Below are positions 1 through 64,000 of a stretch of 64,000 bases of DNA, one piece after another. The notes below the pieces were generated by a model. That model saw nothing but the letters and a program-made list of their open reading frames with translations. It did not search any database and was not told the origin of the DNA. The DNA comes from Streptomyces fagopyri. GTDB taxonomy: Bacteria > Actinomycetota > Actinomycetes > Streptomycetales > Streptomycetaceae. Each line of letters starts with the position of its first letter. Within the stretch, counting starts at the first letter, position 1. The stretch covers positions 4,836,001-4,900,000 of the forward strand of contig NZ_CP045643.1 in NCBI RefSeq assembly GCF_009498275.1, given 5' to 3'. The position numbers and the translations under genes were made by a program.

Positions 1-393
1 CGCCTTGTGGCCGTCCGCGGTCGGCTCCATGACCAGGACGCCGTCCTCGGTCAGGTTGCCGGTCAGGTACGCGTACTCGACCGAGGCACGGAAGGGGTAC
101 TCCGTGTCGTTCGACCGGGTCTTCAGGTTGCCCGCGGGCACCACCAGCCGGTCGCCCGGGAAACGCGCGGAGAGCGCGGCGCGGCGGGCGGCGGTCTGCC
201 CGGCCTGCGCGATCGGCTCCAGGCCGCGCAGCTCGGTGTCGGCCCAGCCGGACTTCATGCTCTCGGCGAGTTCGTCCGACACGCCCGGGTACAGGCCGTT
301 CTTGCGCTGCTTGATCGGCTCTTCTTCGACCGCTTCGTCAGCGGCATCGTCGAGCACGGCTTCCGGGGTCTCCGGGTTGAGCGCCTCCGACAC
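1..393 (-). CDS. pepP: Aminopeptidase P family protein (Xaa-Pro aminopeptidase), 5' part
   Basis: The gene runs off the left edge; only the first 131 codons are visible. They give an acidic leader (VSEALNPETPEAVLDD) and then the beginning of an AMP_N/creatinase-N domain, with FPGDRLVVPAG and FRASVEYAYLTGN, which I recognise from actinobacterial aminopeptidase P. The family removes the N-terminal residue in front of proline using two metal ions, in the cytoplasm. The metal-binding pita-bread domain lies outside the window, so activity cannot be judged. The start is GTG at 393, chosen because AAGGAG (401-406, reverse strand) sits just upstream. Confidence 0.88.
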   Translation of the reverse strand, partial: MSEALNPETPEAVLDDAADEAVEEEPIKQRKNGLYPGVSDELAESMKSGWADTELRGLEPIAQAGQTAARRAALSARFPGDRLVVPAGNLKTRSNDTEYPFRASVEYAYLTGNLTEDGVLVMEPTADGHKA

Positions 394-746
394 GGTCTGC
401 CTCCTTGATACGACTCTGGACCGCTTCCATCGTACGGTCGTACGGGAGCGGTCCCGGGGCCGCTACGCCTTTACGCCGAGAGCTCACCGCGTGTGCGAGG
501 GAGCTCACCGGGCGTGCGGGACGGCCCACCGTACGAACGCCGGAACGCACCGTAGGTGCGCCGGATCTCACGGAGAGTGCCCGGAAGGGCTCGCCGGGAG
601 GCGAGGAGGACTCTCACCGCGGGGCAGCCGGAATGTGGAGCCCGGAGTGCGGAGTGCGGACTGCGGAGTCCGGAGTGCGGTGCGCGCCCGTCATGAGGCG
701 CCCGCCACGGTCACCCGATGCCGTCACCGCGAGCTGCCACCACCTG
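394..746. other. Intergenic region with CGGAGT repeats
   Basis: No gene is supported here. The part next to the aminopeptidase start carries the direct repeat CGTACGGTCGTACGG near 433-447, probably in that gene's promoter. Positions about 637-680 contain five or six degenerate copies of CGGAGTG in tandem. ORFs that cross the region are frame shadows of the neighbours. Confidence 0.5.
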
Positions 747-2309
747 TCACTCGAAGCGGGCGGCCAGCAGCACCACGTCCTCGTCGCTGTCGCCTCCCGG
801 CCCGGGTCTTGTCGGGCCGACGGGAACCCCGGCCCCGGCTCCGTACTCGTCCGGGAGCACGGTCCGCAGGACGTGGTCGGCGATGGCGCCGGGGTCCTCG
901 CGCAGCGACCTCGGCACGCTCGCCGCCGCCGCGTGCAGCCGGGCGAAGGCCCGGTCCATGGGGTCGCCGGTGCGGTGCAGCAGGCCGTCGGTGTAGAACA
1001 GCACGGTCTCGCCCGCCTCGACGGTCAGTTCGACACTCGGTGCCTCCCAGCAGGCGAGCATCCCCAGGGGCGCGGACAGCGAGGTCTCCACGAACTCGGT
1101 GCGCCGTGCGCCGATGAGCAGCGGCGGGCTGTGACCGGCCCCGGCGAGGGTGATCCTGCGCAGCGCGGGCTCGCAGTAGGCGAAGAGGGCGGTCGCGGAG
1201 CGGGCGGGCTCGGTCAGCCGCAGCAGGAGTTCCAGGTCGGACAGGACGGCGACCGGGTCCTCGCCCTCCATCACGGCGTACGCCCGCAGCGACGCCCGCA
1301 GCCGGCCCATCGCTGCGATCGCGCTGGGTCCGGACCCGGTGACGGAGCCGACCGCGAGGCCGAGCGCGGCGTCGGGCAGCGGCAGCGCGTCGTACCAGTC
1401 GCCGCCACCGCGCGGACCCGTGCGGTGCCGGGCGGCCAGCTGGATACCGGAGACCCGGGGCAGCCGTGGGGGAAGCAGCTCCTCGGAGACGGTCGCCAGG
1501 CACGCACGCGTGCGCTCCAGTTCCACCAGCCGTGCCAGGTGCTCGGTCGCGTAGCGGGCGTAGAGGCCGACGAGGTGGCGCGGCCGCTCCGCCGGTTCGG
1601 CGGGCTCGTCGTAGAGCCATACGGCGGCGCCCAGCCGGCCGGCCGCCCTGGTGGACAGGGGCAGCGTGTAGCTCGCGGCGTAGCCGAGTCTGGCGGCCAC
1701 CTCGCGGTGGCGGGGGTCGAGGCCGTCCTCGGAGAGGAGGTCGGGCTGGGCGATCCCGGCATCGCCGCCGGGCAGGCCGTCCAGGATCCTGCCGTACGAC
1801 ATGGAGCTGCGCGGAACGGTCTCGATGTGGCCGAGGTCGGCGCGCCCCAGCCCCAGGCCGACGGTGGTGTCGGGGCCGAGTCCGTCGCCGGGCTCCAGGA
1901 CGACCAGACCGCGCCGCGCGCCCACGAGGGAGGCTCCGGCGCGCAGCAGTTCGTGCAGGGCCTCGCTCAGTGCCGCGGTGCGCGCCAGGCGCTCGGTGAG
2001 TTCGTGGAGCGTCGTGAGGTCGGAGACCCAGCCGGCGAGCCGGTCCTGGAGGACGAGTCCGGGGCCGGTGACAGGAGTGTCCGGAGTGGCCGAAGCGGCG
2101 CCCGGGGCGGAGGATGTAGGCGCGACAGTGTGTGCGGGAGCGGGAACCGTTGAATCGATTCCGGCCACTTTCGGAAGGTGAGGGGCGTTCATGGCGTCCG
2201 GCTTTCCGACCTGTGCGTATTGCTCAATAGCATCGCAAACCCCCATGTCGTTCTGCGCCGCTGGCAGTGTCTCCACATGTACACGCACTCGTGAGGGGAT
2301 GTCCAGCAT
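747..2309 (-). CDS. GAF-SpoIIE (PP2C-type) protein phosphatase-like regulator
   Basis: This 520-residue protein has a variable N-terminal 90 residues, a GAF-type sensor region (about 95-270) and a C-terminal SpoIIE/PP2C domain (about 300-515). The family dephosphorylates anti-anti-sigma proteins in partner-switching pathways. GGGDWYDA and the final DEDVVLL are present, but the usual metal-ligand motif GDVxGHG reads GSVTGSG, so Asp and His are both lost and activity may be weak or absent. The start ATG 2309 has AGGA a few bases upstream; ATG 2192, preceded by GGAAAG, would remove 39 residues and is a real alternative. An RsbW-like kinase gene lies 3 kb away (5439-5990) and could be a partner, but nothing in the sequence shows this. 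Confidence 0.85.
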   Translation of the reverse strand: MLDIPSRVRVHVETLPAAQNDMGVCDAIEQYAQVGKPDAMNAPHLPKVAGIDSTVPAPAHTVAPTSSAPGAASATPDTPVTGPGLVLQDRLAGWVSDLTTLHELTERLARTAALSEALHELLRAGASLVGARRGLVVLEPGDGLGPDTTVGLGLGRADLGHIETVPRSSMSYGRILDGLPGGDAGIAQPDLLSEDGLDPRHREVAARLGYAASYTLPLSTRAAGRLGAAVWLYDEPAEPAERPRHLVGLYARYATEHLARLVELERTRACLATVSEELLPPRLPRVSGIQLAARHRTGPRGGGDWYDALPLPDAALGLAVGSVTGSGPSAIAAMGRLRASLRAYAVMEGEDPVAVLSDLELLLRLTEPARSATALFAYCEPALRRITLAGAGHSPPLLIGARRTEFVETSLSAPLGMLACWEAPSVELTVEAGETVLFYTDGLLHRTGDPMDRAFARLHAAAASVPRSLREDPGAIADHVLRTVLPDEYGAGAGVPVGPTRPGPGGDSDEDVVLLAARFE

Positions 2310-2791
2310 TGTCCTGCTGGGATTCCTGGTGTCCAAGAGACCCTCGGTAACCCTTGCGGGAAAGCAAAGTTGGCCTAAAACTGACTCGGGTAACACGTTA
2401 TTGAGGTCGACTGGCCTCGTTCGACGGAGCGTCACAGCGGTCGTGGTGGGTACGTACTCGGTGAAGGCCAGGGGCGGTTGGGATCCGCCCGGAACCTGGA
2501 ATCGGACCCGGGCGTCTTAACCACCGATGACCGTGCCCCATCCTCCCGTGGCGGAGGCGGCAAGCAATACGCGGGACAGCAAAACGCCAGGCGCCGCCAC
2601 CCCACGCCATGCCCGTGCTTCAGACAGACGCAGTATGGACGCGGACGCAGCCAATGCTCGGCCCAGATGGGTTCCCCCTGCCGTGTGCGGGGGTGTGATG
2701 CGCCAGCAGGTACGCACAGTGAAGTGATCGACACATGACGTGATGTGATCCACGGTGTTGCCAGGCGTGCAACGGAAAGGAACGAGCGCTC
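2310..2791. other. Divergent promoter region between phosphatase and Prim-Pol genes
   Basis: These 482 bases separate two divergent genes and hold no credible ORF. The segment at 2375-2400 (GGTAACACGTTATTGAGG) is AT-richer than its surroundings and may include a promoter. At 2722-2755 the bases GTGA recur several times (GTGATCGACACATGACG), which could be a regulator site. A tRNA D-arm-like stretch at 2505-2530 was examined and rejected. Confidence 0.4.
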
Positions 2792-3457
2792 ATGCGCGAG
2801 ATCCTCGGAAGGCGACGCAGGCTCCTGTCCAGGCGGAACAACGGGAGCCCTGAGATGCTCAGCGCGGCCCTGACCTTCGCGGCCGATTGGCGCTGGCCCG
2901 TACTCCCGGGTGTGGCACCGGATCCGCAGGGGCGTGCCCGCTGCGGCTGCCCGGACCCGGAGTGCACGGTGCCCGGCGCCCACCCCTTCGACCCCGGCCT
3001 CCTCGCGGCCACCGCCGACGAGCGCATGGTGCGCTGGTGGTGGACGAACCGCCCGTCGGCACCCATCGTGCTGGCCACCGGAGGCACGGCGCCCTGCGCG
3101 GTGAGCCTGCCCGCCCCGGCGGCGGCCCGCGCGCTCGACGCGCTCGACCGCAAGGGCATGCGCCTCGGCCCGGTGGTCGCGGCCCCCACACGGTGGGCGA
3201 TCCTCGTCGCGCCGTACTCCATGGAGCAACTCGGCGAGCTGCTCTACGCCAAGGACTTCGTGCCGGGTTCCCTGCGCTTCCACGGCGAGGGCGGATACAT
3301 CGCGCTGCCGCCGTCCGAGACCGGTCAGGGTCGCATCAGCTGGGAGCGGGCACCGCTGCCCGGCTCGGCCGCGCCCTGGGTGCCCGGTGTGGAGGCCGTG
3401 GTGGACGCCGTCGTGGAGGCGCTCACTCGTACGGGTGTGAGCGCGCCCGAGTTGTAG
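2792..3457 (+). CDS. Prim-Pol (bifunctional DNA primase/polymerase N-terminal) domain protein, degenerate
   Basis: This 221-residue protein has the overall pattern of the actinobacterial Prim-Pol N-terminal domain: FAADWRWPVLPG near residue 30, a Cys-rich CGCPDPECTVPGAHPF insertion, then WWWTNRPSAPIVLATG. The expected catalytic DxD strand is missing: the equivalent place reads CAVSLPAP, so polymerase chemistry is unlikely. The role is unknown; a structural or regulatory use of the fold is inferred. The start ATG is preceded by GGAAAGGAACG, a good ribosome site. A second Prim-Pol gene at 11856-12749 keeps its motif, so the two can be compared. Confidence 0.8.
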   Translation: MREILGRRRRLLSRRNNGSPEMLSAALTFAADWRWPVLPGVAPDPQGRARCGCPDPECTVPGAHPFDPGLLAATADERMVRWWWTNRPSAPIVLATGGTAPCAVSLPAPAAARALDALDRKGMRLGPVVAAPTRWAILVAPYSMEQLGELLYAKDFVPGSLRFHGEGGYIALPPSETGQGRISWERAPLPGSAAPWVPGVEAVVDAVVEALTRTGVSAPEL

Positions 3458-3513
3458 GGTGCTCCGGCGCGCGGTGAGCCGCGCGCCCACCCGGGCTCGT
3501 TATCTTCCGCGGT

Positions 3514-4107
3514 ATGCAGCGTCATCTTGGCCGACACAGAGATTCCTTGCCGCTGCGCGGCGGGCCGGGCCCCCGAAGCGTTCGTCTGGGGGCGTTGACC
3601 GGCGCCGTGGCGTTCATCGTCGCTCTGCCGCTGACCGTGGCGTCCGCGGGGCCCGTCGGGGACGAGGGTCCCGCGGTCGTCGGTGCCTCCGGGCGTGTCG
3701 ACGAGAAGGGGCGTGCTCCCGGTTTCGGGAGCGTCCCCACCTCCTCCGTGCGGCCGCCGGGTACGGGCCTGTCCGTCGCGGCCCGGTGCGGCCCCGAACT
3801 CTCCTCGCCGGACGGCATCGAGGCGCAGACCTGTGTCCTGACGCAGGGGGCGGACACCTGGGCGCGCACGTACTACCGCAACGCGACCGGCGGCGAGCTG
3901 AGCTCCGTGCTGAGCCTCATGGGGCCCGCCGGCCGCACCGTGCAGATGAGGTGCGTGGTGGACGCGGAGGACGATCCGGGAGCGTGCGAGACGCCGAGGG
4001 AGCGCACGGCGGGTGGGACGGGGGCCTACACGGCGGTCGCGGAGTTCGCGGGCGGCGCCGGTGACGGGCCGCTGCTGCTGCGCTCGGGCAGCAGTACGGG
4101 TTCGTAG
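3514..4107 (+). CDS. Secreted or membrane-anchored protein of unknown function
   Basis: I do not recognise a named family. The 197-residue product begins with a basic stretch and one hydrophobic segment (about residues 28-47, ALTGAVAFIVALPLTVASA) ending in a plausible signal-peptidase site, so it is probably exported. The exported part has three Cys (CGPE, QTCVL, RCVV) and one further Cys in GACETP, enough for two disulfides, in a domain suggesting a small beta fold. The ribosome site before ATG 3514 is weak. It lies 56 bases after the Prim-Pol gene and may be cotranscribed. It converges with the SEC-C gene. Confidence 0.65.
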   Translation: MQRHLGRHRDSLPLRGGPGPRSVRLGALTGAVAFIVALPLTVASAGPVGDEGPAVVGASGRVDEKGRAPGFGSVPTSSVRPPGTGLSVAARCGPELSSPDGIEAQTCVLTQGADTWARTYYRNATGGELSSVLSLMGPAGRTVQMRCVVDAEDDPGACETPRERTAGGTGAYTAVAEFAGGAGDGPLLLRSGSSTGS

Positions 4108-4165
4108 CAACTTGCCTCTGTGGCAAGGCCGTTGACGCCGTACGGGATTCCGGGCATGAAAAAGA

Positions 4166-4203
4166 CCCGGTTGCTGGCGACGGGGGATGCACCAGCAACC
4201 GGG
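4166..4203 (-). terminator. Rho-independent terminator for the SEC-C gene
   Basis: A perfect 12-bp stem (CCCGGTTGCTGG at 4166-4177 with CCAGCAACCGGG at 4192-4203) has a 14-base loop. Read on the minus strand it is followed by TCTTTTTC, a proper U-tract, so it best terminates the minus-strand transcript ending at 4360. It also lies after the convergent plus-strand gene. Confidence 0.85.
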
Positions 4204-4359
4204 CTACTCGAACGGTAACAAGAGATCGGCGGTTCGCAAATTCGATCTCGGCTATTCGGACACGGACTCCGCTGTCACAACCGGGAGTTGTGACAGGAGT
4301 CACCTGTGCTCAAGTGCCTGGACCAGCTGACCGGTCGGTCAGTGCCGCGACACCGGGGA

Positions 4360-5325
4360 TCAGCTCAGCGTGACCTGTCGGTTGGTGAGTCCACCGCGGG
4401 CCCGGCGCTCGTCCGCGGTGAGCGGTGCGTCCGAGGCCAGCGCGGTGGCCAGTCGTTCGGCGAACTCGGCCGCCGGCTTCTCGATGTCGTCGGCCGTGAC
4501 ACCGCTCGGCAGATCCCAGACCGGCACCGTGAGCCCGTGCGCGCGGAAGGAGCCGACCAGCCGGGTGCCCTCGCCGAGACTCGACCGGCCGGCCGCGTGC
4601 AGCCGGGCGAGCGCGTCCAGAAGCTGTTCCTCGGGGTGCGGCATGACCCAGCGCAGGTGGTTCTTGTCGGGGGTCTCGCACCAGTAGGCGGCGTCGACGC
4701 CGGAGAGCTTCACGGTGGGGAGGGCCGCGGCGTTGGCCCGCTCCAGGGAGGCGGCCACGTCCGGTGTCGAGTTCTCCGCGTCCGGGACCCAGAACTCGAA
4801 GCCCGTGTGTACAACTGGCTCGAAGGCGCCTTCGGGGTCGAGCAGTTCCTGCAGTCGCGGTCCGTCGGCCGGGGCGCGGCGGCCCGGGACCGGCGTGCCG
4901 GGCTCCGCGGTGAGGGCGCGCCGCAGGGTGTCGGCGAGGTCGCGGCTGATGTCACCGGACGCCGTGTCGTTCTGCAGGCCGAGCAGGACCGAGCCGTCGT
5001 CGCGGCGCAGCGCGGGCCAGGCCATCGGCAGGACGGTGGCGAGCGTCACCGAGGGGACGCCCTCGGGGAGGCTCTCCCTGAGCTTCAGCTCGGCGGTCGC
5101 GGCGGGCACCAGCTCGCGCAGCGCGACCCAGTCGCCCTCGCTCGCCAGGCCCTCGAAGGGGCGCTGCACCAGCTCGGTCACCGCGTGCGCGGCCGCCCGG
5201 CCGTGGCAGGCCTTGTAGCGGCGGCCGCTGCCGCAGGGGCAGGGTTCGCGAGCGCCGACAACCGGGATTTCCCCGTCTTGCAGCTGAGGCCGCTGGGCCT
5301 TCGTCTGGGGTCGCTTCTTGGCCAT
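4360..5325 (-). CDS. DUF5926-like SEC-C motif protein
   Basis: The 321-residue product starts with a Lys/Arg-rich segment (MAKKRPQTKAQRPQL) and a SEC-C zinc motif, EPCPCGSGRRYKACHG, at about residues 27-42. SEC-C motifs bind zinc and are found in SecA and in many small proteins, where they mediate protein or RNA contacts. The rest (FEFWVPDAENS, HLRWVMPHPEEQLLDAL) matches my memory of a conserved actinobacterial family of unknown function. Start ATG 5325 has GGGAGAC about 9 bases upstream. It is a soluble protein; no role can be assigned beyond zinc binding. Confidence 0.8.
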   Translation of the reverse strand: MAKKRPQTKAQRPQLQDGEIPVVGAREPCPCGSGRRYKACHGRAAAHAVTELVQRPFEGLASEGDWVALRELVPAATAELKLRESLPEGVPSVTLATVLPMAWPALRRDDGSVLLGLQNDTASGDISRDLADTLRRALTAEPGTPVPGRRAPADGPRLQELLDPEGAFEPVVHTGFEFWVPDAENSTPDVAASLERANAAALPTVKLSGVDAAYWCETPDKNHLRWVMPHPEEQLLDALARLHAAGRSSLGEGTRLVGSFRAHGLTVPVWDLPSGVTADDIEKPAAEFAERLATALASDAPLTADERRARGGLTNRQVTLS

Positions 5326-5438
5326 CGTGGGTGTCTCCCGATCACGGCTCGACTCGTACGGGCGCGAGCCTAGCCGTTCGTGGGACGGCCGAAGGGACCC
5401 TGTGGACAACGCACCGGGTCCTTCCGGGGCCGGGGTTT

Positions 5439-5990
5439 TCAGTCGAGGTCGTCGAAGGCGTCCGCGAAGTCCAGCTCGGGCATGGCGGACACGGCCGGTG
5501 ACGTGACGCGCGTAGCGAAGTCGTCGCGCCGGTGCGCGGTGGTCGCGTCGGTGACGTCCTCCTGGACGACGACCCACACCGTGACCTCCCCGCGGGCGTC
5601 GTCGCGGACGCCCCAGTCCTTCGCCAGCGCCGTGATGATGTTCAGTCCGCGACCGCCGCGCGCGGTGACCGAGGGCGTGGCGGGGACCGGGCGGGTGGGA
5701 CCACCGCCGTCCGTCACCTCCACGGTGAGCCGTCCGGACGCGTCCACGCGCCACGAGGCCCGCACGTCGCCGTCGCCCGACAGGGCGTCGCCGAGTGGTC
5801 TGCCGTGCCGGCACGCGTTGCTCAGCAATTCGGAAAGGATCAGTACGGCGTCGTCGACGACCGATTCCGTCATTCCGCCCGTGCGCAGTTGATCCCGCAT
5901 CCGACGTCTTGCCTTCCCCACGCCCGCAGGGCCATGGGGAACGGCCATGCTCGACGACGTGGGCACTTCCCGTGCCACCACCAACGCCAC
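5439..5990 (-). CDS. RsbW-like ATP-binding protein (GHKL anti-sigma/serine kinase family)
   Basis: The 183-residue protein is a single HATPase_c domain. The N-box ILSELLSNACRHG (about residues 50-62) and G-boxes DGGGPTRPVP and ARGGRGLNIITAL are intact. Members bind ATP and either phosphorylate anti-anti-sigma factors or sequester sigma factors. Streptomyces has dozens, so the partner cannot be named. Start GTG 5990 is chosen because AAAGGAGG lies 7 bases upstream; the open frame continues further upstream without a ribosome site. The Asp-rich C-terminus ends FADAFDDLD. Confidence 0.85.
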   Translation of the reverse strand: MALVVAREVPTSSSMAVPHGPAGVGKARRRMRDQLRTGGMTESVVDDAVLILSELLSNACRHGRPLGDALSGDGDVRASWRVDASGRLTVEVTDGGGPTRPVPATPSVTARGGRGLNIITALAKDWGVRDDARGEVTVWVVVQEDVTDATTAHRRDDFATRVTSPAVSAMPELDFADAFDDLD

Positions 5991-6193
5991 CCCCGAGACC
6001 TCCTTTGCCCCACGCCACGGTGTGGATGCCCCACCGGACTGGACCGGAAACCGGCCAATCCACGTCTGCTGACGCACTCGTAACGATCGAATACGGAAAG
6101 AACGCGCCGGTGCACTCCCTGTCACCGTGTGGCTGGATTTCGACGGTGTTCTCGGGGTTCGATCAGTGCCTTCGAGGGGTGGAGCGCGCGAGG

Positions 6194-7003
6194 TCAGCGG
6201 CCGAGCTGGCGCAGGACCGCGCGCGGACGGTTGGTGATGATGGCGTCGATGCCCAGCTCAACGCAGAGGTCGACGTCCTCGGGCTCGTTCACCGTCCAGA
6301 CGTGCACCTGGTGCCCGGCTCGTTTCAGTCGTTCGATGTAGCCGGGGTGGCTGCGTACGATCCGCATCGAGGGGCCTGCGATCCGGACACCCGCGGGCAG
6401 CCGTCCGTCCCGCAGCCGGGGCGAGACGAACTGCAGCAGATAGACCGTCGGCATGGTCGGGGACGCGGCCCGGACACGGTGCAGGGAGCGGGCCGAGAAG
6501 CTCATGACGCGTACGGGCGAGGTCGTGGCGCTCTGCGGGGAGTCCAGCCCGAAACGCTTCAGGAGCAGCAGCAGCCGGTCCTCGACCTGCCCCGCCCAGC
6601 GGGTGGGGTGCTTGGTCTCGATGGCCAGCTCCACGCGGCGGCCGGCGTCCGCGACGAGTTCGAGCAGCCGCTCCAGGGTGAGGACGGACGTGTCCTCGGG
6701 GTCCCCGGGGGCGTGCTCCCAGTCGGGGGCCTCGTCGCGGTTCCTCCAGGCGCCGAAGTCCAGCGCGGCCAGCTCGGCGAGCTCCAGGGCGGAGACCGCC
6801 CCGCGACCGTTGGACGTACGGTTGACACGACGGTCGTGGACACACACGAGGTGTCCGTCCGCGGTCAGCCGTACATCGCACTCGAGGGCGTCGGCACCGT
6901 CCTCGATCGCCTTCTTGTAAGCGGCCAGGGTGTGCTCGGGGGCCTCTTCGGAGGCCCCGCGGTGGGCGACGACCTGGATCGGGTGCTGTCGTGCGTGGGT
7001 CAC
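6194..7003 (-). CDS. glpQ: Glycerophosphodiester phosphodiesterase
   Basis: This 269-residue protein has the GDPD TIM-barrel signatures: VVAHRGASEEAPEHTLAAY (catalytic His-Arg), LECDVRLTADGHLVCVHD (Glu-x-Asp and His) and ETKHPTRW. The family hydrolyses glycerophosphodiesters to glycerol-3-phosphate and an alcohol, helping recover phosphate and glycerol from lipids or teichoic acids. There is no signal peptide, so a cytoplasmic form is likely. The start GTG 7003 gives MTHARQHPIQVVAHRG, where the family normally begins; the ribosome site is poor. The gene symbol is by family only. Confidence 0.88.
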   Translation of the reverse strand: MTHARQHPIQVVAHRGASEEAPEHTLAAYKKAIEDGADALECDVRLTADGHLVCVHDRRVNRTSNGRGAVSALELAELAALDFGAWRNRDEAPDWEHAPGDPEDTSVLTLERLLELVADAGRRVELAIETKHPTRWAGQVEDRLLLLLKRFGLDSPQSATTSPVRVMSFSARSLHRVRAASPTMPTVYLLQFVSPRLRDGRLPAGVRIAGPSMRIVRSHPGYIERLKRAGHQVHVWTVNEPEDVDLCVELGIDAIITNRPRAVLRQLGR

Positions 7004-7270
7004 CGCGTCATGGTGCCACCGCTGCGGGGCGGCCGTCGGGTCGGATACGCCGGAAATGAACCCATTGCGCCAGAAAAGGCCTATGTAAAGAATAGACCTG
7101 GACCCACAGCCACCGCTTATGGTGCTCTGACGTCCTGTGGGAAAAGCTGACGGCGTACAAAAAGCACATGCACACCAGCACAGCTGCATCGCGCCGGACC
7201 CGTCGACGAGCATGAGCGAGCGTGACCGAGTGCGACCGAGAACAACAGCCGTGGATCGAGGAGAAGAGCT

Positions 7271-8782
7271 GTGAGCACCGAGAACGAGGGCACCGCAGTA
7301 CCCCCGGCCCCGTCCGCACCTCCCGTGCCGGTGGAAACTCCCGCTGCCTCCGCGCAGAACGCTGCGCCCGAAGGGGGCGCGCCGACCGCTCAGATCCCGT
7401 CGGTGCCTCCGGGCGCCCCCGGCGCACCGGAGCAGACACCGGCGTACGCCCCGATGGGTGCCGGGACGCCCGACCCGTACGGGCACGGCCCGGGAACTCC
7501 CGGAGCGCCGGGCCACGGTGCCGGGACCCCCGGGGCCGTCCCCGCGGCCGAGGCGGGCTGGCCGCCCCCGCCGCCCGCCACCCCCGCGTACGCGGACGGT
7601 GGCGGCTCGGGCGCCGGCGGCTGGGGTTCCAGCTACGGGCAGCCCGCGCCGAAGCCGAAGAACGGACGGGGCGGCCTGGTCGCCGCCATCCTGGTGGCCG
7701 CGCTCGTCGCGGGCGGAGTCGGCGGTGGCATCGGCTACTCGCTGGCCAAGGGCAACGACAACGCCACCGGCTCGACGACGGTCTCCGCCCCGAGCAACAG
7801 CGGAGACGTCAAGCGTGCCTCGGGCACGGTCGCGGGCGTGGCGGCCAGGGCGCTGCCGAGCACCGTCACCATCGAGGCCGAGAGCACCAACGGCGAGGGC
7901 GGCACCGGCACCGGCTTCGTCTTCGACAAGCAGGGCCACATCCTCACCAACAACCACGTCGTGGCGGACGCGGTCGACGGCGGCAAACTCACCGCGACCT
8001 TCCCCGACGGCAAGAAGTACGACGCCGAGGTGGTCGGCCACGCGCAGGGTTACGACGTCGCGGTCATCAAGCTCAAGAACGCGCCGTCCGACCTCCAGCC
8101 GCTGGCCCTCGGCAACTCCGACAAGGTGGCCGTCGGTGACTCGACGATCGCGATCGGCGCCCCCTTCGGTCTCTCCAACACGGTGACCACGGGCATCATC
8201 AGTGCCAAGAACCGCCCGGTGGCCTCCAGCGACGGCAGCTCCAGCAGCAAGGCCTCGTACATGAGCGCCCTGCAGACGGACGCCTCGATCAACCCGGGCA
8301 ACTCCGGTGGCCCGCTCCTGGACGCCCAGGGCTCCGTCATCGGTATCAACTCCGCGATCCAGTCGACCAGCGGCGGCGGCCTGGGCGGCAGCAGCCAGTC
8401 CGGTTCCATCGGTCTCGGTTTCGCGATCCCGATCAACCAGGCGAAGAACGTCGCCCAGCAGCTCATCAGGACCGGCAAGCCGGTCTACCCGGTGATCGGC
8501 GCGTCCGTCTCCCTCGAAGAGGGCACCAGCGGCGCGAAGATCACGGAACAGGGCGCGAGCGGCTCCGCGGCGGTCACCTCCGGCGGCCCCGCCGACAAGG
8601 CCGGCCTCAAGCCCGGCGACGTCATCACCAAGCTCGACGACCAGGTGATCGACAGCGGTCCGACCCTCATCGGCCAGATCTGGACCCACAAGCCCGGCGA
8701 CACGGTGAAGCTCACCTACACGCGCGACGGCAAGGTCCGCACCACCGAGGTGACCCTGGGCCAGCGCGACGGCGACAGCTGA
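7271..8782 (+). CDS. HtrA/DegP-type S1C serine protease with PDZ domain
   Basis: The 503-residue protein is a cell-surface quality-control protease. Residues 1-130 form a Pro/Gly-rich cytoplasmic tail, followed by one membrane helix (about 134-158), a trypsin-like domain with His229 (TNNHVVAD), Asp262 (GYDVAVIKL) and Ser345 (NPGNSGGPL), and one PDZ domain (about 410-495, GLKPGDVITKL). The single PDZ and N-terminal anchor are typical for actinobacterial HtrA. The GTG start at 7271 has GAGGAGAAGAGCT upstream. A 12-bp hairpin follows the stop and reaches into the tRNA-Ser. Confidence 0.93.
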   Translation: MSTENEGTAVPPAPSAPPVPVETPAASAQNAAPEGGAPTAQIPSVPPGAPGAPEQTPAYAPMGAGTPDPYGHGPGTPGAPGHGAGTPGAVPAAEAGWPPPPPATPAYADGGGSGAGGWGSSYGQPAPKPKNGRGGLVAAILVAALVAGGVGGGIGYSLAKGNDNATGSTTVSAPSNSGDVKRASGTVAGVAARALPSTVTIEAESTNGEGGTGTGFVFDKQGHILTNNHVVADAVDGGKLTATFPDGKKYDAEVVGHAQGYDVAVIKLKNAPSDLQPLALGNSDKVAVGDSTIAIGAPFGLSNTVTTGIISAKNRPVASSDGSSSSKASYMSALQTDASINPGNSGGPLLDAQGSVIGINSAIQSTSGGGLGGSSQSGSIGLGFAIPINQAKNVAQQLIRTGKPVYPVIGASVSLEEGTSGAKITEQGASGSAAVTSGGPADKAGLKPGDVITKLDDQVIDSGPTLIGQIWTHKPGDTVKLTYTRDGKVRTTEVTLGQRDGDS

Positions 8783-8796
8783 CCGGTTAGTCTTGT

Positions 8797-8830
8797 CCCC
8801 GCGCCACCGACGATCGTGGGTGGCGCGGGG
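8797..8830 (+). terminator. Hairpin after the HtrA-type gene, overlapping the tRNA start
   Basis: CCCCGCGCCACC (8797-8808) pairs perfectly with GGTGGCGCGGGG (8819-8830) around a 10-base loop. It is 15 bases after the protease stop and fits a Streptomyces terminator without U-tract. Its last two bases are also the first two of the tRNA-Ser. Confidence 0.6.
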
Positions 8831-8915
8831 TGGGTTGCCCGAGCGGCCTAAGGGAACGGTCTTGAAAACCGTCGTGGCAGCGATGTCACCGTGGGTTCAA
8901 ATCCCACACCCACCG
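8829..8915 (+). tRNA. tRNA-Ser(TGA)
   Basis: A full class II tRNA is visible: acceptor GGTGGGT (8829-8835) pairs with ACCCACC (8908-8914), discriminator G 8915. The anticodon stem-loop ACGGTCTTGAAAACCGT gives anticodon TGA, there is a long variable arm, and the T-arm is GTGGG-TTCAAAT-CCCAC. CCA is not encoded. It is followed by a terminator-like hairpin and then by lower-GC DNA. Confidence 0.97.
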
Positions 8916-8938
8916 CGCAGGTCAGAGACGTAGCAGGT

Positions 8939-8976
8939 CAGAAGGGGTGCCACCCGACAGGGCGGTGCCCCTTCTG
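8939..8976 (+). terminator. Terminator after tRNA-Ser(TGA)
   Basis: A 17-bp stem (CAGAAGGGGTGCCACCC with GGGCGGTGCCCCTTCTG) has a 4-base loop, two G-U pairs and one mismatch. It is 24 bases after the tRNA end. Confidence 0.75.
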
Positions 8977-9175
8977 CATGACCTTGTCTCACCCTGGCTC
9001 GCCCGTATCCCGGGTGTGACCAGTGCGTATGGGCCATGTGTGGGCCAGGCTCAGGAGCTTCAACGTGGCCACTGACGGAGCCGACGCGTGCTGCCGCTCC
9101 AGTGGTGGATCAGCAGGCTCGCCTCAGCCGGTACCGGACGCGGTGGCGTTCCTGGAGACAACTGGCCGGAAGGTT

Positions 9176-9595
9176 TTATGCGAGAGCCAGAAACACGCAC
9201 CACGTTGAGGTGGCCACAAGAGGTAGAAGGTAGACGACCATCACTTTGGAGCGCAGACCCGGGGAGCGCACATCGTCGAGCGTCTCCGCATAGTCCGGGA
9301 AACGGAGCCTGACTCGGTGTTGTAAGCGTCGGTTGAACTTGAGCTGCCGGTGGGCCATGTAAGCCCAGGCCAAAGAGGTCACAAGCCCGAAGACGGCTAT
9401 GACATGCAACATCAGGGCAGCCCGTGTGGACTCGGCGTTCGTCAAGGCCGATGTGAAGGCCACGATCAGGAGGGATTGAGCCAGGAGGAAAAGGTTGCCT
9501 ACCTGGTAGAAGACGGCCTTTTCATGCATCTCAAGTGCCCATAGGCGTGCATCTGCGGCTCGTTGCGTGGCAGCTTCGTCATCTCCAGCGGTCAT
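9176..9595 (-). CDS. Small membrane protein of unknown function, accessory
   Basis: I do not recognise a family. The 139-residue product has three hydrophobic helices: about 33-57 (QVGNLFLLAQSLLIVAF), 66-88 (LMLHVIAVFGLVTSLAWAY) and 118-138 (VMVVYLLPLVATSTW). A charged cytoplasmic segment LKFNRRLQHRVRLRFPDY lies between the last two. The start ATG 9595 has no clear ribosome site; the open frame continues to ATG 9730, which would give 184 residues. Its DNA is visibly poorer in G+C and third-position GC than its neighbours, and it sits alone after a tRNA-Ser gene, so acquisition by transfer is likely. Confidence 0.55.
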   Translation of the reverse strand: MTAGDDEAATQRAADARLWALEMHEKAVFYQVGNLFLLAQSLLIVAFTSALTNAESTRAALMLHVIAVFGLVTSLAWAYMAHRQLKFNRRLQHRVRLRFPDYAETLDDVRSPGLRSKVMVVYLLPLVATSTWCVFLALA

Positions 9596-10104
9596 GACAT
9601 GGCGTTGCCCTGAGCTGACGGCGAATAGTCCCCTCCGCTTCGGCTGTGACGTGCCAAGAAGCTGTCGACACGCCCGGATGGGAACGTGCGCCTGGCCCCA
9701 CAGCATTTGAGGCGCACGCTCCTTGGTCATGGTCAGACTTGTGCCACACTCCTCGACGCGGTGGGGCTTAAGGCGGCGGGACGCGCCATCGTGCAACATT
9801 CACCCCTTCGGCGTGTGCCCGGTCGTACCCCGGCCCGCCCGTGTCCCGCCCGCGGCCCGGCTTCGGACGATCCCGCGTCCGTCGGTCCCGCCCTCGGAGC
9901 GCTCCCGCGCCGGACGGGCGGCGGGAAAGCCGGCTCGTTTCCGCTCACCGTGCGCGACCTTTCTCCCGGTGCGGACGGGGGGCTTTTGATGAGGCAAACG
10001 GTTTCTTCGGATTCCGGACAACGCGGCGCGCGCCCGGCGCGGCAGCCGGAACGTCGGCCCGCCCATGGCCGGACCGGCAAGCCGAAACGGCCTGTCCGGC
10101 GAAC

Positions 10105-10117
10105 TGACGGACCGTCA
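10105..10117. promoter_or_regulatory. Palindrome, candidate TetR-type operator
   Basis: TGACGG-A-CCGTCA is a perfect 6+1+6 palindrome. Similar TGACGG sites occur before fatty-acid genes in Streptomyces; here no regulator gene is adjacent. Confidence 0.35.
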
Positions 10118-10188
10118 TGAGAATGCGGGACCGATCACTTTATCGCCTGTTCTCCAGAGGCGCCATCGGTACTGAGCCGCATGTCGCA

Positions 10189-10205
10189 GACATGCCAGCA
10201 TCTGG
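10189..10205. promoter_or_regulatory. Palindrome upstream of the poly-Asn protein gene
   Basis: GCATGTC-GCA-GACATGC has perfect 7-base arms around 3 bases and lies 135 bases before ATG 10340. The binding protein is unknown. Confidence 0.4.
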
Positions 10206-10339
10206 CCTAACAGTGCCGGTGGAACCGTTATCGCATGCGGTTCGCACGGAAAGCGTGATGAGGCTGGATGCGGCTCAACATCTGCATCCTCGAACCGATC
10301 GGACAGTTCCCTCGCTTGTGCGAGGAGAGAGGACGCAAG

Positions 10340-10894
10340 ATGTCCCCGAAGCTCAAGGTGATGCGCGACCGGCGCCAGGACGAGGGTGCTCCCTCGCGTC
10401 ACCCCCGCCGGGGTGCGAGGGCGGCGGCCCTGATCGTGCTCGGTGGCGGTGTGATGGGTCTCTGGTCGGCGCCCATGGCGCATGCCGCGGGTCACGACTC
10501 GCACAAGACCTTCCGCTCAAGCAGCATCCTCGCCTTCCCCGACGTCGACGGCGGCGAGTACCAGGCGGACTTCAAGGACGCCGCGGACGGCCCGGACGTA
10601 GACGGTGGTGACTACCGCGCGAACTTCAAGGACGGCGCGGACGGCGGCGACGCCGAGGACCGGGCGGACTTCAAGGGCGGCGCGGACGCCGACGCCGCCG
10701 AGGACCTGAGGGGCTTCAAGGAAGACGAGTACGTCGACGCCGGCTACGACCCGTGGGATTTCTTCGACGACGGGGTGCGGATTACCGTCAACATCAACAA
10801 CAACAATAACAACAACAATGGCGCCAACGCCAACAACAACAACAATAATAACAACAACAACAATCGCAGTCGCGTCACCGTCAACCACAACTGA
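10340..10894 (+). CDS. Secreted acidic repeat protein with poly-asparagine tail
   Basis: The 184-residue product has a signal peptide (basic start, hydrophobic AALIVLGGGVMGLWSAP, cleavage near AHAAGHDS at about 50). The mature part has four imperfect repeats centred on ADFKDAAD, ANFKDGAD, ADFKGGAD and RGFKEDEY, rich in Asp and Gly, then a DPWDFFDDGVRITVNI stretch. The C-terminal part is two runs of Asn (8 and 11) split by GANAN, encoded by AAC/AAT codons. I know no function; repeated Asp suggests metal or surface binding. ATG 10340 has GAGGAGAGAGGACG upstream. A 17-bp terminator follows. Confidence 0.8.
   Translation: MSPKLKVMRDRRQDEGAPSRHPRRGARAAALIVLGGGVMGLWSAPMAHAAGHDSHKTFRSSSILAFPDVDGGEYQADFKDAADGPDVDGGDYRANFKDGADGGDAEDRADFKGGADADAAEDLRGFKEDEYVDAGYDPWDFFDDGVRITVNINNNNNNNNGANANNNNNNNNNNNRSRVTVNHN
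10795..10864 (+). repeat. AAC/AAT trinucleotide repeat
   Basis: About 23 AAC or AAT codons occur with one short interruption. It is a low-GC microsatellite inside a GC-rich chromosome and in frame with the secreted protein, so slippage would change the length of the Asn runs. Confidence 0.9.
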
Positions 10895-10898
10895 TGTG

Positions 10899-10940
10899 AC
10901 GGTCTGGGTGGATGAGAGCGTCATCCACCCAGACCGTTTT
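10899..10940 (+). terminator. Strong rho-independent terminator
   Basis: A 17-bp perfect stem (10899-10915 with 10921-10937) has the 5-base loop GAGCG and is followed by TTTTCC. It ends the transcript of the poly-Asn protein. Confidence 0.93.
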
Positions 10941-11058
10941 CCGTGGAAACACGGCTGCGGACTTTTCCGCGCGGACCTTTGTCCTCCGGTACTGCCCAGA
11001 GCCGTGAGTATTCGCCCGCGTGGTTGATCGGCTGATGCCCGTGGGGTAGCAATGACGG

Positions 11059-11604
11059 GTGATACAAGGTGACAAGGTCGGGTTGCGGACTCGGCGTGAC
11101 AGTGATGTGCCCGTCTTCCAGGCCGAGTTGTACGACGACGTGGCGACGCGCCTGCGTGTCGACTCCCGCCCCTGGCGGCCGCTTCCGCCGGACTCCGCGG
11201 AGTCTCCCGCCGCGGCGGCCGTGCCGTCGGACGACAAGGCGTACTTCTCGGTGGTGGAACTCGCGTCGCGGGAGTTGGCCGGCGAGGCCCTGGTGTGGGG
11301 CATCGACACACACAACCGGTCGGCCCACCTGGGGATCTCCCTGCTCCCCGGTTTCCGGGGACGCGGGCTGTCGGGCGATGTCGTCCGGGTGCTGTGCACC
11401 TACGCGTTCACCGTCCGGGGGCTGCGGCGGCTGCAGGTCGAGACGCTCGCCGACAACACCGCGATGATCGCGGCCGCGACCGGAGCCGGGTTCCGTGTCG
11501 AGGGCACCCTGCGTCGCTCCGCCTGGGTGTACGGCGCCTTCACCGACGTCGTGGTCCTCGGTCTGCTGGCCGGTGAATGGACACCGCCCCCCGGACCCGC
11601 GTGA
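11059..11604 (+). CDS. GNAT family N-acetyltransferase (RimJ/RimL type)
   Basis: The 181-residue protein shows the GNAT core: LGISLLPGFRGRGLSGD with the acetyl-CoA loop RGRGLS (about residues 95-108), then RRLQVETLADNTAMIAAATGAGF and GTLRRSAWVYGAF, as in RimJ-type acetyltransferases. The substrate may be a protein N-terminus or a small amine and cannot be read from the sequence. The GTG start at 11059 has a weak ribosome site, and the alternative ATG 11052 is out of frame. A 19-bp hairpin terminates the gene. Confidence 0.87.
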   Translation: MIQGDKVGLRTRRDSDVPVFQAELYDDVATRLRVDSRPWRPLPPDSAESPAAAAVPSDDKAYFSVVELASRELAGEALVWGIDTHNRSAHLGISLLPGFRGRGLSGDVVRVLCTYAFTVRGLRRLQVETLADNTAMIAAATGAGFRVEGTLRRSAWVYGAFTDVVVLGLLAGEWTPPPGPA

Positions 11605-11638
11605 CCCGGGCGAGCGGCTCGCCCCCGCCCCTGTGAGG

Positions 11639-11692
11639 CCGAGGTCCCGCGTCGCCCCCTTCCTGGGGAGGGTGGGCGGCGCGGGACCTCGG
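11639..11692. terminator. Bidirectional terminator hairpin
   Basis: A 19-bp stem with a single G-U pair (11639-11657 with 11674-11692) separates the convergent GNAT and Prim-Pol genes. No U-tract. Confidence 0.8.
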
Positions 11693-11855
11693 GTTCCCGC
11701 CGGACGGGAAGTCCGGGGCGGCCCGGGACCGGACCACGGTGAGGGCGGAACGGTGGAGCACCGGAGTCCGGCGTCTCGACCGCACGGCCCGGGGAGAGGG
11801 CGACGCGGACCGGCGCCGTGACGGCGCCCCGGGGAACCGTGACCCGAGGTGTGCC

Positions 11856-12749
11856 TCAGTCCCGCGGTGGTCCGGGCCGGGGGAACGACATCCGGGAGGC
11901 CGACGCGATCGTCGAGCGGGCCTCGTGCGGGGTGAGGCCGGTGCGGACGGCGGCCTCGACCAGGGCCGGGGTCAGGTCGGGGCCGATGCCGTTCTCGTAG
12001 GCGCGGCAAGCGGCCCAGAACAGGCGGGTGTTGCGCTGGCCCGCGTGGGCGGCGAGGACGAACTGGATCAGCCCCTGGCCCTGATGGCCGGTTGTGGGAG
12101 GCGTGTGGTGGCGCGTACGGGGTGGGGGCGTGAGCAGACGCAGAAGTTCGCTCGGGCAGGGCGCGGGCGCGAGGTGGGCGGTGCCCGGAGCCGTGCCGTA
12201 CACGCCGTGTCCGGTGCGTGAGCCGGGGCCGACCAGATAGCCGCCGGCGCCGCGGATGTCGATGCCGGGAGCCAGCCGGCTCGCCGAGTTCGGGACGGTC
12301 ACGTCCGGTGGCCCGGTCAGCCAGAGGTGGCGGCCGCCGCTCGGGGTCACTATCACGACGGTGTCGGGGATGGTGAACAGATGGCGCAGGGCCAGTTCGC
12401 GCAGGGCGGTGGACGAGTCCGTACCGGCCTTGGTGTCGAGGTCGATGCCGATGAGGTGGTGCGGGGCGAGACCGCAGGCGATGCCGTAGCCGGTGGACCA
12501 GGGGGCGGCGGCGAAGAGCGCGCGGATGCGCCGGGGGTCGGTGGAGGCGTCGTACACGCCGTGCCCGAAGCGGCCGCACTCGCCGTGGCAGGGCGGGGTC
12601 GTCGGGTCGGGGGCGGGGTCGGCTCGGTGGGGTGAGCGCAGGGCCGGGAGCTTCGTGCGGGACAGCGGGATCACCGCGAGCCCGCGCTCGGCGGCGGACA
12701 GGGCATGGGCCAGGGCCAGGGTCGTGGCCTGCCGGTCGATGGTGGCCAT
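11856..12749 (-). CDS. Prim-Pol (bifunctional DNA primase/polymerase) domain protein, intact motif
   Basis: The 297-residue protein has a Prim-Pol fold: ALSAAERGLAVIPLSRTKLP at the start, WSTGYGIACG, the catalytic HLIGIDLDTKAG (Asp-x-Asp, about residue 104) and TPSGGRHLWLTGP (His), followed by a helical C-terminal part NTRLFWAACRAYENG. The family makes or extends primers in mobile elements, but in Streptomyces chromosomes such genes often stand alone. Here no helicase or integrase gene is adjacent. ATG 12749 follows GGAGG with a short spacer of 1-2 bases, so the start is a little uncertain. Confidence 0.87.
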   Translation of the reverse strand: MATIDRQATTLALAHALSAAERGLAVIPLSRTKLPALRSPHRADPAPDPTTPPCHGECGRFGHGVYDASTDPRRIRALFAAAPWSTGYGIACGLAPHHLIGIDLDTKAGTDSSTALRELALRHLFTIPDTVVIVTPSGGRHLWLTGPPDVTVPNSASRLAPGIDIRGAGGYLVGPGSRTGHGVYGTAPGTAHLAPAPCPSELLRLLTPPPRTRHHTPPTTGHQGQGLIQFVLAAHAGQRNTRLFWAACRAYENGIGPDLTPALVEAAVRTGLTPHEARSTIASASRMSFPRPGPPRD

Positions 12750-13120
12750 GCCTCCATGTTCGTACGAGTGTTCGAAAAAAGGAAGAGTGCGCCGACGTGG
12801 GAGCGCGGAATGGGGGGCCTGGGTGAGCTTGGGCGGAATGATGACGAAACGCTTCAGCCCTTGCCGTGCCTGGTTTCGAGCCGTCCGATCCGCGTTGAGC
12901 TGCGGCTTTGCTGTCACGAAGAGGGTTTATCGACTTGTCCTCACGCTTGAGGGGGAATCGCGGCTTCCGGGGTGGTTCGTCTGGATTCGGTGGGCAACTC
13001 TGGACTCGCGACGTCGTGAACAGCGCCGGGGCGGTCGGCCGACCCCCTCGGAGCAGGCCGTATCCCACGTACATTCCGGCCGACCGCCGGTCCGTACATC
13101 CGGTTCATGGAGGAACTCAC
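12750..13120. other. Divergent promoter region, Prim-Pol and nepA-like genes
   Basis: 371 bases without a gene. A 12-bp perfect palindrome GGTCGGCCGACC lies at 13033-13044, about 80 bases before the nepA-like start, and is a candidate operator. The segment 12770-12960 is less GC-rich than the flanks, as expected for promoters. No ORF is supported. Confidence 0.45.
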
Positions 13121-13426
13121 ATGGCAAGCATCCGTACCGCCCGCGTTCTCGCCGCCGTCTCGGCGCTGCCCCTCGCCGCCGCCCTGTTCACGGGCGTCGC
13201 GGTGGCGGACAACGGCGCGATCTCGGACAACGGATCGAACGCGGGTGCGGCGACCGTCAGCGGCAGCGGGGTCGGGCGCGACAACAGCGGCAACTCCTCG
13301 ACCACACAGCAACAGGCGGTGGGTTCCGGCGCCTCGAACCAGAGCAACACCGCGCAGGTGAACGGCTCCGCGTTCACAGCCATCAACCAGTCGCCCACCG
13401 TCGTCCACTTCACCAACCTCTGGTGA
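13121..13426 (+). CDS. nepA: NepA-like small secreted spore cell-wall protein
   Basis: The 101-residue product has a clear signal peptide (ARVLAAVSALPLAAALFTG, cleavage after AVA, near residue 27), leaving a Ser/Gly/Asn/Gln-rich mature protein of about 75 residues without Cys, ending SPTVVHFTNLW. NepA of S. coelicolor is a small insoluble spore-wall protein needed for dormancy. The size, composition and position a few kb before a SigE-family sigma factor and an acyl-CoA ligase agree with what I remember of that locus, but I could not align the sequences. It is not a chaplin, because the chaplin domain and its Cys pair are absent. The ribosome site is GGAGG, 7 bases from ATG. Confidence 0.6.
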   Translation: MASIRTARVLAAVSALPLAAALFTGVAVADNGAISDNGSNAGAATVSGSGVGRDNSGNSSTTQQQAVGSGASNQSNTAQVNGSAFTAINQSPTVVHFTNLW

Positions 13427-13433
13427 GCGCCGG

Positions 13434-13460
13434 CCGATGAGCCCTCGGTCGGCTCATCGG
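13434..13460 (+). terminator. Terminator hairpin after nepA-like gene
   Basis: CCGATGAGCC (13434-13443) pairs with GGCTCATCGG (13451-13460), loop 7 bases, starting 7 bases after the stop. Confidence 0.75.
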
Positions 13461-13503
13461 TCCGGCCTCCCTTCGCGGGGGCGTACTTCCTGGGGGCGGG
13501 ACA

Positions 13504-13541
13504 CGTCCGCGCGACGGCGCTTCGGTGCCGTCGCGCGGACG
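13504..13541. terminator. Second hairpin, 15-bp stem
   Basis: CGTCCGCGCGACGGC (13504-13518) pairs perfectly with 13527-13541 around GCTTCGGT. It insulates the nepA-like gene from the next operon. Confidence 0.75.
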
Positions 13542-13620
13542 TTCCGGCCTTCCCACGCGTGCTCCGCGCCAGGCCCGCGGACGACGGCCGCCGGCCGTTC
13601 TCCCGCCCCTCCCGCCGACC

Positions 13621-13653
13621 TTGACAGCACTCTCGATCTGACGGACAGTCAGA
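13621..13653 (+). promoter_or_regulatory. Promoter and operator of the steroid-type operon
   Basis: TTGACA at 13621-13626 is a good -35 box. The palindrome TCTGAC-GGACA-GTCAGA at 13637-13653 falls where the -10 region would be, 38 bases before the first GTG, so a repressor there would block transcription. It resembles TetR-type sites, not the mycobacterial KstR consensus. Confidence 0.5.
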
Positions 13654-13690
13654 AACCCCTGTCCGTACGAGGTCCGGGAGGGCCGTCGCC

Positions 13691-14854
13691 GTGCACCTCG
13701 CCCCCACCGAGCGCCAGCGACGGCTGCGCGCCGAACTGCGCGCGTACTTCCGGGACCTCATGCCCGACGGGCCCCCGCCCGCCCACGAGCCCGGCCGGCA
13801 GCGCGCGTTGCTGCGCCGCATCGGTGCCGACGGACTGCTCGGAATCGGCTGGCCGACCGCGTACGGGGGACAAGGGCGCGGCCCGGACGAGCAGTTCGTG
13901 TTCTTCGACGAGGCGTACCGGGCCGGGGCGCCGGTGTCGATGGTCACGCTGAACACCGTCGGTCCGACGCTCATCAAGTACGGCAGCGAGGAGCAGAAGG
14001 AGTACTTTCTGCCGCGCATCCTGAGCGGAGACGCCGTTTTCGCGGTCGGCTACTCGGAACCCTCGGCGGGCACGGACCTGGCCGCGCTGCGTACCCGCGC
14101 CGAGCGGGACGGCACGGACTTCCTGGTCCACGGGCAGAAGATCTTCACCTCCAACGCCCAGCACGCCGACTGGATCTGGCTCGCCTGCCGCACCGACCCC
14201 CATGCCCCCCGGCACCGGGGCATCTCCATCCTTCTCGTCCCCACCGACGCCCCCGGGTTCTCCTGGACACCGATCGGGACGGTCGGCGGTCTGACCACCA
14301 CGGCCACGTACTACGACGGCATCCGCGTCCCCGTCTCCCGTCTCGTCGGCGAGGAGAACGCCGGCTGGAAGCTGATCACCGACCAGCTCAACCACGAACG
14401 CGTCGCCCTCGCCGCGATCGGCATGCAGGCCGAGGACTTCTGCGCGGCCGCGCTGGAAGCGGCACGCACACCCGATCCGGTGACGGGCAGGCGCCGCGCC
14501 GACGAGCCCTGGGTGCGTGCCCGGCTGGCCGAGGCGCATGCGCGGCTGGCGGCATCACGCCTGCTCAACTGGCGTCTGGTGGCGGAGGTGGGGGCCGGTG
14601 GCCCGGCACCCGGCGACGCCAGCGGCGTGAAGGTCGCGGGAACGGAATCGGCCGTCGAGACGTATCGCATATGTCAGCACATCGTGGGCTTCGACGCGCT
14701 GGTGCGTTCCGGTTCGCCGGGGGCGTTCGGGGACGGCGAGCTGGAGCGGATGAACAGGGCGGCGCAGATCAACACGTTCGGGGGCGGGGTGAGCGAGGTG
14801 CAGCGGGAGATCGTGGCGACCATGCGGCTGGGGATGACGAGGGGGCGGCGGTGA
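13691..14854 (+). CDS. Acyl-CoA dehydrogenase, FadE29-like
   Basis: The 387-residue protein has a complete acyl-CoA dehydrogenase plan: N-terminal helices with GWPTAYGGQGRGPDEQ, the FAD motif VGYSEPSAGTDLAALRT (about residues 118-134), ENAGWKLITDQLNHER and a C-terminal QINTFGGGVSEVQREI. It would oxidise an acyl-CoA to the 2-enoyl-CoA using FAD. In the igr operon of Mycobacterium tuberculosis two such subunits form a heterotetramer that acts on three-carbon steroid side chains; the gene order here matches that set. Start GTG 13691 has GGGAGGG upstream. Its stop overlaps the next GTG. Confidence 0.88.
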   Translation: MHLAPTERQRRLRAELRAYFRDLMPDGPPPAHEPGRQRALLRRIGADGLLGIGWPTAYGGQGRGPDEQFVFFDEAYRAGAPVSMVTLNTVGPTLIKYGSEEQKEYFLPRILSGDAVFAVGYSEPSAGTDLAALRTRAERDGTDFLVHGQKIFTSNAQHADWIWLACRTDPHAPRHRGISILLVPTDAPGFSWTPIGTVGGLTTTATYYDGIRVPVSRLVGEENAGWKLITDQLNHERVALAAIGMQAEDFCAAALEAARTPDPVTGRRRADEPWVRARLAEAHARLAASRLLNWRLVAEVGAGGPAPGDASGVKVAGTESAVETYRICQHIVGFDALVRSGSPGAFGDGELERMNRAAQINTFGGGVSEVQREIVATMRLGMTRGRR

Positions 14855-15768
14855 GCGCCGGACCGGCCGGGTGGACGGCACGGCTGAAGACGTACGAGGG
14901 CCGGACGGCCACCGTCGCGGCCGTCGGCAGGGACCCGGTCAACCTGCCGATGATCCGGCACTGGTGCGAGGCGATGGGCGACACCTGTCCCGCGTACACG
15001 GGACCCGACGCCATCGCGCCGCCCACGATGCTCCAGGCGTGGACGATGGGGGGCCTCTCCGGACAGGTGAGGCGTGCCGGCCCGTTCGACGATCTGCTCG
15101 GGCTGCTCGACGAAGCCGGGTGCACCTCGGTGGTCGCCACCGACTGCGAACAGGAGTACCTGCGTCCGCTGCGTCCCGGGGACGAGATCACCTACGACAC
15201 CGTCATCGAATCGGTCTCCGAGCGCAAGACGACCCGGCTCGGCAGCGGCCACTTCGTCACGACCCGGATGGAGGTGCGGTCGGCCGGCGAACTGGTGGGC
15301 ACCCACCGCTTCCGGATCCTCAAGTACGCCCCCGCGGCGGCCGGACGGGCAAGCGCCAGGCCGCGGCCGGTCGTCAACCGGGACAACGCCGGGTTCTGGG
15401 AAGGCGTGGCCGCGCACCGGCTGCTGATCCAGCGGTGCGCCGGCTGCGGGACGCCGCGCCTTCCCTGGCTGCCGGGATGCGGTGCCTGCGGCTGCCTGGA
15501 GTGGGACACGGTCGCGGCGAGCGGTGAGGGGACCGTCTATTCGTACGTCGTCATGCACCACCCGCCCTTCCCGGCCTTCGACCCTCCCTACGCGGTCGGC
15601 CTGATCGAGCTGTCCGAGGGCGTGCGGATCGTGAGCAACGTGACGGGGGTGCCGTACGACAAGGTGCGGATCGGGATGCCGGTGCGGCTGGAGTTCGAGC
15701 GGTACGACGAGGAGTTGGTCCTGCCGGTCTTCCGGGCCGGGGACGGCACCGAGGGGGGTGGGCACTGA
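14851..15768 (+). CDS. MaoC-like hydratase subunit fused to DUF35 zinc/OB domain (ChsH2-like)
   Basis: The 305-residue protein has an N-terminal hot-dog MaoC domain (about 10-155) and a C-terminal DUF35 domain with a zinc ribbon (RCAGCGTPRLPWLPGCGACG, about 195-215) and OB fold (GTVYSYVVMHHPPFPAF). This architecture is that of ChsH2 (Rv3542c), which pairs with ChsH1 as an enoyl-CoA hydratase and docks Ltp2 through DUF35. The hydratase His is missing: the D-x4-H position reads DTCPAY, so catalysis would come from the partner at 16954. The GTG start overlaps the previous stop by four bases. Confidence 0.88.
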   Translation: MSAGPAGWTARLKTYEGRTATVAAVGRDPVNLPMIRHWCEAMGDTCPAYTGPDAIAPPTMLQAWTMGGLSGQVRRAGPFDDLLGLLDEAGCTSVVATDCEQEYLRPLRPGDEITYDTVIESVSERKTTRLGSGHFVTTRMEVRSAGELVGTHRFRILKYAPAAAGRASARPRPVVNRDNAGFWEGVAAHRLLIQRCAGCGTPRLPWLPGCGACGCLEWDTVAASGEGTVYSYVVMHHPPFPAFDPPYAVGLIELSEGVRIVSNVTGVPYDKVRIGMPVRLEFERYDEELVLPVFRAGDGTEGGGH

Positions 15769-15769
15769 C

Positions 15770-16957
15770 ATGGACTTCACGCCGACCGAGGAGCAGGCGG
15801 CGGCCCGCGACCTGGCCGCCCGCGTCTTCGGGGACCTCGCCACGCACGAGCGGCTCTCCGCGGCCGGGACCGGTGGTGACGCCGAGCTGTGGAAGGCACT
15901 GTGCGCGGCCGGGCTGATCGCGGCCGTGGCGGAGACCGGGCTCCTCGGCCTGGTGCTCCTCCTGGAGGAGCAGGGACGGACCACCGCTCAGGTGCCGTTC
16001 GCGGCGAGCTGCGTGTACGGGCTGCTGCCGGTGGCGACGCACGGTTCGCCGGAGCAGCGGGAGCGGCTGCTGCCCGGGATCGGGGACGGGACGGTGGTGG
16101 TGTGCGGCGCGGTCTCCCCGCCGTCGCCGGTCCGCGCGACGGCCGCGGGGCGGTTGAGCGGTGTCGTCCCGGCGGTGCCGTGGCTGCGGGACGCCAGCCA
16201 TGTGCTCGTCGCCGACGACCGGCGCCGGCTGTGGCTGGTGCGGACCGTCGACGCGCGGTGCGAGCCGGTCGAGCTGACGGCACCCTGGTCGGCGGGACGG
16301 CTCACCCTCGACGCGACGCCGGGCGAGCGGCTGGGCGGAGCGGCGGCGGGCGGAGGGACGGTGCGGGAGCGGGACGACGGAGTGTCTCCGGCCGTGCCTG
16401 ACGTACCCGTGTCCGGTGCCTCCGTGCCCGTGCCAGGCGTCCCCGTGTCCAGCCCCTCCGCGGCCGTGCCCGAGGCGCTGTCGGCCGGGTACGCCGAGGG
16501 CGTCCACGCGGACGTGCTCGCCACCGCCCGGACCGCGTTCGCCGGGCTGCAGGCCGGTGTCTGCGCGGGGTCGCTGGCGCGCGCGGTGGAGCACACCAAC
16601 ACACGCGAGCAGTTCGGACGCCCGCTCGCCACCAACCAGGCGGTGCAGCTCAGGGCGGCCGACGCGTACATGGACACCGAGGCGATCCGGGTGACGGCGT
16701 ACGAGGCGGCCTGGCGGCGTGACGAGGGGCTGCCCTACGTGACGCACGCCCTGACCGCGGCCTGGTGGGCGTCCGAGGCGGGGCGACGGGTCGTGCACAC
16801 GGGCCAGCATCTGCACGGGGGGACCGGGGCCGATCTGGAGCACCCCGTGCACCGGCACTTCCTGTGGGGCCGGCAGCTCGACGCGTACCTGGGCTGCGGG
16901 GACGAAGTGCTCCAGGAACTCGGGGAGTTGCTCGTGAGCGGCGAGGGAGGGACATGA
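15770..16957 (+). CDS. Acyl-CoA dehydrogenase-like subunit, FadE28-like, with low-complexity insertion
   Basis: The 395-residue protein starts DFTPTEEQAAARDLAARVF and ends with helical parts typical of the family (NTREQFGRPLATNQAVQ, GTGADLEHPVHRHFLWGR). The central FAD-contact motif found in the first dehydrogenase is absent here, where the region reads CGAVSPPSPVRATAAG. This suits the non-symmetric partner of a heterotetramer. Between the beta domain and the C-terminal helices lies an insertion of some 35 Val/Pro/Ser-rich residues (about 195-232). ATG 15770 begins one base after the previous stop TGA. Confidence 0.82.
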   Translation: MDFTPTEEQAAARDLAARVFGDLATHERLSAAGTGGDAELWKALCAAGLIAAVAETGLLGLVLLLEEQGRTTAQVPFAASCVYGLLPVATHGSPEQRERLLPGIGDGTVVVCGAVSPPSPVRATAAGRLSGVVPAVPWLRDASHVLVADDRRRLWLVRTVDARCEPVELTAPWSAGRLTLDATPGERLGGAAAGGGTVRERDDGVSPAVPDVPVSGASVPVPGVPVSSPSAAVPEALSAGYAEGVHADVLATARTAFAGLQAGVCAGSLARAVEHTNTREQFGRPLATNQAVQLRAADAYMDTEAIRVTAYEAAWRRDEGLPYVTHALTAAWWASEAGRRVVHTGQHLHGGTGADLEHPVHRHFLWGRQLDAYLGCGDEVLQELGELLVSGEGGT

Positions 16958-17511
16958 CGGCCGACGAGGACGTGCCGAGGACGGAACACACCGGCCATCC
17001 GGTGCCGGTGGAACGCGGTGGAGATCCGCCGCCGGTCGAACGCGGTGGCGATCCGGTGCCGAAGGGGCTCGGTGACCGTCCGCCGGGGACGGAGCCCGGT
17101 GGTTCCCCGGCGCCGGCGAAGGCCGGTGACCGACTGCCGCCGCTGGAGATCGGCATCACGCGCACGCTGATCGTGGCCGGCGCCATCGCCTCGCGGGACT
17201 ACCAGGACGTGCACCACGATCCGGAGCTGGCGCGGCGGAAGGGATCTCCCGACATCTTCATGAACATCCTGACCACCAACGGCCTGGTCGGCAGGTACAT
17301 CACGGACCACTTCGGACCGCACGCCGTCCTGCGCAAGGTCGCCGTACGGCTCGGGGCGCCCAACCACCCGGGCGACACCATGGTGTTGACCGGCACGGTC
17401 GAGGAGGTCTCGGGCGACACGGCGACGGTCCGGGTCGTCGGGGCGAACGGCGTCGGCAGACATGTGACGGCGACGGTGACGGTCACCCTCCCCGCCGGAG
17501 GTGCCGGATGA
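16954..17511 (+). CDS. MaoC family enoyl-CoA hydratase subunit (ChsH1-like)
   Basis: The 185-residue product has a Pro-rich N-terminal extension of about 60 residues with a repeated PVERGGD unit, then a hot-dog hydratase domain (PPLEIGITRTLIVAGAIASRD). Asp82 and His87 (RDYQDVHHDPE) have the five-residue spacing of the catalytic pair in ChsH1 (Rv3541c). It should be the catalytic partner of the ChsH2-like protein, adding water to a steroid 2-enoyl-CoA. The ATGA overlap with the dehydrogenase and the one with the next gene show translational coupling. The extension is unlike ordinary family members. Confidence 0.86.
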   Translation: MTADEDVPRTEHTGHPVPVERGGDPPPVERGGDPVPKGLGDRPPGTEPGGSPAPAKAGDRLPPLEIGITRTLIVAGAIASRDYQDVHHDPELARRKGSPDIFMNILTTNGLVGRYITDHFGPHAVLRKVAVRLGAPNHPGDTMVLTGTVEEVSGDTATVRVVGANGVGRHVTATVTVTLPAGGAG

Positions 17512-18698
17512 GCGTACGGACCAGGGACCGCCTCGGCGGACGGGCCGCGATCGTCGGGATAGGAGCCACGGAGTTCTCCAAGGACTCCGGGCGCAGTGAG
17601 CTGCGGCTCGCCGTGGAGGCGGTGCGGGCGGCGCTCGACGACGCGGGCCTGACGCCCGGGGACGTGGACGGGATGGTGACGTTCACGATGGACACCAGCC
17701 CGGAGATCACCGTCGCCCAGGCGGCCGGGATCGGCGAACTGTCCTTCTTCTCGCGGGTCCACTACGGGGGCGGGGCGGCCTGCGCGACCGTCCAGCAGGC
17801 GGCGCTCGCGGTGGCGGCGGGCGCGGCCGAAGTGGTCGTCTGCTACCGGGCGTTCAACGAGCGGTCGGGACGGCGGTTCGGCACCGGGGTGCAGCGGCGG
17901 GAGCCGTCGGCGGAGGGGGTGGCGCTCGGCTGGGCCCTCCCGTTCGGGCTGCTCACCCCCGCCTCCTGGGTGGCGATGGCGGCCCAGCGGTATCTGCACA
18001 GGTACGGGCTGACGCCGGACGCCTTCGGCCCGGTCGCGGTGGTGGACCGGAAGTACGCGGCGACGAACCCGGCGGCGTACTTCCACGGCAGACCGATCAC
18101 GCTCGCCGACCACGCCGCGTCGCGGTGGATCGTGGAGCCGCTGAGACTGCTGGACTGCTGCCAGGAGACGGACGGCGGCCAGGCGCTGGTCGTCACCTCG
18201 GTGGAGCGGGCCCGGGATCTGCCACGCCCGCCCGCGGTGATCACGGCGGCCGCCCAGGGTGCCGGCCGGGCGCAGGAGCAGATGACGAGCTTCTACCGGG
18301 ACGATCTGACCGGGCTGCCGGAGATGGGGGTGGTGGCGCGGCAGCTGTGGCGGACCTCGGGGCTGACCCCCGCGGACATCGACGTGGCGATCCTGTACGA
18401 CCACTTCACGCCGTTCGTGCTGATGCAGCTGGAGGAGTTCGGGTTCTGCGGACCGGGGGAGGGCACGGACTTCGTCGCCGCGGAGAGCCTGCCGCTGAAC
18501 ACTCACGGAGGGCAGCTCGGAGAGGCGTATCTGCACGGGATGAACGGAGTGGCGGAGGCCGTACGGCAGCTGCGCGGCACGTCCGTGAACCAAATACCGG
18601 GCGCCCGCCGCACCCTGGTCACCGCGGGGACCGGAGTTCCCACCTCGGGGCTGATCCTGGGTACGGACGGGGAAGAACGGGCGCGCGGGGCCTCGTGA
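17508..18698 (+). CDS. Thiolase-fold lipid-transfer protein, Ltp2-like retro-aldolase
   Basis: The 396-residue protein has the SCP2-thiolase fold: AAIVGIGATEFSKDSGRSEL, the GGGAACATVQQAA helix, YDHFTPFVLMQLEEFG and NTHGGQLGEAYLHGMNG. In actinobacteria Ltp2 cleaves the 17-hydroxy steroid side chain to the 17-keto steroid and propionyl-CoA, and needs the DUF35 domain of ChsH2. The four upstream genes supply exactly that partner set, so this assignment is the best available; a general acetyl-CoA acetyltransferase is less likely. ATGA overlap at 17508. Confidence 0.86.
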   Translation: MSVRTRDRLGGRAAIVGIGATEFSKDSGRSELRLAVEAVRAALDDAGLTPGDVDGMVTFTMDTSPEITVAQAAGIGELSFFSRVHYGGGAACATVQQAALAVAAGAAEVVVCYRAFNERSGRRFGTGVQRREPSAEGVALGWALPFGLLTPASWVAMAAQRYLHRYGLTPDAFGPVAVVDRKYAATNPAAYFHGRPITLADHAASRWIVEPLRLLDCCQETDGGQALVVTSVERARDLPRPPAVITAAAQGAGRAQEQMTSFYRDDLTGLPEMGVVARQLWRTSGLTPADIDVAILYDHFTPFVLMQLEEFGFCGPGEGTDFVAAESLPLNTHGGQLGEAYLHGMNGVAEAVRQLRGTSVNQIPGARRTLVTAGTGVPTSGLILGTDGEERARGAS

Positions 18699-18760
18699 GG
18701 ACACCCCGGGGGCCGCTGTGGAGGCCGCCGTACCACCGTCGTACGGGTCTCTCAGGGGTG

Positions 18761-18832
18761 AACCCTCAGGGGGCGGGCGCCGCTCGTCCACCCTCAGGAG
18801 GTGGGGCGGGCCCCCTCCCTACAACCTGAGGG
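18761..18832. repeat. CCCTCAGG repeats before the sigma factor gene
   Basis: CCCTCAGG occurs as two direct copies (18761 and 18791) and as an inverted copy CCTGAGGG at about 18824-18831. The copies lie 65-135 bases before the sigma-factor start and may be a regulator site or terminator of the upstream operon. Confidence 0.4.
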
Positions 18833-18894
18833 GGACACCGCTTCGGGACCTGCGGCCGATTTGGAGGAACAGGGGTCACTCCTAGCGTGGAGGC

Positions 18895-19458
18895 ATGACC
18901 ACACCCGTCTGCACCAGCGGTGCGAACGTCGCGACGCGGACCGTCCCGTACGCGTCGTACCCGTCCTATCCGTCGTTCGCGTCGTACATGAAGGCGCGTC
19001 AGCCGGTGCTGCTGCGTACCGCCCGGTCGCTGACCGCCAATCCGAGCGACGCGGAGGATCTGCTGCAGACCGCGCTGGCCAAGACGTATGTCGCGTGGGA
19101 GCGGATCGAGGACCACCGGGCGCTCGACGGTTACGTACGGCGGGCGTTGCTGAACACGCGGACCTCGCAGTGGCGCAAGCGCAAGGTCGACGAGTTCGTG
19201 TGCGACGAACCGCCGGAGCCCGAGGGGGTGCCGGTCGGGGACCCCGCGGAGCAGCAGGCGCTGCGCGACGCGATGTGGCGCGCGATCATGAAGCTGCCCG
19301 CGCGGCAGCGGGCCATGGTCGTCCTGCGGTACTACGAGGACCTGAGCGAGGCGCAGACCGCGGAGGTGCTCGGCGTCTCCATCGGGACGGTGAAGTCGGC
19401 CGTGTCGCGGGCGCTGGGCAAGCTGCGTGAGGACCCCGAGCTGGACCCCGTCCGCTGA
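18895..19458 (+). CDS. SigE-family ECF-type RNA polymerase sigma factor
   Basis: The 187-residue protein has region 2 (ARSLTANPSDAEDLLQTALAK, then YVRRALLNTRTSQWRKRK) and region 4 (LPARQRAMVVLRYYEDLSEAQTAEVLGVSIGTVKSAVSRAL). It directs RNA polymerase to its own promoter class. No anti-sigma gene is adjacent. The N-terminal 30 residues (YASYPSYPSFASYM) are Tyr/Ser/Pro-rich. The upstream GGAAC followed 12 bases later by TAGCGT resembles an ECF promoter, possibly its own. GGAGG is only two bases from ATG. Confidence 0.9.
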   Translation: MTTPVCTSGANVATRTVPYASYPSYPSFASYMKARQPVLLRTARSLTANPSDAEDLLQTALAKTYVAWERIEDHRALDGYVRRALLNTRTSQWRKRKVDEFVCDEPPEPEGVPVGDPAEQQALRDAMWRAIMKLPARQRAMVVLRYYEDLSEAQTAEVLGVSIGTVKSAVSRALGKLREDPELDPVR

Positions 19459-19622
19459 CCGAACCGCGGGCCGGGGTCCCGTGATCCCCTCCGCGTTCGT
19501 GCCGGCGTTCGTCCAGCCGGTCGCCCCGGCAGCCGCTCCGGCAGCCGCTCCGGAGTTCGCTCCGTGGAGCGCGACGGCCGCGGTCCGGCCCCTGTGACTT
19601 GATCGATCACCCGGACCTAGTG

Positions 19623-19640
19623 ACATACCGCGCGGTATGT
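19623..19640. promoter_or_regulatory. Perfect 18-bp palindrome, candidate TetR/FadR operator
   Basis: ACATACCGC-GCGGTATGT is fully symmetric and lies 59 bases before the acyl-CoA ligase start. Such ATACCGN2CGGTAT sites are typical for TetR-family repressors of lipid genes. The regulator is not in this window. Confidence 0.65.
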
Positions 19641-19698
19641 GCGCAGAATCAGCGCAACCCCCACTACCGCGTAGGCAATGTCGCCCCGGGAGGACGCC

Positions 19699-21354
<1,656 letters not shown>

Positions 21355-21374
21355 CCCACCCCACCCACCCCACA

Positions 21375-21406
21375 CCGGGCGGACGGTCCCACGACCGGCC
21401 GCCCGG
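21375..21406. terminator. Terminator between ligase and sensor genes
   Basis: A 14-bp stem with one mismatch (CCGGGCGGACGGTC with 21393-21406) and loop CCAC separates two convergent genes. Confidence 0.75.
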
Positions 21407-21521
21407 CACACGCGCAGGCCGTCACCGTACGTACTCCGGACCCCGGGCCCTGGACCTCGGACCCCGGGCCCCGGCCCGTGGAGCCCGAGCCCGAGGCCAC
21501 CGAAAAGACCGCGCGCGGAGC

Positions 21522-24500
21522 CTAGTTGGTGCCGATCCGGGCCAGCAGGTCGACGATCCGGTCCTGCACCTCGACGCTGGTCGAACGTTCGGCGAGGAAC
21601 AGCACCGTCTCCCCCGCGGCGAGCCGCGGCAGTTCGGCCGGGTCGACGGCGGCGGTGTAGACGACGAGCGGAGTGCGGTTCAACTGCCCGTTCGCCCGCA
21701 GCCAGTCGACGATTCCGGCATGTCGGCGCCGTACCTGCATCAGATCCATCACGACCAGGTTCGGCCGCAGTTGCGAGGCCAGCGTCACCGCGTCCGCGTC
21801 CGTGGACGCCCGCGCGACCTGCATGCCACGCCGCTCCAGGGTCGAGGTCAGCGCCAGCGCGATCTCCGCGTGCTCCTCGATGAGCAGCACCCGCGGCGGG
21901 TGCTGCTCGGAGTCGCGGGGCGCCAGCGCCTTCAGGAGCACGGCGGGATCGGCGCCGTACGCCGCCTCGCGTGTCGCCTGCCCGAGTCCCGCCGTCACCA
22001 GGACCGGCACCTCGGCGGCGACGGCGGCCTGGCGCAGTGACTGGAGCGCCGTGCGGGTGATCGGACCGGTCAGCGGGTCGACGAAGAGCGCGGCCGGGAA
22101 CGCGGCGATCTGTGCGTCGACCTCCTCGCGCGAGTGCACGATGACGGGACGGTATCCGCGGTCGCTCAGCGCCTGCTGGGTCGTCACGTCCGGAGCGGGC
22201 CACACGAGCAGCCGACGCGGGTTGTCCAGCGGCTCGGGCGGCAGCTCGTCGTCCACGGGCCGCGGGTGCGGCTGGTCGGCGACCTCGACCGCGCCGCCGG
22301 GGCCGTCCAGCGGCTCGGGGCCCTCGTCGGCGTTCTTGTCCGGGGCTCCTATGGCGTACGAACGTCCGGCGCCGTCGGTGGCACCGGCCGGCCGGGTCCC
22401 GGGGGCTCGACCGGCCGTCGGGTGGGCGCGGGCCGCGGTCTCCGGGCGCTCGACGACGGGCTCCGGGGGCGTACCGAGCTTGCGGCGGCGGCCGGAGCCG
22501 TTCGGCTGGTGCGGGGGAGGCGTGGCGGACTGCGTCTGCGCCGGCGCCTGGGATCCGTTCGCGCCGGCCTGGCGGGCGAACGGGACACCCTGCCCGAGCG
22601 TCCGCACGCTGATCGCCCGGCCCTGCGTCGAGTTGGGGTCGACGGGCGCGGCGGCCTCGGCGGGCAGCGGCTGGGCGATCCGCGCCTGCGCCTGTGGCTG
22701 GGGCCGCAGCGGGGACTGCGCGGGCAGCTCCGGCGGGAGGGGGGTGCCCGCGGCGGGGCTCTCCGGTTGCGGGCGGGGAGGTACGGCGGCGGGCGTCCCG
22801 GCACCGGAGGTGTCCTCGGCGTTCGGGGCCGGCCAGGCCTGCGGGGCCGCGGGCGCGGCGGCGCCGGCGGACCGGCCCTGCGCGGGCACTCCCGCCGGAC
22901 CGGACGGGACGGCACCCGGCGGGAGGGCACCGTGCTGGACCGGCGCCGACTGCACCTGGGGAGGCTGGACTCGGGGCGGCTGCATCTGGGGCACCTGGAC
23001 CTGGGGCACCTGGACCTGGGGCGGCTGCACCTGGGCCGGCGGGATCGCACCCGGCGCGACCGTGCCAGGCCGGGCCGGAGCCGGTGCCTGCTGTGCGTGG
23101 CGCCGACCCGACGGCGCGGCAGCGGGGTGCGGCTGCGGCGGGGTGTGCTCGTCGGCCCGGCCGACGGACATCACGTCGTGACGGCCTTCGCCGCCGTGGT
23201 CGTGCCCCGCGTCGCCGCCCTGCTCCAGGAGCCGCTGCTGGGCGAGTTGGGCCTGCTGCGCCCGCTGGGCCTGGATGTACTCGGGTGAGCGGTCCGCGTC
23301 CGCGGGCGGGAGCGCGAACACGGGCCGCGCGCCGGTCTCCTGGGCCGCCGTGGCGCGTTCGGCCGCCGCGGCCAGCGCGCGCCGGCGCCGGCCGCCGGCC
23401 GGCGTACCGGAGCCCTCGGCCGACCCGCCGGCCTCGCGAAGCCCCTGGTCGCCAGGGTCGCCCTGTGCGCCTGGCGCGCCCTGCGCACTCGTCGCGACCT
23501 GCGCGCCCGGAGTGTTCGGGGTGCCCGGACGGTTCGGGATGTTCGGGGCGCCGGCGGCCATGGGCAGCGCGGGCGGCAGCGCGTGCTGTTCGCCGTCGTG
23601 CCCGGCCCGCCGCCCGGACGGCCCGGAGGAGCCGGCCGGTACGGGCACTCCCTGCGGGGGCACCGTCCCGCCCAGTCCCGTACCCGCGGCCGCGGTCCCG
23701 GCGCCGTGCTCGCCCGCCAGGACGACCGCGCCCTCGGAGACGGACTCGGTTCCGGCGTCGCCCGCGTCCTCGACGGCGCTCGGCCGCCCGCGCCGCCGGC
23801 CGGTACCACCGGAACCGTCGTCACCGGAGAGCTCGGCGCCGGATCCCTGCGCGGGCACGGACACCTCGACGGCGTCCTGCTCGCCGGCCGCGCGCCGGCG
23901 GCGCCGTCCGGTGGGAGCGACCGCGCCGTTCTCCGGCGCCACCGGCTCCGCTGCGGCGACCTCGCTCTCCAGGAAGGCGTCCACGGAGGACCGCCGGGCC
24001 CGCCGCCTGCCACCGCCCTGGTGCGAGGCCTGCTCGGGCAGCGCGACCTCGGCGCCGGTGGAGGCCGGGGCCTCGATCTGCGGCATGGCCGTGACGGGGG
24101 GCACGACCGCCCCGGCGCCGGTTCCGATCGGCACCTCCAGCACGAACGCGCTGCCGCTCATGCCGGGTACCTCGTGGGTCTGCAGCACACCGCCGTGCGC
24201 GCGCACGATCCCGCGCACGATCGGCTCGTGCACCGGGTCTCCCCCGGCGTACGGCCCGCGCACCTCGATGCGTACGACCTCGCCGCGCTGTGCCGCCGCG
24301 ACCACGACGGTGTTGTCCATGTAGCCGCCCGCGGACACGGGCGTGTTACCGGTCGCGTCGACGCCCGCGACGTCCGCGACGAGATGCGCGAGGGCCCTCG
24401 CCAGCAGCCCGGCGTCGACCTCGGCCTCGATGGGCGGCGCGTGCACGGCGAACTGCACGCGCCCGGGCCCGATCAGCTCGACGGCGCCGTCGACACCGGC

Positions 24501-25775
24501 CGCCACGACCGCGTCGAGCATGACGTTCGTACGGACGATCCGGTCGGCGCCGGAGTCCAGCCGCTGGTAGCCGAGCACGTTGTCGACCAGCGTCGTGATC
24601 CGCGAATAGCCGGCGGCGAGATGGTGCAGGACCTGGTTGGCCTCGGGCCACAGCTGACCGGCGTCGTCGGCGGCGAGCTTCGACAACTCGCCGCGCAGCT
24701 GGTCGAGGGGCCCGCGCAGGGACTGTCCGAGCACGGCGAGCAGCTGGTCGTGCCGGGCGGCCAGCGCCTCGTAGCGGTCCTTCTCGCGTTCGCCGAGCGC
24801 CGCGTACCGCTCGTCGCCCGCGGCGAGTTCCTCCTCGTGCCGCTCGTGCACCTCGGCCAGCTCGGCCGCGTGCCGTTCGCGCAGCGCGTCGAGTTCCCCG
24901 GCGTGCTCCTCACCGATCCGTGCGAGCTCCTCGGTGTGCCGGGTGGCCTCGGTGTCCTTCTCCTCGGCCAGGGTGTCGTACGGCCGGCGGTCGGTGAAGG
25001 TCATCACGGCACCGACGAGCTGGTCCCCGTCGCGGACCGGAGCGGTCGTGAGGTCGACCGGCACCTTGTCCCCGGACTTGGACCACAGCACCTGCCCGCG
25101 CACCCGGTGCTTGCGCCCGGAGCGCAGGGTGTCGGCGAGCGGGGACTCCTCGTACGCGAAGGTCTCACCGTCGGCGCGCGAGTGCAGGATGAGCGAGTGC
25201 AGGTCCTGTCCGCCGAGGTCGCTGGCCCGGTATCCGAGTATCTGGGCGGCCGCCGGATTGACCAGGACGACCCGCCCGTCCGTGTCCGTCCCGACCACGC
25301 CCTCGGCCGCGGCCCGCAGGATCATCTCGGTCTGGCGCTGTGAACGCGCGAGTTCGGCCTCCGTGTCGACGGTGCCGGACAGATCGCGTACGACGAGCAT
25401 GAGCAGTTCGTCGGCGGTGTAGCCGTGGCTGTCGTAGGCCTGCTGGCCGTTCTCCAGGTTCGCGCTGGTGACCTCGACCGGGAACTCGCTCCCGTCGGTC
25501 CGCCGCGCGACCATCCGGGTCGGCTTGGTCCGCCCGCGCTCGTCGATGGTGTCGGCCCTGCGCATGGACCCGGGGATCAGCCGCGAGTCGAACTGCGGCA
25601 GCAGATCGAGCAGGCCACGCCCCACCAGAGCGGTGCCCGGGGCCTCGAAGGCCTCCAAGGCGATGGTGTTGGCGTTGACGACGGTCCCATTGGCGTTGAC
25701 CAGCACCAACGCGTCAGGCAGCGCGTCCAGTATGGCTGCGAGGCGAGCAGCGCCTCGGGATGGCCTGCTGCTCAC
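21522..25775 (-). CDS. Giant hybrid sensor with two PAS domains, degenerate kinase core and receiver domains
   Basis: 1417 residues. Order: PAS (about 8-130), PAS (150-265), a charged coiled coil (265-345), a HisKA-like dimer helix, an HATPase-like region (440-555), a 630-residue Pro/Gln/Gly-rich linker with VQVPQ repeats, and two receiver-like domains at the end (about 1190-1285 and 1293-1415). In the H-box the expected SHELRTPL reads GQSLRGPL, so Gln351 replaces the phospho-acceptor His, and the ATPase G-boxes are also poor. The last receiver keeps Asp1344 (LVVMDLM). Autophosphorylation is therefore unlikely; it may act as a scaffold or receive phosphate from another kinase. GTG 25775 has GGGAGGAAG upstream. 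Confidence 0.85.
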   Translation of the reverse strand: MSSRPSRGAARLAAILDALPDALVLVNANGTVVNANTIALEAFEAPGTALVGRGLLDLLPQFDSRLIPGSMRRADTIDERGRTKPTRMVARRTDGSEFPVEVTSANLENGQQAYDSHGYTADELLMLVVRDLSGTVDTEAELARSQRQTEMILRAAAEGVVGTDTDGRVVLVNPAAAQILGYRASDLGGQDLHSLILHSRADGETFAYEESPLADTLRSGRKHRVRGQVLWSKSGDKVPVDLTTAPVRDGDQLVGAVMTFTDRRPYDTLAEEKDTEATRHTEELARIGEEHAGELDALRERHAAELAEVHERHEEELAAGDERYAALGEREKDRYEALAARHDQLLAVLGQSLRGPLDQLRGELSKLAADDAGQLWPEANQVLHHLAAGYSRITTLVDNVLGYQRLDSGADRIVRTNVMLDAVVAAGVDGAVELIGPGRVQFAVHAPPIEAEVDAGLLARALAHLVADVAGVDATGNTPVSAGGYMDNTVVVAAAQRGEVVRIEVRGPYAGGDPVHEPIVRGIVRAHGGVLQTHEVPGMSGSAFVLEVPIGTGAGAVVPPVTAMPQIEAPASTGAEVALPEQASHQGGGRRRARRSSVDAFLESEVAAAEPVAPENGAVAPTGRRRRRAAGEQDAVEVSVPAQGSGAELSGDDGSGGTGRRRGRPSAVEDAGDAGTESVSEGAVVLAGEHGAGTAAAGTGLGGTVPPQGVPVPAGSSGPSGRRAGHDGEQHALPPALPMAAGAPNIPNRPGTPNTPGAQVATSAQGAPGAQGDPGDQGLREAGGSAEGSGTPAGGRRRRALAAAAERATAAQETGARPVFALPPADADRSPEYIQAQRAQQAQLAQQRLLEQGGDAGHDHGGEGRHDVMSVGRADEHTPPQPHPAAAPSGRRHAQQAPAPARPGTVAPGAIPPAQVQPPQVQVPQVQVPQMQPPRVQPPQVQSAPVQHGALPPGAVPSGPAGVPAQGRSAGAAAPAAPQAWPAPNAEDTSGAGTPAAVPPRPQPESPAAGTPLPPELPAQSPLRPQPQAQARIAQPLPAEAAAPVDPNSTQGRAISVRTLGQGVPFARQAGANGSQAPAQTQSATPPPHQPNGSGRRRKLGTPPEPVVERPETAARAHPTAGRAPGTRPAGATDGAGRSYAIGAPDKNADEGPEPLDGPGGAVEVADQPHPRPVDDELPPEPLDNPRRLLVWPAPDVTTQQALSDRGYRPVIVHSREEVDAQIAAFPAALFVDPLTGPITRTALQSLRQAAVAAEVPVLVTAGLGQATREAAYGADPAVLLKALAPRDSEQHPPRVLLIEEHAEIALALTSTLERRGMQVARASTDADAVTLASQLRPNLVVMDLMQVRRRHAGIVDWLRANGQLNRTPLVVYTAAVDPAELPRLAAGETVLFLAERSTSVEVQDRIVDLLARIGTN

Positions 25776-26028
25776 GAGACGCTTCCTCCCTGTTACCGCA
25801 CCTTGCCGACCGCGAGGGCCATCTTGCCAACCTGCCCGCAGCGTGTCACGCGAGGGAGTCTACGGGCAGAGGTTCCGCTCGCGGTGCCGGATGAGAGGGA
25901 GGTCGCACGCAGAACCGACGCGGATGAGACGTAGAACCTGTGACCGTGCATTTCGCCCTCCCCCGAACCATGATCCTGCTATGTCCCCCGCCGGACGCGG
26001 GCGAGGTCCGGCGGTGGCCGTCCCGCGC

Positions 26029-26733
26029 CTACGCGCCGGTGTCCGGCAGCAGCGGCACCAGGGCGTCCCAGCGGGCGATCTGGCATCCGTCGGCGCGGTC
26101 GAAGCGGGCGTCGACGGGCCGGCCGGCCCAGGTCCCGGTCACATGGGCGGTGGCCGGACCCCCGTAGAGCATCGTGCAGATCGTGCCGGGCGCGACGGGG
26201 GCGAAGGGGTCCTTTCCCCAGGTCGTCCGCCGGTCGAGCGTCTCGCACGCCTGCTCCGGGGCGGGGTGACTGCCGCCGGCCGGATGACACCGCAGCTCGT
26301 ACGTCCCGTCGCCGGTGCCTCCCAGGTGGCGGACGGTGACGCTCAGCCGGTCCCCCGAGTCCTCCGCGCGGACCGGCGGGGGCAGCAGGACGGCGGGAGC
26401 GGGCCCCGTGCGGGCTGTCTGCGGGCGCGCGGCCTCCGTGTGCCGGGCTCCTCCCGCCGCGGTGTCGGCGTGCGCGGCGGCGGGCACGGCGGACAGCACG
26501 GCGGAGACGGACACGGCGGCGGCGAGCACGAGCCGGGACGTGAGGGGAGGCCGAGGGGCGGAAGGGCGGAGAGGGGCGGGAGGGAACAGAGAGGCGGGAG
26601 AGGCGGGAGAGGTACAGGAGGACAGAGAAGAGGGAGAAGCGGGAGAGGCCGGAGAGGCCGAGGACGCCGAGGAGGCCGGAGAGATCGGGACGGCGGGACA
26701 GGGCCGACGGGCGGGGACGGAACGACGCGACAT
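26029..26733 (-). CDS. SSI family (Streptomyces subtilisin inhibitor-like) protease inhibitor
   Basis: The last 110 residues match SSI inhibitors: LSVTVRHLGGTGDGTYELRC, CETLDRRTTW, the reactive loop ICTMLYGGP (Met at P1, as in SSI) and the last Cys in DGCQIARWD. Four Cys give the usual two disulfides. The inhibitor is secreted and blocks subtilisin-type or trypsin-type proteases. Unusual is the N-terminus: from ATG 26733 about 75 Ser/Ala/Pro-rich residues precede the hydrophobic signal core (LVLAAAVSVSAVLSAVPAA). The ribosome site is poor, so the true start may be different, but no good start occurs closer. Confidence 0.82.
   Translation of the reverse strand: MSRRSVPARRPCPAVPISPASSASSASPASPASPSSLSSCTSPASPASLFPPAPLRPSAPRPPLTSRLVLAAAVSVSAVLSAVPAAAHADTAAGGARHTEAARPQTARTGPAPAVLLPPPVRAEDSGDRLSVTVRHLGGTGDGTYELRCHPAGGSHPAPEQACETLDRRTTWGKDPFAPVAPGTICTMLYGGPATAHVTGTWAGRPVDARFDRADGCQIARWDALVPLLPDTGA
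26568..26692. repeat. Purine-rich GAGAGGCGG-type repeat
   Basis: Degenerate tandem copies of GAGAGGCGG and GAGGCCGGA form a strand-biased purine tract. On the minus strand it encodes the Ser-Pro-Ala repeats of the SSI precursor. Confidence 0.8.
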
Positions 26734-26902
26734 GAACTGACTAACGCTCCGCGCCCCGCACGGTTGCGCGACGCCCCGAGGGCCCGGGGGACTTTGCTCT
26801 GCGGCCCGCCTGCCTAGTACCGTAGGAGCCGATTGGTGACAGCCCACCCGGCTGTGTCATCATCTGCAACGCACCACTCGCGCTCGCGCGGGCGGTAGTG
26901 CT

Positions 26903-26993
26903 GGAGGCGTCGCCTAGTCCGGTCTATGGCGCCGCACTGCTAATGCGGTTTGGGCCTTCAAGCCCATCGAGGGTTCAAATCCCTCCGCCTCCG
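26903..26993 (+). tRNA. tRNA-Ser(GCT)
   Basis: Acceptor GGAGGCG (26903-26909) pairs with CGCCTCC (26986-26992). The anticodon arm CCGCACTGCTAATGCGG gives GCT, the variable arm is long, and the T-arm is GAGGG-TTCAAAT-CCCTC. CCA is not encoded. Confidence 0.97.
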
Positions 26994-27002
26994 CAGCAAG
27001 AT

Positions 27003-27036
27003 CCGAAGCCCCGGTCCCTCTGGACCGGGGCTTCGG
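27003..27036 (+). terminator. Terminator after tRNA-Ser(GCT)
   Basis: CCGAAGCCCCGGTCC (27003-27017) pairs perfectly with 27022-27036 around loop CTCT, 9 bases after the tRNA. Confidence 0.88.
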
Positions 27037-27092
27037 CGTTACGGCGCGCGGAAGCACGTTTGCCCAGCTCACAAGCGGTGCGGCCAATGGAT

Positions 27093-27121
27093 TTCACATG
27101 GCGGCGGCAGTCATGTAATGT
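27093..27121 (+). promoter_or_regulatory. Promoter of tRNA-Arg(ACG)
   Basis: TTCACA (27093-27098) and TAATGT (27116-27121) are separated by exactly 17 bases and lie about 65 bases before the tRNA, fitting a housekeeping-sigma promoter. Confidence 0.65.
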
Positions 27122-27185
27122 TCTTCCTGTCGCCGCGAGCGGGTCAAAAGCCCGGAAGCGAGACAGTGGAACAACAGCAGAACAA

Positions 27186-27258
27186 GCACTCGTAGCTTAA
27201 CGGATAGAGCATCTGACTACGGATCAGAAGGTTGCAGGTTCGAATCCTGCCGAGTGCA
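27186..27258 (+). tRNA. tRNA-Arg(ACG)
   Basis: Acceptor GCACTCG (27186-27192) pairs with CGAGTGC (27251-27257). The anticodon arm TCTGACTACGGATCAGA gives ACG, read as ICG after deamination by TadA, whose gene is at 51207. The T-arm is GCAGG-TTCGAAT-CCTGC. A degenerate copy of its 3' half lies 2.9 kb downstream. Confidence 0.97.
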
Positions 27259-27264
27259 CGCAGA

Positions 27265-27301
27265 TCAAAGGCCCCCCGGGATCATCCCGGGGGGCCTTTG
27301 A
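27265..27301 (+). terminator. Terminator after tRNA-Arg(ACG)
   Basis: TCAAAGGCCCCCCGGGA pairs with TCCCGGGGGGCCTTTGA around a three-base loop, starting 6 bases after the tRNA and containing a short TTT. Confidence 0.9.
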
Positions 27302-27387
27302 CATGAGCGCGGTCAGAAGTGCCGATCCCTTCCTGGTGGCCGGCTCACTTGTCATGCGGCCGATTCAGGACCCGCGGCCTCAGGTGC

Positions 27388-29949
27388 TCATGTCCTGACC
27401 GTCAGGTACTGCCAGCCGCCCCACGTGCTCACGTTGGTGGTGTCCTTCGAGCTGTGGACGTACTCCGAGCGCACCCGGAACTTCTGGTTGACCGCGTCGG
27501 AGAGGCTCAGCCGCGCCGCCACGGAGCTCTTGGAGCCGAGCGTGAAGCAGCCCGAGGTGCTGAGCGTGTGCCAGGCACCGCTGTAGTACTGCTGAACCTG
27601 GAAGTGCACGCACTGGCCGGACTTGTTCGGCGACACGGTCGTGGTCACCGTCGGCTGCACCGTGTGGTGGTAGACGCGGTAGGTGGTGCCGCTGTACGTG
27701 GTGGTCGTGTAGGAGCCGCTCAGGGCCTGCGCGACCTTCACCTGGTCGCTCACGGATCGGGCGGCCGTGGCCGGGGCGTAGCGGTAGTCGCCCGCGTAGG
27801 ACGCGGTGAACGTCGTGTTGCCGGCGAGCTTGTACGTGGCCGTCAGGTTGCCCTTGCTGTCCACGGTGCCCGTCTTGACCAGTGCCTTCTTGCCGCCGGC
27901 GGGCGTGGCGTAGAGCGAGACCGTACGACCGTTGTACGTGGTGCCCAGGTGGGTGGTGACGGTGGCCGTCGCGCCGTACGCGTAGGTCGAGGCGTCGGCG
28001 GCCACGGACAGGCTCGTCGTGGCGCGCGAGACCTGGACGATCGCGGAGGCGGCGGCTGCCCGGTGGCTGGTGTCGCCCGCGTAGCCGACCGTGTAGGTGT
28101 TGGCGCCGCCGGTGGACGGGGTGTCCTTGACGATGATCGTGCCGTCGGCGGCCACGGGGGCCGTCCACGTCACCGGGGTCGTGGTGTGCGCCGCGTCCGT
28201 GCGGGTCACGGTGACCGTCTCGGCGCTGTCGTACGGGCCGTCGTTCAGCACGGCGCCGAAGCTCAGCGCGGCGCCGCGCGTGGCGGTCGTGGGGGCCTTC
28301 AGCGTGAGGGCCGGGGCATAGGGAGAGACGGTGGTGCTCACGTCGTTCGCGCCCGGCTGGTGCGTGATGTCGCCCCCGAACGACAGGCGGTAGGTGAACC
28401 ATCCGGCTGCGCCCGGGTCGTCGGTGACCGTGAACCGGCCGGTGGCCGGGTCGACCGGGGCCGCGGGGAGCTGTGTCGACTCGTGGGTGTCCTCGTTCGT
28501 CCGGGTCACCTGGACGGTGTCGCCCTGGGTGAAGGGGCCGCGGCTCAGGTCGGTCACGACCGTGCTGGTGAAGGCCACCTCGTGCGGCGCCGTCGAGCTG
28601 AACTCCGGGTACGGGATGGAGGTTCCGACCCTGGACACGCCCACCGTCAGCGAGGTGATCGCGGGCCGGTGCGTCGCGTCGCCGGCGTAGGACACCTCGT
28701 AGGTGTACGTGCCCTCGTCCCGGCGGGTGTCGGTGATGCGGAACGAGCCGTCCGCGCCGACCGTGGCGTCGGGCAGATCGGTGCCGTCGCGGGTGACCTT
28801 CAGCGTGGCGCCGGCCGGCACGAAGCCGTGGCCGCCCACCGTTCCGTTCACCGTGAACTGCTGGGCGGGGATCGCGTACGGCGACGGGGCGTTCAGGGAG
28901 AGCTGGGTGTCCGTGAGCTTGGCGTCGCCGAGGACGTCGAGGGTGTAGGACCCGTTGTCCTGGGTGACGGCGTAGAGCGTGCGGCCGTCGGCGCCCCAGG
29001 CGAGGCCGTCGGGGGTGACGGTGCCGGCCGGGAAGGCGACGTGGTTCTCGGCGATCTGGTCGGCCGCGTAGACGTAGGCGCCCGCGCCCGAGCCCGCGGT
29101 GCTGCCGAGGGCGATCGTGCCGTCGGAGTCGACCGCGACGGAGTCCGGGGAGGAGTTGACGCCGCCGGTGTAGTAGACGTAGGGCTTGGCGGCGCTGAGG
29201 TCCGCCGTGCTGTACACGTACACGGAGGCTGACTGCGGAACGAGCAGTTTCGTGCCGTCCGCGGTGACCTTGACGGGGCCCGTCGCGGCGCCGCCGAGGC
29301 CCATGTCGACCTTGAGGGAGGCGGTCCCGGAGGAGACGTCGAAGGTGGCGACGTGCGTCATGGAGGACCGGGCGTCCTGCACCGCGAGCACCCCGCCGCC
29401 CGTGCTGAGAAGGGGGGCGGTCGGCCAGTGCGGCATGACGGGCTGCGGGGTCGGCGTGGGGTCGGCGGCGGAGGGGTCCACCGAGCCGACGGTGCCCTTG
29501 CCGTCGTCGGCCGTGTAGCCGTACCAGACTTTGCCCCCGGCGACGGCGACAGAGACCGGGGCGCTGGCGGTACCGGTGTGGACGCGGCGGGTCTCGGTGA
29601 GCGTCGCCGTGTCGATGGCGGCGATCGCGTCGCCGTCGGCCAGGGCCGCGTACAGCGTCTTGCCGTCGGCGGACAGCGCGAGGCCGCCGGCGCCCTGCTC
29701 ACCGTCGACGGTGGTGACGGGGTTGCCGGACAGATCGGTCACCACGATGCCGGTTGTGCCGGCGCCCTGGCTGAAGAAGAGGTGTTGGTGAGCGCCGTCG
29801 ACCACCATGTGGGCGTAGTGCGACAGCGGCAGCGCGGCCGCGTCGGCGCCGTCCGCCCGAGCGACAGGACCGGTGAGGCCGACGGTGGCGGTTGTCAGCC
29901 CCGCGACGACGGATATCGCCGCCGCGAGCGAGACCTGCTTGACACGCAT
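27388..29949 (-). CDS. Large secreted protein with beta-propeller and four Ig-like repeats
   Basis: 853 residues. A signal peptide (SLAAAISVVAGLTTATVGL, cleavage near ARADG at 33) is followed by a propeller-like part (about 45-340) with LSADGKTLYAAL and VTADGTKLLVPQ repeats. Four bacterial Ig-like repeats (about 350-720) each end with a YAGDxxHRPA-type strand: SYAGDATHRPA, SFGGDITHQPG, GYAGDTSHRAA, SYAGDYRYAPA. The last 130 residues have two Cys. There is no LPXTG or membrane anchor, so it is released or loosely held. The role is unknown; adhesion or surface binding is a guess. The start ATG 29949 has AGGAG 4 bases away. It sits between tRNA-Arg and a tRNA-Arg remnant. Confidence 0.83.
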   Translation of the reverse strand: MRVKQVSLAAAISVVAGLTTATVGLTGPVARADGADAAALPLSHYAHMVVDGAHQHLFFSQGAGTTGIVVTDLSGNPVTTVDGEQGAGGLALSADGKTLYAALADGDAIAAIDTATLTETRRVHTGTASAPVSVAVAGGKVWYGYTADDGKGTVGSVDPSAADPTPTPQPVMPHWPTAPLLSTGGGVLAVQDARSSMTHVATFDVSSGTASLKVDMGLGGAATGPVKVTADGTKLLVPQSASVYVYSTADLSAAKPYVYYTGGVNSSPDSVAVDSDGTIALGSTAGSGAGAYVYAADQIAENHVAFPAGTVTPDGLAWGADGRTLYAVTQDNGSYTLDVLGDAKLTDTQLSLNAPSPYAIPAQQFTVNGTVGGHGFVPAGATLKVTRDGTDLPDATVGADGSFRITDTRRDEGTYTYEVSYAGDATHRPAITSLTVGVSRVGTSIPYPEFSSTAPHEVAFTSTVVTDLSRGPFTQGDTVQVTRTNEDTHESTQLPAAPVDPATGRFTVTDDPGAAGWFTYRLSFGGDITHQPGANDVSTTVSPYAPALTLKAPTTATRGAALSFGAVLNDGPYDSAETVTVTRTDAAHTTTPVTWTAPVAADGTIIVKDTPSTGGANTYTVGYAGDTSHRAAAASAIVQVSRATTSLSVAADASTYAYGATATVTTHLGTTYNGRTVSLYATPAGGKKALVKTGTVDSKGNLTATYKLAGNTTFTASYAGDYRYAPATAARSVSDQVKVAQALSGSYTTTTYSGTTYRVYHHTVQPTVTTTVSPNKSGQCVHFQVQQYYSGAWHTLSTSGCFTLGSKSSVAARLSLSDAVNQKFRVRSEYVHSSKDTTNVSTWGGWQYLTVRT

Positions 29950-30180
29950 GGTGCTCCTGAAGAGAGGGTGAACAGGCAGCCGTACGACCACGCCTGTCGC
30001 TGACAGGGCAACCGCCGGGCGAACGCCGGATCCACGTGAGACCGCTGACCTCTCCTTTTGGTTGTGCTGCCGCGTCGTGGGGTTCGAGTGGCGTCGTCAG
30101 GCCCGGGGCGGACCGCGGTCGGATGCCGACCGCGGGGCAACTCACCTGGTCGACCCCTAACGGTCCGGGGTGAACCGCGC

Positions 30181-30223
30181 CTACGGACAGGGAGGTTGCA
30201 GGTCGGAATCCCGCCGAGCGCAC
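30181..30223 (+). pseudogene. Decayed 3' half of tRNA-Arg(ACG)
   Basis: Compared with 27215-27258, CTACGGA, GAGGTTGCAGGT, GAATCC, GCCGAG and GCAC are conserved, with one deleted base and about five substitutions. The similarity continues into the terminator. The 5' half is only faintly recognisable (CTAACGG at 30156-30162), and no acceptor stem can form, so it is not a working tRNA. Confidence 0.75.
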
Positions 30224-30230
30224 AGCAGAG

Positions 30231-30261
30231 CAGAGGCCCCGTGAAATCCACGGGGCCTCTG
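30231..30261 (+). terminator. Terminator of the tRNA-Arg remnant
   Basis: CAGAGGCCCCGTG pairs with CACGGGGCCTCTG around AAATC. It corresponds in position and partly in sequence to the terminator of tRNA-Arg(ACG). Confidence 0.8.
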
Positions 30262-30338
30262 GTCTGTGCCTCGACGGCGGTGTTCGAGGGTGACCGCCTG
30301 CGGTGCGTCCACGCCCTCGAAGGGGAACACTGTCCGGC

Positions 30339-30710
30339 ATGCCTCTCTCGCTGCACCACATCGTCGTCGACGCCCACGACCTGCCCGCGCTGGCCCGGTT
30401 CTGGGCCGGGGTGCTGCGCTGGCGGATCCTGTCCGAGCGGGAGCGTGAGGTCGTCATCGGGCCGGACGAGACGGCCCCGGTGGGGATCTGCTTCATGCCG
30501 GTGACCGACCGCAAGGCCGTCAAGAACCGACTGCACCTCGATCTGACGTCCGCGGCGGAAGACCGGGACGCCGAGATCGAGCGAATCCTCGCACTGGGCG
30601 CCCGCAGAGTCGACGTCGGACAGAGCGGCGACGAGTCCTGGACCGTGCTGGCCGATCCGGAGGGCAACGAGTTCTGCGTGGTCCGCCCGAAGGAGACCCT
30701 CATCGGCTGA
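30339..30710 (+). CDS. VOC family (glyoxalase/bleomycin resistance-like) protein
   Basis: The 123-residue protein has one pair of beta-alpha-beta-beta-beta units: LHHIVVDAHDLPALARFWAGVLRW at the start, then NRLHLDLTS with a central His and WTVLADPEGNEFCVV with a C-terminal Glu as the likely metal ligands. Such proteins are metal enzymes or antibiotic-binding proteins; the substrate is unknown. ATG 30339 is chosen because the VOC fold begins there; AAGGGGA lies 12 bases upstream. Confidence 0.85.
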   Translation: MPLSLHHIVVDAHDLPALARFWAGVLRWRILSEREREVVIGPDETAPVGICFMPVTDRKAVKNRLHLDLTSAAEDRDAEIERILALGARRVDVGQSGDESWTVLADPEGNEFCVVRPKETLIG

Positions 30711-30772
30711 GGGCCCGGGGGCCGCGGGCGGGCCGGGCGCGTTGTCGGTGGCGGCGCCTACGCTGGTGGGTG

Positions 30773-31645
30773 ATGGCACAGACGTGGAGATGTTCGGGTC
30801 TGCGGTGGTCGGCGGGCGGCCCCGTGCTGGTCTGGGACGGCGGACGGCGGAGCGCGCTGTCCTCGGGCAAGCGTGTCGCCTTCGCCGTGGCGGACGGCGG
30901 CGGGCGGACGTGTGTGGGGGCGCGGGGCAACGTGTGCCCCGTGCGGGCGGCCGTGTCGGGGCGGAGTACGGGAGCCCGCTGCGAGGAGTGCGCGCGGCTG
31001 GACCGGGCGCACTCCGTGGCCGCCGACACGATGGCCGACGACCCGCGCCCGTACCGCGTGTACCTCGCCTGGTTCGGACCCGGTCTGGTGAAGGTCGGGA
31101 TCACCGGGTCGGCACGCGGGTCGGCGCGGCTGCTGGAACAGGGAGCCGTCTGTTTCAGCTGGCTGGGAGAGGGACCCCTGATGGCCGCGCGGCGCACCGA
31201 GGAGTTGCTGCGCGCCGCGCTCGGGGTGCCGGACCGGATCCGGTACGCCGACAAGAGAAGGGTGCGGTCGGCGCTGCCGGACGCGGCCGGGCGGCTGGAG
31301 GAGATCCGGGAGCTGCACGCGCGGGTCGCGGAGCTCGACGGCTGGCCCGACTCCTTGGAGCGGACACCGTTCCGTGCCGTCGACCACGCCGGCGTGTTCG
31401 GGCTGGACGGGGTCGCGGCGGCCGTGGGCGCGGTGAGCGAGCTGACCGGAGGCGGCGCGGTGAGCGGTGAACTGGTCGCCGCCGCCGGTCCCGATCTGCA
31501 TCTGGCGACCGGGCGGGGAGTGGTCGTGCTCGACACCCGGCTCATGACCGGATGGGACCTGACCGCGGGAGCGGACGGATTCACCGTGCCCGTACGGGAG
31601 TTCCGCGAAGGAGAGGACGCGGTGGTGCAGGACGGGCTGTTCTGA
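30773..31645 (+). CDS. DUF2797 family protein
   Basis: The 290-residue protein has a Cys-containing N-terminal part (CVGARGNVCPVR, RCEECARLDRAH) that may bind zinc, then YRVYLAWFGPGLVKVGITGSARGSARLLEQGA, the signature by which I recognise DUF2797; this segment resembles a GIY-YIG-type fold. The function of the family is not established. A GTG three bases upstream (30770) is an equally possible start. It probably forms a short unit with the preceding VOC gene, 62 bases away. Confidence 0.82.
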   Translation: MAQTWRCSGLRWSAGGPVLVWDGGRRSALSSGKRVAFAVADGGGRTCVGARGNVCPVRAAVSGRSTGARCEECARLDRAHSVAADTMADDPRPYRVYLAWFGPGLVKVGITGSARGSARLLEQGAVCFSWLGEGPLMAARRTEELLRAALGVPDRIRYADKRRVRSALPDAAGRLEEIRELHARVAELDGWPDSLERTPFRAVDHAGVFGLDGVAAAVGAVSELTGGGAVSGELVAAAGPDLHLATGRGVVVLDTRLMTGWDLTAGADGFTVPVREFREGEDAVVQDGLF

Positions 31646-31681
31646 GGGGCGCCCGGCCGCTTCGGACGCGCCGGTGCGAGA

Positions 31682-31810
31682 GGGGGACCCCCCGGAGGTC
31701 CCCCGAGGGACCTTCGAAGCGCCGGGTCCTTCAGCGTCTGGTCGTACGCGAATCCCTCGGGGACTCCTCGGGGACCCCCGGAGGTCCCCGGAGGTCCCTC
31801 GGGGATCTCT
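31682..31810. repeat. Clustered GGGGACC/GGTCCCC inverted repeats
   Basis: Two nearly identical hairpins occur, GGGGGACC-CCCCGGA-GGTCCCCC (31682-31704) and GGGGACC-CCCGGA-GGTCCCC (31770-31789), with further CCCTCGGGGA copies up to 31804. The cluster lies between DUF2797 and a small gene and may terminate or attenuate. Confidence 0.6.
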
Positions 31811-31829
31811 TCGGAAAGGGGGTGGACCT

Positions 31830-32054
31830 GTGCGGGCACCGACGACCATCGTGGACGCCATGAGCGATCAACCCCACGCACCTGTCGCCGCCCGCGCCGT
31901 CCCGCCCGCCGCGGGCCGGCCCGCGGCACCGGCCGCCGCCCGGAAGCACGGGCGTCGCGAGCCCTGGACCTGGACGTACGACCCGCACGCAGCGGAGGTC
32001 GAGCGCGGTCGCGCGTTCCGGCGCGGTGAGGAGGCCGGGCGTGGACGCGGCTGA
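31830..32054 (+). CDS. Small basic protein of unknown function
   Basis: I do not recognise it. The 74-residue product is Ala/Pro/Arg-rich and ends WTYDPHAAEVERGRAFRRGEEAGRGRG; it has no membrane segment or Cys. GTG 31830 is chosen because AAAGGGGGTGG lies 5-8 bases upstream; ATG 31860 would give 64 residues but lacks a ribosome site. Its end overlaps the amidohydrolase start by 14 bases, so the two are probably cotranslated. Confidence 0.5.
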   Translation: MRAPTTIVDAMSDQPHAPVAARAVPPAAGRPAAPAAARKHGRREPWTWTYDPHAAEVERGRAFRRGEEAGRGRG

Positions 32055-32955
32055 CACGCAGGACGTGCGACGGTTCTGGGAGCGGCTCGGGCTGCCGGGA
32101 CTCGTCGACGTCCACACGCACTTCATGCCCGAGCGGGTGCTGCGCAAGGTGTGGGACTACTTCGACGGGCTCGGGGAGCTCACCGGCGGCGTCGAGTGGC
32201 CCATCACCTACCGGGCGGACGAGGACGAACGGCTCGCGCTGATCCGGGGGTTCGGGGTGCGCGCCTTCACGGCGATGCTCTACCCGCACAAGGCCGGCAT
32301 GGCCGAGTGGCTCAACTCCTGGGCCGTCGACTTCGCCCGCCGGACCCCGGACTGCCTGCACACGTCCACCCTCTTCCCGGAGCCGGGCGTCGAGACGTAC
32401 GTACGCGAGGCGGTGGAGGCGGGCGCCCGCGTCTTCAAGGCGCACGTCCAGGTGGGGGCGTACGACCCGGGTGACGAACTGCTCGACACGAGCTGGGGGT
32501 TGCTCGCCGAGGCGGGGATCCCGGTGGTGATCCACTGCGGCTCCGGGCCCTCGCCCGGCAAGCACACGGGGCCCGGCCCGGTCGCGGCCGTCCTCGCCCG
32601 CCACCCCCGGCTGCGACTCGTCCTCGCGCACATGGGGATGCCCGAGTACGAGGACTTCCTCGGCCTCGCCGAGCGGTACGACGAGGTGCGGCTCGACACC
32701 ACCATGGCGTTCACGGACTTCAGCGAGCGGCTCGCGCCGTATCCGCCAGGGCTGCTGCCCCGGCTCGCGGACCTCGGCGACCGGGTGCTCCTCGGCACCG
32801 ACTTCCCGAACATCCCGTACCCGTACGTCCACCAACTGCGGTCCCTGGAAAGGCTCGGACTGGGAGACGACTGGCTGCGGGCCGTCTGCCACGAGAACGG
32901 TGCGCGTCTCTTCGGCATCGCGCCCCCGCCCGGAGGCGCCGGGGAAACCGGCTGA
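32041..32955 (+). CDS. Amidohydrolase-family metal-dependent hydrolase (TIM barrel)
   Basis: The 304-residue protein carries LVDVHTHFMPE (His-x-His metal motif, about residues 22-30), VVIHCGSG with another His, LVLAHMGMPEYEDFLGLA with a His, and the late Asp in LLGTDFPNIPY. This order fits the amidohydrolase_2 group, which contains decarboxylases and hydrolases of aromatic or lactone substrates; the exact reaction cannot be read. GTG 32041 follows GAGGAGG with good spacing. Confidence 0.87.
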   Translation: MDAADTQDVRRFWERLGLPGLVDVHTHFMPERVLRKVWDYFDGLGELTGGVEWPITYRADEDERLALIRGFGVRAFTAMLYPHKAGMAEWLNSWAVDFARRTPDCLHTSTLFPEPGVETYVREAVEAGARVFKAHVQVGAYDPGDELLDTSWGLLAEAGIPVVIHCGSGPSPGKHTGPGPVAAVLARHPRLRLVLAHMGMPEYEDFLGLAERYDEVRLDTTMAFTDFSERLAPYPPGLLPRLADLGDRVLLGTDFPNIPYPYVHQLRSLERLGLGDDWLRAVCHENGARLFGIAPPPGGAGETG

Positions 32956-33053
32956 CCTCCCCAGGGGTTTCCTGAGAGGCACCTGTGCGTTTCTCAGAAA
33001 AATCACAGGTCCCCGAAAGGATGCTCTCAGCGGCGCCCAGCAAGGTGTCCGCT

Positions 33054-33794
33054 ATGACCACGACCTCGCCCCAGGGGCGCACCGAACTGCTGAGGCCGGA
33101 CGGGAGCCCCGTCCGAGTCCTGGTGGTGGACGACGAGTTGTCGATCACCGAGCTCCTGTCCATGGCCCTTCGTTACGAGGGGTGGCAGATCCGCAGCGCG
33201 GGAGACGGACAGGGCGCGGTGCAGAGCGCGCGCGAGTTCCGGCCCGACGCCGTGGTGCTGGACATGATGCTGCCCGACATGGACGGGCTCGCGGTCCTGG
33301 GGCGGCTGCGCCGTGAACTGCCGGACGTGCCCGTCCTCTTCCTCACCGCCAAGGACGCCGTCGAGGACCGCATCGCCGGTCTGACGGCCGGCGGTGACGA
33401 CTACGTGACCAAACCGTTCAGCCTGGAGGAGGTCGTGGCCAGGCTGCGCGGACTGATCCGCCGCTCCGGTGCCGCCGACCGGCGCTCCGACTCCACGCTG
33501 GTCGTCGGTGACCTCACCCTCGACGAGGACAGCCACGAGGTGTACCGCGGCGGGGACGGCATCCACCTCACCGCGACCGAGTTCGAACTGCTCCGTTTCC
33601 TCATGCGCAATCCCCGGCGTGTGCTCAGCAAGGCGCAGATACTCGACCGCGTGTGGTCCTACGACTTCGGCGGCCAGGCCAACGTCGTCGAGCTCTACAT
33701 CTCGTATCTGCGCCGCAAGATAGACGCGGGCCGCGAACCGATGATCCACACCCGGCGCGGAGCCGGTTACCTGATCAAGCCCGCGGTGTCATGA
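33054..33794 (+). CDS. OmpR-family response regulator
   Basis: 246 residues: receiver domain with DDE near 25, phospho-acceptor Asp70 (VVLDMMLPDMDG), Thr and Lys (FLTAKDA, VTKPFS), and a C-terminal winged helix (LTATEFELLRFLMRNPRRVLSKAQIL, YISYLRRKID). All key residues are present. ATG 33054 is followed by a run of Thr codons; the ribosome site AAGGTG is moderate. The next gene is its kinase (ATGA overlap). Upstream, CACCTGTG (32980) and CACAGGT (33004) form an inverted repeat that may bind the regulator. Confidence 0.92.
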   Translation: MTTTSPQGRTELLRPDGSPVRVLVVDDELSITELLSMALRYEGWQIRSAGDGQGAVQSAREFRPDAVVLDMMLPDMDGLAVLGRLRRELPDVPVLFLTAKDAVEDRIAGLTAGGDDYVTKPFSLEEVVARLRGLIRRSGAADRRSDSTLVVGDLTLDEDSHEVYRGGDGIHLTATEFELLRFLMRNPRRVLSKAQILDRVWSYDFGGQANVVELYISYLRRKIDAGREPMIHTRRGAGYLIKPAVS

Positions 33795-35446
33795 GCGGAC
33801 GACGACGGCCGCGGAGGCAGGGGCGGGGACGACAGCCGCGCACACTGCGGACGCGGCTCGTCGTCTCCGCGGTGACGCTGATCGCGGTGGTGTGCGCGGT
33901 GATCGGGACGGTGACGACGCTCGCGCTGCGGTCGCATCTGTACGAGCAGCTGGACGGCAAGCTGAAGGACACCGCCGGCCGGGCGGCCGGGCCGCTCGAA
34001 CCGGGCGGCGGCGACCCGGACGGCGTCCCTCCGAGCGTGGCGAACGGCAGGAACACCGGGAACGCCAGGAACACGGCCGGCTCCGCCCCGGACGACGACA
34101 CCTTCGGCTTCCTCCAGCGGGGGCCCAATCCGGTGGGTACGATCGGCGCCCTCGTGGGCGGCGACGGCGGGATCACCGAGGCGGTGCTCTCCAAGGAGAA
34201 GACGTCCAGCGACCAGTACCAGATGCTCACCGAGAACCTCACCCCGGCCCAGCGGGCGGTGCTCGGTTCGGTGCCGAAGACCGGCGTGCACACCGTGGAG
34301 ATCTCCGGCCTCGGTGAGTACCGCGTCACGTATCGGACCGGCCTCAGGGGCAGCTACTACGTCGCCATCCCCACCGAGGACGTCACCAACACCATCAACA
34401 CCCTGATCCTCGTCGAGGTCAGTGTCACCGGCGCCGGTCTCGTCGCGGCGGGCATCGCCGGCAGCGTCCTGGTCGGACTGGCCCTGCGCCCCCTGCGCAA
34501 GGTCGCCTCCACCGCGACCCGCGTCTCCGAACTGCCCCTGCACACCGGCGAGGTCACCCTCTACGAACGCGTCCCCGAGTCCGAGGCCGACCCGCACACC
34601 GAGGTCGGCCAGGTCGGCGCCGCGCTCAACCGGATGCTCGACCACGTCCACGCCGCGCTGCACGCCCGTCAGCAGAGCGAGACACGGGTACGGCAGTTCG
34701 TCGCCGACGCCAGTCATGAGCTGCGCACACCGCTGGCGTCGATCCGCGGGTACGCCGAGCTGACCAGACGCGGACGTGAGGAGACCGGCCCCGACACCCG
34801 GCACGCCCTCGGGCGGATCGAGTCCGAGGCCGGCCGGATGACCGGGCTGGTGGAGGACCTGCTGCTGCTCGCGCGCCTCGACGCCGGACGCCCGCTCCAG
34901 TACGACGGCACCGACCTCGTACCGCTCGTCATCGACGCGGTGAGCGACGCCCGGGCCGCCGGCCGGGGCCACGACTGGCGCCTGGAGCTGCCGGACGAAC
35001 CCGCGCTCGTCCTCGCGGACGCCGCCCGTCTGCAACAAGTCATGGTCAACCTGTTGGCGAACGCCAGAACGCACACCCCGCCGGGTACGACGGTCATCGC
35101 ACGCGTGCACCGGCACGGGCCGTGGCTGTGCGTGGACGTCCAGGACGACGGGCCCGGCATCCCGCCCGAACTGCTGCCCCGCGTCTTCGAACGCTTCGCG
35201 CGCGGCGACTCCTCACGCTCCCGCGCCTCCGGTTCGACCGGTCTCGGGCTCGCCATCGTGCAGGCCGTCGCCTCCGCGCACGGGGGCGCCGTCACCGTCG
35301 ACAGCGTGCCGGGCCGGACGGTGTTCACCCTGCACCTGCCCGCGGTCCCCGGCGACCCGATCGTGGAGACCACCGCGGAAACAAGGGCGCGACGGCACTC
35401 ACAGGCACAGCACAGCGCCACCACATGGGTGCAACAGGGCGTCTGA
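33791..35446 (+). CDS. Sensor histidine kinase, partner of the upstream regulator
   Basis: 551 residues: membrane helix about 20-42 (TLIAVVCAVIGTVTTLAL), an extracellular sensor of about 165 residues, a second helix about 215-240, HAMP, HisKA with His309 (DASHELRTPLASI), N-box (NLLANARTHTP) and G-boxes (DDGPGIPPE, GSTGLGLAIVQA). The core is intact. The signal is unknown. Its coupling to a regulator and its position before two membrane glycosyltransferases suggest control of surface glycosylation, which is inference. Confidence 0.92.
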   Translation: MSGRRRPRRQGRGRQPRTLRTRLVVSAVTLIAVVCAVIGTVTTLALRSHLYEQLDGKLKDTAGRAAGPLEPGGGDPDGVPPSVANGRNTGNARNTAGSAPDDDTFGFLQRGPNPVGTIGALVGGDGGITEAVLSKEKTSSDQYQMLTENLTPAQRAVLGSVPKTGVHTVEISGLGEYRVTYRTGLRGSYYVAIPTEDVTNTINTLILVEVSVTGAGLVAAGIAGSVLVGLALRPLRKVASTATRVSELPLHTGEVTLYERVPESEADPHTEVGQVGAALNRMLDHVHAALHARQQSETRVRQFVADASHELRTPLASIRGYAELTRRGREETGPDTRHALGRIESEAGRMTGLVEDLLLLARLDAGRPLQYDGTDLVPLVIDAVSDARAAGRGHDWRLELPDEPALVLADAARLQQVMVNLLANARTHTPPGTTVIARVHRHGPWLCVDVQDDGPGIPPELLPRVFERFARGDSSRSRASGSTGLGLAIVQAVASAHGGAVTVDSVPGRTVFTLHLPAVPGDPIVETTAETRARRHSQAQHSATTWVQQGV

Positions 35447-35460
35447 CCAGAGTCGTTCCC

Positions 35461-37053
35461 ATGCGAACCGACTCTTCTCCCGGCAACCTGCCGGCGCGGC
35501 AGCACCTCCCGGCCGGGTCCGCCGGTACGCCTGTCCTGGACGTAGTGATCCCCGTCTACAACGAGGAGAAGGACCTCCAGCGGTGTGTCGTGAGACTCCA
35601 CGAACATCTCAAGCGCACGTTCCCGTACGCGTTCCGCATCACGGTCGCGGACAACGCGTCGACGGACACCACGCCCCGGGTGGCCGCGCTGCTGGAGTCG
35701 CGGATACCGGAGGTCCACTCCCGCCGGCTCGAACAGAAGGGCCGCGGGCGCGCGCTGCGCACCGTGTGGTCGGCCTCGGACGCCCCGGTCCTCGCCTATA
35801 TGGACGTGGACCTGTCCACCGACCTCAACGCCCTGCTGCCGCTGGTGGCCCCGCTGATCTCGGGCCACTCCGACCTCGCCATCGGGTCGCGGCTGACCCG
35901 GAGTTCGCGGGTGGTGCGCGGCGCCAAGCGGGAGTTCATCAGCCGCGGTTACAACCTGATCCTGCGCGGCTCGCTGCAGGCCCGCTTCTCGGACGCGCAG
36001 TGCGGCTTCAAGGCGATCCGCCGTGACGTCGCCCAGGTGCTGCTGCCGTTGATCGAGGACACCGGCTGGTTCTTCGACACCGAGATGCTGGTGCTCGCCG
36101 AGCGCGCCGGGCTGCGCATCCACGAGGTCCCGGTGGACTGGGTCGACGACCCGGACTCGACCGTGCACATCGTGCGCACGGCGACCGACGACCTGAAGGG
36201 TGTGTGGCGCGTGGGGCGCGCCCTCGGCACCGGATCGCTGCCGCTGGACCGGCTCGCGCGCCCCTTCGGGGACGATCCGCGCGACCGCGACCTGGCCGAC
36301 GTGCCCAAGGGCCTCGCCCGCCAGCTGGTCGGCTTCTGCGTGGTGGGTGCCCTGTCCACGCTCTTCTACCTGCTGCTCTACAGCGGCTTCCGGTCCTTCT
36401 CCGGCTCACAGGTCGCCAACGCGCTCGCCCTGCTGGTCTCGGCGGTCGCCAACACGGCGGCCAACCGACGGCTGACCTTCGGGGTCCGCGGCCGGGGCGG
36501 CGCGGTCCGCCACCAGGCGCAGGGCCTGGTCGTCTTCGGTATCGGCCTCGCGCTCACCAGCGGATCGCTGGCCGCTCTGAACGCGGCCACGAGCAGCCCG
36601 GCGCACTCCACCGAGCTGGCGGTACTGGTCGCCGCCAATCTGGCGGCGACCGTGCTGCGGTTCCTGCTCTTCCGTGCCTGGGTGTTCCCGGACCGGCGCG
36701 ACGGCACGGGTGACGGTACGTCCTCCACGGTGGCCGCGTCGCACGCCCCGCCCCCGTCCGCCGAGGTTCCGGCCCGGCGGGGCGGACAGCATCCGCCGGG
36801 GCTCCACCGCCGGGCGGCGCCGCGATCCCCGTACGACAACGCAGTCGTCAGCGTGTACGACAGCGCCGTCGACACCCCGTACGTCAGCGCGTACGGCAGC
36901 GCCCACGTCGGTGCCCACGAGCGCACGTACGACAACGCCCACCACACCGACGAGTTCCGCGCCCTTGACGCCGCGGACCGCACCCGGGGGGACGCCACCG
37001 CGCAACTGCGGCCGGTGCGCCCGCACGATCACGATCCGAGGGACGCACGATGA
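35461..37053 (+). CDS. GT2 glycosyltransferase fused to a GtrA-like membrane domain
   Basis: 530 residues. Residues 25-260 are a DPM-synthase-like GT2 domain (LDVVIPVYNEEKDL, MDVDLSTDL with the DxD, IGSRLTRSSR, DAQCGFKAI, DTEMLVLAER), which loads a sugar on polyprenyl phosphate. Residues about 285-405 form a four-helix GtrA domain that may flip the lipid-linked sugar. The tail has several YDNA/YDSA/YVSA-type repeats (about 460-500). Start ATG 35461 has no obvious ribosome site; ATG 35425 overlapping the kinase is the alternative. ATGA overlap with GT39. Confidence 0.88.
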   Translation: MRTDSSPGNLPARQHLPAGSAGTPVLDVVIPVYNEEKDLQRCVVRLHEHLKRTFPYAFRITVADNASTDTTPRVAALLESRIPEVHSRRLEQKGRGRALRTVWSASDAPVLAYMDVDLSTDLNALLPLVAPLISGHSDLAIGSRLTRSSRVVRGAKREFISRGYNLILRGSLQARFSDAQCGFKAIRRDVAQVLLPLIEDTGWFFDTEMLVLAERAGLRIHEVPVDWVDDPDSTVHIVRTATDDLKGVWRVGRALGTGSLPLDRLARPFGDDPRDRDLADVPKGLARQLVGFCVVGALSTLFYLLLYSGFRSFSGSQVANALALLVSAVANTAANRRLTFGVRGRGGAVRHQAQGLVVFGIGLALTSGSLAALNAATSSPAHSTELAVLVAANLAATVLRFLLFRAWVFPDRRDGTGDGTSSTVAASHAPPPSAEVPARRGGQHPPGLHRRAAPRSPYDNAVVSVYDSAVDTPYVSAYGSAHVGAHERTYDNAHHTDEFRALDAADRTRGDATAQLRPVRPHDHDPRDAR

Positions 37054-39296
37054 CCACTCAGCCCGACACGAGCCGTCAGCACGACGGGCGTCCCCCCGCG
37101 GACCCGGCCCCCGCCGGGCGTCCGCCCGCCGGTCAGGGCGGCCCGGCCCCGCGGGAGCCCTTCGCACCCGGCGTCCTTCCCGGGTCCGGTGAGCCCCGGC
37201 GGCCCTTCCTCCACCGCGTCCGGCGCGGCCGGCCCGAGGACCCCGGCTGGGTGCGCCCCGCCTTCCTGGGGCTGCTCGTCGCCACCGGCCTGCTCTACCT
37301 GTACGACCTGAGCGCCTCCGGATACGCCAACTCCTTCTACTCCGCGGCCGTCCAGGCCGGCAGCCAGAGCTGGAAGGCCTTCTTCTTCGGCTCGCTCGAC
37401 TCGGCCAACGCCATCACCGTCGACAAGCCCCCGGCCTCGCTGTGGCCGATGGCCCTGTCGGTACGCGTCTTCGGCCTCAGCTCGTGGGCGATCCTCGTCC
37501 CCGAGGCGCTCATGGGCGTCGCCACGGTCGGTGTCCTGTACGCGGCGCTGCGCCGCCGGTTCGGCCCGGCGGCCGGTCTGATCGCGGGCGCGGTGCTCGC
37601 GCTCACTCCCGTCGCCGCGCTGATGTTCCGGTTCAACAACCCGGACGCGATGCTCGCGCTGCTCATGACCGTCACGGTCTACTGCGTGATCCGCGGCCTG
37701 GAGGACGGCCGGACGAAGTGGCTGGTGCGGGCGGGTGTCGCGGTCGGCTTCGCGTTCCTCGCCAAGACGCTCCAGGCGTTCCTGATCCTGCCGCCGCTGG
37801 CCGTGCTGTACGCGGTGTGCGCACCGGTGAGCCTGCGGAAGCGGTTCGCGCAGATCGGCCTCTCGGCGGGGGCGATGGCCGTCGCCGGCGGCTGGTGGGT
37901 CGCGATCGTCGAGCTGTGGCCCGCGTCCTCCCGGCCGTACATCGGCGGCTCGCAGAACAACTCGTTCCTGGAGCTGACCTTCGGCTACAACGGGCTCGGC
38001 CGGATCAACGGCGACGAGACCGGCAGCGTCGGCGGAGGCGGCGGCGGAGGCGGCACCGGACAGTGGGGCGAGACCGGCTGGGACCGGATGTTCGACTCCG
38101 AGATCGGCGGCCAGATCTCCTGGCTGCTCCCGGCGGCCCTGATCCTGCTGGTGGCGGGGCTCGTCCTCACCCGGAAGGCGAAGCGGACCGACCTGACGCG
38201 GGGATCGTTCCTGGCCTGGGGCGGCTCGCTGCTGATGACCATGGTCGTCTTCAGCTACATGGCCGGCATCTTCCACCAGTACTACACGGTGGCGCTGGCC
38301 CCCTACCTCGCGGCCGTGGTCGGCATGGGCGCGACGGTGCTGTGGGAGGAGCGGGGCAAGGTGTGGGCGTCGCTCACCCTGGCCGGCGCGGTCACCGCGT
38401 CCGCGGCCTGGGGGTACGTCCTCCTCAACCGCACCTCCGACTACCTGCCCTGGCTCAGGTGGCTGGTCCTCGTCGGCGGTCTGACGGGCGCGCTCGGCCT
38501 GGTCTTCGTGACCCGGCTCGGCCGCCGTCTGGCGCTCGCGGCCGCCGGGCTGGGCATCGTGGCGGCCGTCGCGGGCCCGACGGCGTACACGCTCTCCACG
38601 GTGAACACCGGCCACTCCGGTTCCATCGTGACGGCCGGTCCGTCCGGGGCGAGCATGATGGGCGGCCGCGGCGGTCCCGGTGGCGGTACGCGGGGCGGCT
38701 TCCCCGGCGGCGGCCAGAACCAGCCCAACGGCAACGGCAACGGCACCCAGCGGAACGGGCAGCCGGGCGGCGGTACGGGCGGACCCCCGACCGGCGGCAC
38801 CGGTGGCTTCCCCGGCCAGAACCAGCAGGGCAACGGGAACACCCAGGGCCAGAACCGGCAGGGCGGCATGCCCGGCGGCGGTACGGGTGACGGCGGTATG
38901 GGCGGAGGCGGTGGCGCCGGCGGTCTGCTGAACGGCGCGAACGTCAGCTCCGCGGCCAGGACGCTGCTGTCGAAGAACGCCGGCGACTACACCTGGGCGG
39001 CCGCGGCCATCGGTTCGCAGAACTCGGCGAGCTACCAACTGGCCACCGGGAAGCCGGTGATGGCGATCGGCGGGTTCAACGGCACCGACCCGTCCCCGAC
39101 CCTGGCCCAGTTCAAGAAGTACGTGGCCGACGGAAGGATCCACTACTTCATCTCGGGCGGCGGCGTGGGCGGTGGCATGGGCGGCGGCGGCACCACTTCC
39201 GCCTCCTCCGGGATCAGTTCGTGGGTCACGGCCACCTTCAAGAAGGTGACGGCCGGTTCGGCCACCTTCTACGACCTGACGCAGCCGGCGGGCTGA
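37050..39296 (+). CDS. GT39/ArnT-like membrane glycosyltransferase
   Basis: 748 residues. The N-terminal half has many membrane helices and the first-loop signature SFYSAAVQAGSQSW, SLDSANAITVDKPP with acidic residues, as in PMT/ArnT enzymes that move a sugar from polyprenyl phosphate to an extracellular acceptor. A Gly/Gln/Asn-rich region (about 535-625) leads to a soluble C-terminal domain (about 630-748, GDYTWAAAAIGSQNSASYQLATG) ending FYDLTQPAG. The GT2-GtrA protein next to it would make its lipid-linked donor. Confidence 0.9.
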   Translation: MTTQPDTSRQHDGRPPADPAPAGRPPAGQGGPAPREPFAPGVLPGSGEPRRPFLHRVRRGRPEDPGWVRPAFLGLLVATGLLYLYDLSASGYANSFYSAAVQAGSQSWKAFFFGSLDSANAITVDKPPASLWPMALSVRVFGLSSWAILVPEALMGVATVGVLYAALRRRFGPAAGLIAGAVLALTPVAALMFRFNNPDAMLALLMTVTVYCVIRGLEDGRTKWLVRAGVAVGFAFLAKTLQAFLILPPLAVLYAVCAPVSLRKRFAQIGLSAGAMAVAGGWWVAIVELWPASSRPYIGGSQNNSFLELTFGYNGLGRINGDETGSVGGGGGGGGTGQWGETGWDRMFDSEIGGQISWLLPAALILLVAGLVLTRKAKRTDLTRGSFLAWGGSLLMTMVVFSYMAGIFHQYYTVALAPYLAAVVGMGATVLWEERGKVWASLTLAGAVTASAAWGYVLLNRTSDYLPWLRWLVLVGGLTGALGLVFVTRLGRRLALAAAGLGIVAAVAGPTAYTLSTVNTGHSGSIVTAGPSGASMMGGRGGPGGGTRGGFPGGGQNQPNGNGNGTQRNGQPGGGTGGPPTGGTGGFPGQNQQGNGNTQGQNRQGGMPGGGTGDGGMGGGGGAGGLLNGANVSSAARTLLSKNAGDYTWAAAAIGSQNSASYQLATGKPVMAIGGFNGTDPSPTLAQFKKYVADGRIHYFISGGGVGGGMGGGGTTSASSGISSWVTATFKKVTAGSATFYDLTQPAG

Positions 39297-39464
39297 CCCG
39301 GAGGTCCGGATACCCGGAGGACCTCACCGCGCGGTGGCCCGGAGCGATCGAGCTCCGGGCCACCGTCCGTTCCGTCGTGTCCCGTCCGTCGTGTCCCGGC
39401 ACGGCACGGCCTGTACCGCCCCGCTCCGTCGCGTCCCGGTCCGGTCCGGTCCGGAAAAATCTTG

Positions 39465-39494
39465 TTGTACGCCGTACAGTCACTGTTCTACGGT
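39465..39494 (+). promoter_or_regulatory. Promoter and TetR-type operator of the MFS gene
   Basis: TGTACG-C-CGTACA (39466-39478) is a perfect palindrome, followed by a related TACGGTGTACG at 39489. TTGTAC and TACGGT could be -35 and -10 boxes, 18 bases apart, placing the RNA start at or near the ATG 39502 (leaderless). Confidence 0.5.
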
Positions 39495-39501
39495 GTACGG
39501 C

Positions 39502-40989
39502 ATGTCGTCCCCCCAAGCCCCCGAAGGGCACCCGAGGCGCTGGCTGATCCTCGGTGTCATCTGCCTCGCGCAGCTCACCGTGCTGCTCGACAACACCGTC
39601 CTGAACGTCGCGATCCCCTCCCTCACCCGGGAGCTGGGCGCGGCCACCTCCGACATCCAGTGGATGATCAACGCCTACTCGCTGGTGCAGTCCGGGCTGT
39701 TGCTCACGGCGGGCAGCGCGGCCGACCGCTACGGCCGCAAGAGGATGCTGATATCGGGCCTCGCGCTCTTCGGGATCGGTTCACTGGCAGCCGGACTCGC
39801 CGACTCCACGGGCCAGTTGATCGCCGCTCGGGCCGGCATGGGGATCGGGGGCGCGCTCCTGCTGACCACCACGCTCGCCGTGGCGATGCAGATCTTCCCG
39901 CCCGGCGAGATCCCCAGGGCGATCGGTGTCTGGAGCGCCGTGAACGCGCTGGGCTTCGCGGCCGGCCCGCTCCTCGGCGGCTTCATGCTGAACCACTTCC
40001 GGTGGGGAGCCGTCTTCCTGGCCAACCTGCCCGTGGCGGCCCTGGCCCTCGCCGCGGTGGTGGTCCTCGTACCGGAGTCGAAGAACCCGCGCGGGGACCG
40101 TCCGGACCTGCTCGGAGCGCTCCTGTCCACGGTCGGCATGACCGCCCTCGTGTACGCGATCATCTCCGGCCCCGAACACGGCTGGACGTCGGCCCGGGTG
40201 ACGGCCACGGCCGTCGTCGCCCTGCTGGCCCTGGCAGCCTTCGCGCGCTGGGAGAGCCGGATCCCGTACCCCATGCTCGACCCGCACTTCTTCCGCGACC
40301 GGCGCTTCACCGGGGCGGTCGCGGGAGCCGTCCTCATCACCTTCGGCATGGGCGGAGCCCTCTTCCTCCTCACCCAGCACCTCCAGTTCGTCCTGGGATA
40401 CGGCCCGTTGGAGGCCGGACTGCGCACGGCACCCCTCGCGCTCGCGGTCGTCGCCCTCAACTTCTCCGGTCTGTCGGCGAAGTGGACGGCACGGCTCGGC
40501 ACCCCGCTCTCCATCGCGATCGGCATGGTGCTGATGTCGGCCGGGCTGGTGTCGATCGCGACGCTCGCCGGGCACGGATACGGCGGCACCCTGCTCGGGC
40601 TGCTGCTGATCGGCGCCGGCTGCGCGGTGGCCAACCCCGCCATGGCGCACGCCATCATGAGCGCGATCCCGCCCGAGAAGGCGGGTGTCGGGGCGGGTAT
40701 CAACGGCACGCTCGCCGAGTTCGGCAACGGCCTGGGCGTCGCCGTGCTCGGCGCGGTCCTCAACTCCCGCTTCGCGGCGCTGATCCCGGTCACCGCGGCC
40801 TCGCTGCCGGCGGCCCTGGGATCGGCGGACACGGCCGGGGAGCGCGGCCGGATCACCGACGCGTTCTCGTCCGGCCTGGAGACCAGCCAGCTGGTGGGCG
40901 CGGTGGCCGTGCTCCTCGGCGGTCTGCTGGCCGCGGCGTTGCTACGGCGTGCGGAGAGGGCAGACTCCGCGATGGCGGTTTCCGTGTAG
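39502..40989 (+). CDS. MFS drug efflux transporter, DHA2 (14-helix) type
   Basis: 495 residues with 14 predicted membrane helices. DNTVLNVAIPSLTREL near residue 28 is the motif D1 region, and GSAADRYGRKRML is motif A. It would export a hydrophobic drug with protons. It lies before a TetR gene, and a palindrome in its promoter makes local repression likely. There is no Shine-Dalgarno before ATG. Confidence 0.9.
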   Translation: MSSPQAPEGHPRRWLILGVICLAQLTVLLDNTVLNVAIPSLTRELGAATSDIQWMINAYSLVQSGLLLTAGSAADRYGRKRMLISGLALFGIGSLAAGLADSTGQLIAARAGMGIGGALLLTTTLAVAMQIFPPGEIPRAIGVWSAVNALGFAAGPLLGGFMLNHFRWGAVFLANLPVAALALAAVVVLVPESKNPRGDRPDLLGALLSTVGMTALVYAIISGPEHGWTSARVTATAVVALLALAAFARWESRIPYPMLDPHFFRDRRFTGAVAGAVLITFGMGGALFLLTQHLQFVLGYGPLEAGLRTAPLALAVVALNFSGLSAKWTARLGTPLSIAIGMVLMSAGLVSIATLAGHGYGGTLLGLLLIGAGCAVANPAMAHAIMSAIPPEKAGVGAGINGTLAEFGNGLGVAVLGAVLNSRFAALIPVTAASLPAALGSADTAGERGRITDAFSSGLETSQLVGAVAVLLGGLLAAALLRRAERADSAMAVSV

Positions 40990-41078
40990 CGCGCGCTTAG
41001 CATCAAGGTGGACGGACGGGAGCGTTCCGGCCCGCCGTCGCGAGTGACCGCAGTCCCCCGTTCCGAGGAAGGTACGCC

Positions 41079-41864
41079 ATGGTGAGGGCAGCCGACCGGG
41101 CCAAGCGTCCGGCGCGGACCAGTGTCTGGCTGGAGGGCAAGGCCCCCCGGGGCGGTGCGGGACGCGGCGGTGGTCAGCCGTCGGGGCTCGACCGGGACCG
41201 GATCACCGAGGTCACGGTACGACTGCTGGACGCCGAGGGGATGGCGAGGTTCTCCATGCGCCGGCTGGCCGCCGAGCTGAACGTCACCGCGATGTCGGTG
41301 TACTGGTACGTGGACACGAAGGACGACCTGCTCGAACTCGCCCTCGACGCGGTCTTCGGTGAACTGGAGCTACCCGACGCCGAGTCGGGCGAGGACTGGC
41401 GCGACCGGCTGCGTTCCGTCGCCGGCGGCTACCGGGCGCTGCTGGTCCGGCACCCCTGGGTGTCACCGCTCATCGGCACGTTCCTGAACATCGGCCCGCA
41501 CTCCATGGCCTTCTCGCTCTGTGTCCAGAAGGTGGTCCGCAGCACGGGCCTGCCACCGTACGGCCAGATGGGCGCACTCTCGGCGGTCTTCCAGTTCGTG
41601 TACGGCTTCGGCACCATCGAGGGCCACTTCGTGCAGCGCTGCGCCTCGGCCGGCATGAGCCAGGAGGAGTACTTCCGCCAGGCCATGAGCACGATCAGTG
41701 AACAGCCCCAGTTCTCGGCCGACTTCGAGAGCGCCGCGGACCTGATGGAGGCCCGCGGCGGCGACACGGTCGAGGAGATGCGCGAACGCGACTTCACGTT
41801 CGCCCTGGAGACGCTGATCGCGGGCATCGAGACGATGGTGGCCCGCGGCGCGGACACGGCCTAG
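41079..41864 (+). CDS. TetR/AcrR family repressor (TetR_C type)
   Basis: 261 residues. A disordered basic start (1-40) precedes a helix-turn-helix (RITEVTVRLLDAEGMARFSMRRLAAELNVTAMSVYWYVDTKDDLLELAL). The C-terminal part resembles the ligand domain of tetracycline-type repressors. It probably represses the MFS gene 89 bases upstream on the same strand. GAGGAAGG lies before ATG 41079. Confidence 0.9.
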   Translation: MVRAADRAKRPARTSVWLEGKAPRGGAGRGGGQPSGLDRDRITEVTVRLLDAEGMARFSMRRLAAELNVTAMSVYWYVDTKDDLLELALDAVFGELELPDAESGEDWRDRLRSVAGGYRALLVRHPWVSPLIGTFLNIGPHSMAFSLCVQKVVRSTGLPPYGQMGALSAVFQFVYGFGTIEGHFVQRCASAGMSQEEYFRQAMSTISEQPQFSADFESAADLMEARGGDTVEEMRERDFTFALETLIAGIETMVARGADTA

Positions 41865-41942
41865 CGCGGACGCCGCCCGCCAGGGCTCCCCCGGTCGCGG
41901 GCCCCGCCCGCGGGCCCCGGCGATCTCCGTGGCGCTCCCCGG

Positions 41943-42413
41943 CTACTCCTGGGGCGCCAGGCGGGCCGGGAAGCCGCCCGTCGCGACCGGGCCCCACTTC
42001 TCGGGCGTGATCCGGATGATCGACTTCCCCTGCTTGCGCATCGCCTCGCGGTACTCGTCCCAGTCCGGGTGCTCGCCCGCGATGTTCCGGTAGTACTCGA
42101 CGAGCGGTTCGACCGAGTCCGGCGGGTCGATGACCTCGGCCGTGCCGTCGATCTGGACCCACGGTCCGTTCCAGTCGTCGCTGAGCACGATGAGGCTGAC
42201 GCGCTCGTCCCGCTTGGCGTTGCGGGTCTTGGCGCGCTCGGGGTAGGTCGAGACGACGACGCGGCCCGCGTCGTCGACCCCGCAGGTCAACGGCGAGCCC
42301 TGGGGGCTGCCGTCGGCCCGGCGGGTGAGCAGGACGGCGCGGTGGCGGGGGCGGACGAAGTCGAGCAGTTCGTCGCGGGATACGGACGTGTTCGTCGCGA
42401 TGTTCGGTGCCAT
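41943..42413 (-). CDS. F420-dependent PPOX-class flavin/deazaflavin oxidoreductase
   Basis: 156 residues forming a split-barrel: RHRAVLLTRRADGSPQGSPL, VVVSTYPERAKTRNAKRD, VSLIVLSDDWNGPWVQIDG and EYREAMRKQGKSIIRITPEKW. The Lys/Arg-rich KTRNAKRD stretch is usual where F420 binds. It likely reduces an unknown substrate with F420H2. ATG 42413. Confidence 0.86.
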   Translation of the reverse strand: MAPNIATNTSVSRDELLDFVRPRHRAVLLTRRADGSPQGSPLTCGVDDAGRVVVSTYPERAKTRNAKRDERVSLIVLSDDWNGPWVQIDGTAEVIDPPDSVEPLVEYYRNIAGEHPDWDEYREAMRKQGKSIIRITPEKWGPVATGGFPARLAPQE

Positions 42414-42471
42414 GGGGGCAGCCTAAGGGCCGGCCGGCGCCCCGCGACGGGGTGCCGCGGGGGGTGTCCCC

Positions 42472-43293
42472 TCACATCTGGGGCAACGACCCGCCCTGGA
42501 CCGCCTGCATGTCCAGCTCCACCTTCAGCGTGGCGCCGATCGCGGAGATGCCCGCCTGGACGACCTGGTTGTAGTTCATCGCGAAGTCCTCGCGGTGGAG
42601 TTGTGCCGTCGCCCGGAAGGCCGCGCGGGTGCCGCCCCACGGGTCCGCGCCCGTGCCCAGGTAGGCGAGGTCCAGGTCCACCGGGCGTACGACGCCGTGC
42701 AGGGTGAGTTCGCCGTGGACGGTCCAGCGGTCGGAGCCCGCCGGGGTCAGGCCGGTGGAACGGTAGGTGATCCGCGGGTACCTCTCGACGTCCAGGAAGT
42801 CGGGAGACCTGAGGTGGCCGTCGCGCATTCCGTTGCCCGTGTCGATGGAGGCGGCCTGGATCACCGCCTCCACACGGGACTTGGCCACCTCGTCCGGGGC
42901 GATCTCGAGGGTGGCGGAGAAGTCGGTGAACCGGCCGTGCACGCTGGAGATGCCCAGGTGTTGGGCGACGGCGCCCACCGAGGAGTGGGCGGGGTCGACG
43001 GTCCAGGGGCCGGGCGGCGGCAGCTCGGTGCCGCCCTGCCGGGCGAGGACGACGGTGCCGATCTCGGCCCGTCCGCCGGCCGTGACGATCGCGCTGGAGG
43101 CGGCGGGCGCGTACCCGACCGCGGTGACGATCACGGTGTACGCGCCGGGCGTCAGCGCCTTCGCGTCCCGTACGGCGCCGTCGGCGTCCGCCTCGGCCCG
43201 CAGCACCTGTGCCCCGGTCGTGTCGGTGACCGTGACGACCGCGTGCGACACGGCCCATCCGTCCCGCGTACGAATCCGTGCGGTCAGTCCCAT
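42472..43293 (-). CDS. YceI-family lipid-binding protein with an N-terminal carboxypeptidase-regulatory-like domain
   Basis: 273 residues. The first 90 form a small beta sandwich (TTGAQVLRAEADADGAVRDA, LTPGAYTVIVTAVGYAPAA) like those of the CarboxypepD_reg group. The rest is a YceI lipocalin-like barrel (WTVDPAHSSVGAVAQHLG, VHGRFTDF, SPDFLDVERYPRITYRS). YceI proteins bind isoprenoid lipids. No signal peptide is seen. The same small beta domain occurs three times in the adjacent efflux protein, which suggests they belong together. AGGAG precedes ATG 43293. Confidence 0.86.
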   Translation of the reverse strand: MGLTARIRTRDGWAVSHAVVTVTDTTGAQVLRAEADADGAVRDAKALTPGAYTVIVTAVGYAPAASSAIVTAGGRAEIGTVVLARQGGTELPPPGPWTVDPAHSSVGAVAQHLGISSVHGRFTDFSATLEIAPDEVAKSRVEAVIQAASIDTGNGMRDGHLRSPDFLDVERYPRITYRSTGLTPAGSDRWTVHGELTLHGVVRPVDLDLAYLGTGADPWGGTRAAFRATAQLHREDFAMNYNQVVQAGISAIGATLKVELDMQAVQGGSLPQM

Positions 43294-43384
43294 CCCGTTT
43301 CTCCTGCCTGTCTTGCACATGAACCGGCCCGTGGGAGCGCGGCCTCCGCTCGGAGCGCGCGTCCCACGGGCCGGGGGTTTCCTG

Positions 43385-45937
43385 TTACTCGCCGGGGTGG
43401 GCGAGTTCGATGTCGTGGTCGTCGACACCGTGGCCGCCGACGGCCAGGGCGGTGGCCACCGGCGGGTAACCCGTCGCGATGACCGTGTACTCGCCGCCGT
43501 CCAGGTCGGTGAAGGCGTACGCGCCGTCCGTGCCGGTGCGCGCCGTGCCGATCACGTTGCCGGCCGCGTCGACCAGCGTGACCCGGGCGTCCGGCAGCGG
43601 GCCGCCGGGCGCCCGTACGACACCCTGGAGCCGGGCGCCCGCGCGGAGTTCGACCTCCACCCGGGTGACCCCGGCGCCGCCGACCTCGACGGGCAGTGCC
43701 TGCGGACGGTGGCCCGCCGCGTTCACCGCGACGGTCACCGGTCCGGGCACCAGCTCGGCGAAGGCGAACCCGCCCTGCTCACCGGTGGTCCCGGTGGCCA
43801 GCACGTCGCCGCGCACGTCGGTCACGATGACCATGGCGTCCTTGACCGGGGTCCCGGTTCCGGCGGCCCGCACGAGCCCGCTCAGCCCGCTCGTGCCGCT
43901 CAGCAGGATGTCGTAGGCCACCGGCTCGCCGTTCACGACGATCGTCGAGGCCTGCGGCTGGAAGCCGTCGGCGGAGGCGATCAGGACGTACGAGCCCGTG
44001 CCGGGCGCGTCCACCGCGTAGGAGCCGTCGGCCTGCGCGACCGACCGGCCCAGCTGGCGTCCCGCGAGCGAGATCAGCGTGACCGCGGCCTGCGGAACCG
44101 GGGCGCTCTCGGCGCCGCGGACGTGACCGCGGACCGGGATCCCGCCGGAGGGCGCCGGGGCGCTCTCCCGTGTCGCCGTGGCGACGGCCGCGAGCCGCTG
44201 GCCGGCCTCCGGCGCGGCCTCGGTGCCCGTGCCGGTGCCGCCGGTGCCGCCGGTGCCCGTCACGGTGCCCGTCGTGGGGACGGCCCGGCCCGGGGCCTCA
44301 TCCTCGGTGGCGGCGACGGTGGGAACCCCCGCGTCGGCCTGCGCGGCCTGGGCGGCCTGCGCGAGGGCGCCCGAGGTCCGCAGCGGGACCTCCTTGATGA
44401 ACAGCATGATGACGAACGCGAGCAGCGCCAGCGCGGAGGCGATCAGGAAGACGTCCGCGATGCCGTGACCGTAGGCGCTCTCCAGGAGCGTGCGCAGCGG
44501 GGCAGGCAGCGCGTCCATGTCCGGGATGGTGCCGGTGCCGGAACGGGCCGCGGCGGCCGCGTACTTCGGGTCGAGGTCGGCCAGGCCGTCCTTGACGTAG
44601 CCGGTGATCCGGGTGGACATGATCGCGCCCAGCGCGGAGACGCCGATCGCGCCGCCGAGGGAACGGAAGAACGTCACGGTGGAGCTGGCGGAGCCGAGGT
44701 CGGACGGCGCCACCTGGTTCTGTGTGGACAGCACCAGGTTCTGCATCGTCATGCCGATGCCGAGGCCCAGCAGCGCCATGAAGATCGCGACGTGCCAGTA
44801 GGCCGTGTCGTAGCGGATGGTGCCCAGCAGACCCAGGCCCGCGGTGATCAGGGCGCCACCGCTGACCAGCCAGTACTTCCAGCGGCCGGTCTTGGTGATG
44901 ACCTGGCCGGAGACCGTGGAGGCGATGAACAGGCCGCCGATCATCGGGATGGTCATGACGCCCGACATCGTCGGGGACTTGTCACGGGCCAGCTGGAAGT
45001 ACTGGCTGAAGAAGACCGTGCCGGTGAACATCGCGACGCCCACGAAGAGCGAGGCGAGGGAGGAGAGGGTGATGGTGCGGTTGCGGAACAGCCTCAGCGG
45101 GATGATCGGCTCGCTCGCCCTGGACTCGACGAGGGCGAACAGCAGGCCGAGGACGATCGCGCCGCCGACCATCGCGGCGGTCTGCCACGACATCCAGTCG
45201 TACTTGTCACCGGCGAAGGTGACCCAGACCAGCAGCAGCGAGACCGCGGCGGAGATGAAGAACGCGCCGCCCCAGTCGACCTTCACCTCCCGCTTCACGA
45301 CGGGCAGGTGCAGGGTCTTCTGCAGCACGATCAGCGCGATGACCGCGAACGGCACACCGACGTAGAAGCACCAGCGCCAGCCGAGCCACGAGGTGTCGGT
45401 GATGACGCCGCCGAGCAGCGGACCGCCGACGGTTGCGACGGCGAAGGTCGCGCCGAGGTAGCCGGAGTAGCGGCCGCGCTCGCGCGGGGAGATCATCGCC
45501 GCCATGACGATCTGGGCGAGGGCGGACAGACCGCCGACGCCGACGCCCTGGACCACGCGGCAGGCGATCAGCATGCCGGCGTTCTGCGACAGACCCGCGG
45601 CGGCGGATCCGAGGACGTAGATGACGAGGGCTATCTGTACGAGCGCCTTCTTGCTGTACAGGTCGGAGAGCTTGCCCCACAGGGGTGTGGTCGCGGTCAT
45701 GGAGAGCAGCGCGGCCGTGACGACCCAGGTGTAGGCGGACTGGCCGCCCCCCAGATCGCCGATGATCTTGGGCAGGGCGTTGGAGACGATCGTCGACGAC
45801 AGGATCGCGACGAACATGCCGAGCAGCAGCCCGGAGAGCGCCTCCATGATCTGCCGGTGCGTCATCGGAGCGCCGTCAGAGGACCCACCTCCGTGCTTGG
45901 CGTGAGCCCGCACACCGGCTGGTGTGGTCGTTGCCAT
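43385..45937 (-). CDS. MFS efflux transporter (DHA2) fused to C-terminal beta-sandwich repeats
   Basis: 850 residues. The first about 540 form a 14-helix DHA2 transporter (SSTIVSNALPKIIGDL, LWGKLSDLYSKKA, CRVVQGVGVGGLSAL). After a Thr/Gly/Ala-rich linker (about 545-605) come three repeats of about 80 residues of carboxypeptidase-regulatory type, each with GSYxxxxPGxGSYVLIASADG-like ends (about 610-690, 690-770, 770-845). Such domains on a transporter are unusual. The gene is 29 bases after marR, same strand, so both share the marR promoter. AAGGAAACCC before ATG 45937. Confidence 0.9.
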   Translation of the reverse strand: MATTTPAGVRAHAKHGGGSSDGAPMTHRQIMEALSGLLLGMFVAILSSTIVSNALPKIIGDLGGGQSAYTWVVTAALLSMTATTPLWGKLSDLYSKKALVQIALVIYVLGSAAAGLSQNAGMLIACRVVQGVGVGGLSALAQIVMAAMISPRERGRYSGYLGATFAVATVGGPLLGGVITDTSWLGWRWCFYVGVPFAVIALIVLQKTLHLPVVKREVKVDWGGAFFISAAVSLLLVWVTFAGDKYDWMSWQTAAMVGGAIVLGLLFALVESRASEPIIPLRLFRNRTITLSSLASLFVGVAMFTGTVFFSQYFQLARDKSPTMSGVMTIPMIGGLFIASTVSGQVITKTGRWKYWLVSGGALITAGLGLLGTIRYDTAYWHVAIFMALLGLGIGMTMQNLVLSTQNQVAPSDLGSASSTVTFFRSLGGAIGVSALGAIMSTRITGYVKDGLADLDPKYAAAAARSGTGTIPDMDALPAPLRTLLESAYGHGIADVFLIASALALLAFVIMLFIKEVPLRTSGALAQAAQAAQADAGVPTVAATEDEAPGRAVPTTGTVTGTGGTGGTGTGTEAAPEAGQRLAAVATATRESAPAPSGGIPVRGHVRGAESAPVPQAAVTLISLAGRQLGRSVAQADGSYAVDAPGTGSYVLIASADGFQPQASTIVVNGEPVAYDILLSGTSGLSGLVRAAGTGTPVKDAMVIVTDVRGDVLATGTTGEQGGFAFAELVPGPVTVAVNAAGHRPQALPVEVGGAGVTRVEVELRAGARLQGVVRAPGGPLPDARVTLVDAAGNVIGTARTGTDGAYAFTDLDGGEYTVIATGYPPVATALAVGGHGVDDHDIELAHPGE

Positions 45938-45966
45938 GGGTTTCCTTCTCTGGTGGTCTCGTGTGC

Positions 45967-46476
45967 TTACGCGGGTGTACGGGTGGTGGTCGGTTCTGTC
46001 GCGTGGACCGCTTCGGCCTCGACGGGACAGGGAGGCCGCTGGGTGGCGCGGCAGTCGCCGAAGCTCTCGCGCAGCCGGCCCATCAGGTGGCTGAGGAGTC
46101 CGACCTCGTGGTCGGTCCAGTCGCTGAGCCGGTCGGCGAAGAGCTGCGAGGAGCTCCGGGAGAGCTCGTCGAGCCGCGCGTGCCCGGCGTCGGTGAGACG
46201 CAGGATGCGTGAGCGTCTGTCGGCCGGGTCGGGGAGCCGTTCGATCCAGCCCCGGTCGGCGACGTGCGCGACATGGCGGCTGGTGACGGACATGTCCACG
46301 GCGAGCAGCTCGGCGAGCTTGCCCATGCGCATGTCGCCGTGGCGGCCCAGCAGCGTCAGCACGGCGGCGGAACCGGCCGGGCAGTCGTGCGGCAGGATCC
46401 GCGACAGCTCCCTTTTGACGGCGCCGATGGCACTGAGCTGACGGGCCAACTCCTCGTACTGCGCCCGCTCGGCCAT
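45967..46476 (-). CDS. MarR family transcriptional repressor
   Basis: 169 residues with the winged helix LLGRHGDMRMGKLAELLAVDMSVTSRHVAHVADRGWIERLPDPADRRSR (read in parts; wing DPADRRSR). It likely represses itself and the efflux gene downstream, released by a substrate of the pump. GGAGGGG lies 5 bases from ATG 46476. Two palindromes in the promoter are suitable operators. Confidence 0.9.
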   Translation of the reverse strand: MAERAQYEELARQLSAIGAVKRELSRILPHDCPAGSAAVLTLLGRHGDMRMGKLAELLAVDMSVTSRHVAHVADRGWIERLPDPADRRSRILRLTDAGHARLDELSRSSSQLFADRLSDWTDHEVGLLSHLMGRLRESFGDCRATQRPPCPVEAEAVHATEPTTTRTPA

Positions 46477-46491
46477 CGCCCCTCCATATTC

Positions 46492-46506
46492 GTTGCTTGG
46501 GGCAAC
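46492..46506. promoter_or_regulatory. MarR operator candidate 1
   Basis: GTTGC-TTGGG-GCAAC is a perfect inverted repeat 15 bases before marR. Confidence 0.6.
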
Positions 46507-46521
46507 CATAAATACAGTTGG

Positions 46522-46534
46522 TTGCCGCAGGCAA
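46522..46534. promoter_or_regulatory. MarR operator candidate 2
   Basis: TTGCC-GCA-GGCAA shares its TTGC/GCAA arms with operator 1; the centres are 29 bases apart, near three helical turns. An AT-rich TATTTAT between them on the minus strand is the likely -10. Confidence 0.6.
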
Positions 46535-46702
46535 ACTAAATGGGCCCCGTGGGGATAAAAACATGGCAAAGGCAAGCATTGGCGAACGTAAACCCGCTGG
46601 TGAGGGCGGTGCCAGACTGAGAGTCCGCTGTGAGGCCCGGTCGCGCACCGGAGGGGCCCCCGCACTTGGGCGGACTCCGGCTATTCGCTAGGGTCCTGGG
46701 CC

Positions 46703-46903
46703 ATGGCAAACACCCAGGGCCCCGAGGGCAACTACGACCCCGCGGGTAGCACCCAGATGTTCCGCGCTTTCGTCGACGAGGGCCCCCAGGCCCGTCAGCA
46801 GCAGCAGGTGGCGGCCCCGGCGGGCCCCCGCATCGGCCTCATCATCGGCATCGTCGTCGCCGTGGCGGTCGTGGCCGCCGTGGCATGGCTCGCCCTGTCG
46901 TGA
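46703..46903 (+). CDS. Small single-helix membrane protein of unknown function
   Basis: 66 residues: a soluble part with Gln/Ala/Pro (QARQQQQVAAPAGP) and one C-terminal membrane helix (IGLIIGIVVAVAVVAAVAWLAL). I believe it is a conserved Streptomyces protein next to sigN, but no function is known. TAGGGT at 46689-46694 may be a -10 box. Confidence 0.7.
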   Translation: MANTQGPEGNYDPAGSTQMFRAFVDEGPQARQQQQVAAPAGPRIGLIIGIVVAVAVVAAVAWLALS

Positions 46904-46927
46904 GGACGCCCCGCCGGTAGCGGCGGG

Positions 46928-47710
46928 TCACTTCCACTGGACGGACACGTCCCGCGTCTCGATGTGCATGCCCAACGGCACGCGCCACGCGTCGACGCAC
47001 ACCGTCCAGGACTTCTTGGCGCCCGCTCCCGGGGCGATCGGCGCGGGCAGGTCCCGCGCCGAGGCGATCGTGGCCCAGTCGATCCCGAGCGCCCCGATGA
47101 TGTGCGTCCCCAGGGTCACCGTGCCCGAACGCACCGCGGTGCCACCGGTGTTGCGGAAGGAGAGGGTCACCTTCTCGCACCAGCGCCGACCGGTGGCCTC
47201 GCGCTCGGGCGAGGCTGCCTCCACGGCGGCGGGCGCCGGTGTGGACGGCGCCGAGGGCGCGGGCGTGCCCGGTGTCCCGCCGGAGCCCGCGTCGGCGTGC
47301 CCGGAGCCGCCCCGCCCGGACCCGTCCCGGCCGCCGGAGGGTGACCGCGGGCCGTCCTGTCCGGCGCCACCGCCCGTCGCCGCCCCCGCGTCCGTGCGGC
47401 CCGGGGAGGGGTCCGGTGCCCCCGGACTCCCTGCCGTGGGCCGTGTCCCGTCGCCGGCCGCGCCGGTGCCGCCGCGGGAGGTCTTCCCGGGTCTCGAAGT
47501 GTTCTCCCCGTCCAGCGGGGACAGGGAGACGTCCCCGGTCGGGGCCACGGCCCTGCCGGACCCCCCGGGCGCTCCCGCCGCGACGTGGCCGCTCCCGGCG
47601 CCGCTCCCGCAGGCGGCCAGTACGGCACTCAGACACACCACAGCCGTCGAGGCGCCCATCAGGGCGCCTCGACGGCCGGGACCACAAGTCGCTCGACCCG
47701 CTGGACGCAT
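46928..47710 (-). CDS. Secreted lipoprotein with Gly/Pro-rich linker
   Basis: 260 residues with a lipobox AVLAAC (Cys34), a long Gly/Ser/Pro-rich spacer (about 40-165), and a C-terminal beta domain of about 90 residues with two Cys (RRWCEKVTLSFRNTGG, SWTVCVDAWRVPLGMHI). After lipid attachment it would present this domain on the outer face of the membrane. Function unknown; it sits just after the SigN-like gene, same strand. Confidence 0.75.
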   Translation of the reverse strand: MRPAGRATCGPGRRGALMGASTAVVCLSAVLAACGSGAGSGHVAAGAPGGSGRAVAPTGDVSLSPLDGENTSRPGKTSRGGTGAAGDGTRPTAGSPGAPDPSPGRTDAGAATGGGAGQDGPRSPSGGRDGSGRGGSGHADAGSGGTPGTPAPSAPSTPAPAAVEAASPEREATGRRWCEKVTLSFRNTGGTAVRSGTVTLGTHIIGALGIDWATIASARDLPAPIAPGAGAKKSWTVCVDAWRVPLGMHIETRDVSVQWK

Positions 47711-47777
47711 CGCGCCAGTGTGACTGACGGGTCGTCAATTATGAAGGCTCGGGAGGCCGTTCCTCCGAGCCGGCTCC

Positions 47778-48707
47778 TCAGTCGGAGATGAGTCCTTCGC
47801 GCAGCTGGGCGAGGGTCCGGGTGAGCAGCCGGGAGACGTGCATCTGGGAGATGCCGACCTCCTCGCCGATCTGCGACTGGGTCATGTTCGCGAAGAAGCG
47901 CAGCATGATGATGCGGCGCTCGCGGGGCGGGAGCTTGGCGAGCAGCGGCTTCAGCGACTCGCGGTACTCGACGCCCTCCAGGGCCGTGTCCTCGTAGCCG
48001 AGGCGGTCCGCGAGGGAGCCCTCGCCGCCGTCGTCCTCGGGGGCCGGTGAGTCCAGCGAGGACGCCGTGTACGCGTTGCCCACGGCCAGGCCGTCGACCA
48101 CGTCCTCCTCGGACACGCCGAGTACGGAGGCGAGTTCGGCGACCGTCGGGGAGCGGTCGAGCTTCTGGGACAGCTCGTCGCTGGCCTTGGTGAGGGCGAG
48201 CCGCAGTTCCTGGAGACGGCGCGGCACCCGGACCGACCACGACGTGTCGCGGAAGAAGCGCTTGATCTCGCCCACGACGGTGGGCATCGCGAACGTCGGG
48301 AACTCCACCCCGCGTTCGCAGTCGAAGCGGTCGATCGCCTTGATCAGGCCGATGGTGCCGACCTGGACGATGTCCTCCATCGGCTCGTTGCGGGAGCGGA
48401 AGCGGGCCGCCGCGTACCGGACGAGCGGGAGGTTCAGTTCGATGAGCGTGTCCCGCACATAGCCGCGCTCCGGGCTGTTCTCGCCGAGTGCGGCGAGCCG
48501 CAGGAACAGGGAGCGGGACAGGGTACGGGTGTCGATGGCTTCCGAGGTCGGAGCGGCCTGGGCGGCCGGAGCGGCCGGGACGGCGTCCGGGGCCGGAAGG
48601 GCCGGTACGTCGACCACGTCGACGATGTCGACTACGTGAAGCGCGTCGGGCTCCGAGTCGCTCTTCGTGAGCGTGAGCACCTTCGAGCTGCCCTGGTCTG
48701 CGGACAT
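47778..48707 (-). CDS. sigN: SigB/F-type sigma factor, SigN-like
   Basis: 309 residues with an acidic/Ala-rich start (1-60), region 2 ([36 protein letters not shown]), region 3 and region 4 ([23 protein letters not shown]). SigN lies next to SigF in S. coelicolor and acts in aerial hyphae; the pairing here supports the name. AAAGGGGG precedes ATG 48707. No anti-sigma gene adjoins it. Confidence 0.8.
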
Positions 48708-48817
48708 GCCACCCCCTTTGGGTCGCGGACGGTCGCGGCGGACGCTCCCGTCGGAGGAACGCAGCCTCCACCTGAATACCGGTCGGGAGGCCGCGGCAAA
48801 CGCGCTTCCGGCAGAAT

Positions 48818-48852
48818 GTCACATGTCGGCAACACGCTGTAGTGACATGTCG
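48818..48852. promoter_or_regulatory. GT(C/G)ACATGTCG direct repeats upstream of sigN
   Basis: Two 11-base copies (48818-48828 and 48842-48852) differ at one base and are 24 bases apart, 110-145 bases before sigN. Each contains the palindrome ACATGT. Candidate regulator site. Confidence 0.5.
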
Positions 48853-48951
48853 ACATGGAGAGGGTGAATCGGCCCTGGAAAAGGCGGGTCTGACGGCATT
48901 TCATGGCTGAACTGACGGAAAAAGAACCTGTGAGCGATTCGCTCTTTCCGG

Positions 48952-50010
48952 CTACGCCTCGATCCTGTTTGCGGATCGAAGTCGTGCGAAGCTGCGGGCG
49001 AGGAGCCTTGACACGTGCATCTGGGAAACGCCCAGCTCGGCGCTGATCTGTGACTGCGTCAGGTTGCTGTAGTAGCGCAGCAGGAGGATCCGCTGTTCGC
49101 GTTCGGGCAGTTGCACGAGAAGGTGGCGTACGAGGTCGCGGTGTTCCACCCCGTCGAGCGCGGGGTCCTCGTAGCCGAGCCGGTCGAGCAGTCCCGGCAG
49201 TCCGTCGCCCTCCTGGGCGGCCTCCAGGGAGGTCGCGTGGTACGAGCGTCCGGCCTCGATGCAGGACAGCACCTCCTCCTCGGTGATGCGCAGCCGCTCG
49301 GCGATCTCGGCGGTCGTGGGCGTGCGCCCGAAGGCCGTCGTCAGGTCCTCGGTGGCGCTGTTCACCTGCACCCACAGCTCGTGCAGCCGGCGGGGCACGT
49401 GGACCGTGCGGACGTTGTCACGGAAGTACCGCTTGATCTCTCCCACGACCGTCGGCATCGCGAAGGTCGGGAACTGCACGCCCCGCTCCGGGTCGAAGCG
49501 GTCGATCGCGTTGATGAGCCCGATGGTCCCGACCTGGACCACGTCCTCCATGGGCTCGTTGCGGCTGCGGAAGCGGGCGGCGGCGTAGCGGACGAGCGGC
49601 AGGTTCGCCTCGATGAGCGCCCCGCGTACGTGGTCGTGCTCCGCGGTGCCCGGCTCCAGCGTCTTGAGCCGCCCGAAGAGCACCTGGGTGAGGGCCCGGG
49701 TGTCGGCGCCGCGGCGTCGCTCGGGGGCGGCTCCCTGGAACGGGGCCTGCTCCTCCTCCGGTGCGCGCTCCTGCTCCGGCGCCGGAGGCCCCTGCGGGGC
49801 GCGGTCCTGCGCCGGCGTCCGGTCCTGGGGAGGCGTCCGGTCCTGGGGAGGGGCCGGCTGTTCCAGGAGCGAGGGCCGGTCCTGGGGAGGTGTCGGCTGT
49901 TCCTGGAGGGGAGCCCGCTCCGGAGGGGGCGCCTGCTCGTGGAGCGGGGCCCGCTCCCGGGGCGCCGTCGGTTCCTGGGGCGGTGCTTGAGGCGCAGTAC
50001 TGGCCGGCAC
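48952..50010 (-). CDS. sigF: Sporulation sigma factor SigF
   Basis: 352 residues. From [12 protein letters not shown] onwards it matches S. coelicolor SigF as I remember it, including [38 protein letters not shown] and [17 protein letters not shown]. SigF acts late in spore development, on wall and pigment. The N-terminal 95 residues are an enlarged run of Pro/Gln/Arg repeats ([19 protein letters not shown]); the S. coelicolor protein is about 287 residues. GTG 50010 is chosen since GGAG lies 7 bases upstream. Confidence 0.9.
49755..49960. repeat. Tandem repeat coding the SigF N-terminus
   Basis: Copies of GTCCTGGGGAGG with spacer variants occur in tandem (for example 49809-49890). They code the Pro-Gln-Asp-Arg repeats. 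Confidence 0.75.
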
Positions 50011-50202
50011 GGTCAACTCCACCTCTGTCATCCGTCAGATCCGTCAACTCATCCGTCAAAAGCGGTCATAGCATCACAAGACATGTGCACTGTGTGCAAG
50101 CACCGCATAAAGCCGTGTTGAGCGGGAATTGTGGAGAGTTGGAGGACCGGGACGCGGAGAAGCCCCCCGCCGGTCGTGGCGAGGGGCTGGGTGGAGCGCG
50201 GC

Positions 50203-50496
50203 TCAGAACGGGTAGTCGGCGATCACCCAGGTCGCGAACTCGCGCCACAGCGCGACGCCCGCCTGATGCGCGGGATGCTCCAAGTACCGCTGCAGGGCGT
50301 CCGCGTCGTCCACCGCGGAGTTGATCGCGAAGTCGTACGCGATCGGCCGGTCGGTGATGTTCCAGTCGCATTCCCAGAACCGCAGATCGGGGATCAGGTC
50401 GCCGAGCGCGCGGAAGGCGGCCACGCCCTCGACCACGCGCGGGTCGTCGCGCCGGACGCCCTCGTCGAGCTTGAAGAGGACCAGATGGCGGATCAC
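50203..50496 (-). CDS. Dabb (stress-responsive alpha/beta barrel) family protein
   Basis: 97 residues: IRHLVLFKLDEGV at the start, WNITDRPIAYDFAINSAVDDADALQRYLEHPAH and FATWVIADYPF, the usual Dabb layout. Dabb proteins are dimeric; enzyme activity is known for some only. GTG 50496 rather than 50502 is chosen because AGGGAG lies 5 bases before it. Confidence 0.88.
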   Translation of the reverse strand: MIRHLVLFKLDEGVRRDDPRVVEGVAAFRALGDLIPDLRFWECDWNITDRPIAYDFAINSAVDDADALQRYLEHPAHQAGVALWREFATWVIADYPF

Positions 50497-50530
50497 GGGC
50501 ACTCCCTGGTGGCGCGGCGCGGGTCGGCGC

Positions 50531-50710
50531 TCAGTTCTTGGCTCCGTCGGCGATCCACGTCATGAAGTCGCCGACGGACCGGGCGGCGGTCGAAATGCCC
50601 TCGAACCCTATCTGGACGTAGTCGGCCGCCTTCGCCGGATCCGTGATGATCACGTACAGCGCGAAGACCACGAGCACATAGACGGCGATCTTCTTCGAAT
50701 TCACCGCCAT
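50531..50710 (-). CDS. Small conserved one-helix protein, 59 residues
   Basis: The reading frame gives MAVNSKKIAVYVLVVFALY at the start and DFMTWIADGAKN at the end: one membrane helix near residues 8-24, then an amphipathic region. GGGGAGG is 5-6 bases before ATG 50710, codon use is normal, and no overlap competes. Function unknown. It is too short for usual ORF cut-offs. Confidence 0.75.
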   Translation of the reverse strand: MAVNSKKIAVYVLVVFALYVIITDPAKAADYVQIGFEGISTAARSVGDFMTWIADGAKN

Positions 50711-51059
50711 CGCGGCCTCCCCTGTGACTGCTGCGCCCGGTGGGCCCCCTGTTGCCGGCGGTGAGTGTAACCTTCACACCCTTTTTTATGGACCAACGGC
50801 CTGCCCGCCGGGGCCTTTTGCCGGTGCCGTGCACGGTCGCGGAGGCGCAGGATGGAGCCGAGTCCGGCGGTCGGGAGCCCGCAGGGCCGGGGACGGACCT
50901 TACTGCGGGGTCCACGCCACGGGATTCCCCCGAACCCGTGGCGCGGACTTGAGGCCCGCCCCCGCCGGGGCGGCGGCGTGTCCCGCACGCCGCTTCCCCC
51001 GGCCCCCAGTGGCGGGACACGCACGAAGGGCCCCGTCTTTCGACGGGGCCCTTCTCAAG
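50711..51059. other. Intergenic region before tRNA-Ser(CGA)
   Basis: 349 bases with the promoter of the 59-residue protein (TTACACT on the minus strand, near 50769-50775) and the symmetric element GTGTAACCTTCACAC at 50764-50778. Further on is only GC-rich DNA and the terminator at 51025-51054. Confidence 0.5.
51025..51054. terminator. Terminator of tRNA-Ser(CGA)
   Basis: GAAGGGCCCCGTC pairs perfectly with GACGGGGCCCTTC around TTTC, five bases beyond the tRNA 3' end (minus strand). Confidence 0.88.
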
Positions 51060-51144
51060 CGGTAGCGGAGGGATTTGAACCCTCGGTGACTTGCGCCACA
51101 CTCGCTTTCGAGGCGAGCTCCTTCGGCCGCTCGGACACGCTACC
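51060..51144 (-). tRNA. tRNA-Ser(CGA)
   Basis: On the minus strand acceptor GGTAGCG pairs with CGCTACC; the anticodon arm CTCGCCTCGAAAGCGAG gives CGA; the variable arm is long and the T-arm is GAGGG-TTCAAAT-CCCTC. It is the third tRNA-Ser isoacceptor in this window. Confidence 0.97.
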
Positions 51145-51206
51145 GAGAGAGACCCTACCCCAAGGTGGGCCGTGGTCCGAAATCCGTTTCCCGCCCGCCC
51201 GGGAGT

Positions 51207-51698
51207 TCAGCGGGAGCGGAAGAATCCGGTGAGCAGACGGCCGCACTCCTGGTCGAGGACACCGCCGATCACCTCGGGCCGGTGGTTGAGCCGGCGGTCG
51301 CGTACGAGGTCCCAGACGGAGCCGACGGCGCCCGCCTTCTCGTCGCGGGCACCGAAGACCACCCGGTCCACCCGGGACTGCACCAGCGCGCCCGCGCACA
51401 TCGCGCAGGGCTCCAGGGTGACGACGAGCGTGCAGCCGGACAGCCGCCACTCGCCGAGCCGCTGGGCGGCCCGGCGGATCGCGAGCACCTCCGCGTGCGC
51501 CGTCGGGTCACCGGTGGCCTCACGCTCGTTGTGTCCGGCCGCGAGCACCGTCGTACCGTCCGTGGACAGCACGACGGCGCCGACGGGGACGTCCCCGCCC
51601 CGGACGGCCCGGTCGGCCTCGTCCAGGGCGAGCCGCATCGCGGCCCGCCAGCGGTCGCGTACCGGATCTCGTGGAAGGGTCTCCGCTGTTCCGCTCAC
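51207..51698 (-). CDS. tadA: tRNA(adenine34) deaminase
   Basis: 163 residues with the zinc cytidine/deoxycytidylate-type motif: PTAHAEVLAIRR (His and catalytic Glu) and LEPCAMCAGAL (two Cys). It converts A34 to inosine in tRNA-Arg(ACG), whose gene is at 27186. GTG 51698 is the most upstream sensible start; the ribosome site is weak. It follows its partner gene after 22 bases. Confidence 0.93.
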   Translation of the reverse strand: MSGTAETLPRDPVRDRWRAAMRLALDEADRAVRGGDVPVGAVVLSTDGTTVLAAGHNEREATGDPTAHAEVLAIRRAAQRLGEWRLSGCTLVVTLEPCAMCAGALVQSRVDRVVFGARDEKAGAVGSVWDLVRDRRLNHRPEVIGGVLDQECGRLLTGFFRSR

Positions 51699-51720
51699 CC
51701 GGGAAACCTAACCCGGGGAC

Positions 51721-52263
51721 CTAGCGGACGGTCTCCAGGACCTCCGCCGCGCCCAGGGCGTCGGCGATCGTGCTGAGCGCGTCGCCTTCGTCCAGGGCGA
51801 GCAGTTCCTTCTCGCTCACCCCGAGGTCGGCGAGGATCTCGCGGTCCCCGACGGGGCTGTGCGAGACGGCCTCGCTGGACACGCTCTCTTCCTCGTCGTC
51901 CTCGGAGTCGTCCGCGTCGTCGGGTTCACCGTCCTCGGTGCCGTCCAGGTCGAGGGAGTCCAGGTCGGCGTCGTCGTCGCCCGGATCCCGTCCTAGTAGT
52001 TCGTCCGTGAGCAGGATCTCGCCGTACGAGCTGCGGGCGGCGGCTGCGGCATCCGAGACGTAGATGCGAGGGTCCTCCTCGCCGTCCACGCGGACGACGC
52101 CGAACCACGCGTCCTCCTGCTCGATGAGTACGAGCACCGTGTCCTCCTCCGAGGCTTCACGGGCCAGGTCGGTCAGATCCGACAGGGTCTCCACATCGTC
52201 GAGCTCTGTGTCGCTCGCTTCCCACCCGTCTTCGGTGCGCGCGAGCAGTGCGGCGAAGTACAC
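51721..52263 (-). CDS. tRNA adenosine deaminase-associated protein
   Basis: 180 residues, very acidic. Residues 1-95 (MYFAALLARTEDGWEASD, VLIEQEDAWFGVVRVD) and 140-180 (EILADLGVSEKELLALDEG) are ordered; between them lies an Asp/Glu run of about 45. It always precedes tadA in Streptomyces, hence the family name; the role is unknown. GTG 52263 follows GGGAGAG. Confidence 0.88.
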   Translation of the reverse strand: MYFAALLARTEDGWEASDTELDDVETLSDLTDLAREASEEDTVLVLIEQEDAWFGVVRVDGEEDPRIYVSDAAAAARSSYGEILLTDELLGRDPGDDDADLDSLDLDGTEDGEPDDADDSEDDEEESVSSEAVSHSPVGDREILADLGVSEKELLALDEGDALSTIADALGAAEVLETVR

Positions 52264-52502
52264 CGTGACTCTCCCACTGGTCGTAGGCGTGCCGGTTGGG
52301 GGTCCCCCCGGCGGAGGTTGATGGGCGGGGAGTGCTGCTCCAAGACCCCACCCACTCGGAATCGTGGCAGAAACAGAGCGCTCAGGGGACGTCTTCGGCC
52401 TGCTGTGTCTGCCTCTTTTGATCGCTACCAGCGGATCGTACGCGGCCCTCGGCGTCGCGCGTGCATGTCTACGCCCTCACGGCGTGGGCGGTTCCCCGTG
52501 CC

Positions 52503-52817
52503 CTACCAGCGGAAGGTGCGCATGCGCATGGCGTGACGGAGGCGGGCGACCTTGGCGCGCCGTGGCTGGACGCGGTCGCGCAGCTCGCGCGCCTCGGTGA
52601 GTTCACGGAGGAACTGGGCCCGGCGTCGCCTGCGCTGGGCGTCCGTCTCCTGCTCGGGCCGCTGGACCGGCCGCTCCGGCCACCGTGCCGGCTGGTCGGG
52701 CCGCTCGGGCTGTCGCGCCGGCCGGTCGGGCCGCTCGGGGCGGCGCGGTCGCGCCGAGCCCTTCGGCCGCTTCGGCTGTATGGACTGCTCCGGGGACTTC
52801 TCTTCCCGGTCCGGCAT
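52503..52817 (-). CDS. Basic Pro/Arg-rich protein of unknown function
   Basis: 104 residues. The first 60 contain RPERPD-type repeats (RPERPDRPARQPERPDQPARW, given in parts), and the rest is a helical basic tail (FLRELTEARELRDRV, ending MRMRTFRW). The conserved-looking tail suggests a nucleic-acid or ribosome partner. Start ATG 52817 is uncertain; the frame is open far upstream. Confidence 0.6.
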   Translation of the reverse strand: MPDREEKSPEQSIQPKRPKGSARPRRPERPDRPARQPERPDQPARWPERPVQRPEQETDAQRRRRRAQFLRELTEARELRDRVQPRRAKVARLRHAMRMRTFRW

Positions 52818-52913
52818 ACGCACACCACCCCAGCTTGGTCCTTCCCGCCTTCCCCCGGACGGCCCGTTTGATGCCAGCGCGAACGGCACGGAGGCCCGGC
52901 TACTGTTGTCCGC

Positions 52914-53549
52914 ATGCGTCTCCACGTCGTCGACCACCCCCTGGTCGCCCATAAGCTCACCACCCTGCGCGACCGGCGCACCGACTCCGCGACCTTCCGG
53001 CGGCTCGCCGACGAGCTGGTCACCCTGCTCGCCTACGAGGCCACCAGGGACGTGCGCACCGAGCAGGTCGACCTCGTGACCCCGGTGGCCTCCACGACGG
53101 GCGTCAAGCTGTCCCATCCGCGCCCGCTGGTCGTGCCGATCCTGCGCGCGGGCCTCGGCATGCTCGACGGCATGGTGCGGCTGCTGCCGACCGCCGAGGT
53201 GGGCTTCCTGGGCATGGTGCGCGACGAGGAGACCCTCCAGGCGTCCACGTACGCGACCCGGATGCCGGACGACCTCTCCGGGCGCCAGGTCTACGTCCTG
53301 GACCCGATGCTGGCCACCGGCGGCACGCTCGTCGCGGCGATCCAGGAACTGATCAAGCGGGGCGCCGACGACGTCACCGCCGTCGTGCTGCTCGCCGCCC
53401 CGGAGGGCGTCGAGGTCATGGAGCGCGAGCTCGCGGGCACACCGGTCACCGTCGTCACGGCCTCGGTCGACGAACGCCTGAACGAGAGCGGCTACATCGT
53501 GCCCGGCCTGGGTGACGCCGGCGACCGGATGTACGGGGCCGCCGAGTAG
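52914..53549 (+). CDS. upp: Uracil phosphoribosyltransferase
   Basis: 211 residues: [32 protein letters not shown], the PRPP loop [13 protein letters not shown] and [16 protein letters not shown]. It makes UMP from uracil and PRPP for salvage. TACTGT about 15 bases before ATG may be a -10 box and the mRNA may have a very short leader. The sequence is full length. Confidence 0.95.
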
Positions 53550-53757
53550 GAGGGGCCGCTGCCCCGGCCGGCGCCGCGGTCCGTGGCGGTCCGCCCGACC
53601 GTGGCCGTCCGCCGGACCGACCGCCGATCCCTCCGTCGCCCTGCGGGGGTGGTGGTGGCCCGGCGTGCCGCCCCCGCGGGTCGGCACGGGTGCGGGTCCG
53701 GCCCGCAGCCGTGTTCCGCCCGGCGGCGGTGCGCGGCCGGCCGGCCCGTGAAGTCGT

Positions 53758-53788
53758 CGAAGGTCCCGCGTCCGACGCGGGACCTTCG
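53758..53788. terminator. Terminator between upp and the LytR_C gene
   Basis: CGAAGGTCCCGCGTC (53758-53772) and GACGCGGGACCTTCG (53774-53788) are perfect complements around one base. Confidence 0.85.
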
Positions 53789-53832
53789 GTGTGTTCGGAG
53801 TCGTCGGCGGCGCGGGTCGCGCCGTCCGGCGG

Positions 53833-54495
53833 TCAGCAGTTCTTCGGCTTGGTGGAGTCCGGCTTCGGGTCGGTCAGAAGGGCCAGCGCCTTGTCGGCGT
53901 CCTGCTTCTTGGTGAGCGACGTGAACCCGGTGCCGATGATGAGGTCGACCTGGTCCGCCTGCTTCCGGCCGTCGGCCTTCAGCTGGGCGCCGCTGAGCTG
54001 GGTGCCCAGGACCGGCAGCGCGGCCTTGACGGCCGCGGCGGAGCCGAGGAGCAGCCCGGGTCCCGTGACCTTCTTGTCGTACGCCTTCGTCGCGTTGCCC
54101 ACGTCACCGATGCGGAACCCGCGCTTCTTCAGCTCGTCGGCGGTGTCCTTGGCGAGCCCGCTGCGGGGCGTGGCGTTCAGGACGTTGACCGTGATCCGGC
54201 CGGGCTCGGGCAGAGCGCCGGCGGCGTCGGACACCGCGGCCGTGGACGCCTTGGCCGACGGACCGGGACCGGTCGCGCAGTGCGCCTTGGTGCCGGCCGC
54301 CGTGGCCTTGTCACCGCCGCCCGTGAAGACGTCGATGAGCTGCAGGGTTCCCCACCCGACCAGCCCGAGCGCGGTGACGCAGACGACGACCAGGAACACG
54401 AGCCTGCGGCGCCCTCGGGGCCGGCGCATCCGTGGGTACTTGTCCCCCGTGATCCGGTACTGGCCGCCCATGCCAGGGGGAGTGAGCATGCTCAT
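53833..54495 (-). CDS. LytR C-terminal domain membrane protein
   Basis: 220 residues: basic cytoplasmic start (MSMLTPPGMGGQYRITGDKYP), one membrane helix (about 34-56), then an extracellular LytR_C domain (ITVNVLNATPRSGLAKDTADEL, QVDLIIGTGFTSL) with two Cys. LytR_C domains occur with wall-polymer ligases; alone it may be a wall accessory protein. Start ATG 54495 (or 54489). Confidence 0.87.
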   Translation of the reverse strand: MSMLTPPGMGGQYRITGDKYPRMRRPRGRRRLVFLVVVCVTALGLVGWGTLQLIDVFTGGGDKATAAGTKAHCATGPGPSAKASTAAVSDAAGALPEPGRITVNVLNATPRSGLAKDTADELKKRGFRIGDVGNATKAYDKKVTGPGLLLGSAAAVKAALPVLGTQLSGAQLKADGRKQADQVDLIIGTGFTSLTKKQDADKALALLTDPKPDSTKPKNC

Positions 54496-54616
54496 GGGCG
54501 CAGCGTAGTGGCCCGCGGCTGTGATGCCTACTAAATGATCATTGACCCGCACGCAGTCCAACCCAAAAGGGTCAACGTTCGCCCGTTCGGGCGGGCCGGG
54601 TCCGGTCGAGGGGGTG

Positions 54617-54913
54617 CTAGCCCAGTTCGAGGACGCGGGCGTGGAGCACCTGGCGCTGCTGCAGCGCGGCGCGGACGGCGCGGTGCAGGCCGTCCTCGAG
54701 GTACAGGTCGCCCTGCCACTTCACGACGTGCGCGAAGAGGTCGCCGTAGAAGGTGGAGTCCTCGGCGAGGAGGGTCTCCAGATCCAGCTGGCCCTTGGTC
54801 GTCACGAGCTGATCGAGGCGGACCGGGCGCGGTGCGACGTCCGCCCACTGCCGGGTGCTTTCCCGGCCGTGGTCGGGGTACGGCCGGCCGTTTCCGATGC
54901 GCTTGAAGATCAC
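54617..54913 (-). CDS. VapB-family antitoxin-like protein, without a toxin
   Basis: 98 residues (IFKRIGNGRPYPDHGREST, LEDGLHRAVRAALQQRQVLHARVLEL). I recall it being labelled VapB-type in Streptomyces. No VapC PIN gene lies next to it, so toxin-antitoxin function is doubtful. GTG 54913. Confidence 0.7.
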   Translation of the reverse strand: MIFKRIGNGRPYPDHGRESTRQWADVAPRPVRLDQLVTTKGQLDLETLLAEDSTFYGDLFAHVVKWQGDLYLEDGLHRAVRAALQQRQVLHARVLELG

Positions 54914-55075
54914 ACGGAAAGCCTACCGGCCCAGACCTTCCGGGCGCAGCCATGGCGACGGAGTGCGACGCTGGAAAAGACGTGGTAAATCCGGGCGAAG
55001 CGGTAACTCTCCCTGACGGCCCGGAACCCGCCGGGCACACCCGGACCGGGAAGTGACGGGGAACAGGGGCCTGAC

Positions 55076-56731
55076 ATGAGTGACAGTGACACCGGGGCGG
55101 GGACGCCTCCGACAGCTGCACCCGAACGGGTGAGCGGCGAAACGGCCGTCCGGCCGGAAGCGGTGAGCGGGGGAGCCGCGCTGCCCGCCGAAGCCCTGCG
55201 GATCGCGGCCGGTTACGCCTTCGCCGGACCCGCTCTCGACCTGGGCGCCCTGCTCTGGGACGGGCGGTGTCTGCCGGACGCGCAGATCCGGATCCCGCTG
55301 CCCATGCTCAACCGGCACGGCCTGGTCGCGGGTGCCACCGGCACCGGCAAGACCAAGACGCTGCAGCTGATCGCCGAACAGCTGTCGGCCCAGGGGGTGC
55401 CGGTGTTCCTGGCCGACGTCAAGGGCGACATGTCAGGGATCTCGGCATCGGGCCTGCCGCAGGAGAAGGTGCGGGCGCGGGCCCAGGAGGTCCACCAGGC
55501 GTGGACACCGGCCGGCTGCCCGGCGGAGTTCCTCGCGCTCGGGGGCCTCGGTCACGGCATCCCCGTTCGGGCCACGGTCACCAGCTTCGGCCCGGTGCTG
55601 CTGTCGAAGGTGCTCCAGCTCAACCAGACCCAGGAGCAGTCCCTCGGCCTGATCTTCCACTACGCCGACCAGAAGGGCCTCGAACTGTTCGATCTGAAGG
55701 ATCTGCGCGCGGTCGTCGCGTTCCTGAGCTCGGACGAGGGCAAGCAGGAACTGAAGGGGATCGGCGGACTGTCGACGGCGACGGCCGGGGTGATCCTGCG
55801 CTCCCTCACCGCGTTCGAGGCACAGGGCATGAGCCCGTTCTTCGGGGAACCGGAGTTCGACACCGGCGAGCTGCTGCGGACGGCGCCGGACGGGCGCGGC
55901 CTGGTCTCCGTCCTCGAACTCCCCGAGGTCCAGGACAGACCGCAGCTCTTCTCGACCTTCCTGATGTGGATGCTCGCGGACCTCTTCCACGACCTCCCGG
56001 AGGTCGGCGACGTCGACAGGCCGAAGCTGGTCTTCTTCTTCGACGAGGCCCATCTGCTCTTCACCGGCGCGTCGAAGGCCTTCCTGGAGTCCGTCACACA
56101 GACGGTCCGTCTCATTCGCTCGAAAGGGGTCGGCGTCTTCTTCGTGACCCAGACCCCGAAGGACGTGCCCGCCGACGTCCTCGCGCAGCTCGGCAACCGG
56201 GTCCAGCACGCGCTGCGCGCCTTCACCCCGGACGACCAGAAGGCGCTGAAGGCGACGGTGAAGACCTTCCCGAACTCCGGGTACGACCTGGAGGAGGTCC
56301 TCACCGCGCTCGGCATCGGCGAGGCCGTGGTGACCGTGATGAGCGAGAAGGGCGCGCCGACGCCGGTCGCGGTGACCCGGCTGCGGGCCCCGGGGTCCCT
56401 GATGGGTCCGCTCGACGCGGCCGATCTGGACCGGGCGGTGCGGGAGTCCTCGCTGTACGGGCGTTACGCGCAGGCGGTCGATCGCGAGTCCGCGTACGAG
56501 AAGCTCACCGCCCGGGAGGCGGCGCGCGAGCGGGCTGCCGGGGAGGCCGCGCCTTCGTCGCCCCCGCCCGGGAAGGCGCCGGCGACGAAGGGCCGTCCCA
56601 AGGAGGAGACGTCCGTCGTCGAGCAGGTCGTCGCCAGCGGTGTCTTCAAGTCCCTGGCGCGGTCGGTGGGGACGCAGATCGGACGGGAGATCACCCGCTC
56701 CCTCTTCGGGACGGCCCGCCGCAGGCGGTAG
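55076..56731 (+). CDS. HerA-like ATPase (DUF853 helicase family)
   Basis: 551 residues: Walker A GATGTGKT (86-93), DVKGDMSG, a Walker B LVFFFDEAH (318-326), QTPKDVPADVLAQLGNRVQHALRAF as sensor/arginine region, and a basic C-terminus. HerA hexamers pump DNA, often with NurA, but no NurA gene is adjacent. Start ATG 55076. Confidence 0.9.
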   Translation: MSDSDTGAGTPPTAAPERVSGETAVRPEAVSGGAALPAEALRIAAGYAFAGPALDLGALLWDGRCLPDAQIRIPLPMLNRHGLVAGATGTGKTKTLQLIAEQLSAQGVPVFLADVKGDMSGISASGLPQEKVRARAQEVHQAWTPAGCPAEFLALGGLGHGIPVRATVTSFGPVLLSKVLQLNQTQEQSLGLIFHYADQKGLELFDLKDLRAVVAFLSSDEGKQELKGIGGLSTATAGVILRSLTAFEAQGMSPFFGEPEFDTGELLRTAPDGRGLVSVLELPEVQDRPQLFSTFLMWMLADLFHDLPEVGDVDRPKLVFFFDEAHLLFTGASKAFLESVTQTVRLIRSKGVGVFFVTQTPKDVPADVLAQLGNRVQHALRAFTPDDQKALKATVKTFPNSGYDLEEVLTALGIGEAVVTVMSEKGAPTPVAVTRLRAPGSLMGPLDAADLDRAVRESSLYGRYAQAVDRESAYEKLTAREAARERAAGEAAPSSPPPGKAPATKGRPKEETSVVEQVVASGVFKSLARSVGTQIGREITRSLFGTARRRR

Positions 56732-57009
56732 GGCACGGCGGCGCGCTCGCGTGTTCCCGTCCACCGCTCGCCGTCTGCCGTTTCCCGGCGGGAGGGGGCA
56801 CGACGGGGAGATCCGGCGGGGCCGACCCCGGCCGGGAGAGCGTGGGCGGGCGGGCCCCGGAGGGAACTCGACGGGAGGGTCCGGGTGGGAAGGGCCGGCG
56901 GGGAGCGCGGACGGCGAGGGCCCGGCGGGGAAGGCCTGGCGGGGAGGGGCCGAGGTGACCCAGGACGGCCGCCCCGGCGTGGGACGGCCGTTCCGGTCTC
57001 CGTGGGCGT

Positions 57010-57219
57010 CTAGCCGCGCTCGCCGGGCTTCCTCGGCGCGACCGCCGGGGGTGTCAGGGGTGTCAGGGGTGCCGGGGGCGTCGGGGACGACGGGGACGCT
57101 GCGTCCCGGACCTTGTCCGGTCGGGGCGTCCGGACGGTGTCAGGGTTCGGCTTCGGCGCGTGGCGGGCGGCGTCCGCGCGCAGCAGGGCGCGCAGGATCG
57201 CGTACGGGTCGTTGGGCAT
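57010..57219 (-). CDS. Small Pro-rich protein, unknown
   Basis: 69 residues: MPNDPYAILRALLRADAARH forms one helix, followed by a Pro/Thr/Ser-rich tail. AAGGA is 8 bases before ATG 57219. I recall similar small Streptomyces proteins but no function. Confidence 0.5.
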   Translation of the reverse strand: MPNDPYAILRALLRADAARHAPKPNPDTVRTPRPDKVRDAASPSSPTPPAPLTPLTPPAVAPRKPGERG

Positions 57220-57270
57220 GGCTGTGTCCTTGTGTTCGCTGGTACCTGGTCCGCTGATCGACCGGGTCTC

Positions 57271-57621
57271 TCAGCAGCGCAGGACCACCGAGCGCGGGGC
57301 GTGCGGGTCGGGGGAGGACGAAGCCGCCGCGGGGCGGGGCCGGGACGCGCGGCCCGGGTGCCCGGGGACGGTGCGGGGCGCCGGGCGAGACGGGGCGAGG
57401 CGGCCTTGTCCGGGCCTGCCGGGTGGGCGGAGGGCCGTGTCGAGCACGTCGTGTTCGGCGCCGTGGCCCGGTGTGTCGGCGACTGTCACGGGGGCCGCCG
57501 CGGAGAGCGCCTCGGCCTGCGCGCCCGCGGCGAGGAACGCCACGACGAGCAGCGCCAACACCCGCATCCACGCGTGCCGGCGCGGCGGGTGCGGCCGGGG
57601 GTGCGACGGAGCGGGCCTCAT
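57271..57621 (-). CDS. Small secreted Pro-rich protein, unknown
   Basis: 116 residues with a hydrophobic segment MRVLALLVVAFLAAGAQA that looks like a signal peptide, preceded by a basic His/Pro-rich part if the start is ATG 57621; ATG 57567 starts exactly at the signal core. The mature part is Pro/Arg-rich and ends RSVVLRC. Function unknown. Confidence 0.55.
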   Translation of the reverse strand: MRPAPSHPRPHPPRRHAWMRVLALLVVAFLAAGAQAEALSAAAPVTVADTPGHGAEHDVLDTALRPPGRPGQGRLAPSRPAPRTVPGHPGRASRPRPAAASSSPDPHAPRSVVLRC

Positions 57622-57721
57622 GTCAGGTCATGTCCCCTCAGCGGGAGGGTGGTTCATCGGGCGGCGGGGATATCCGCCCTCATGGCGTACGGACGGGGCG
57701 CGCGGTTGACGCCGGGAGGGG

Positions 57722-58375
57722 TCAGGCGGCGCGCGGGACGTGGCGGGCGCGCCCGCGGATCCGGAACGCGGTGACGATCTCGGTGACGCCGACCGCGAGG
57801 AGCCAGCAGCCGCCCACCAGGGTGAGGACGGCGACCGACGCGAAGGGGGAGACGATCAGGACGATGCCGGCGAGGAAGCTGACGATGCCGAGGAGGATCT
57901 GCCAGCCGCGGGCGGGCACGCTCGGGTCGGAGGCGGCGGCCAGGGTCTGGGTGATCCCGCGGAACAGCCAGCCGATGCCGATCCACAGGGCGAGCAGCAG
58001 GATCGACTGCATCGCGCCGCGGAAGCAGAACAGGCCGAGCAGGATGGACAGGGCGCCGCTGATGAAGGCCATGACGCGCAGGGAGGTGGCCGCGTGGGTG
58101 CCGAACGCGGCGACGAGCTGCAGTACGCCGCTGACGAGCAGGTAGAGCCCGAAGAGCACCCCCGCGGCGAGGAGCGAGGCGCCCGGCCAGACCAGGACCA
58201 GTACGCCCAGGGCGAGGGTCGCGACGCCGGCGGCCAGGACGGCCTGCCAGGCGCTGCGGGTGAGGAGGTGCAGGGGGCCTTCGGGGACGGCGCCCGGCTC
58301 ACGGTCGTGCCGGGTGTGGGCCCGGCGGTCGTCGTACCGCGGATCGCCGGGGGCGGTGTTCGGTGCCTCGGTCAT
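57722..58375 (-). CDS. HdeD-like (DUF308) membrane protein
   Basis: 217 residues with six helices in three similar pairs (VLAAGVATLALGVLVLVWPG, AFISGALSILLGLFCF, LLGIVSFLAGIVLIVSPF). HdeD helps acid resistance in enterics; in Streptomyces the role is not known. ATG 58375. Confidence 0.87.
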   Translation of the reverse strand: MTEAPNTAPGDPRYDDRRAHTRHDREPGAVPEGPLHLLTRSAWQAVLAAGVATLALGVLVLVWPGASLLAAGVLFGLYLLVSGVLQLVAAFGTHAATSLRVMAFISGALSILLGLFCFRGAMQSILLLALWIGIGWLFRGITQTLAAASDPSVPARGWQILLGIVSFLAGIVLIVSPFASVAVLTLVGGCWLLAVGVTEIVTAFRIRGRARHVPRAA

Positions 58376-58426
58376 GCTTCATGCTTCGGCCGGGTGGCGC
58401 GCTCCGCCAGCGGGGTCACCCAACCG

Positions 58427-58720
58427 ACGGACCGGTACGCCGGCCGACGGACCGGTACCCCGGCCTCCGGACCGGGTACCCCGGCCTCCGGACCGGGTAC
58501 CCCGGCTTCCGGACCGGGTACCCCGGCTTCCGGACGGGCACCTCGACCTCCGGACCGGGTACCCCGGCTTCCGGACGGGCACCTCGACCTCCGGACCGGG
58601 TACCCCGGCTTCCGGACGGGCACCTCGACCTCCGGACCGGGCACCCCGGCTTCCGGACCGGCACCTCGACCTCCGGACGGGCACCCCGGCCTCCGGCCCG
58701 GCACCCCGGCCTCCGGCCCC
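58427..58720. repeat. 21-bp minisatellite
   Basis: About fourteen tandem units of 20-21 bases, for example CCGGACCGGGTACCCCGGC with variants CCGGACGGGCACCTCGAC. Units of two types alternate in the middle. The array lies between hdeD and the glycosylase gene (gap 58376-58822), with no supported gene in it. Confidence 0.9.
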
Positions 58721-58822
58721 CGCCACGGACGCTGCCGCCCCCGGACCCCCGTCATCGCCCGAAGGGCTCGCCCTCGCGTTCCGGGCCGGGCCGGTGTTCC
58801 GGCCCGGCCCGGAACGCGCCGG

Positions 58823-59407
58823 TCACCTGCCGGAGGCCTTCGCGGCGGCCTTCAGTTCCTGTTTGTGGGCCCGGACCTTGGCCAGGGACTCGGGGCCGGT
58901 GATGTCGGCGACCGAGCGGAACGCCTTCGGTTCGCCGTAGGCGCCCGCCGCCTCGCGCCAGCCCTTGGGGTGTACGTCGAGCTGCTTGCCGAGGAGGGCC
59001 AGGAAGATCTGGGCCTTCTGGGCGCCGAACCCGGGCAGCTCGTTGAGGCGCCGGAGGAGCTCCGCGCCCGTGCCGGCGTCCTTCCAGACGGCGGCGGCGT
59101 CTCCGGCGTAGTGCTCCACGAGGTACTGGCACAGCTGCTGGATCCGCTTGGCCATCGAGCCCGGGTAGCGGTGGACGGCCGGTTTCGCGGAGAGCAGCGC
59201 GGCGAACTTCTCCGGGTCGTACGCCGCGATCTCGTGCGCGTCCAGGTCGTTCGCGCCGAGGCGTTCGGCGATCGTGCGGGGTCCCTTGAACGCCCATTCC
59301 ATCGGTACCTGCTGGTCGAGCAGCATCCCGACCAGGGCGGCGAGCGGGCTGCGGCCGAGCAGTTCGTCGGCGTCGGGATCCTGGGCGATGTGAAGACTGA
59401 TGTCCAT
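58823..59407 (-). CDS. HhH-GPD family base-excision DNA repair protein
   Basis: 194 residues: LLDQQVPMEWAFKGPRTIAERLG, then the helix-hairpin-helix LNELPGFGAQKAQIFLALLG. The family removes damaged bases, but the normal catalytic Asp region here reads QLDVHPKGW, so the exact chemistry is open. It matches a small actinobacterial subfamily of uncharacterised HhH-GPD proteins. ATG 59407. Confidence 0.83.
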   Translation of the reverse strand: MDISLHIAQDPDADELLGRSPLAALVGMLLDQQVPMEWAFKGPRTIAERLGANDLDAHEIAAYDPEKFAALLSAKPAVHRYPGSMAKRIQQLCQYLVEHYAGDAAAVWKDAGTGAELLRRLNELPGFGAQKAQIFLALLGKQLDVHPKGWREAAGAYGEPKAFRSVADITGPESLAKVRAHKQELKAAAKASGR

Positions 59408-59479
59408 GCGTCGATGATCCGGCGCGGACGGCCCCGCCGCCTCCCCGCTGCGGGACACCGCTCCGGCCCCGGGGGCCGA

Positions 59480-60208
59480 TCAGGTCGTACGCCAGTAGCC
59501 CATCGCGTTGACCCGCTGCTTCGGGAGGGCGAGCTCCTTGCGGACGTACGCCGTGAGGGAACGGGTCGTGGCGGTGTCGCAGGCGATCCACACGTACGGG
59601 TCCGGCTCGCCCTCCAGGAGGCCGGGGAGGTCCGCCCTGACCTCGGCGACGAGATGGGCGCCCCGGTCGCGGCGGGGCACCGGGCGGACGGTGTGACGGG
59701 AGGAAGCGGTGCGGAAGGGGAGCCCGTCCACGCCGTGGTCGGTCTCGAACCAGATCGTCGCCGGGGCCTGCCCCACCGCGTCCAGCAGGGAGTTGAGGGC
59801 GGGGAGCGAGGCCGGGTCGGCGACGGCGAAGACATGGGAGGGGGCCGGGTCCGGATCGGTGAACGCGGTGCCGTGGACCGTCGCGTCGATGGTGTCCCCG
59901 GGGCGGGCCGCCCGCGCCCAGTCCGAGGCGCGGCCTTCGTGCAGCGCGAACTCCAGGCCGAAGGTGCCGGCCGCCGGATCGGGGTCGACCAGGGTGTACG
60001 CCCGCTGGTGCGGCTTGCCCGCGTGGTCGAACCACAGCCGGACCCAGAGCGTGGGGTGCACCCCGGTCGCCGCGAGCATGCCGCCGTCGGTGAACCGCAG
60101 CCGCCGGTAGCGCGGGGTGACGTCCTCGGCACCGGTCACGGTGAACGTGAAGTCCTTGCCGCGCAGCAGTTTGAGTACCGCGCCCTCCCAGCCGTGCCCC
60201 TGGCCCAT
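59480..60208 (-). CDS. Siderophore-interacting protein (ferric-siderophore reductase)
   Basis: 242 residues: FAD/NAD ferredoxin-reductase-like protein of the ViuB/SIP type (VTPRYRRLRFTDGG, PHQRAYTLVDPDP, and C-terminal VNAMGYWRTT). It reduces Fe(III)-siderophore in the cytoplasm. The promoter has an iron box 41 bases upstream. GGTGGAG before ATG 60208. Confidence 0.92.
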   Translation of the reverse strand: MGQGHGWEGAVLKLLRGKDFTFTVTGAEDVTPRYRRLRFTDGGMLAATGVHPTLWVRLWFDHAGKPHQRAYTLVDPDPAAGTFGLEFALHEGRASDWARAARPGDTIDATVHGTAFTDPDPAPSHVFAVADPASLPALNSLLDAVGQAPATIWFETDHGVDGLPFRTASSRHTVRPVPRRDRGAHLVAEVRADLPGLLEGEPDPYVWIACDTATTRSLTAYVRKELALPKQRVNAMGYWRTT

Positions 60209-60248
60209 CCTGTCTCCACCCCTCGCGTACGATCTCGGCCAACTAAAG

Positions 60249-60267
60249 TTAGGTTAGCCTAACCTGA
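60249..60267. promoter_or_regulatory. Iron box for DmdR/IdeR
   Basis: TTAGGTTAGCCTAACCTGA is a 19-bp element with one mismatch from perfect symmetry and close to the DmdR consensus TTAGGTTAGGCTCACCTAA. It lies in the shared 77-base promoter of the divergent siderophore genes. Confidence 0.92.
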
Positions 60268-60285
60268 TAAAAGTGGGGATGGACT

Positions 60286-62454
60286 GTGACCGCCGAGCTC
60301 TACCGTGACCCCTGGGGAATCCCCCATCTGCGCGCCGGGAGCGCACTCGAACTCGCCCACGCCCAGGGCCGCACCACCGCCGTCGACCGCGCGTGGCAGC
60401 TGGAGGTCGAACGGCACCGCGCGCGGGGCACCTCCGCCTCGTTCCTCGGCGCCGGAGAAGCCGCCTGGGACGTGTTCGTCCGCCGGGCCCGGCTCGACGA
60501 CACCGCGAGACGCTGCTTCGCCGCCCTGGAGAGACAGGACCCGGAGACCGCCGAGTGGGTCGTCTCCTACGTCGACGGGGTCAACGAAGGACTCGCCGAA
60601 GGCGCCCGCCGCGCACCGGAGTTCGCCCGGACCGGACTCGTACCGGGCCGCTGGGAGCCCTGGACCCCGCTCGGTGTCTGGCTGGCCACCCACATCCTGT
60701 TCGCCGGTTTCCCCGCCAAGCTCTGGCGCGAGGAGGTCGTGCGGCGGCTCGGCGCCGACGCCGTCGGGCTCTTCGCCACCGACGGGCCCGGCACCTCCGG
60801 CAGCAACGGCTGGCTCGTCACCGGCGAACGGACCGTCACCGGGCAGCCGGTCATCGCGGGCGACCCGCACCGCTTCATCGAGGACCCCGGCGTCTACCAG
60901 CAGATCCATCTCGCCTGCCCCGAGTTCGACGTCGTCGGCCTCGCCGTCCCCGGCGTCCCGGGCATCGCCCACTTCGCCCACACCGAAACCGTGGCCTGGG
61001 CCATCACCAACGCGATGGCCGACTACCAGGATCTGTACCGGGAGCGGCTGCGCCGGACCGGGGAGGCGGGGGAGGCCCTGGAGGCGCTGGACCCGGACGG
61101 CCGGTGGCGGCCGGTGACCCGGCACGTGGAGACGGTCGAGATCGCGGGCGGCGCACCGGTCGAGGTCGAGGTGATCGAGACCGCGCGGGGACCGGTCGTC
61201 ATAGGGGGAACCGGAACGGACCACGGCACGGCCGGGGGGAGCGGGCAGGACGCGGACGGCCGGGGCGCCGTCGGGCCCGTCAGCCTCCGTTATCCGCCCC
61301 GCGTCACCGGGGACCTCGGCTTCAGCGCCCTGCTGCCGCTCCTGCGCGCCCGCGAAGTCGCCGACGTGGACCGGGCGTTCGACCTGTGGGCCGAGCCCGT
61401 CAACGTCGTCCAGGCCGCCGACACCGCGGGCGGGGTGCTGCACCGGGTCGCGGGCCGCGTCCCGGTCCGCGCCGAGGACAACCGGACCCGGATCGTCGCG
61501 GCCTGGGAGCCCGGACACGAGTGGCGGGGCTGGCACGAGATGCCGTACGGAACCGTCGAGGACGGCATCGCCGTGATGGCCAACCAGCGTGGCCCCGCGA
61601 CCCCGCTCGGCGTCGAGTTCGCCCCGCCGCACCGCGCCGCGCGCATCCGCGACCTGCTCGCCTCCCGGACGGCCTGGCCGGCCCCGGACATGGCGGCCGT
61701 CCACATGGACACCCATCTCGCCTCCGCCGCACCCCTGATCGGCCATGTCGCCGCCCTCGGCGGACTCACCCCGCGGGCGGCGGAGCTGCGCGGCCTGCTG
61801 CTGCTCTGGGACCGCAGGATGGAGGCCGACAGCGCGGGGGCGGCGGCGTACGCGGCGGTCCGAAGCGGGGTCGTACGACGGCTCGCCGCCCACCCGGTCT
61901 TCGCCGTACTGGCCGACCCGCCGGAGTACCCCGAGGTCCTGCGCCCCTGGCTCGCCCTCCTCCCCCGCATCGGCTTCGCCCTCGAGAACCTGCTCAGGGC
62001 CGAGGAGTTGTACGGCATCGACCGCGCCGGTCTGGTGCGCGCTGCCGTCGAGGAGGCGGCCGCTCGGCCGCTCGGCGTCTGGGGCGACAGCCACCGCCTC
62101 GCCCCCTGGCGGGCGACGGCCGGCGACGCGTACGACGAACCGGGGCTCGCCGGCGACCACGACTGCGTGCTGTGCACCTCGGCCGTCCCCGGCCTCACCG
62201 ACCTGAGCGCGCGCGGACCGGCCGCCCGTTACGTCTGGGACCTCGCCGACCGCGACAACAGCCTCTGGGTGGTGCCGTTCGGCGCCTCGGGGGTTCCCGG
62301 CTCGGCCCATCACCGCGACCAGCTCCCCCTGTGGCTGGCGGGAGAACTGGTGCCCGTACGCACCGACTGGGACCGGCTGACCGGGGAACGGCGACCGGCC
62401 CCGCACACCACCCCGGAATCCGTCCGGGACGACCAGGAGAACCATGATCACTGA
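60286..62454 (+). CDS. Penicillin-acylase (S45 Ntn-hydrolase) family protein in an iron-controlled locus
   Basis: 722 residues. The spacer-nucleophile junction GTSGSNGWLVTG has Ser173 as likely N-terminal nucleophile after self-cleavage, with the beta chain following. There is no signal peptide, unlike typical secreted acylases, so it should work in the cytoplasm. S45 enzymes cut or form amides; with a siderophore reductase and an acyltransferase under one iron box it probably edits acyl groups on hydroxamate siderophores. A desG-like role is my best guess. Its end overlaps the next gene by 11 bases. GTG 60286. Confidence 0.85.
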   Translation: MTAELYRDPWGIPHLRAGSALELAHAQGRTTAVDRAWQLEVERHRARGTSASFLGAGEAAWDVFVRRARLDDTARRCFAALERQDPETAEWVVSYVDGVNEGLAEGARRAPEFARTGLVPGRWEPWTPLGVWLATHILFAGFPAKLWREEVVRRLGADAVGLFATDGPGTSGSNGWLVTGERTVTGQPVIAGDPHRFIEDPGVYQQIHLACPEFDVVGLAVPGVPGIAHFAHTETVAWAITNAMADYQDLYRERLRRTGEAGEALEALDPDGRWRPVTRHVETVEIAGGAPVEVEVIETARGPVVIGGTGTDHGTAGGSGQDADGRGAVGPVSLRYPPRVTGDLGFSALLPLLRAREVADVDRAFDLWAEPVNVVQAADTAGGVLHRVAGRVPVRAEDNRTRIVAAWEPGHEWRGWHEMPYGTVEDGIAVMANQRGPATPLGVEFAPPHRAARIRDLLASRTAWPAPDMAAVHMDTHLASAAPLIGHVAALGGLTPRAAELRGLLLLWDRRMEADSAGAAAYAAVRSGVVRRLAAHPVFAVLADPPEYPEVLRPWLALLPRIGFALENLLRAEELYGIDRAGLVRAAVEEAAARPLGVWGDSHRLAPWRATAGDAYDEPGLAGDHDCVLCTSAVPGLTDLSARGPAARYVWDLADRDNSLWVVPFGASGVPGSAHHRDQLPLWLAGELVPVRTDWDRLTGERRPAPHTTPESVRDDQENHDH

Positions 62455-63112
62455 GCCGTACGCCCCCGCCCGCGAGGCCGTCCACGAAGAGGAGGTCGAC
62501 GGCTTCGGCACCGTCCGCGTGCTGCCCGTCGACCCCCGCGCCGACCTGGACGTCATCCACCGGTGGGTGACACAGGAGCGCGCCGGCTTCTGGGGCATGA
62601 CCGGATTCACCAGGCAACAGGTCCTGGAGACCTACCTCCTCCTCGACTCGCTCGACACCCACCACGCCTTCCTCGCGGTCAAGGACGGCGAGCCCGCCGC
62701 GCTCTTCCAGACGTACGAGCCCGAGGCCGACCGGGTCAGCGAGTGCTACCGGGCCGAGCCCGGCGACATCGGGATCCACCTGCTGATCGGCCCCGCGGGG
62801 GACGAGGGCGCCCGGCCGGGCTGGTCCTCGAAACTGCTGACCGCCTTCACCACCTATGTGCTGATCGGCCTCGACCGCCGACGGGTCGTGGTCGAACCCG
62901 ACGCACGCAACACGAAGGCGATCTCCCGTCTGGTCCGGCAGGGCTTCGAACCGGGCCCCGAGATCGTGCTTCCCGAAATCGACCTTCCCGGGGTCTACTT
63001 GCCCGAGAAGCGCGCCCGGCTCGCCTTCCTGAACCGGGAAGCGGTGTTCGGGGCCGGCTCGCCCGCCACCCCGGGCGTCCCGGCCGGACCGCGCGCTTCG
63101 CCGGTGGAGTGA
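62444..63112 (+). CDS. IucB/RhbD-type siderophore N-acyltransferase (GNAT)
   Basis: 222 residues: VIHRWVTQERAGFWGM, AALFQTYEPEADRVSECY, GDIGIHLLIGP and RVVVEPDARNTKAISRLVRQGF define the AlcB/IucB type which acylates hydroxylamines. Overlap with the S45 gene implies coupled expression under the iron box. Its partner is likely a desferrioxamine-type pathway encoded elsewhere (desH-like). Confidence 0.86.
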   Translation: MITEPYAPAREAVHEEEVDGFGTVRVLPVDPRADLDVIHRWVTQERAGFWGMTGFTRQQVLETYLLLDSLDTHHAFLAVKDGEPAALFQTYEPEADRVSECYRAEPGDIGIHLLIGPAGDEGARPGWSSKLLTAFTTYVLIGLDRRRVVVEPDARNTKAISRLVRQGFEPGPEIVLPEIDLPGVYLPEKRARLAFLNREAVFGAGSPATPGVPAGPRASPVE

Positions 63113-63192
63113 GCACGGCGCCGGATTCGTCCGTACGTATCCGTGACTCCGGAAACACGGGGACTCTGGAAACACGGAGACGGTGACGGCGT

Positions 63193-64000
63193 GTGAGCGG
63201 ACGAGGACAGCGGGAGCGACGGCGTGTGGCCCGGGGGCTGGCCCTGCTGGGCACGGTGCTGGTTCTGGTCCTCTTCGGCGGGGTGGGCGGCGCGTCCGCC
63301 CACGCGGCGCTGACCGGTGCCGACCCCGAGGACGGCAGCGTGCTGAAGACGGCTCCCCGCCAGGTGACGCTGACGTTCACCGAGTCGATCGGGCTCCTCG
63401 ACGACTCCTTCCGCGTGCTGGACCCGGGCAACCGGCGCGTCCACACCGGCGAGCCGGGTCACGCGGACGGACGTTCCGACACCGCCCGAGTGACCCTGCC
63501 CAAGGGCCTCGGCACCGGCACCTTCACCGTGGCCTGGCGCGTCGTCTCGGCGGACAGCCACCCGGTCTCCGGCGCCTTCACCTTCTCCATCGGCAAACCC
63601 TCCGCGACCGTCGCGCCGGTCCCCGTCGACCCCGCCGGGGACCGGGTCTCCGCCACGCTCTACGACGTCGCCCGCTACTTCGCGTACGGCGGTCTCGCCC
63701 TGCTCATCGGCGCCGCCGCCTTCGTCCTGGTCTGCGGATTCCCGGGCCCGGTACGGCGGCTGCTCCTCGCGGGCTGGTGGACGCTGTTCCTGTCGACCTT
63801 CGCGCTGCTCCTGCTGCGGGGCCCCTACGAACGCGGCACCGGCCCCATGGACGCCCTCGATCCGTCCGTCCTGAACGAGACACTGGTCAGCAGGCCGGGC
63901 CTCACCCTGCTGGCCCGGCTGGTGCTGCTGGCGGTGGTGGCCTTCCTCCCGGTACGCGCGGACCGGCGGGAGCGCGCCGTCCTCGCGCTCGGCGCGCTGC
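63193..64000 (+). CDS. CopC-CopD fusion copper protein, 5' part
   Basis: The gene runs off the right edge (269 codons seen). Signal peptide (LALLGTVLVLVLFGGVGGASA), then a CopC domain beginning at mature HAALTGADPEDGSVL with the N-terminal His and ADSHPVSGAFTFS His motif for copper, followed by CopD membrane helices (YFAYGGLALLIGAAAFVLV). It likely moves or stores copper at the membrane. GTG 63193 is the first start after an in-frame stop at 63184. Confidence 0.9.
   Translation, partial: MSGRGQRERRRVARGLALLGTVLVLVLFGGVGGASAHAALTGADPEDGSVLKTAPRQVTLTFTESIGLLDDSFRVLDPGNRRVHTGEPGHADGRSDTARVTLPKGLGTGTFTVAWRVVSADSHPVSGAFTFSIGKPSATVAPVPVDPAGDRVSATLYDVARYFAYGGLALLIGAAAFVLVCGFPGPVRRLLLAGWWTLFLSTFALLLLRGPYERGTGPMDALDPSVLNETLVSRPGLTLLARLVLLAVVAFLPVRADRRERAVLALGAL

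Follow-up and report, generated by a model that had tools for sequence, protein, structure and literature searches.

The locus at 59480-63112 of the window (the whole 64-kb stretch of DNA that was analysed) is Streptomyces desJGH, the orthologue of SCO4048-4050, and has already been published. It very probably acts as an iron-repressed unit that is accessory to desferrioxamine (DFO) biosynthesis, in which DesG and DesH carry out a succinyl-to-acetyl exchange on the capping monomer that leads to DFO B. SCO4048-4050 were described as desJGH, under DmdR1, in a study published in 2025 (PMC12161575), and the desJGH operon is cited as DmdR1-controlled in a 2026 paper (PMC13011467).

Locus organization and identity

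The locus is divergent. On one side of a DmdR/IdeR-type operator (the iron box, 60249-60267) lies desJ (59480-60208, minus strand; 242 aa; PF04954/PF08021), a siderophore-interacting reductase and DesF-type paralogue, and on the other side lie desG and desH. The product of desG (60286-62454, plus strand) is an S45 Ntn-hydrolase of 722 aa, assigned through PF01804, PDB alignments and a structure model; its start is the GTG at 60286, the first start codon downstream of an in-frame stop. The desH gene (62444-63112, plus strand) encodes a DesC-like GNAT acyltransferase of 222 aa (PF13523), and its start lies under the desG stop in an overlap of 11 bp. These open reading frames and their coordinates are as given in the preliminary description, which had named a reductase, a hydrolase and an acyltransferase and had pointed to a desG/desH identity that matches the published desJGH (PMC12161575).

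In the account of PMC12161575, SCO4048-4050 comprise a desF paralogue, a gene of the penicillin-amidase family and a desC-like acyltransferase gene, adjoined by the HhH-GPD gene SCO4047. The same gene order, HhH-GPD neighbour, DmdR-type box and domain content were found here, with desABCD elsewhere in the genome, and the rule by which that study recognizes desGH (PF01804 and PF13523 genes within 1 kb) selects the present pair. Compared by published residue numbers, the S. coelicolor stop sites W55 and Q68 of DesJ and W61 of DesG occur at identical numbers here, and those of DesH occur two positions earlier (W41 and Q89). The published numbers suggest differences in protein length: DesH has 222 aa here versus about 205 in S. 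coelicolor by the numbers of PMC12161575, and the 721 residues lost after W61 imply about 781 aa for SCO4049 versus 722 aa for DesG here.

The equivalent of SCO4047 (58823-59458, minus strand; TIGR03252, 316.5 bits) is a conserved neighbour that probably stands outside the function of the locus. Between this HhH-GPD gene and an open reading frame at 57722-58375 (minus strand), a tandem array (58428-58716) contains about 7.1 copies of a 41-bp unit with 92% matches.

Iron box and the remaining desferrioxamine genes

Sites were scored by their mismatches to the 19-bp iron-box palindrome. The box at 60249-60267, TTAGGTTAGCCTAACCTGA, has 1 mismatch to this palindrome and is separated from the starts of desJ and desG by 40 and 18 bp, respectively, so the near-perfect box reported earlier between the reductase and the two-gene unit stands. 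It is the sole match with ≤3 mismatches in the window, and 0 of 100 shuffles gave one. Genome-wide, the pattern scan returned 6 sites with ≤3 mismatches, 3 of them with ≤2, and the reversed control pattern returned 0 matches; by a zero-order estimate, about 7e-5 sites with ≤1 mismatch would be expected in the 8.88 Mb. The other two sites with ≤2 mismatches, at 5871127 and 5873228, lie just upstream of desA and desE. Iron control of the locus in this strain would be the expected consequence of such an operator.

The region at about 5.866-5.873 Mb carries, all on a single strand and in this order, genes with the domains of desE, desF, desA, desB, desC and desD. They lie about 0.97 Mb from desJGH, in agreement with the earlier statement that desG and desH stand apart from desABCD. 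Genes of the IucA/IucC type occur at three sites of the genome, and two of these are further NIS-type sites, at about 2.748-2.752 Mb (L100) and 2.361-2.363 Mb (L101).

Active site and acyl pocket of DesG

DesG matches Penicil_amidase (PF01804, 3.6e-152) over residues 3-698 of 722 and profile positions 2-673 of 675, and its structure model has a mean pLDDT of 93.1. Ser173, within a GSN motif, aligns with the beta-chain N-terminal nucleophile (beta1) of solved relatives, and is therefore the right residue for the S173 that the preliminary description had taken as catalytic; His195 corresponds to beta23, Arg196 to beta24, and Asn433 aligns to the oxyanion residue beta-Asn242 of 4HSR. Ser173 and Asn433 are invariant in 97 aligned rows. 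Together with the whole-domain match, these residues place DesG among the S45 Ntn-hydrolases, and autoproteolytic maturation may be expected from the motif. Assignment as a PvdQ-type acylase was rejected at 33.2 bits, compared with a cut-off of 950 for NCBIfam NF051460.

Arginine occupies beta24 in all 97 aligned relatives and in 357 of the 360 homologues listed (the other 3 were without the searched motif); in the corresponding motif, this genome's three other S45 genes have Leu, Thr or Tyr. In a published table of ten S45 structures, beta24 is Arg only in 4HSR and 7EA4, is Phe or Val in penicillin G acylases, and is Leu in the classic glutaryl acylases, which have Arg at another pocket position (PMC11241749). 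Judged from the predicted model, the closest full-length solved fold among the 50 structure-comparison matches listed is that of D-succinylase. By structure alignment, DesG has the S45 fold, Ser beta1, His beta23 and Arg beta24 in common with both the D-succinylase of Cupriavidus (7EA4/7EBY; 26% identity) and class III cephalosporin acylase (4HSR/4HST; 35-36% identity). At beta70, however, DesG has Asn (Asn242; Asn in 96 of 97 rows) where 7EA4 has Arg (R350) and 4HSR has His, and because of this Asn we do not file DesG as a D-succinylase. PDB entry 35sz, named 'Penicillin acylase family protein', is the closest solved structure to DesG by sequence, is absent from the 50 structure-comparison matches listed, and may itself be a DesG relative.

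The simplest reading of Arg at beta24 is that the acyl group would bear a carboxylate, as succinyl does. We propose that DesG uses Arg196 to recognize the succinyl carboxylate; the invariant Arg and the D-succinylase fold lend support, though not proof, to the published view of DesG as the enzyme that takes off succinate. The original proposal for desG, as described in PMC12161575 and PMC6401478, was instead an arylacetyl- or phenylacetyl-type acylase making aryl-capped ferrioxamines, and an aryl-ferrioxamine has been detected in S. venezuelae, with a desG candidate behind an iron box (PMC6401478), so that acyl scope may differ by strain. We consider an aryl-type acylase unlikely here, since beta24 is an invariant Arg in the DesG set rather than the Phe or Val of penicillin G acylases (PMC11241749), since desG is needed for DFO B in S. 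coelicolor, for which PMC12161575 indicates no known arylated DFO, and since the new acyl group would be expected to be set by DesH, not by DesG.

By a crude hydropathy criterion (mean over 11 residues >1.8 within residues 1-50), 0 of 97 sequences (DesG and 96 aligned relatives) have a signal-like stretch, which makes the earlier term 'cytoplasmic' reasonable, though not proven. Among the papers listed on desG/desH, acylated or arylated DFO, D-succinylase and S45 pocket residues, we found none with purified DesG or DesH.

DesH and DesJ

DesH matches Acetyltransf_8 (PF13523, 3.1e-43), its best solved match is the desferrioxamine biosynthesis protein DfoC, and it shares 36% identity with the genome's own DesC over 180 columns. 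We collected 77 DesH and 30 DesC pieces, dropped DesH pieces with stops and added the genome's own two proteins, giving 72 DesH and 31 DesC rows for comparison (with the genome's own DesC present twice, also as L139). Differences between the two sets include Gln89 in DesH versus Glu74 in DesC and an insertion near DesH 171-180; no prediction of acyl-CoA specificity was obtained from these 72 versus 31 rows. DesJ matches SIP (PF04954, 2e-20) and FAD_binding_9 (PF08021, 3.1e-10). Among solved structures, DesJ matches the mycobactin importer IrtA best, with a further match to ViuB; its identity to the genome's own DesF is 28% over 113 aa.

Conservation and co-occurrence with DesD

Synteny was assessed in the best 80 of at least 570 DesG relatives, all Streptomyces by title, a set in which synteny is expected because it is the closest part of the family. 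Of these 80 loci, 79 have desH after desG (the exception, L098, is at a contig end), 77 have a box with ≤3 mismatches in the 200 bp ahead of desG (the exceptions are L060, at a contig end, L075 and L080), and 76 have an HhH-GPD gene no more than 4 kb upstream of desG. A divergent desJ adjoins in 59 of the 80 and gave no match in 21, two of which (L060 and L091) are truncated by the end of a contig; loci without a desJ match usually retain the box in front of desG.

For the wider comparison, 396 genomes of Actinomycetota (the phylum inferred from relatives) were searched with DesG and DesD; the genomes were judged to be the same in both draws from the listed handles and equal counts. At E 1e-60, DesG was found in 26 of 396 genomes, from 9 genera, and DesD in 42, of which 34 had ≥45% identity, a cut set after seeing the gap between 45% and 40%. 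DesD at ≥45% identity occurred in 25 of 26 DesG-positive versus 9 of 370 DesG-negative genomes, and at E 1e-60 in 25 of 26 versus 17 of 370. The association has a Fisher p-value of 5e-31, uncorrected for relatedness, with 15 of the 25 genomes belonging to the genus of the window and both genes present together in 8 genera. The distance between DesG and DesD is at most 10 kb in every one of the 10 non-Streptomyces genomes that have both; in the 15 genomes of the window's genus, the two are on separate contigs or at least about 0.5 Mb apart.

In other actinomycetes, as here, PF01804 and PF13523 are adjacent or fused, and the genome usually encodes DesD as well; at the present locus the two genes are separate, overlap and lie about 0.97 Mb away from desD, whereas the ten non-Streptomyces genomes with both have DesG ≤10 kb from DesD. 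Fused DesG-DesH proteins make up 18 of 120 among the homologues listed, in agreement with the fusions noted in PMC12161575. The 1.5-kb flanks of DesG contain a DesH match in 22 of 26 genomes, the misses being G049, G214, G255 and G010. In G255, desC, desD, desA and desB domain genes are followed by NRPS genes and then desG, an arrangement that resembles the nocardichelin-type cluster of Gordonia described in PMC12161575. In another genome (G230), desA, desC, desD, desG and desH all run in one direction. The DesG-like S45 gene of G010 (L169:5978-8383, plus strand) encodes Arg at beta24 and is adjoined by a convergent GNAT gene (PF00583) and ABC-transporter genes; this genome gave no DesD match.

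That the desGH pair serves another NIS siderophore of this genome is highly improbable. The IucA/IucC genes near 2.36 and 2.75 Mb, the latter site with a PF13523 gene, would offer such a pathway, but the genome-wide scan gave no iron box with ≤3 mismatches at either site, and DesG tracks DesD in the 396-genome draw and lies near it outside Streptomyces. Supply to these two sites was set aside on operators and co-occurrence.

Proposed function

That DesG and DesH are needed for normal DFO B has been shown by others in S. coelicolor (PMC12161575). According to that study, DFO B fell about 1000-fold in a desG mutant and 16-fold in a desH mutant, with a rise of DFO E in both, whereas DFO B went up, not down, when desJ was lost. 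The acetyl-capped desferrioxamine B is thus described there as the desGH-dependent product, and the exchange is proposed to convert N-hydroxy-N-succinylcadaverine to N-hydroxy-N-acetylcadaverine, on the monomer. The two chemical steps would, as proposed in PMC12161575, be divided between DesG and DesH. The earlier suggestion of acyl exchange on hydroxamates therefore holds in kind and is refined to a succinyl-to-acetyl exchange on the monomer, not mainly arylation (PMC12161575); this version, giving DFO B, has the most support.

The same mutants bear on a different role, in which DesG and DesH would act on finished or imported ferrioxamines, by hydrolytic recycling or by remodelling after reductive iron release by DesJ. 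We regard this as very unlikely. The reductase does have the same operator region as desGH, and DesG is without a signal-like stretch, but precursor balance is a fitting explanation for the rise of DFO E in both the desG and the desH mutant, DFO B increased upon loss of desJ (PMC12161575), and 21 of the 80 desGH loci (best 80 of at least 570 relatives; 2 of the 21 cut by contig ends) have no desJ match. For recycling of imported siderophores, which the preliminary description had offered, nothing was found in support. Given the loci without a match and the S. coelicolor result, DesJ seems dispensable.

Under the preferred reading of monomer capping, low iron would release a DmdR-type repressor from the box and both sides of the locus would be expressed. 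DesG, with Ser173 as nucleophile, would take the succinyl group off N-hydroxy-N-succinylcadaverine made by DesC. The acetylated monomer would cap the chain, so that DesD would yield linear DFO B and not cyclic DFO E alone, and DesJ would act as a ferric-siderophore reductase. A broader proposal, for and against which we weigh the case evenly, is that DesG is a dedicated hydroxamate de-succinylase of a distinct S45 subfamily, with Arg196 (beta24) clamping the succinyl carboxylate; that DesG and DesH together run a directional editing cycle, from succinyl to acetyl, on N-hydroxycadaverine and thereby determine how much capped relative to cyclic DFO is made across Actinomycetota; and that DesG clusters without DesH pair the same hydrolase with another acyltransferase.

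As the locus is already published, this window is one more genome. Two things are added here: Arg196 (beta24), a residue open to experiment, and a broader co-occurrence analysis bearing on the chemical step left unproven in the published model. DFO B is used as a drug against iron overload, and the presence of desGH goes with its production by a strain, as against only uncapped forms.
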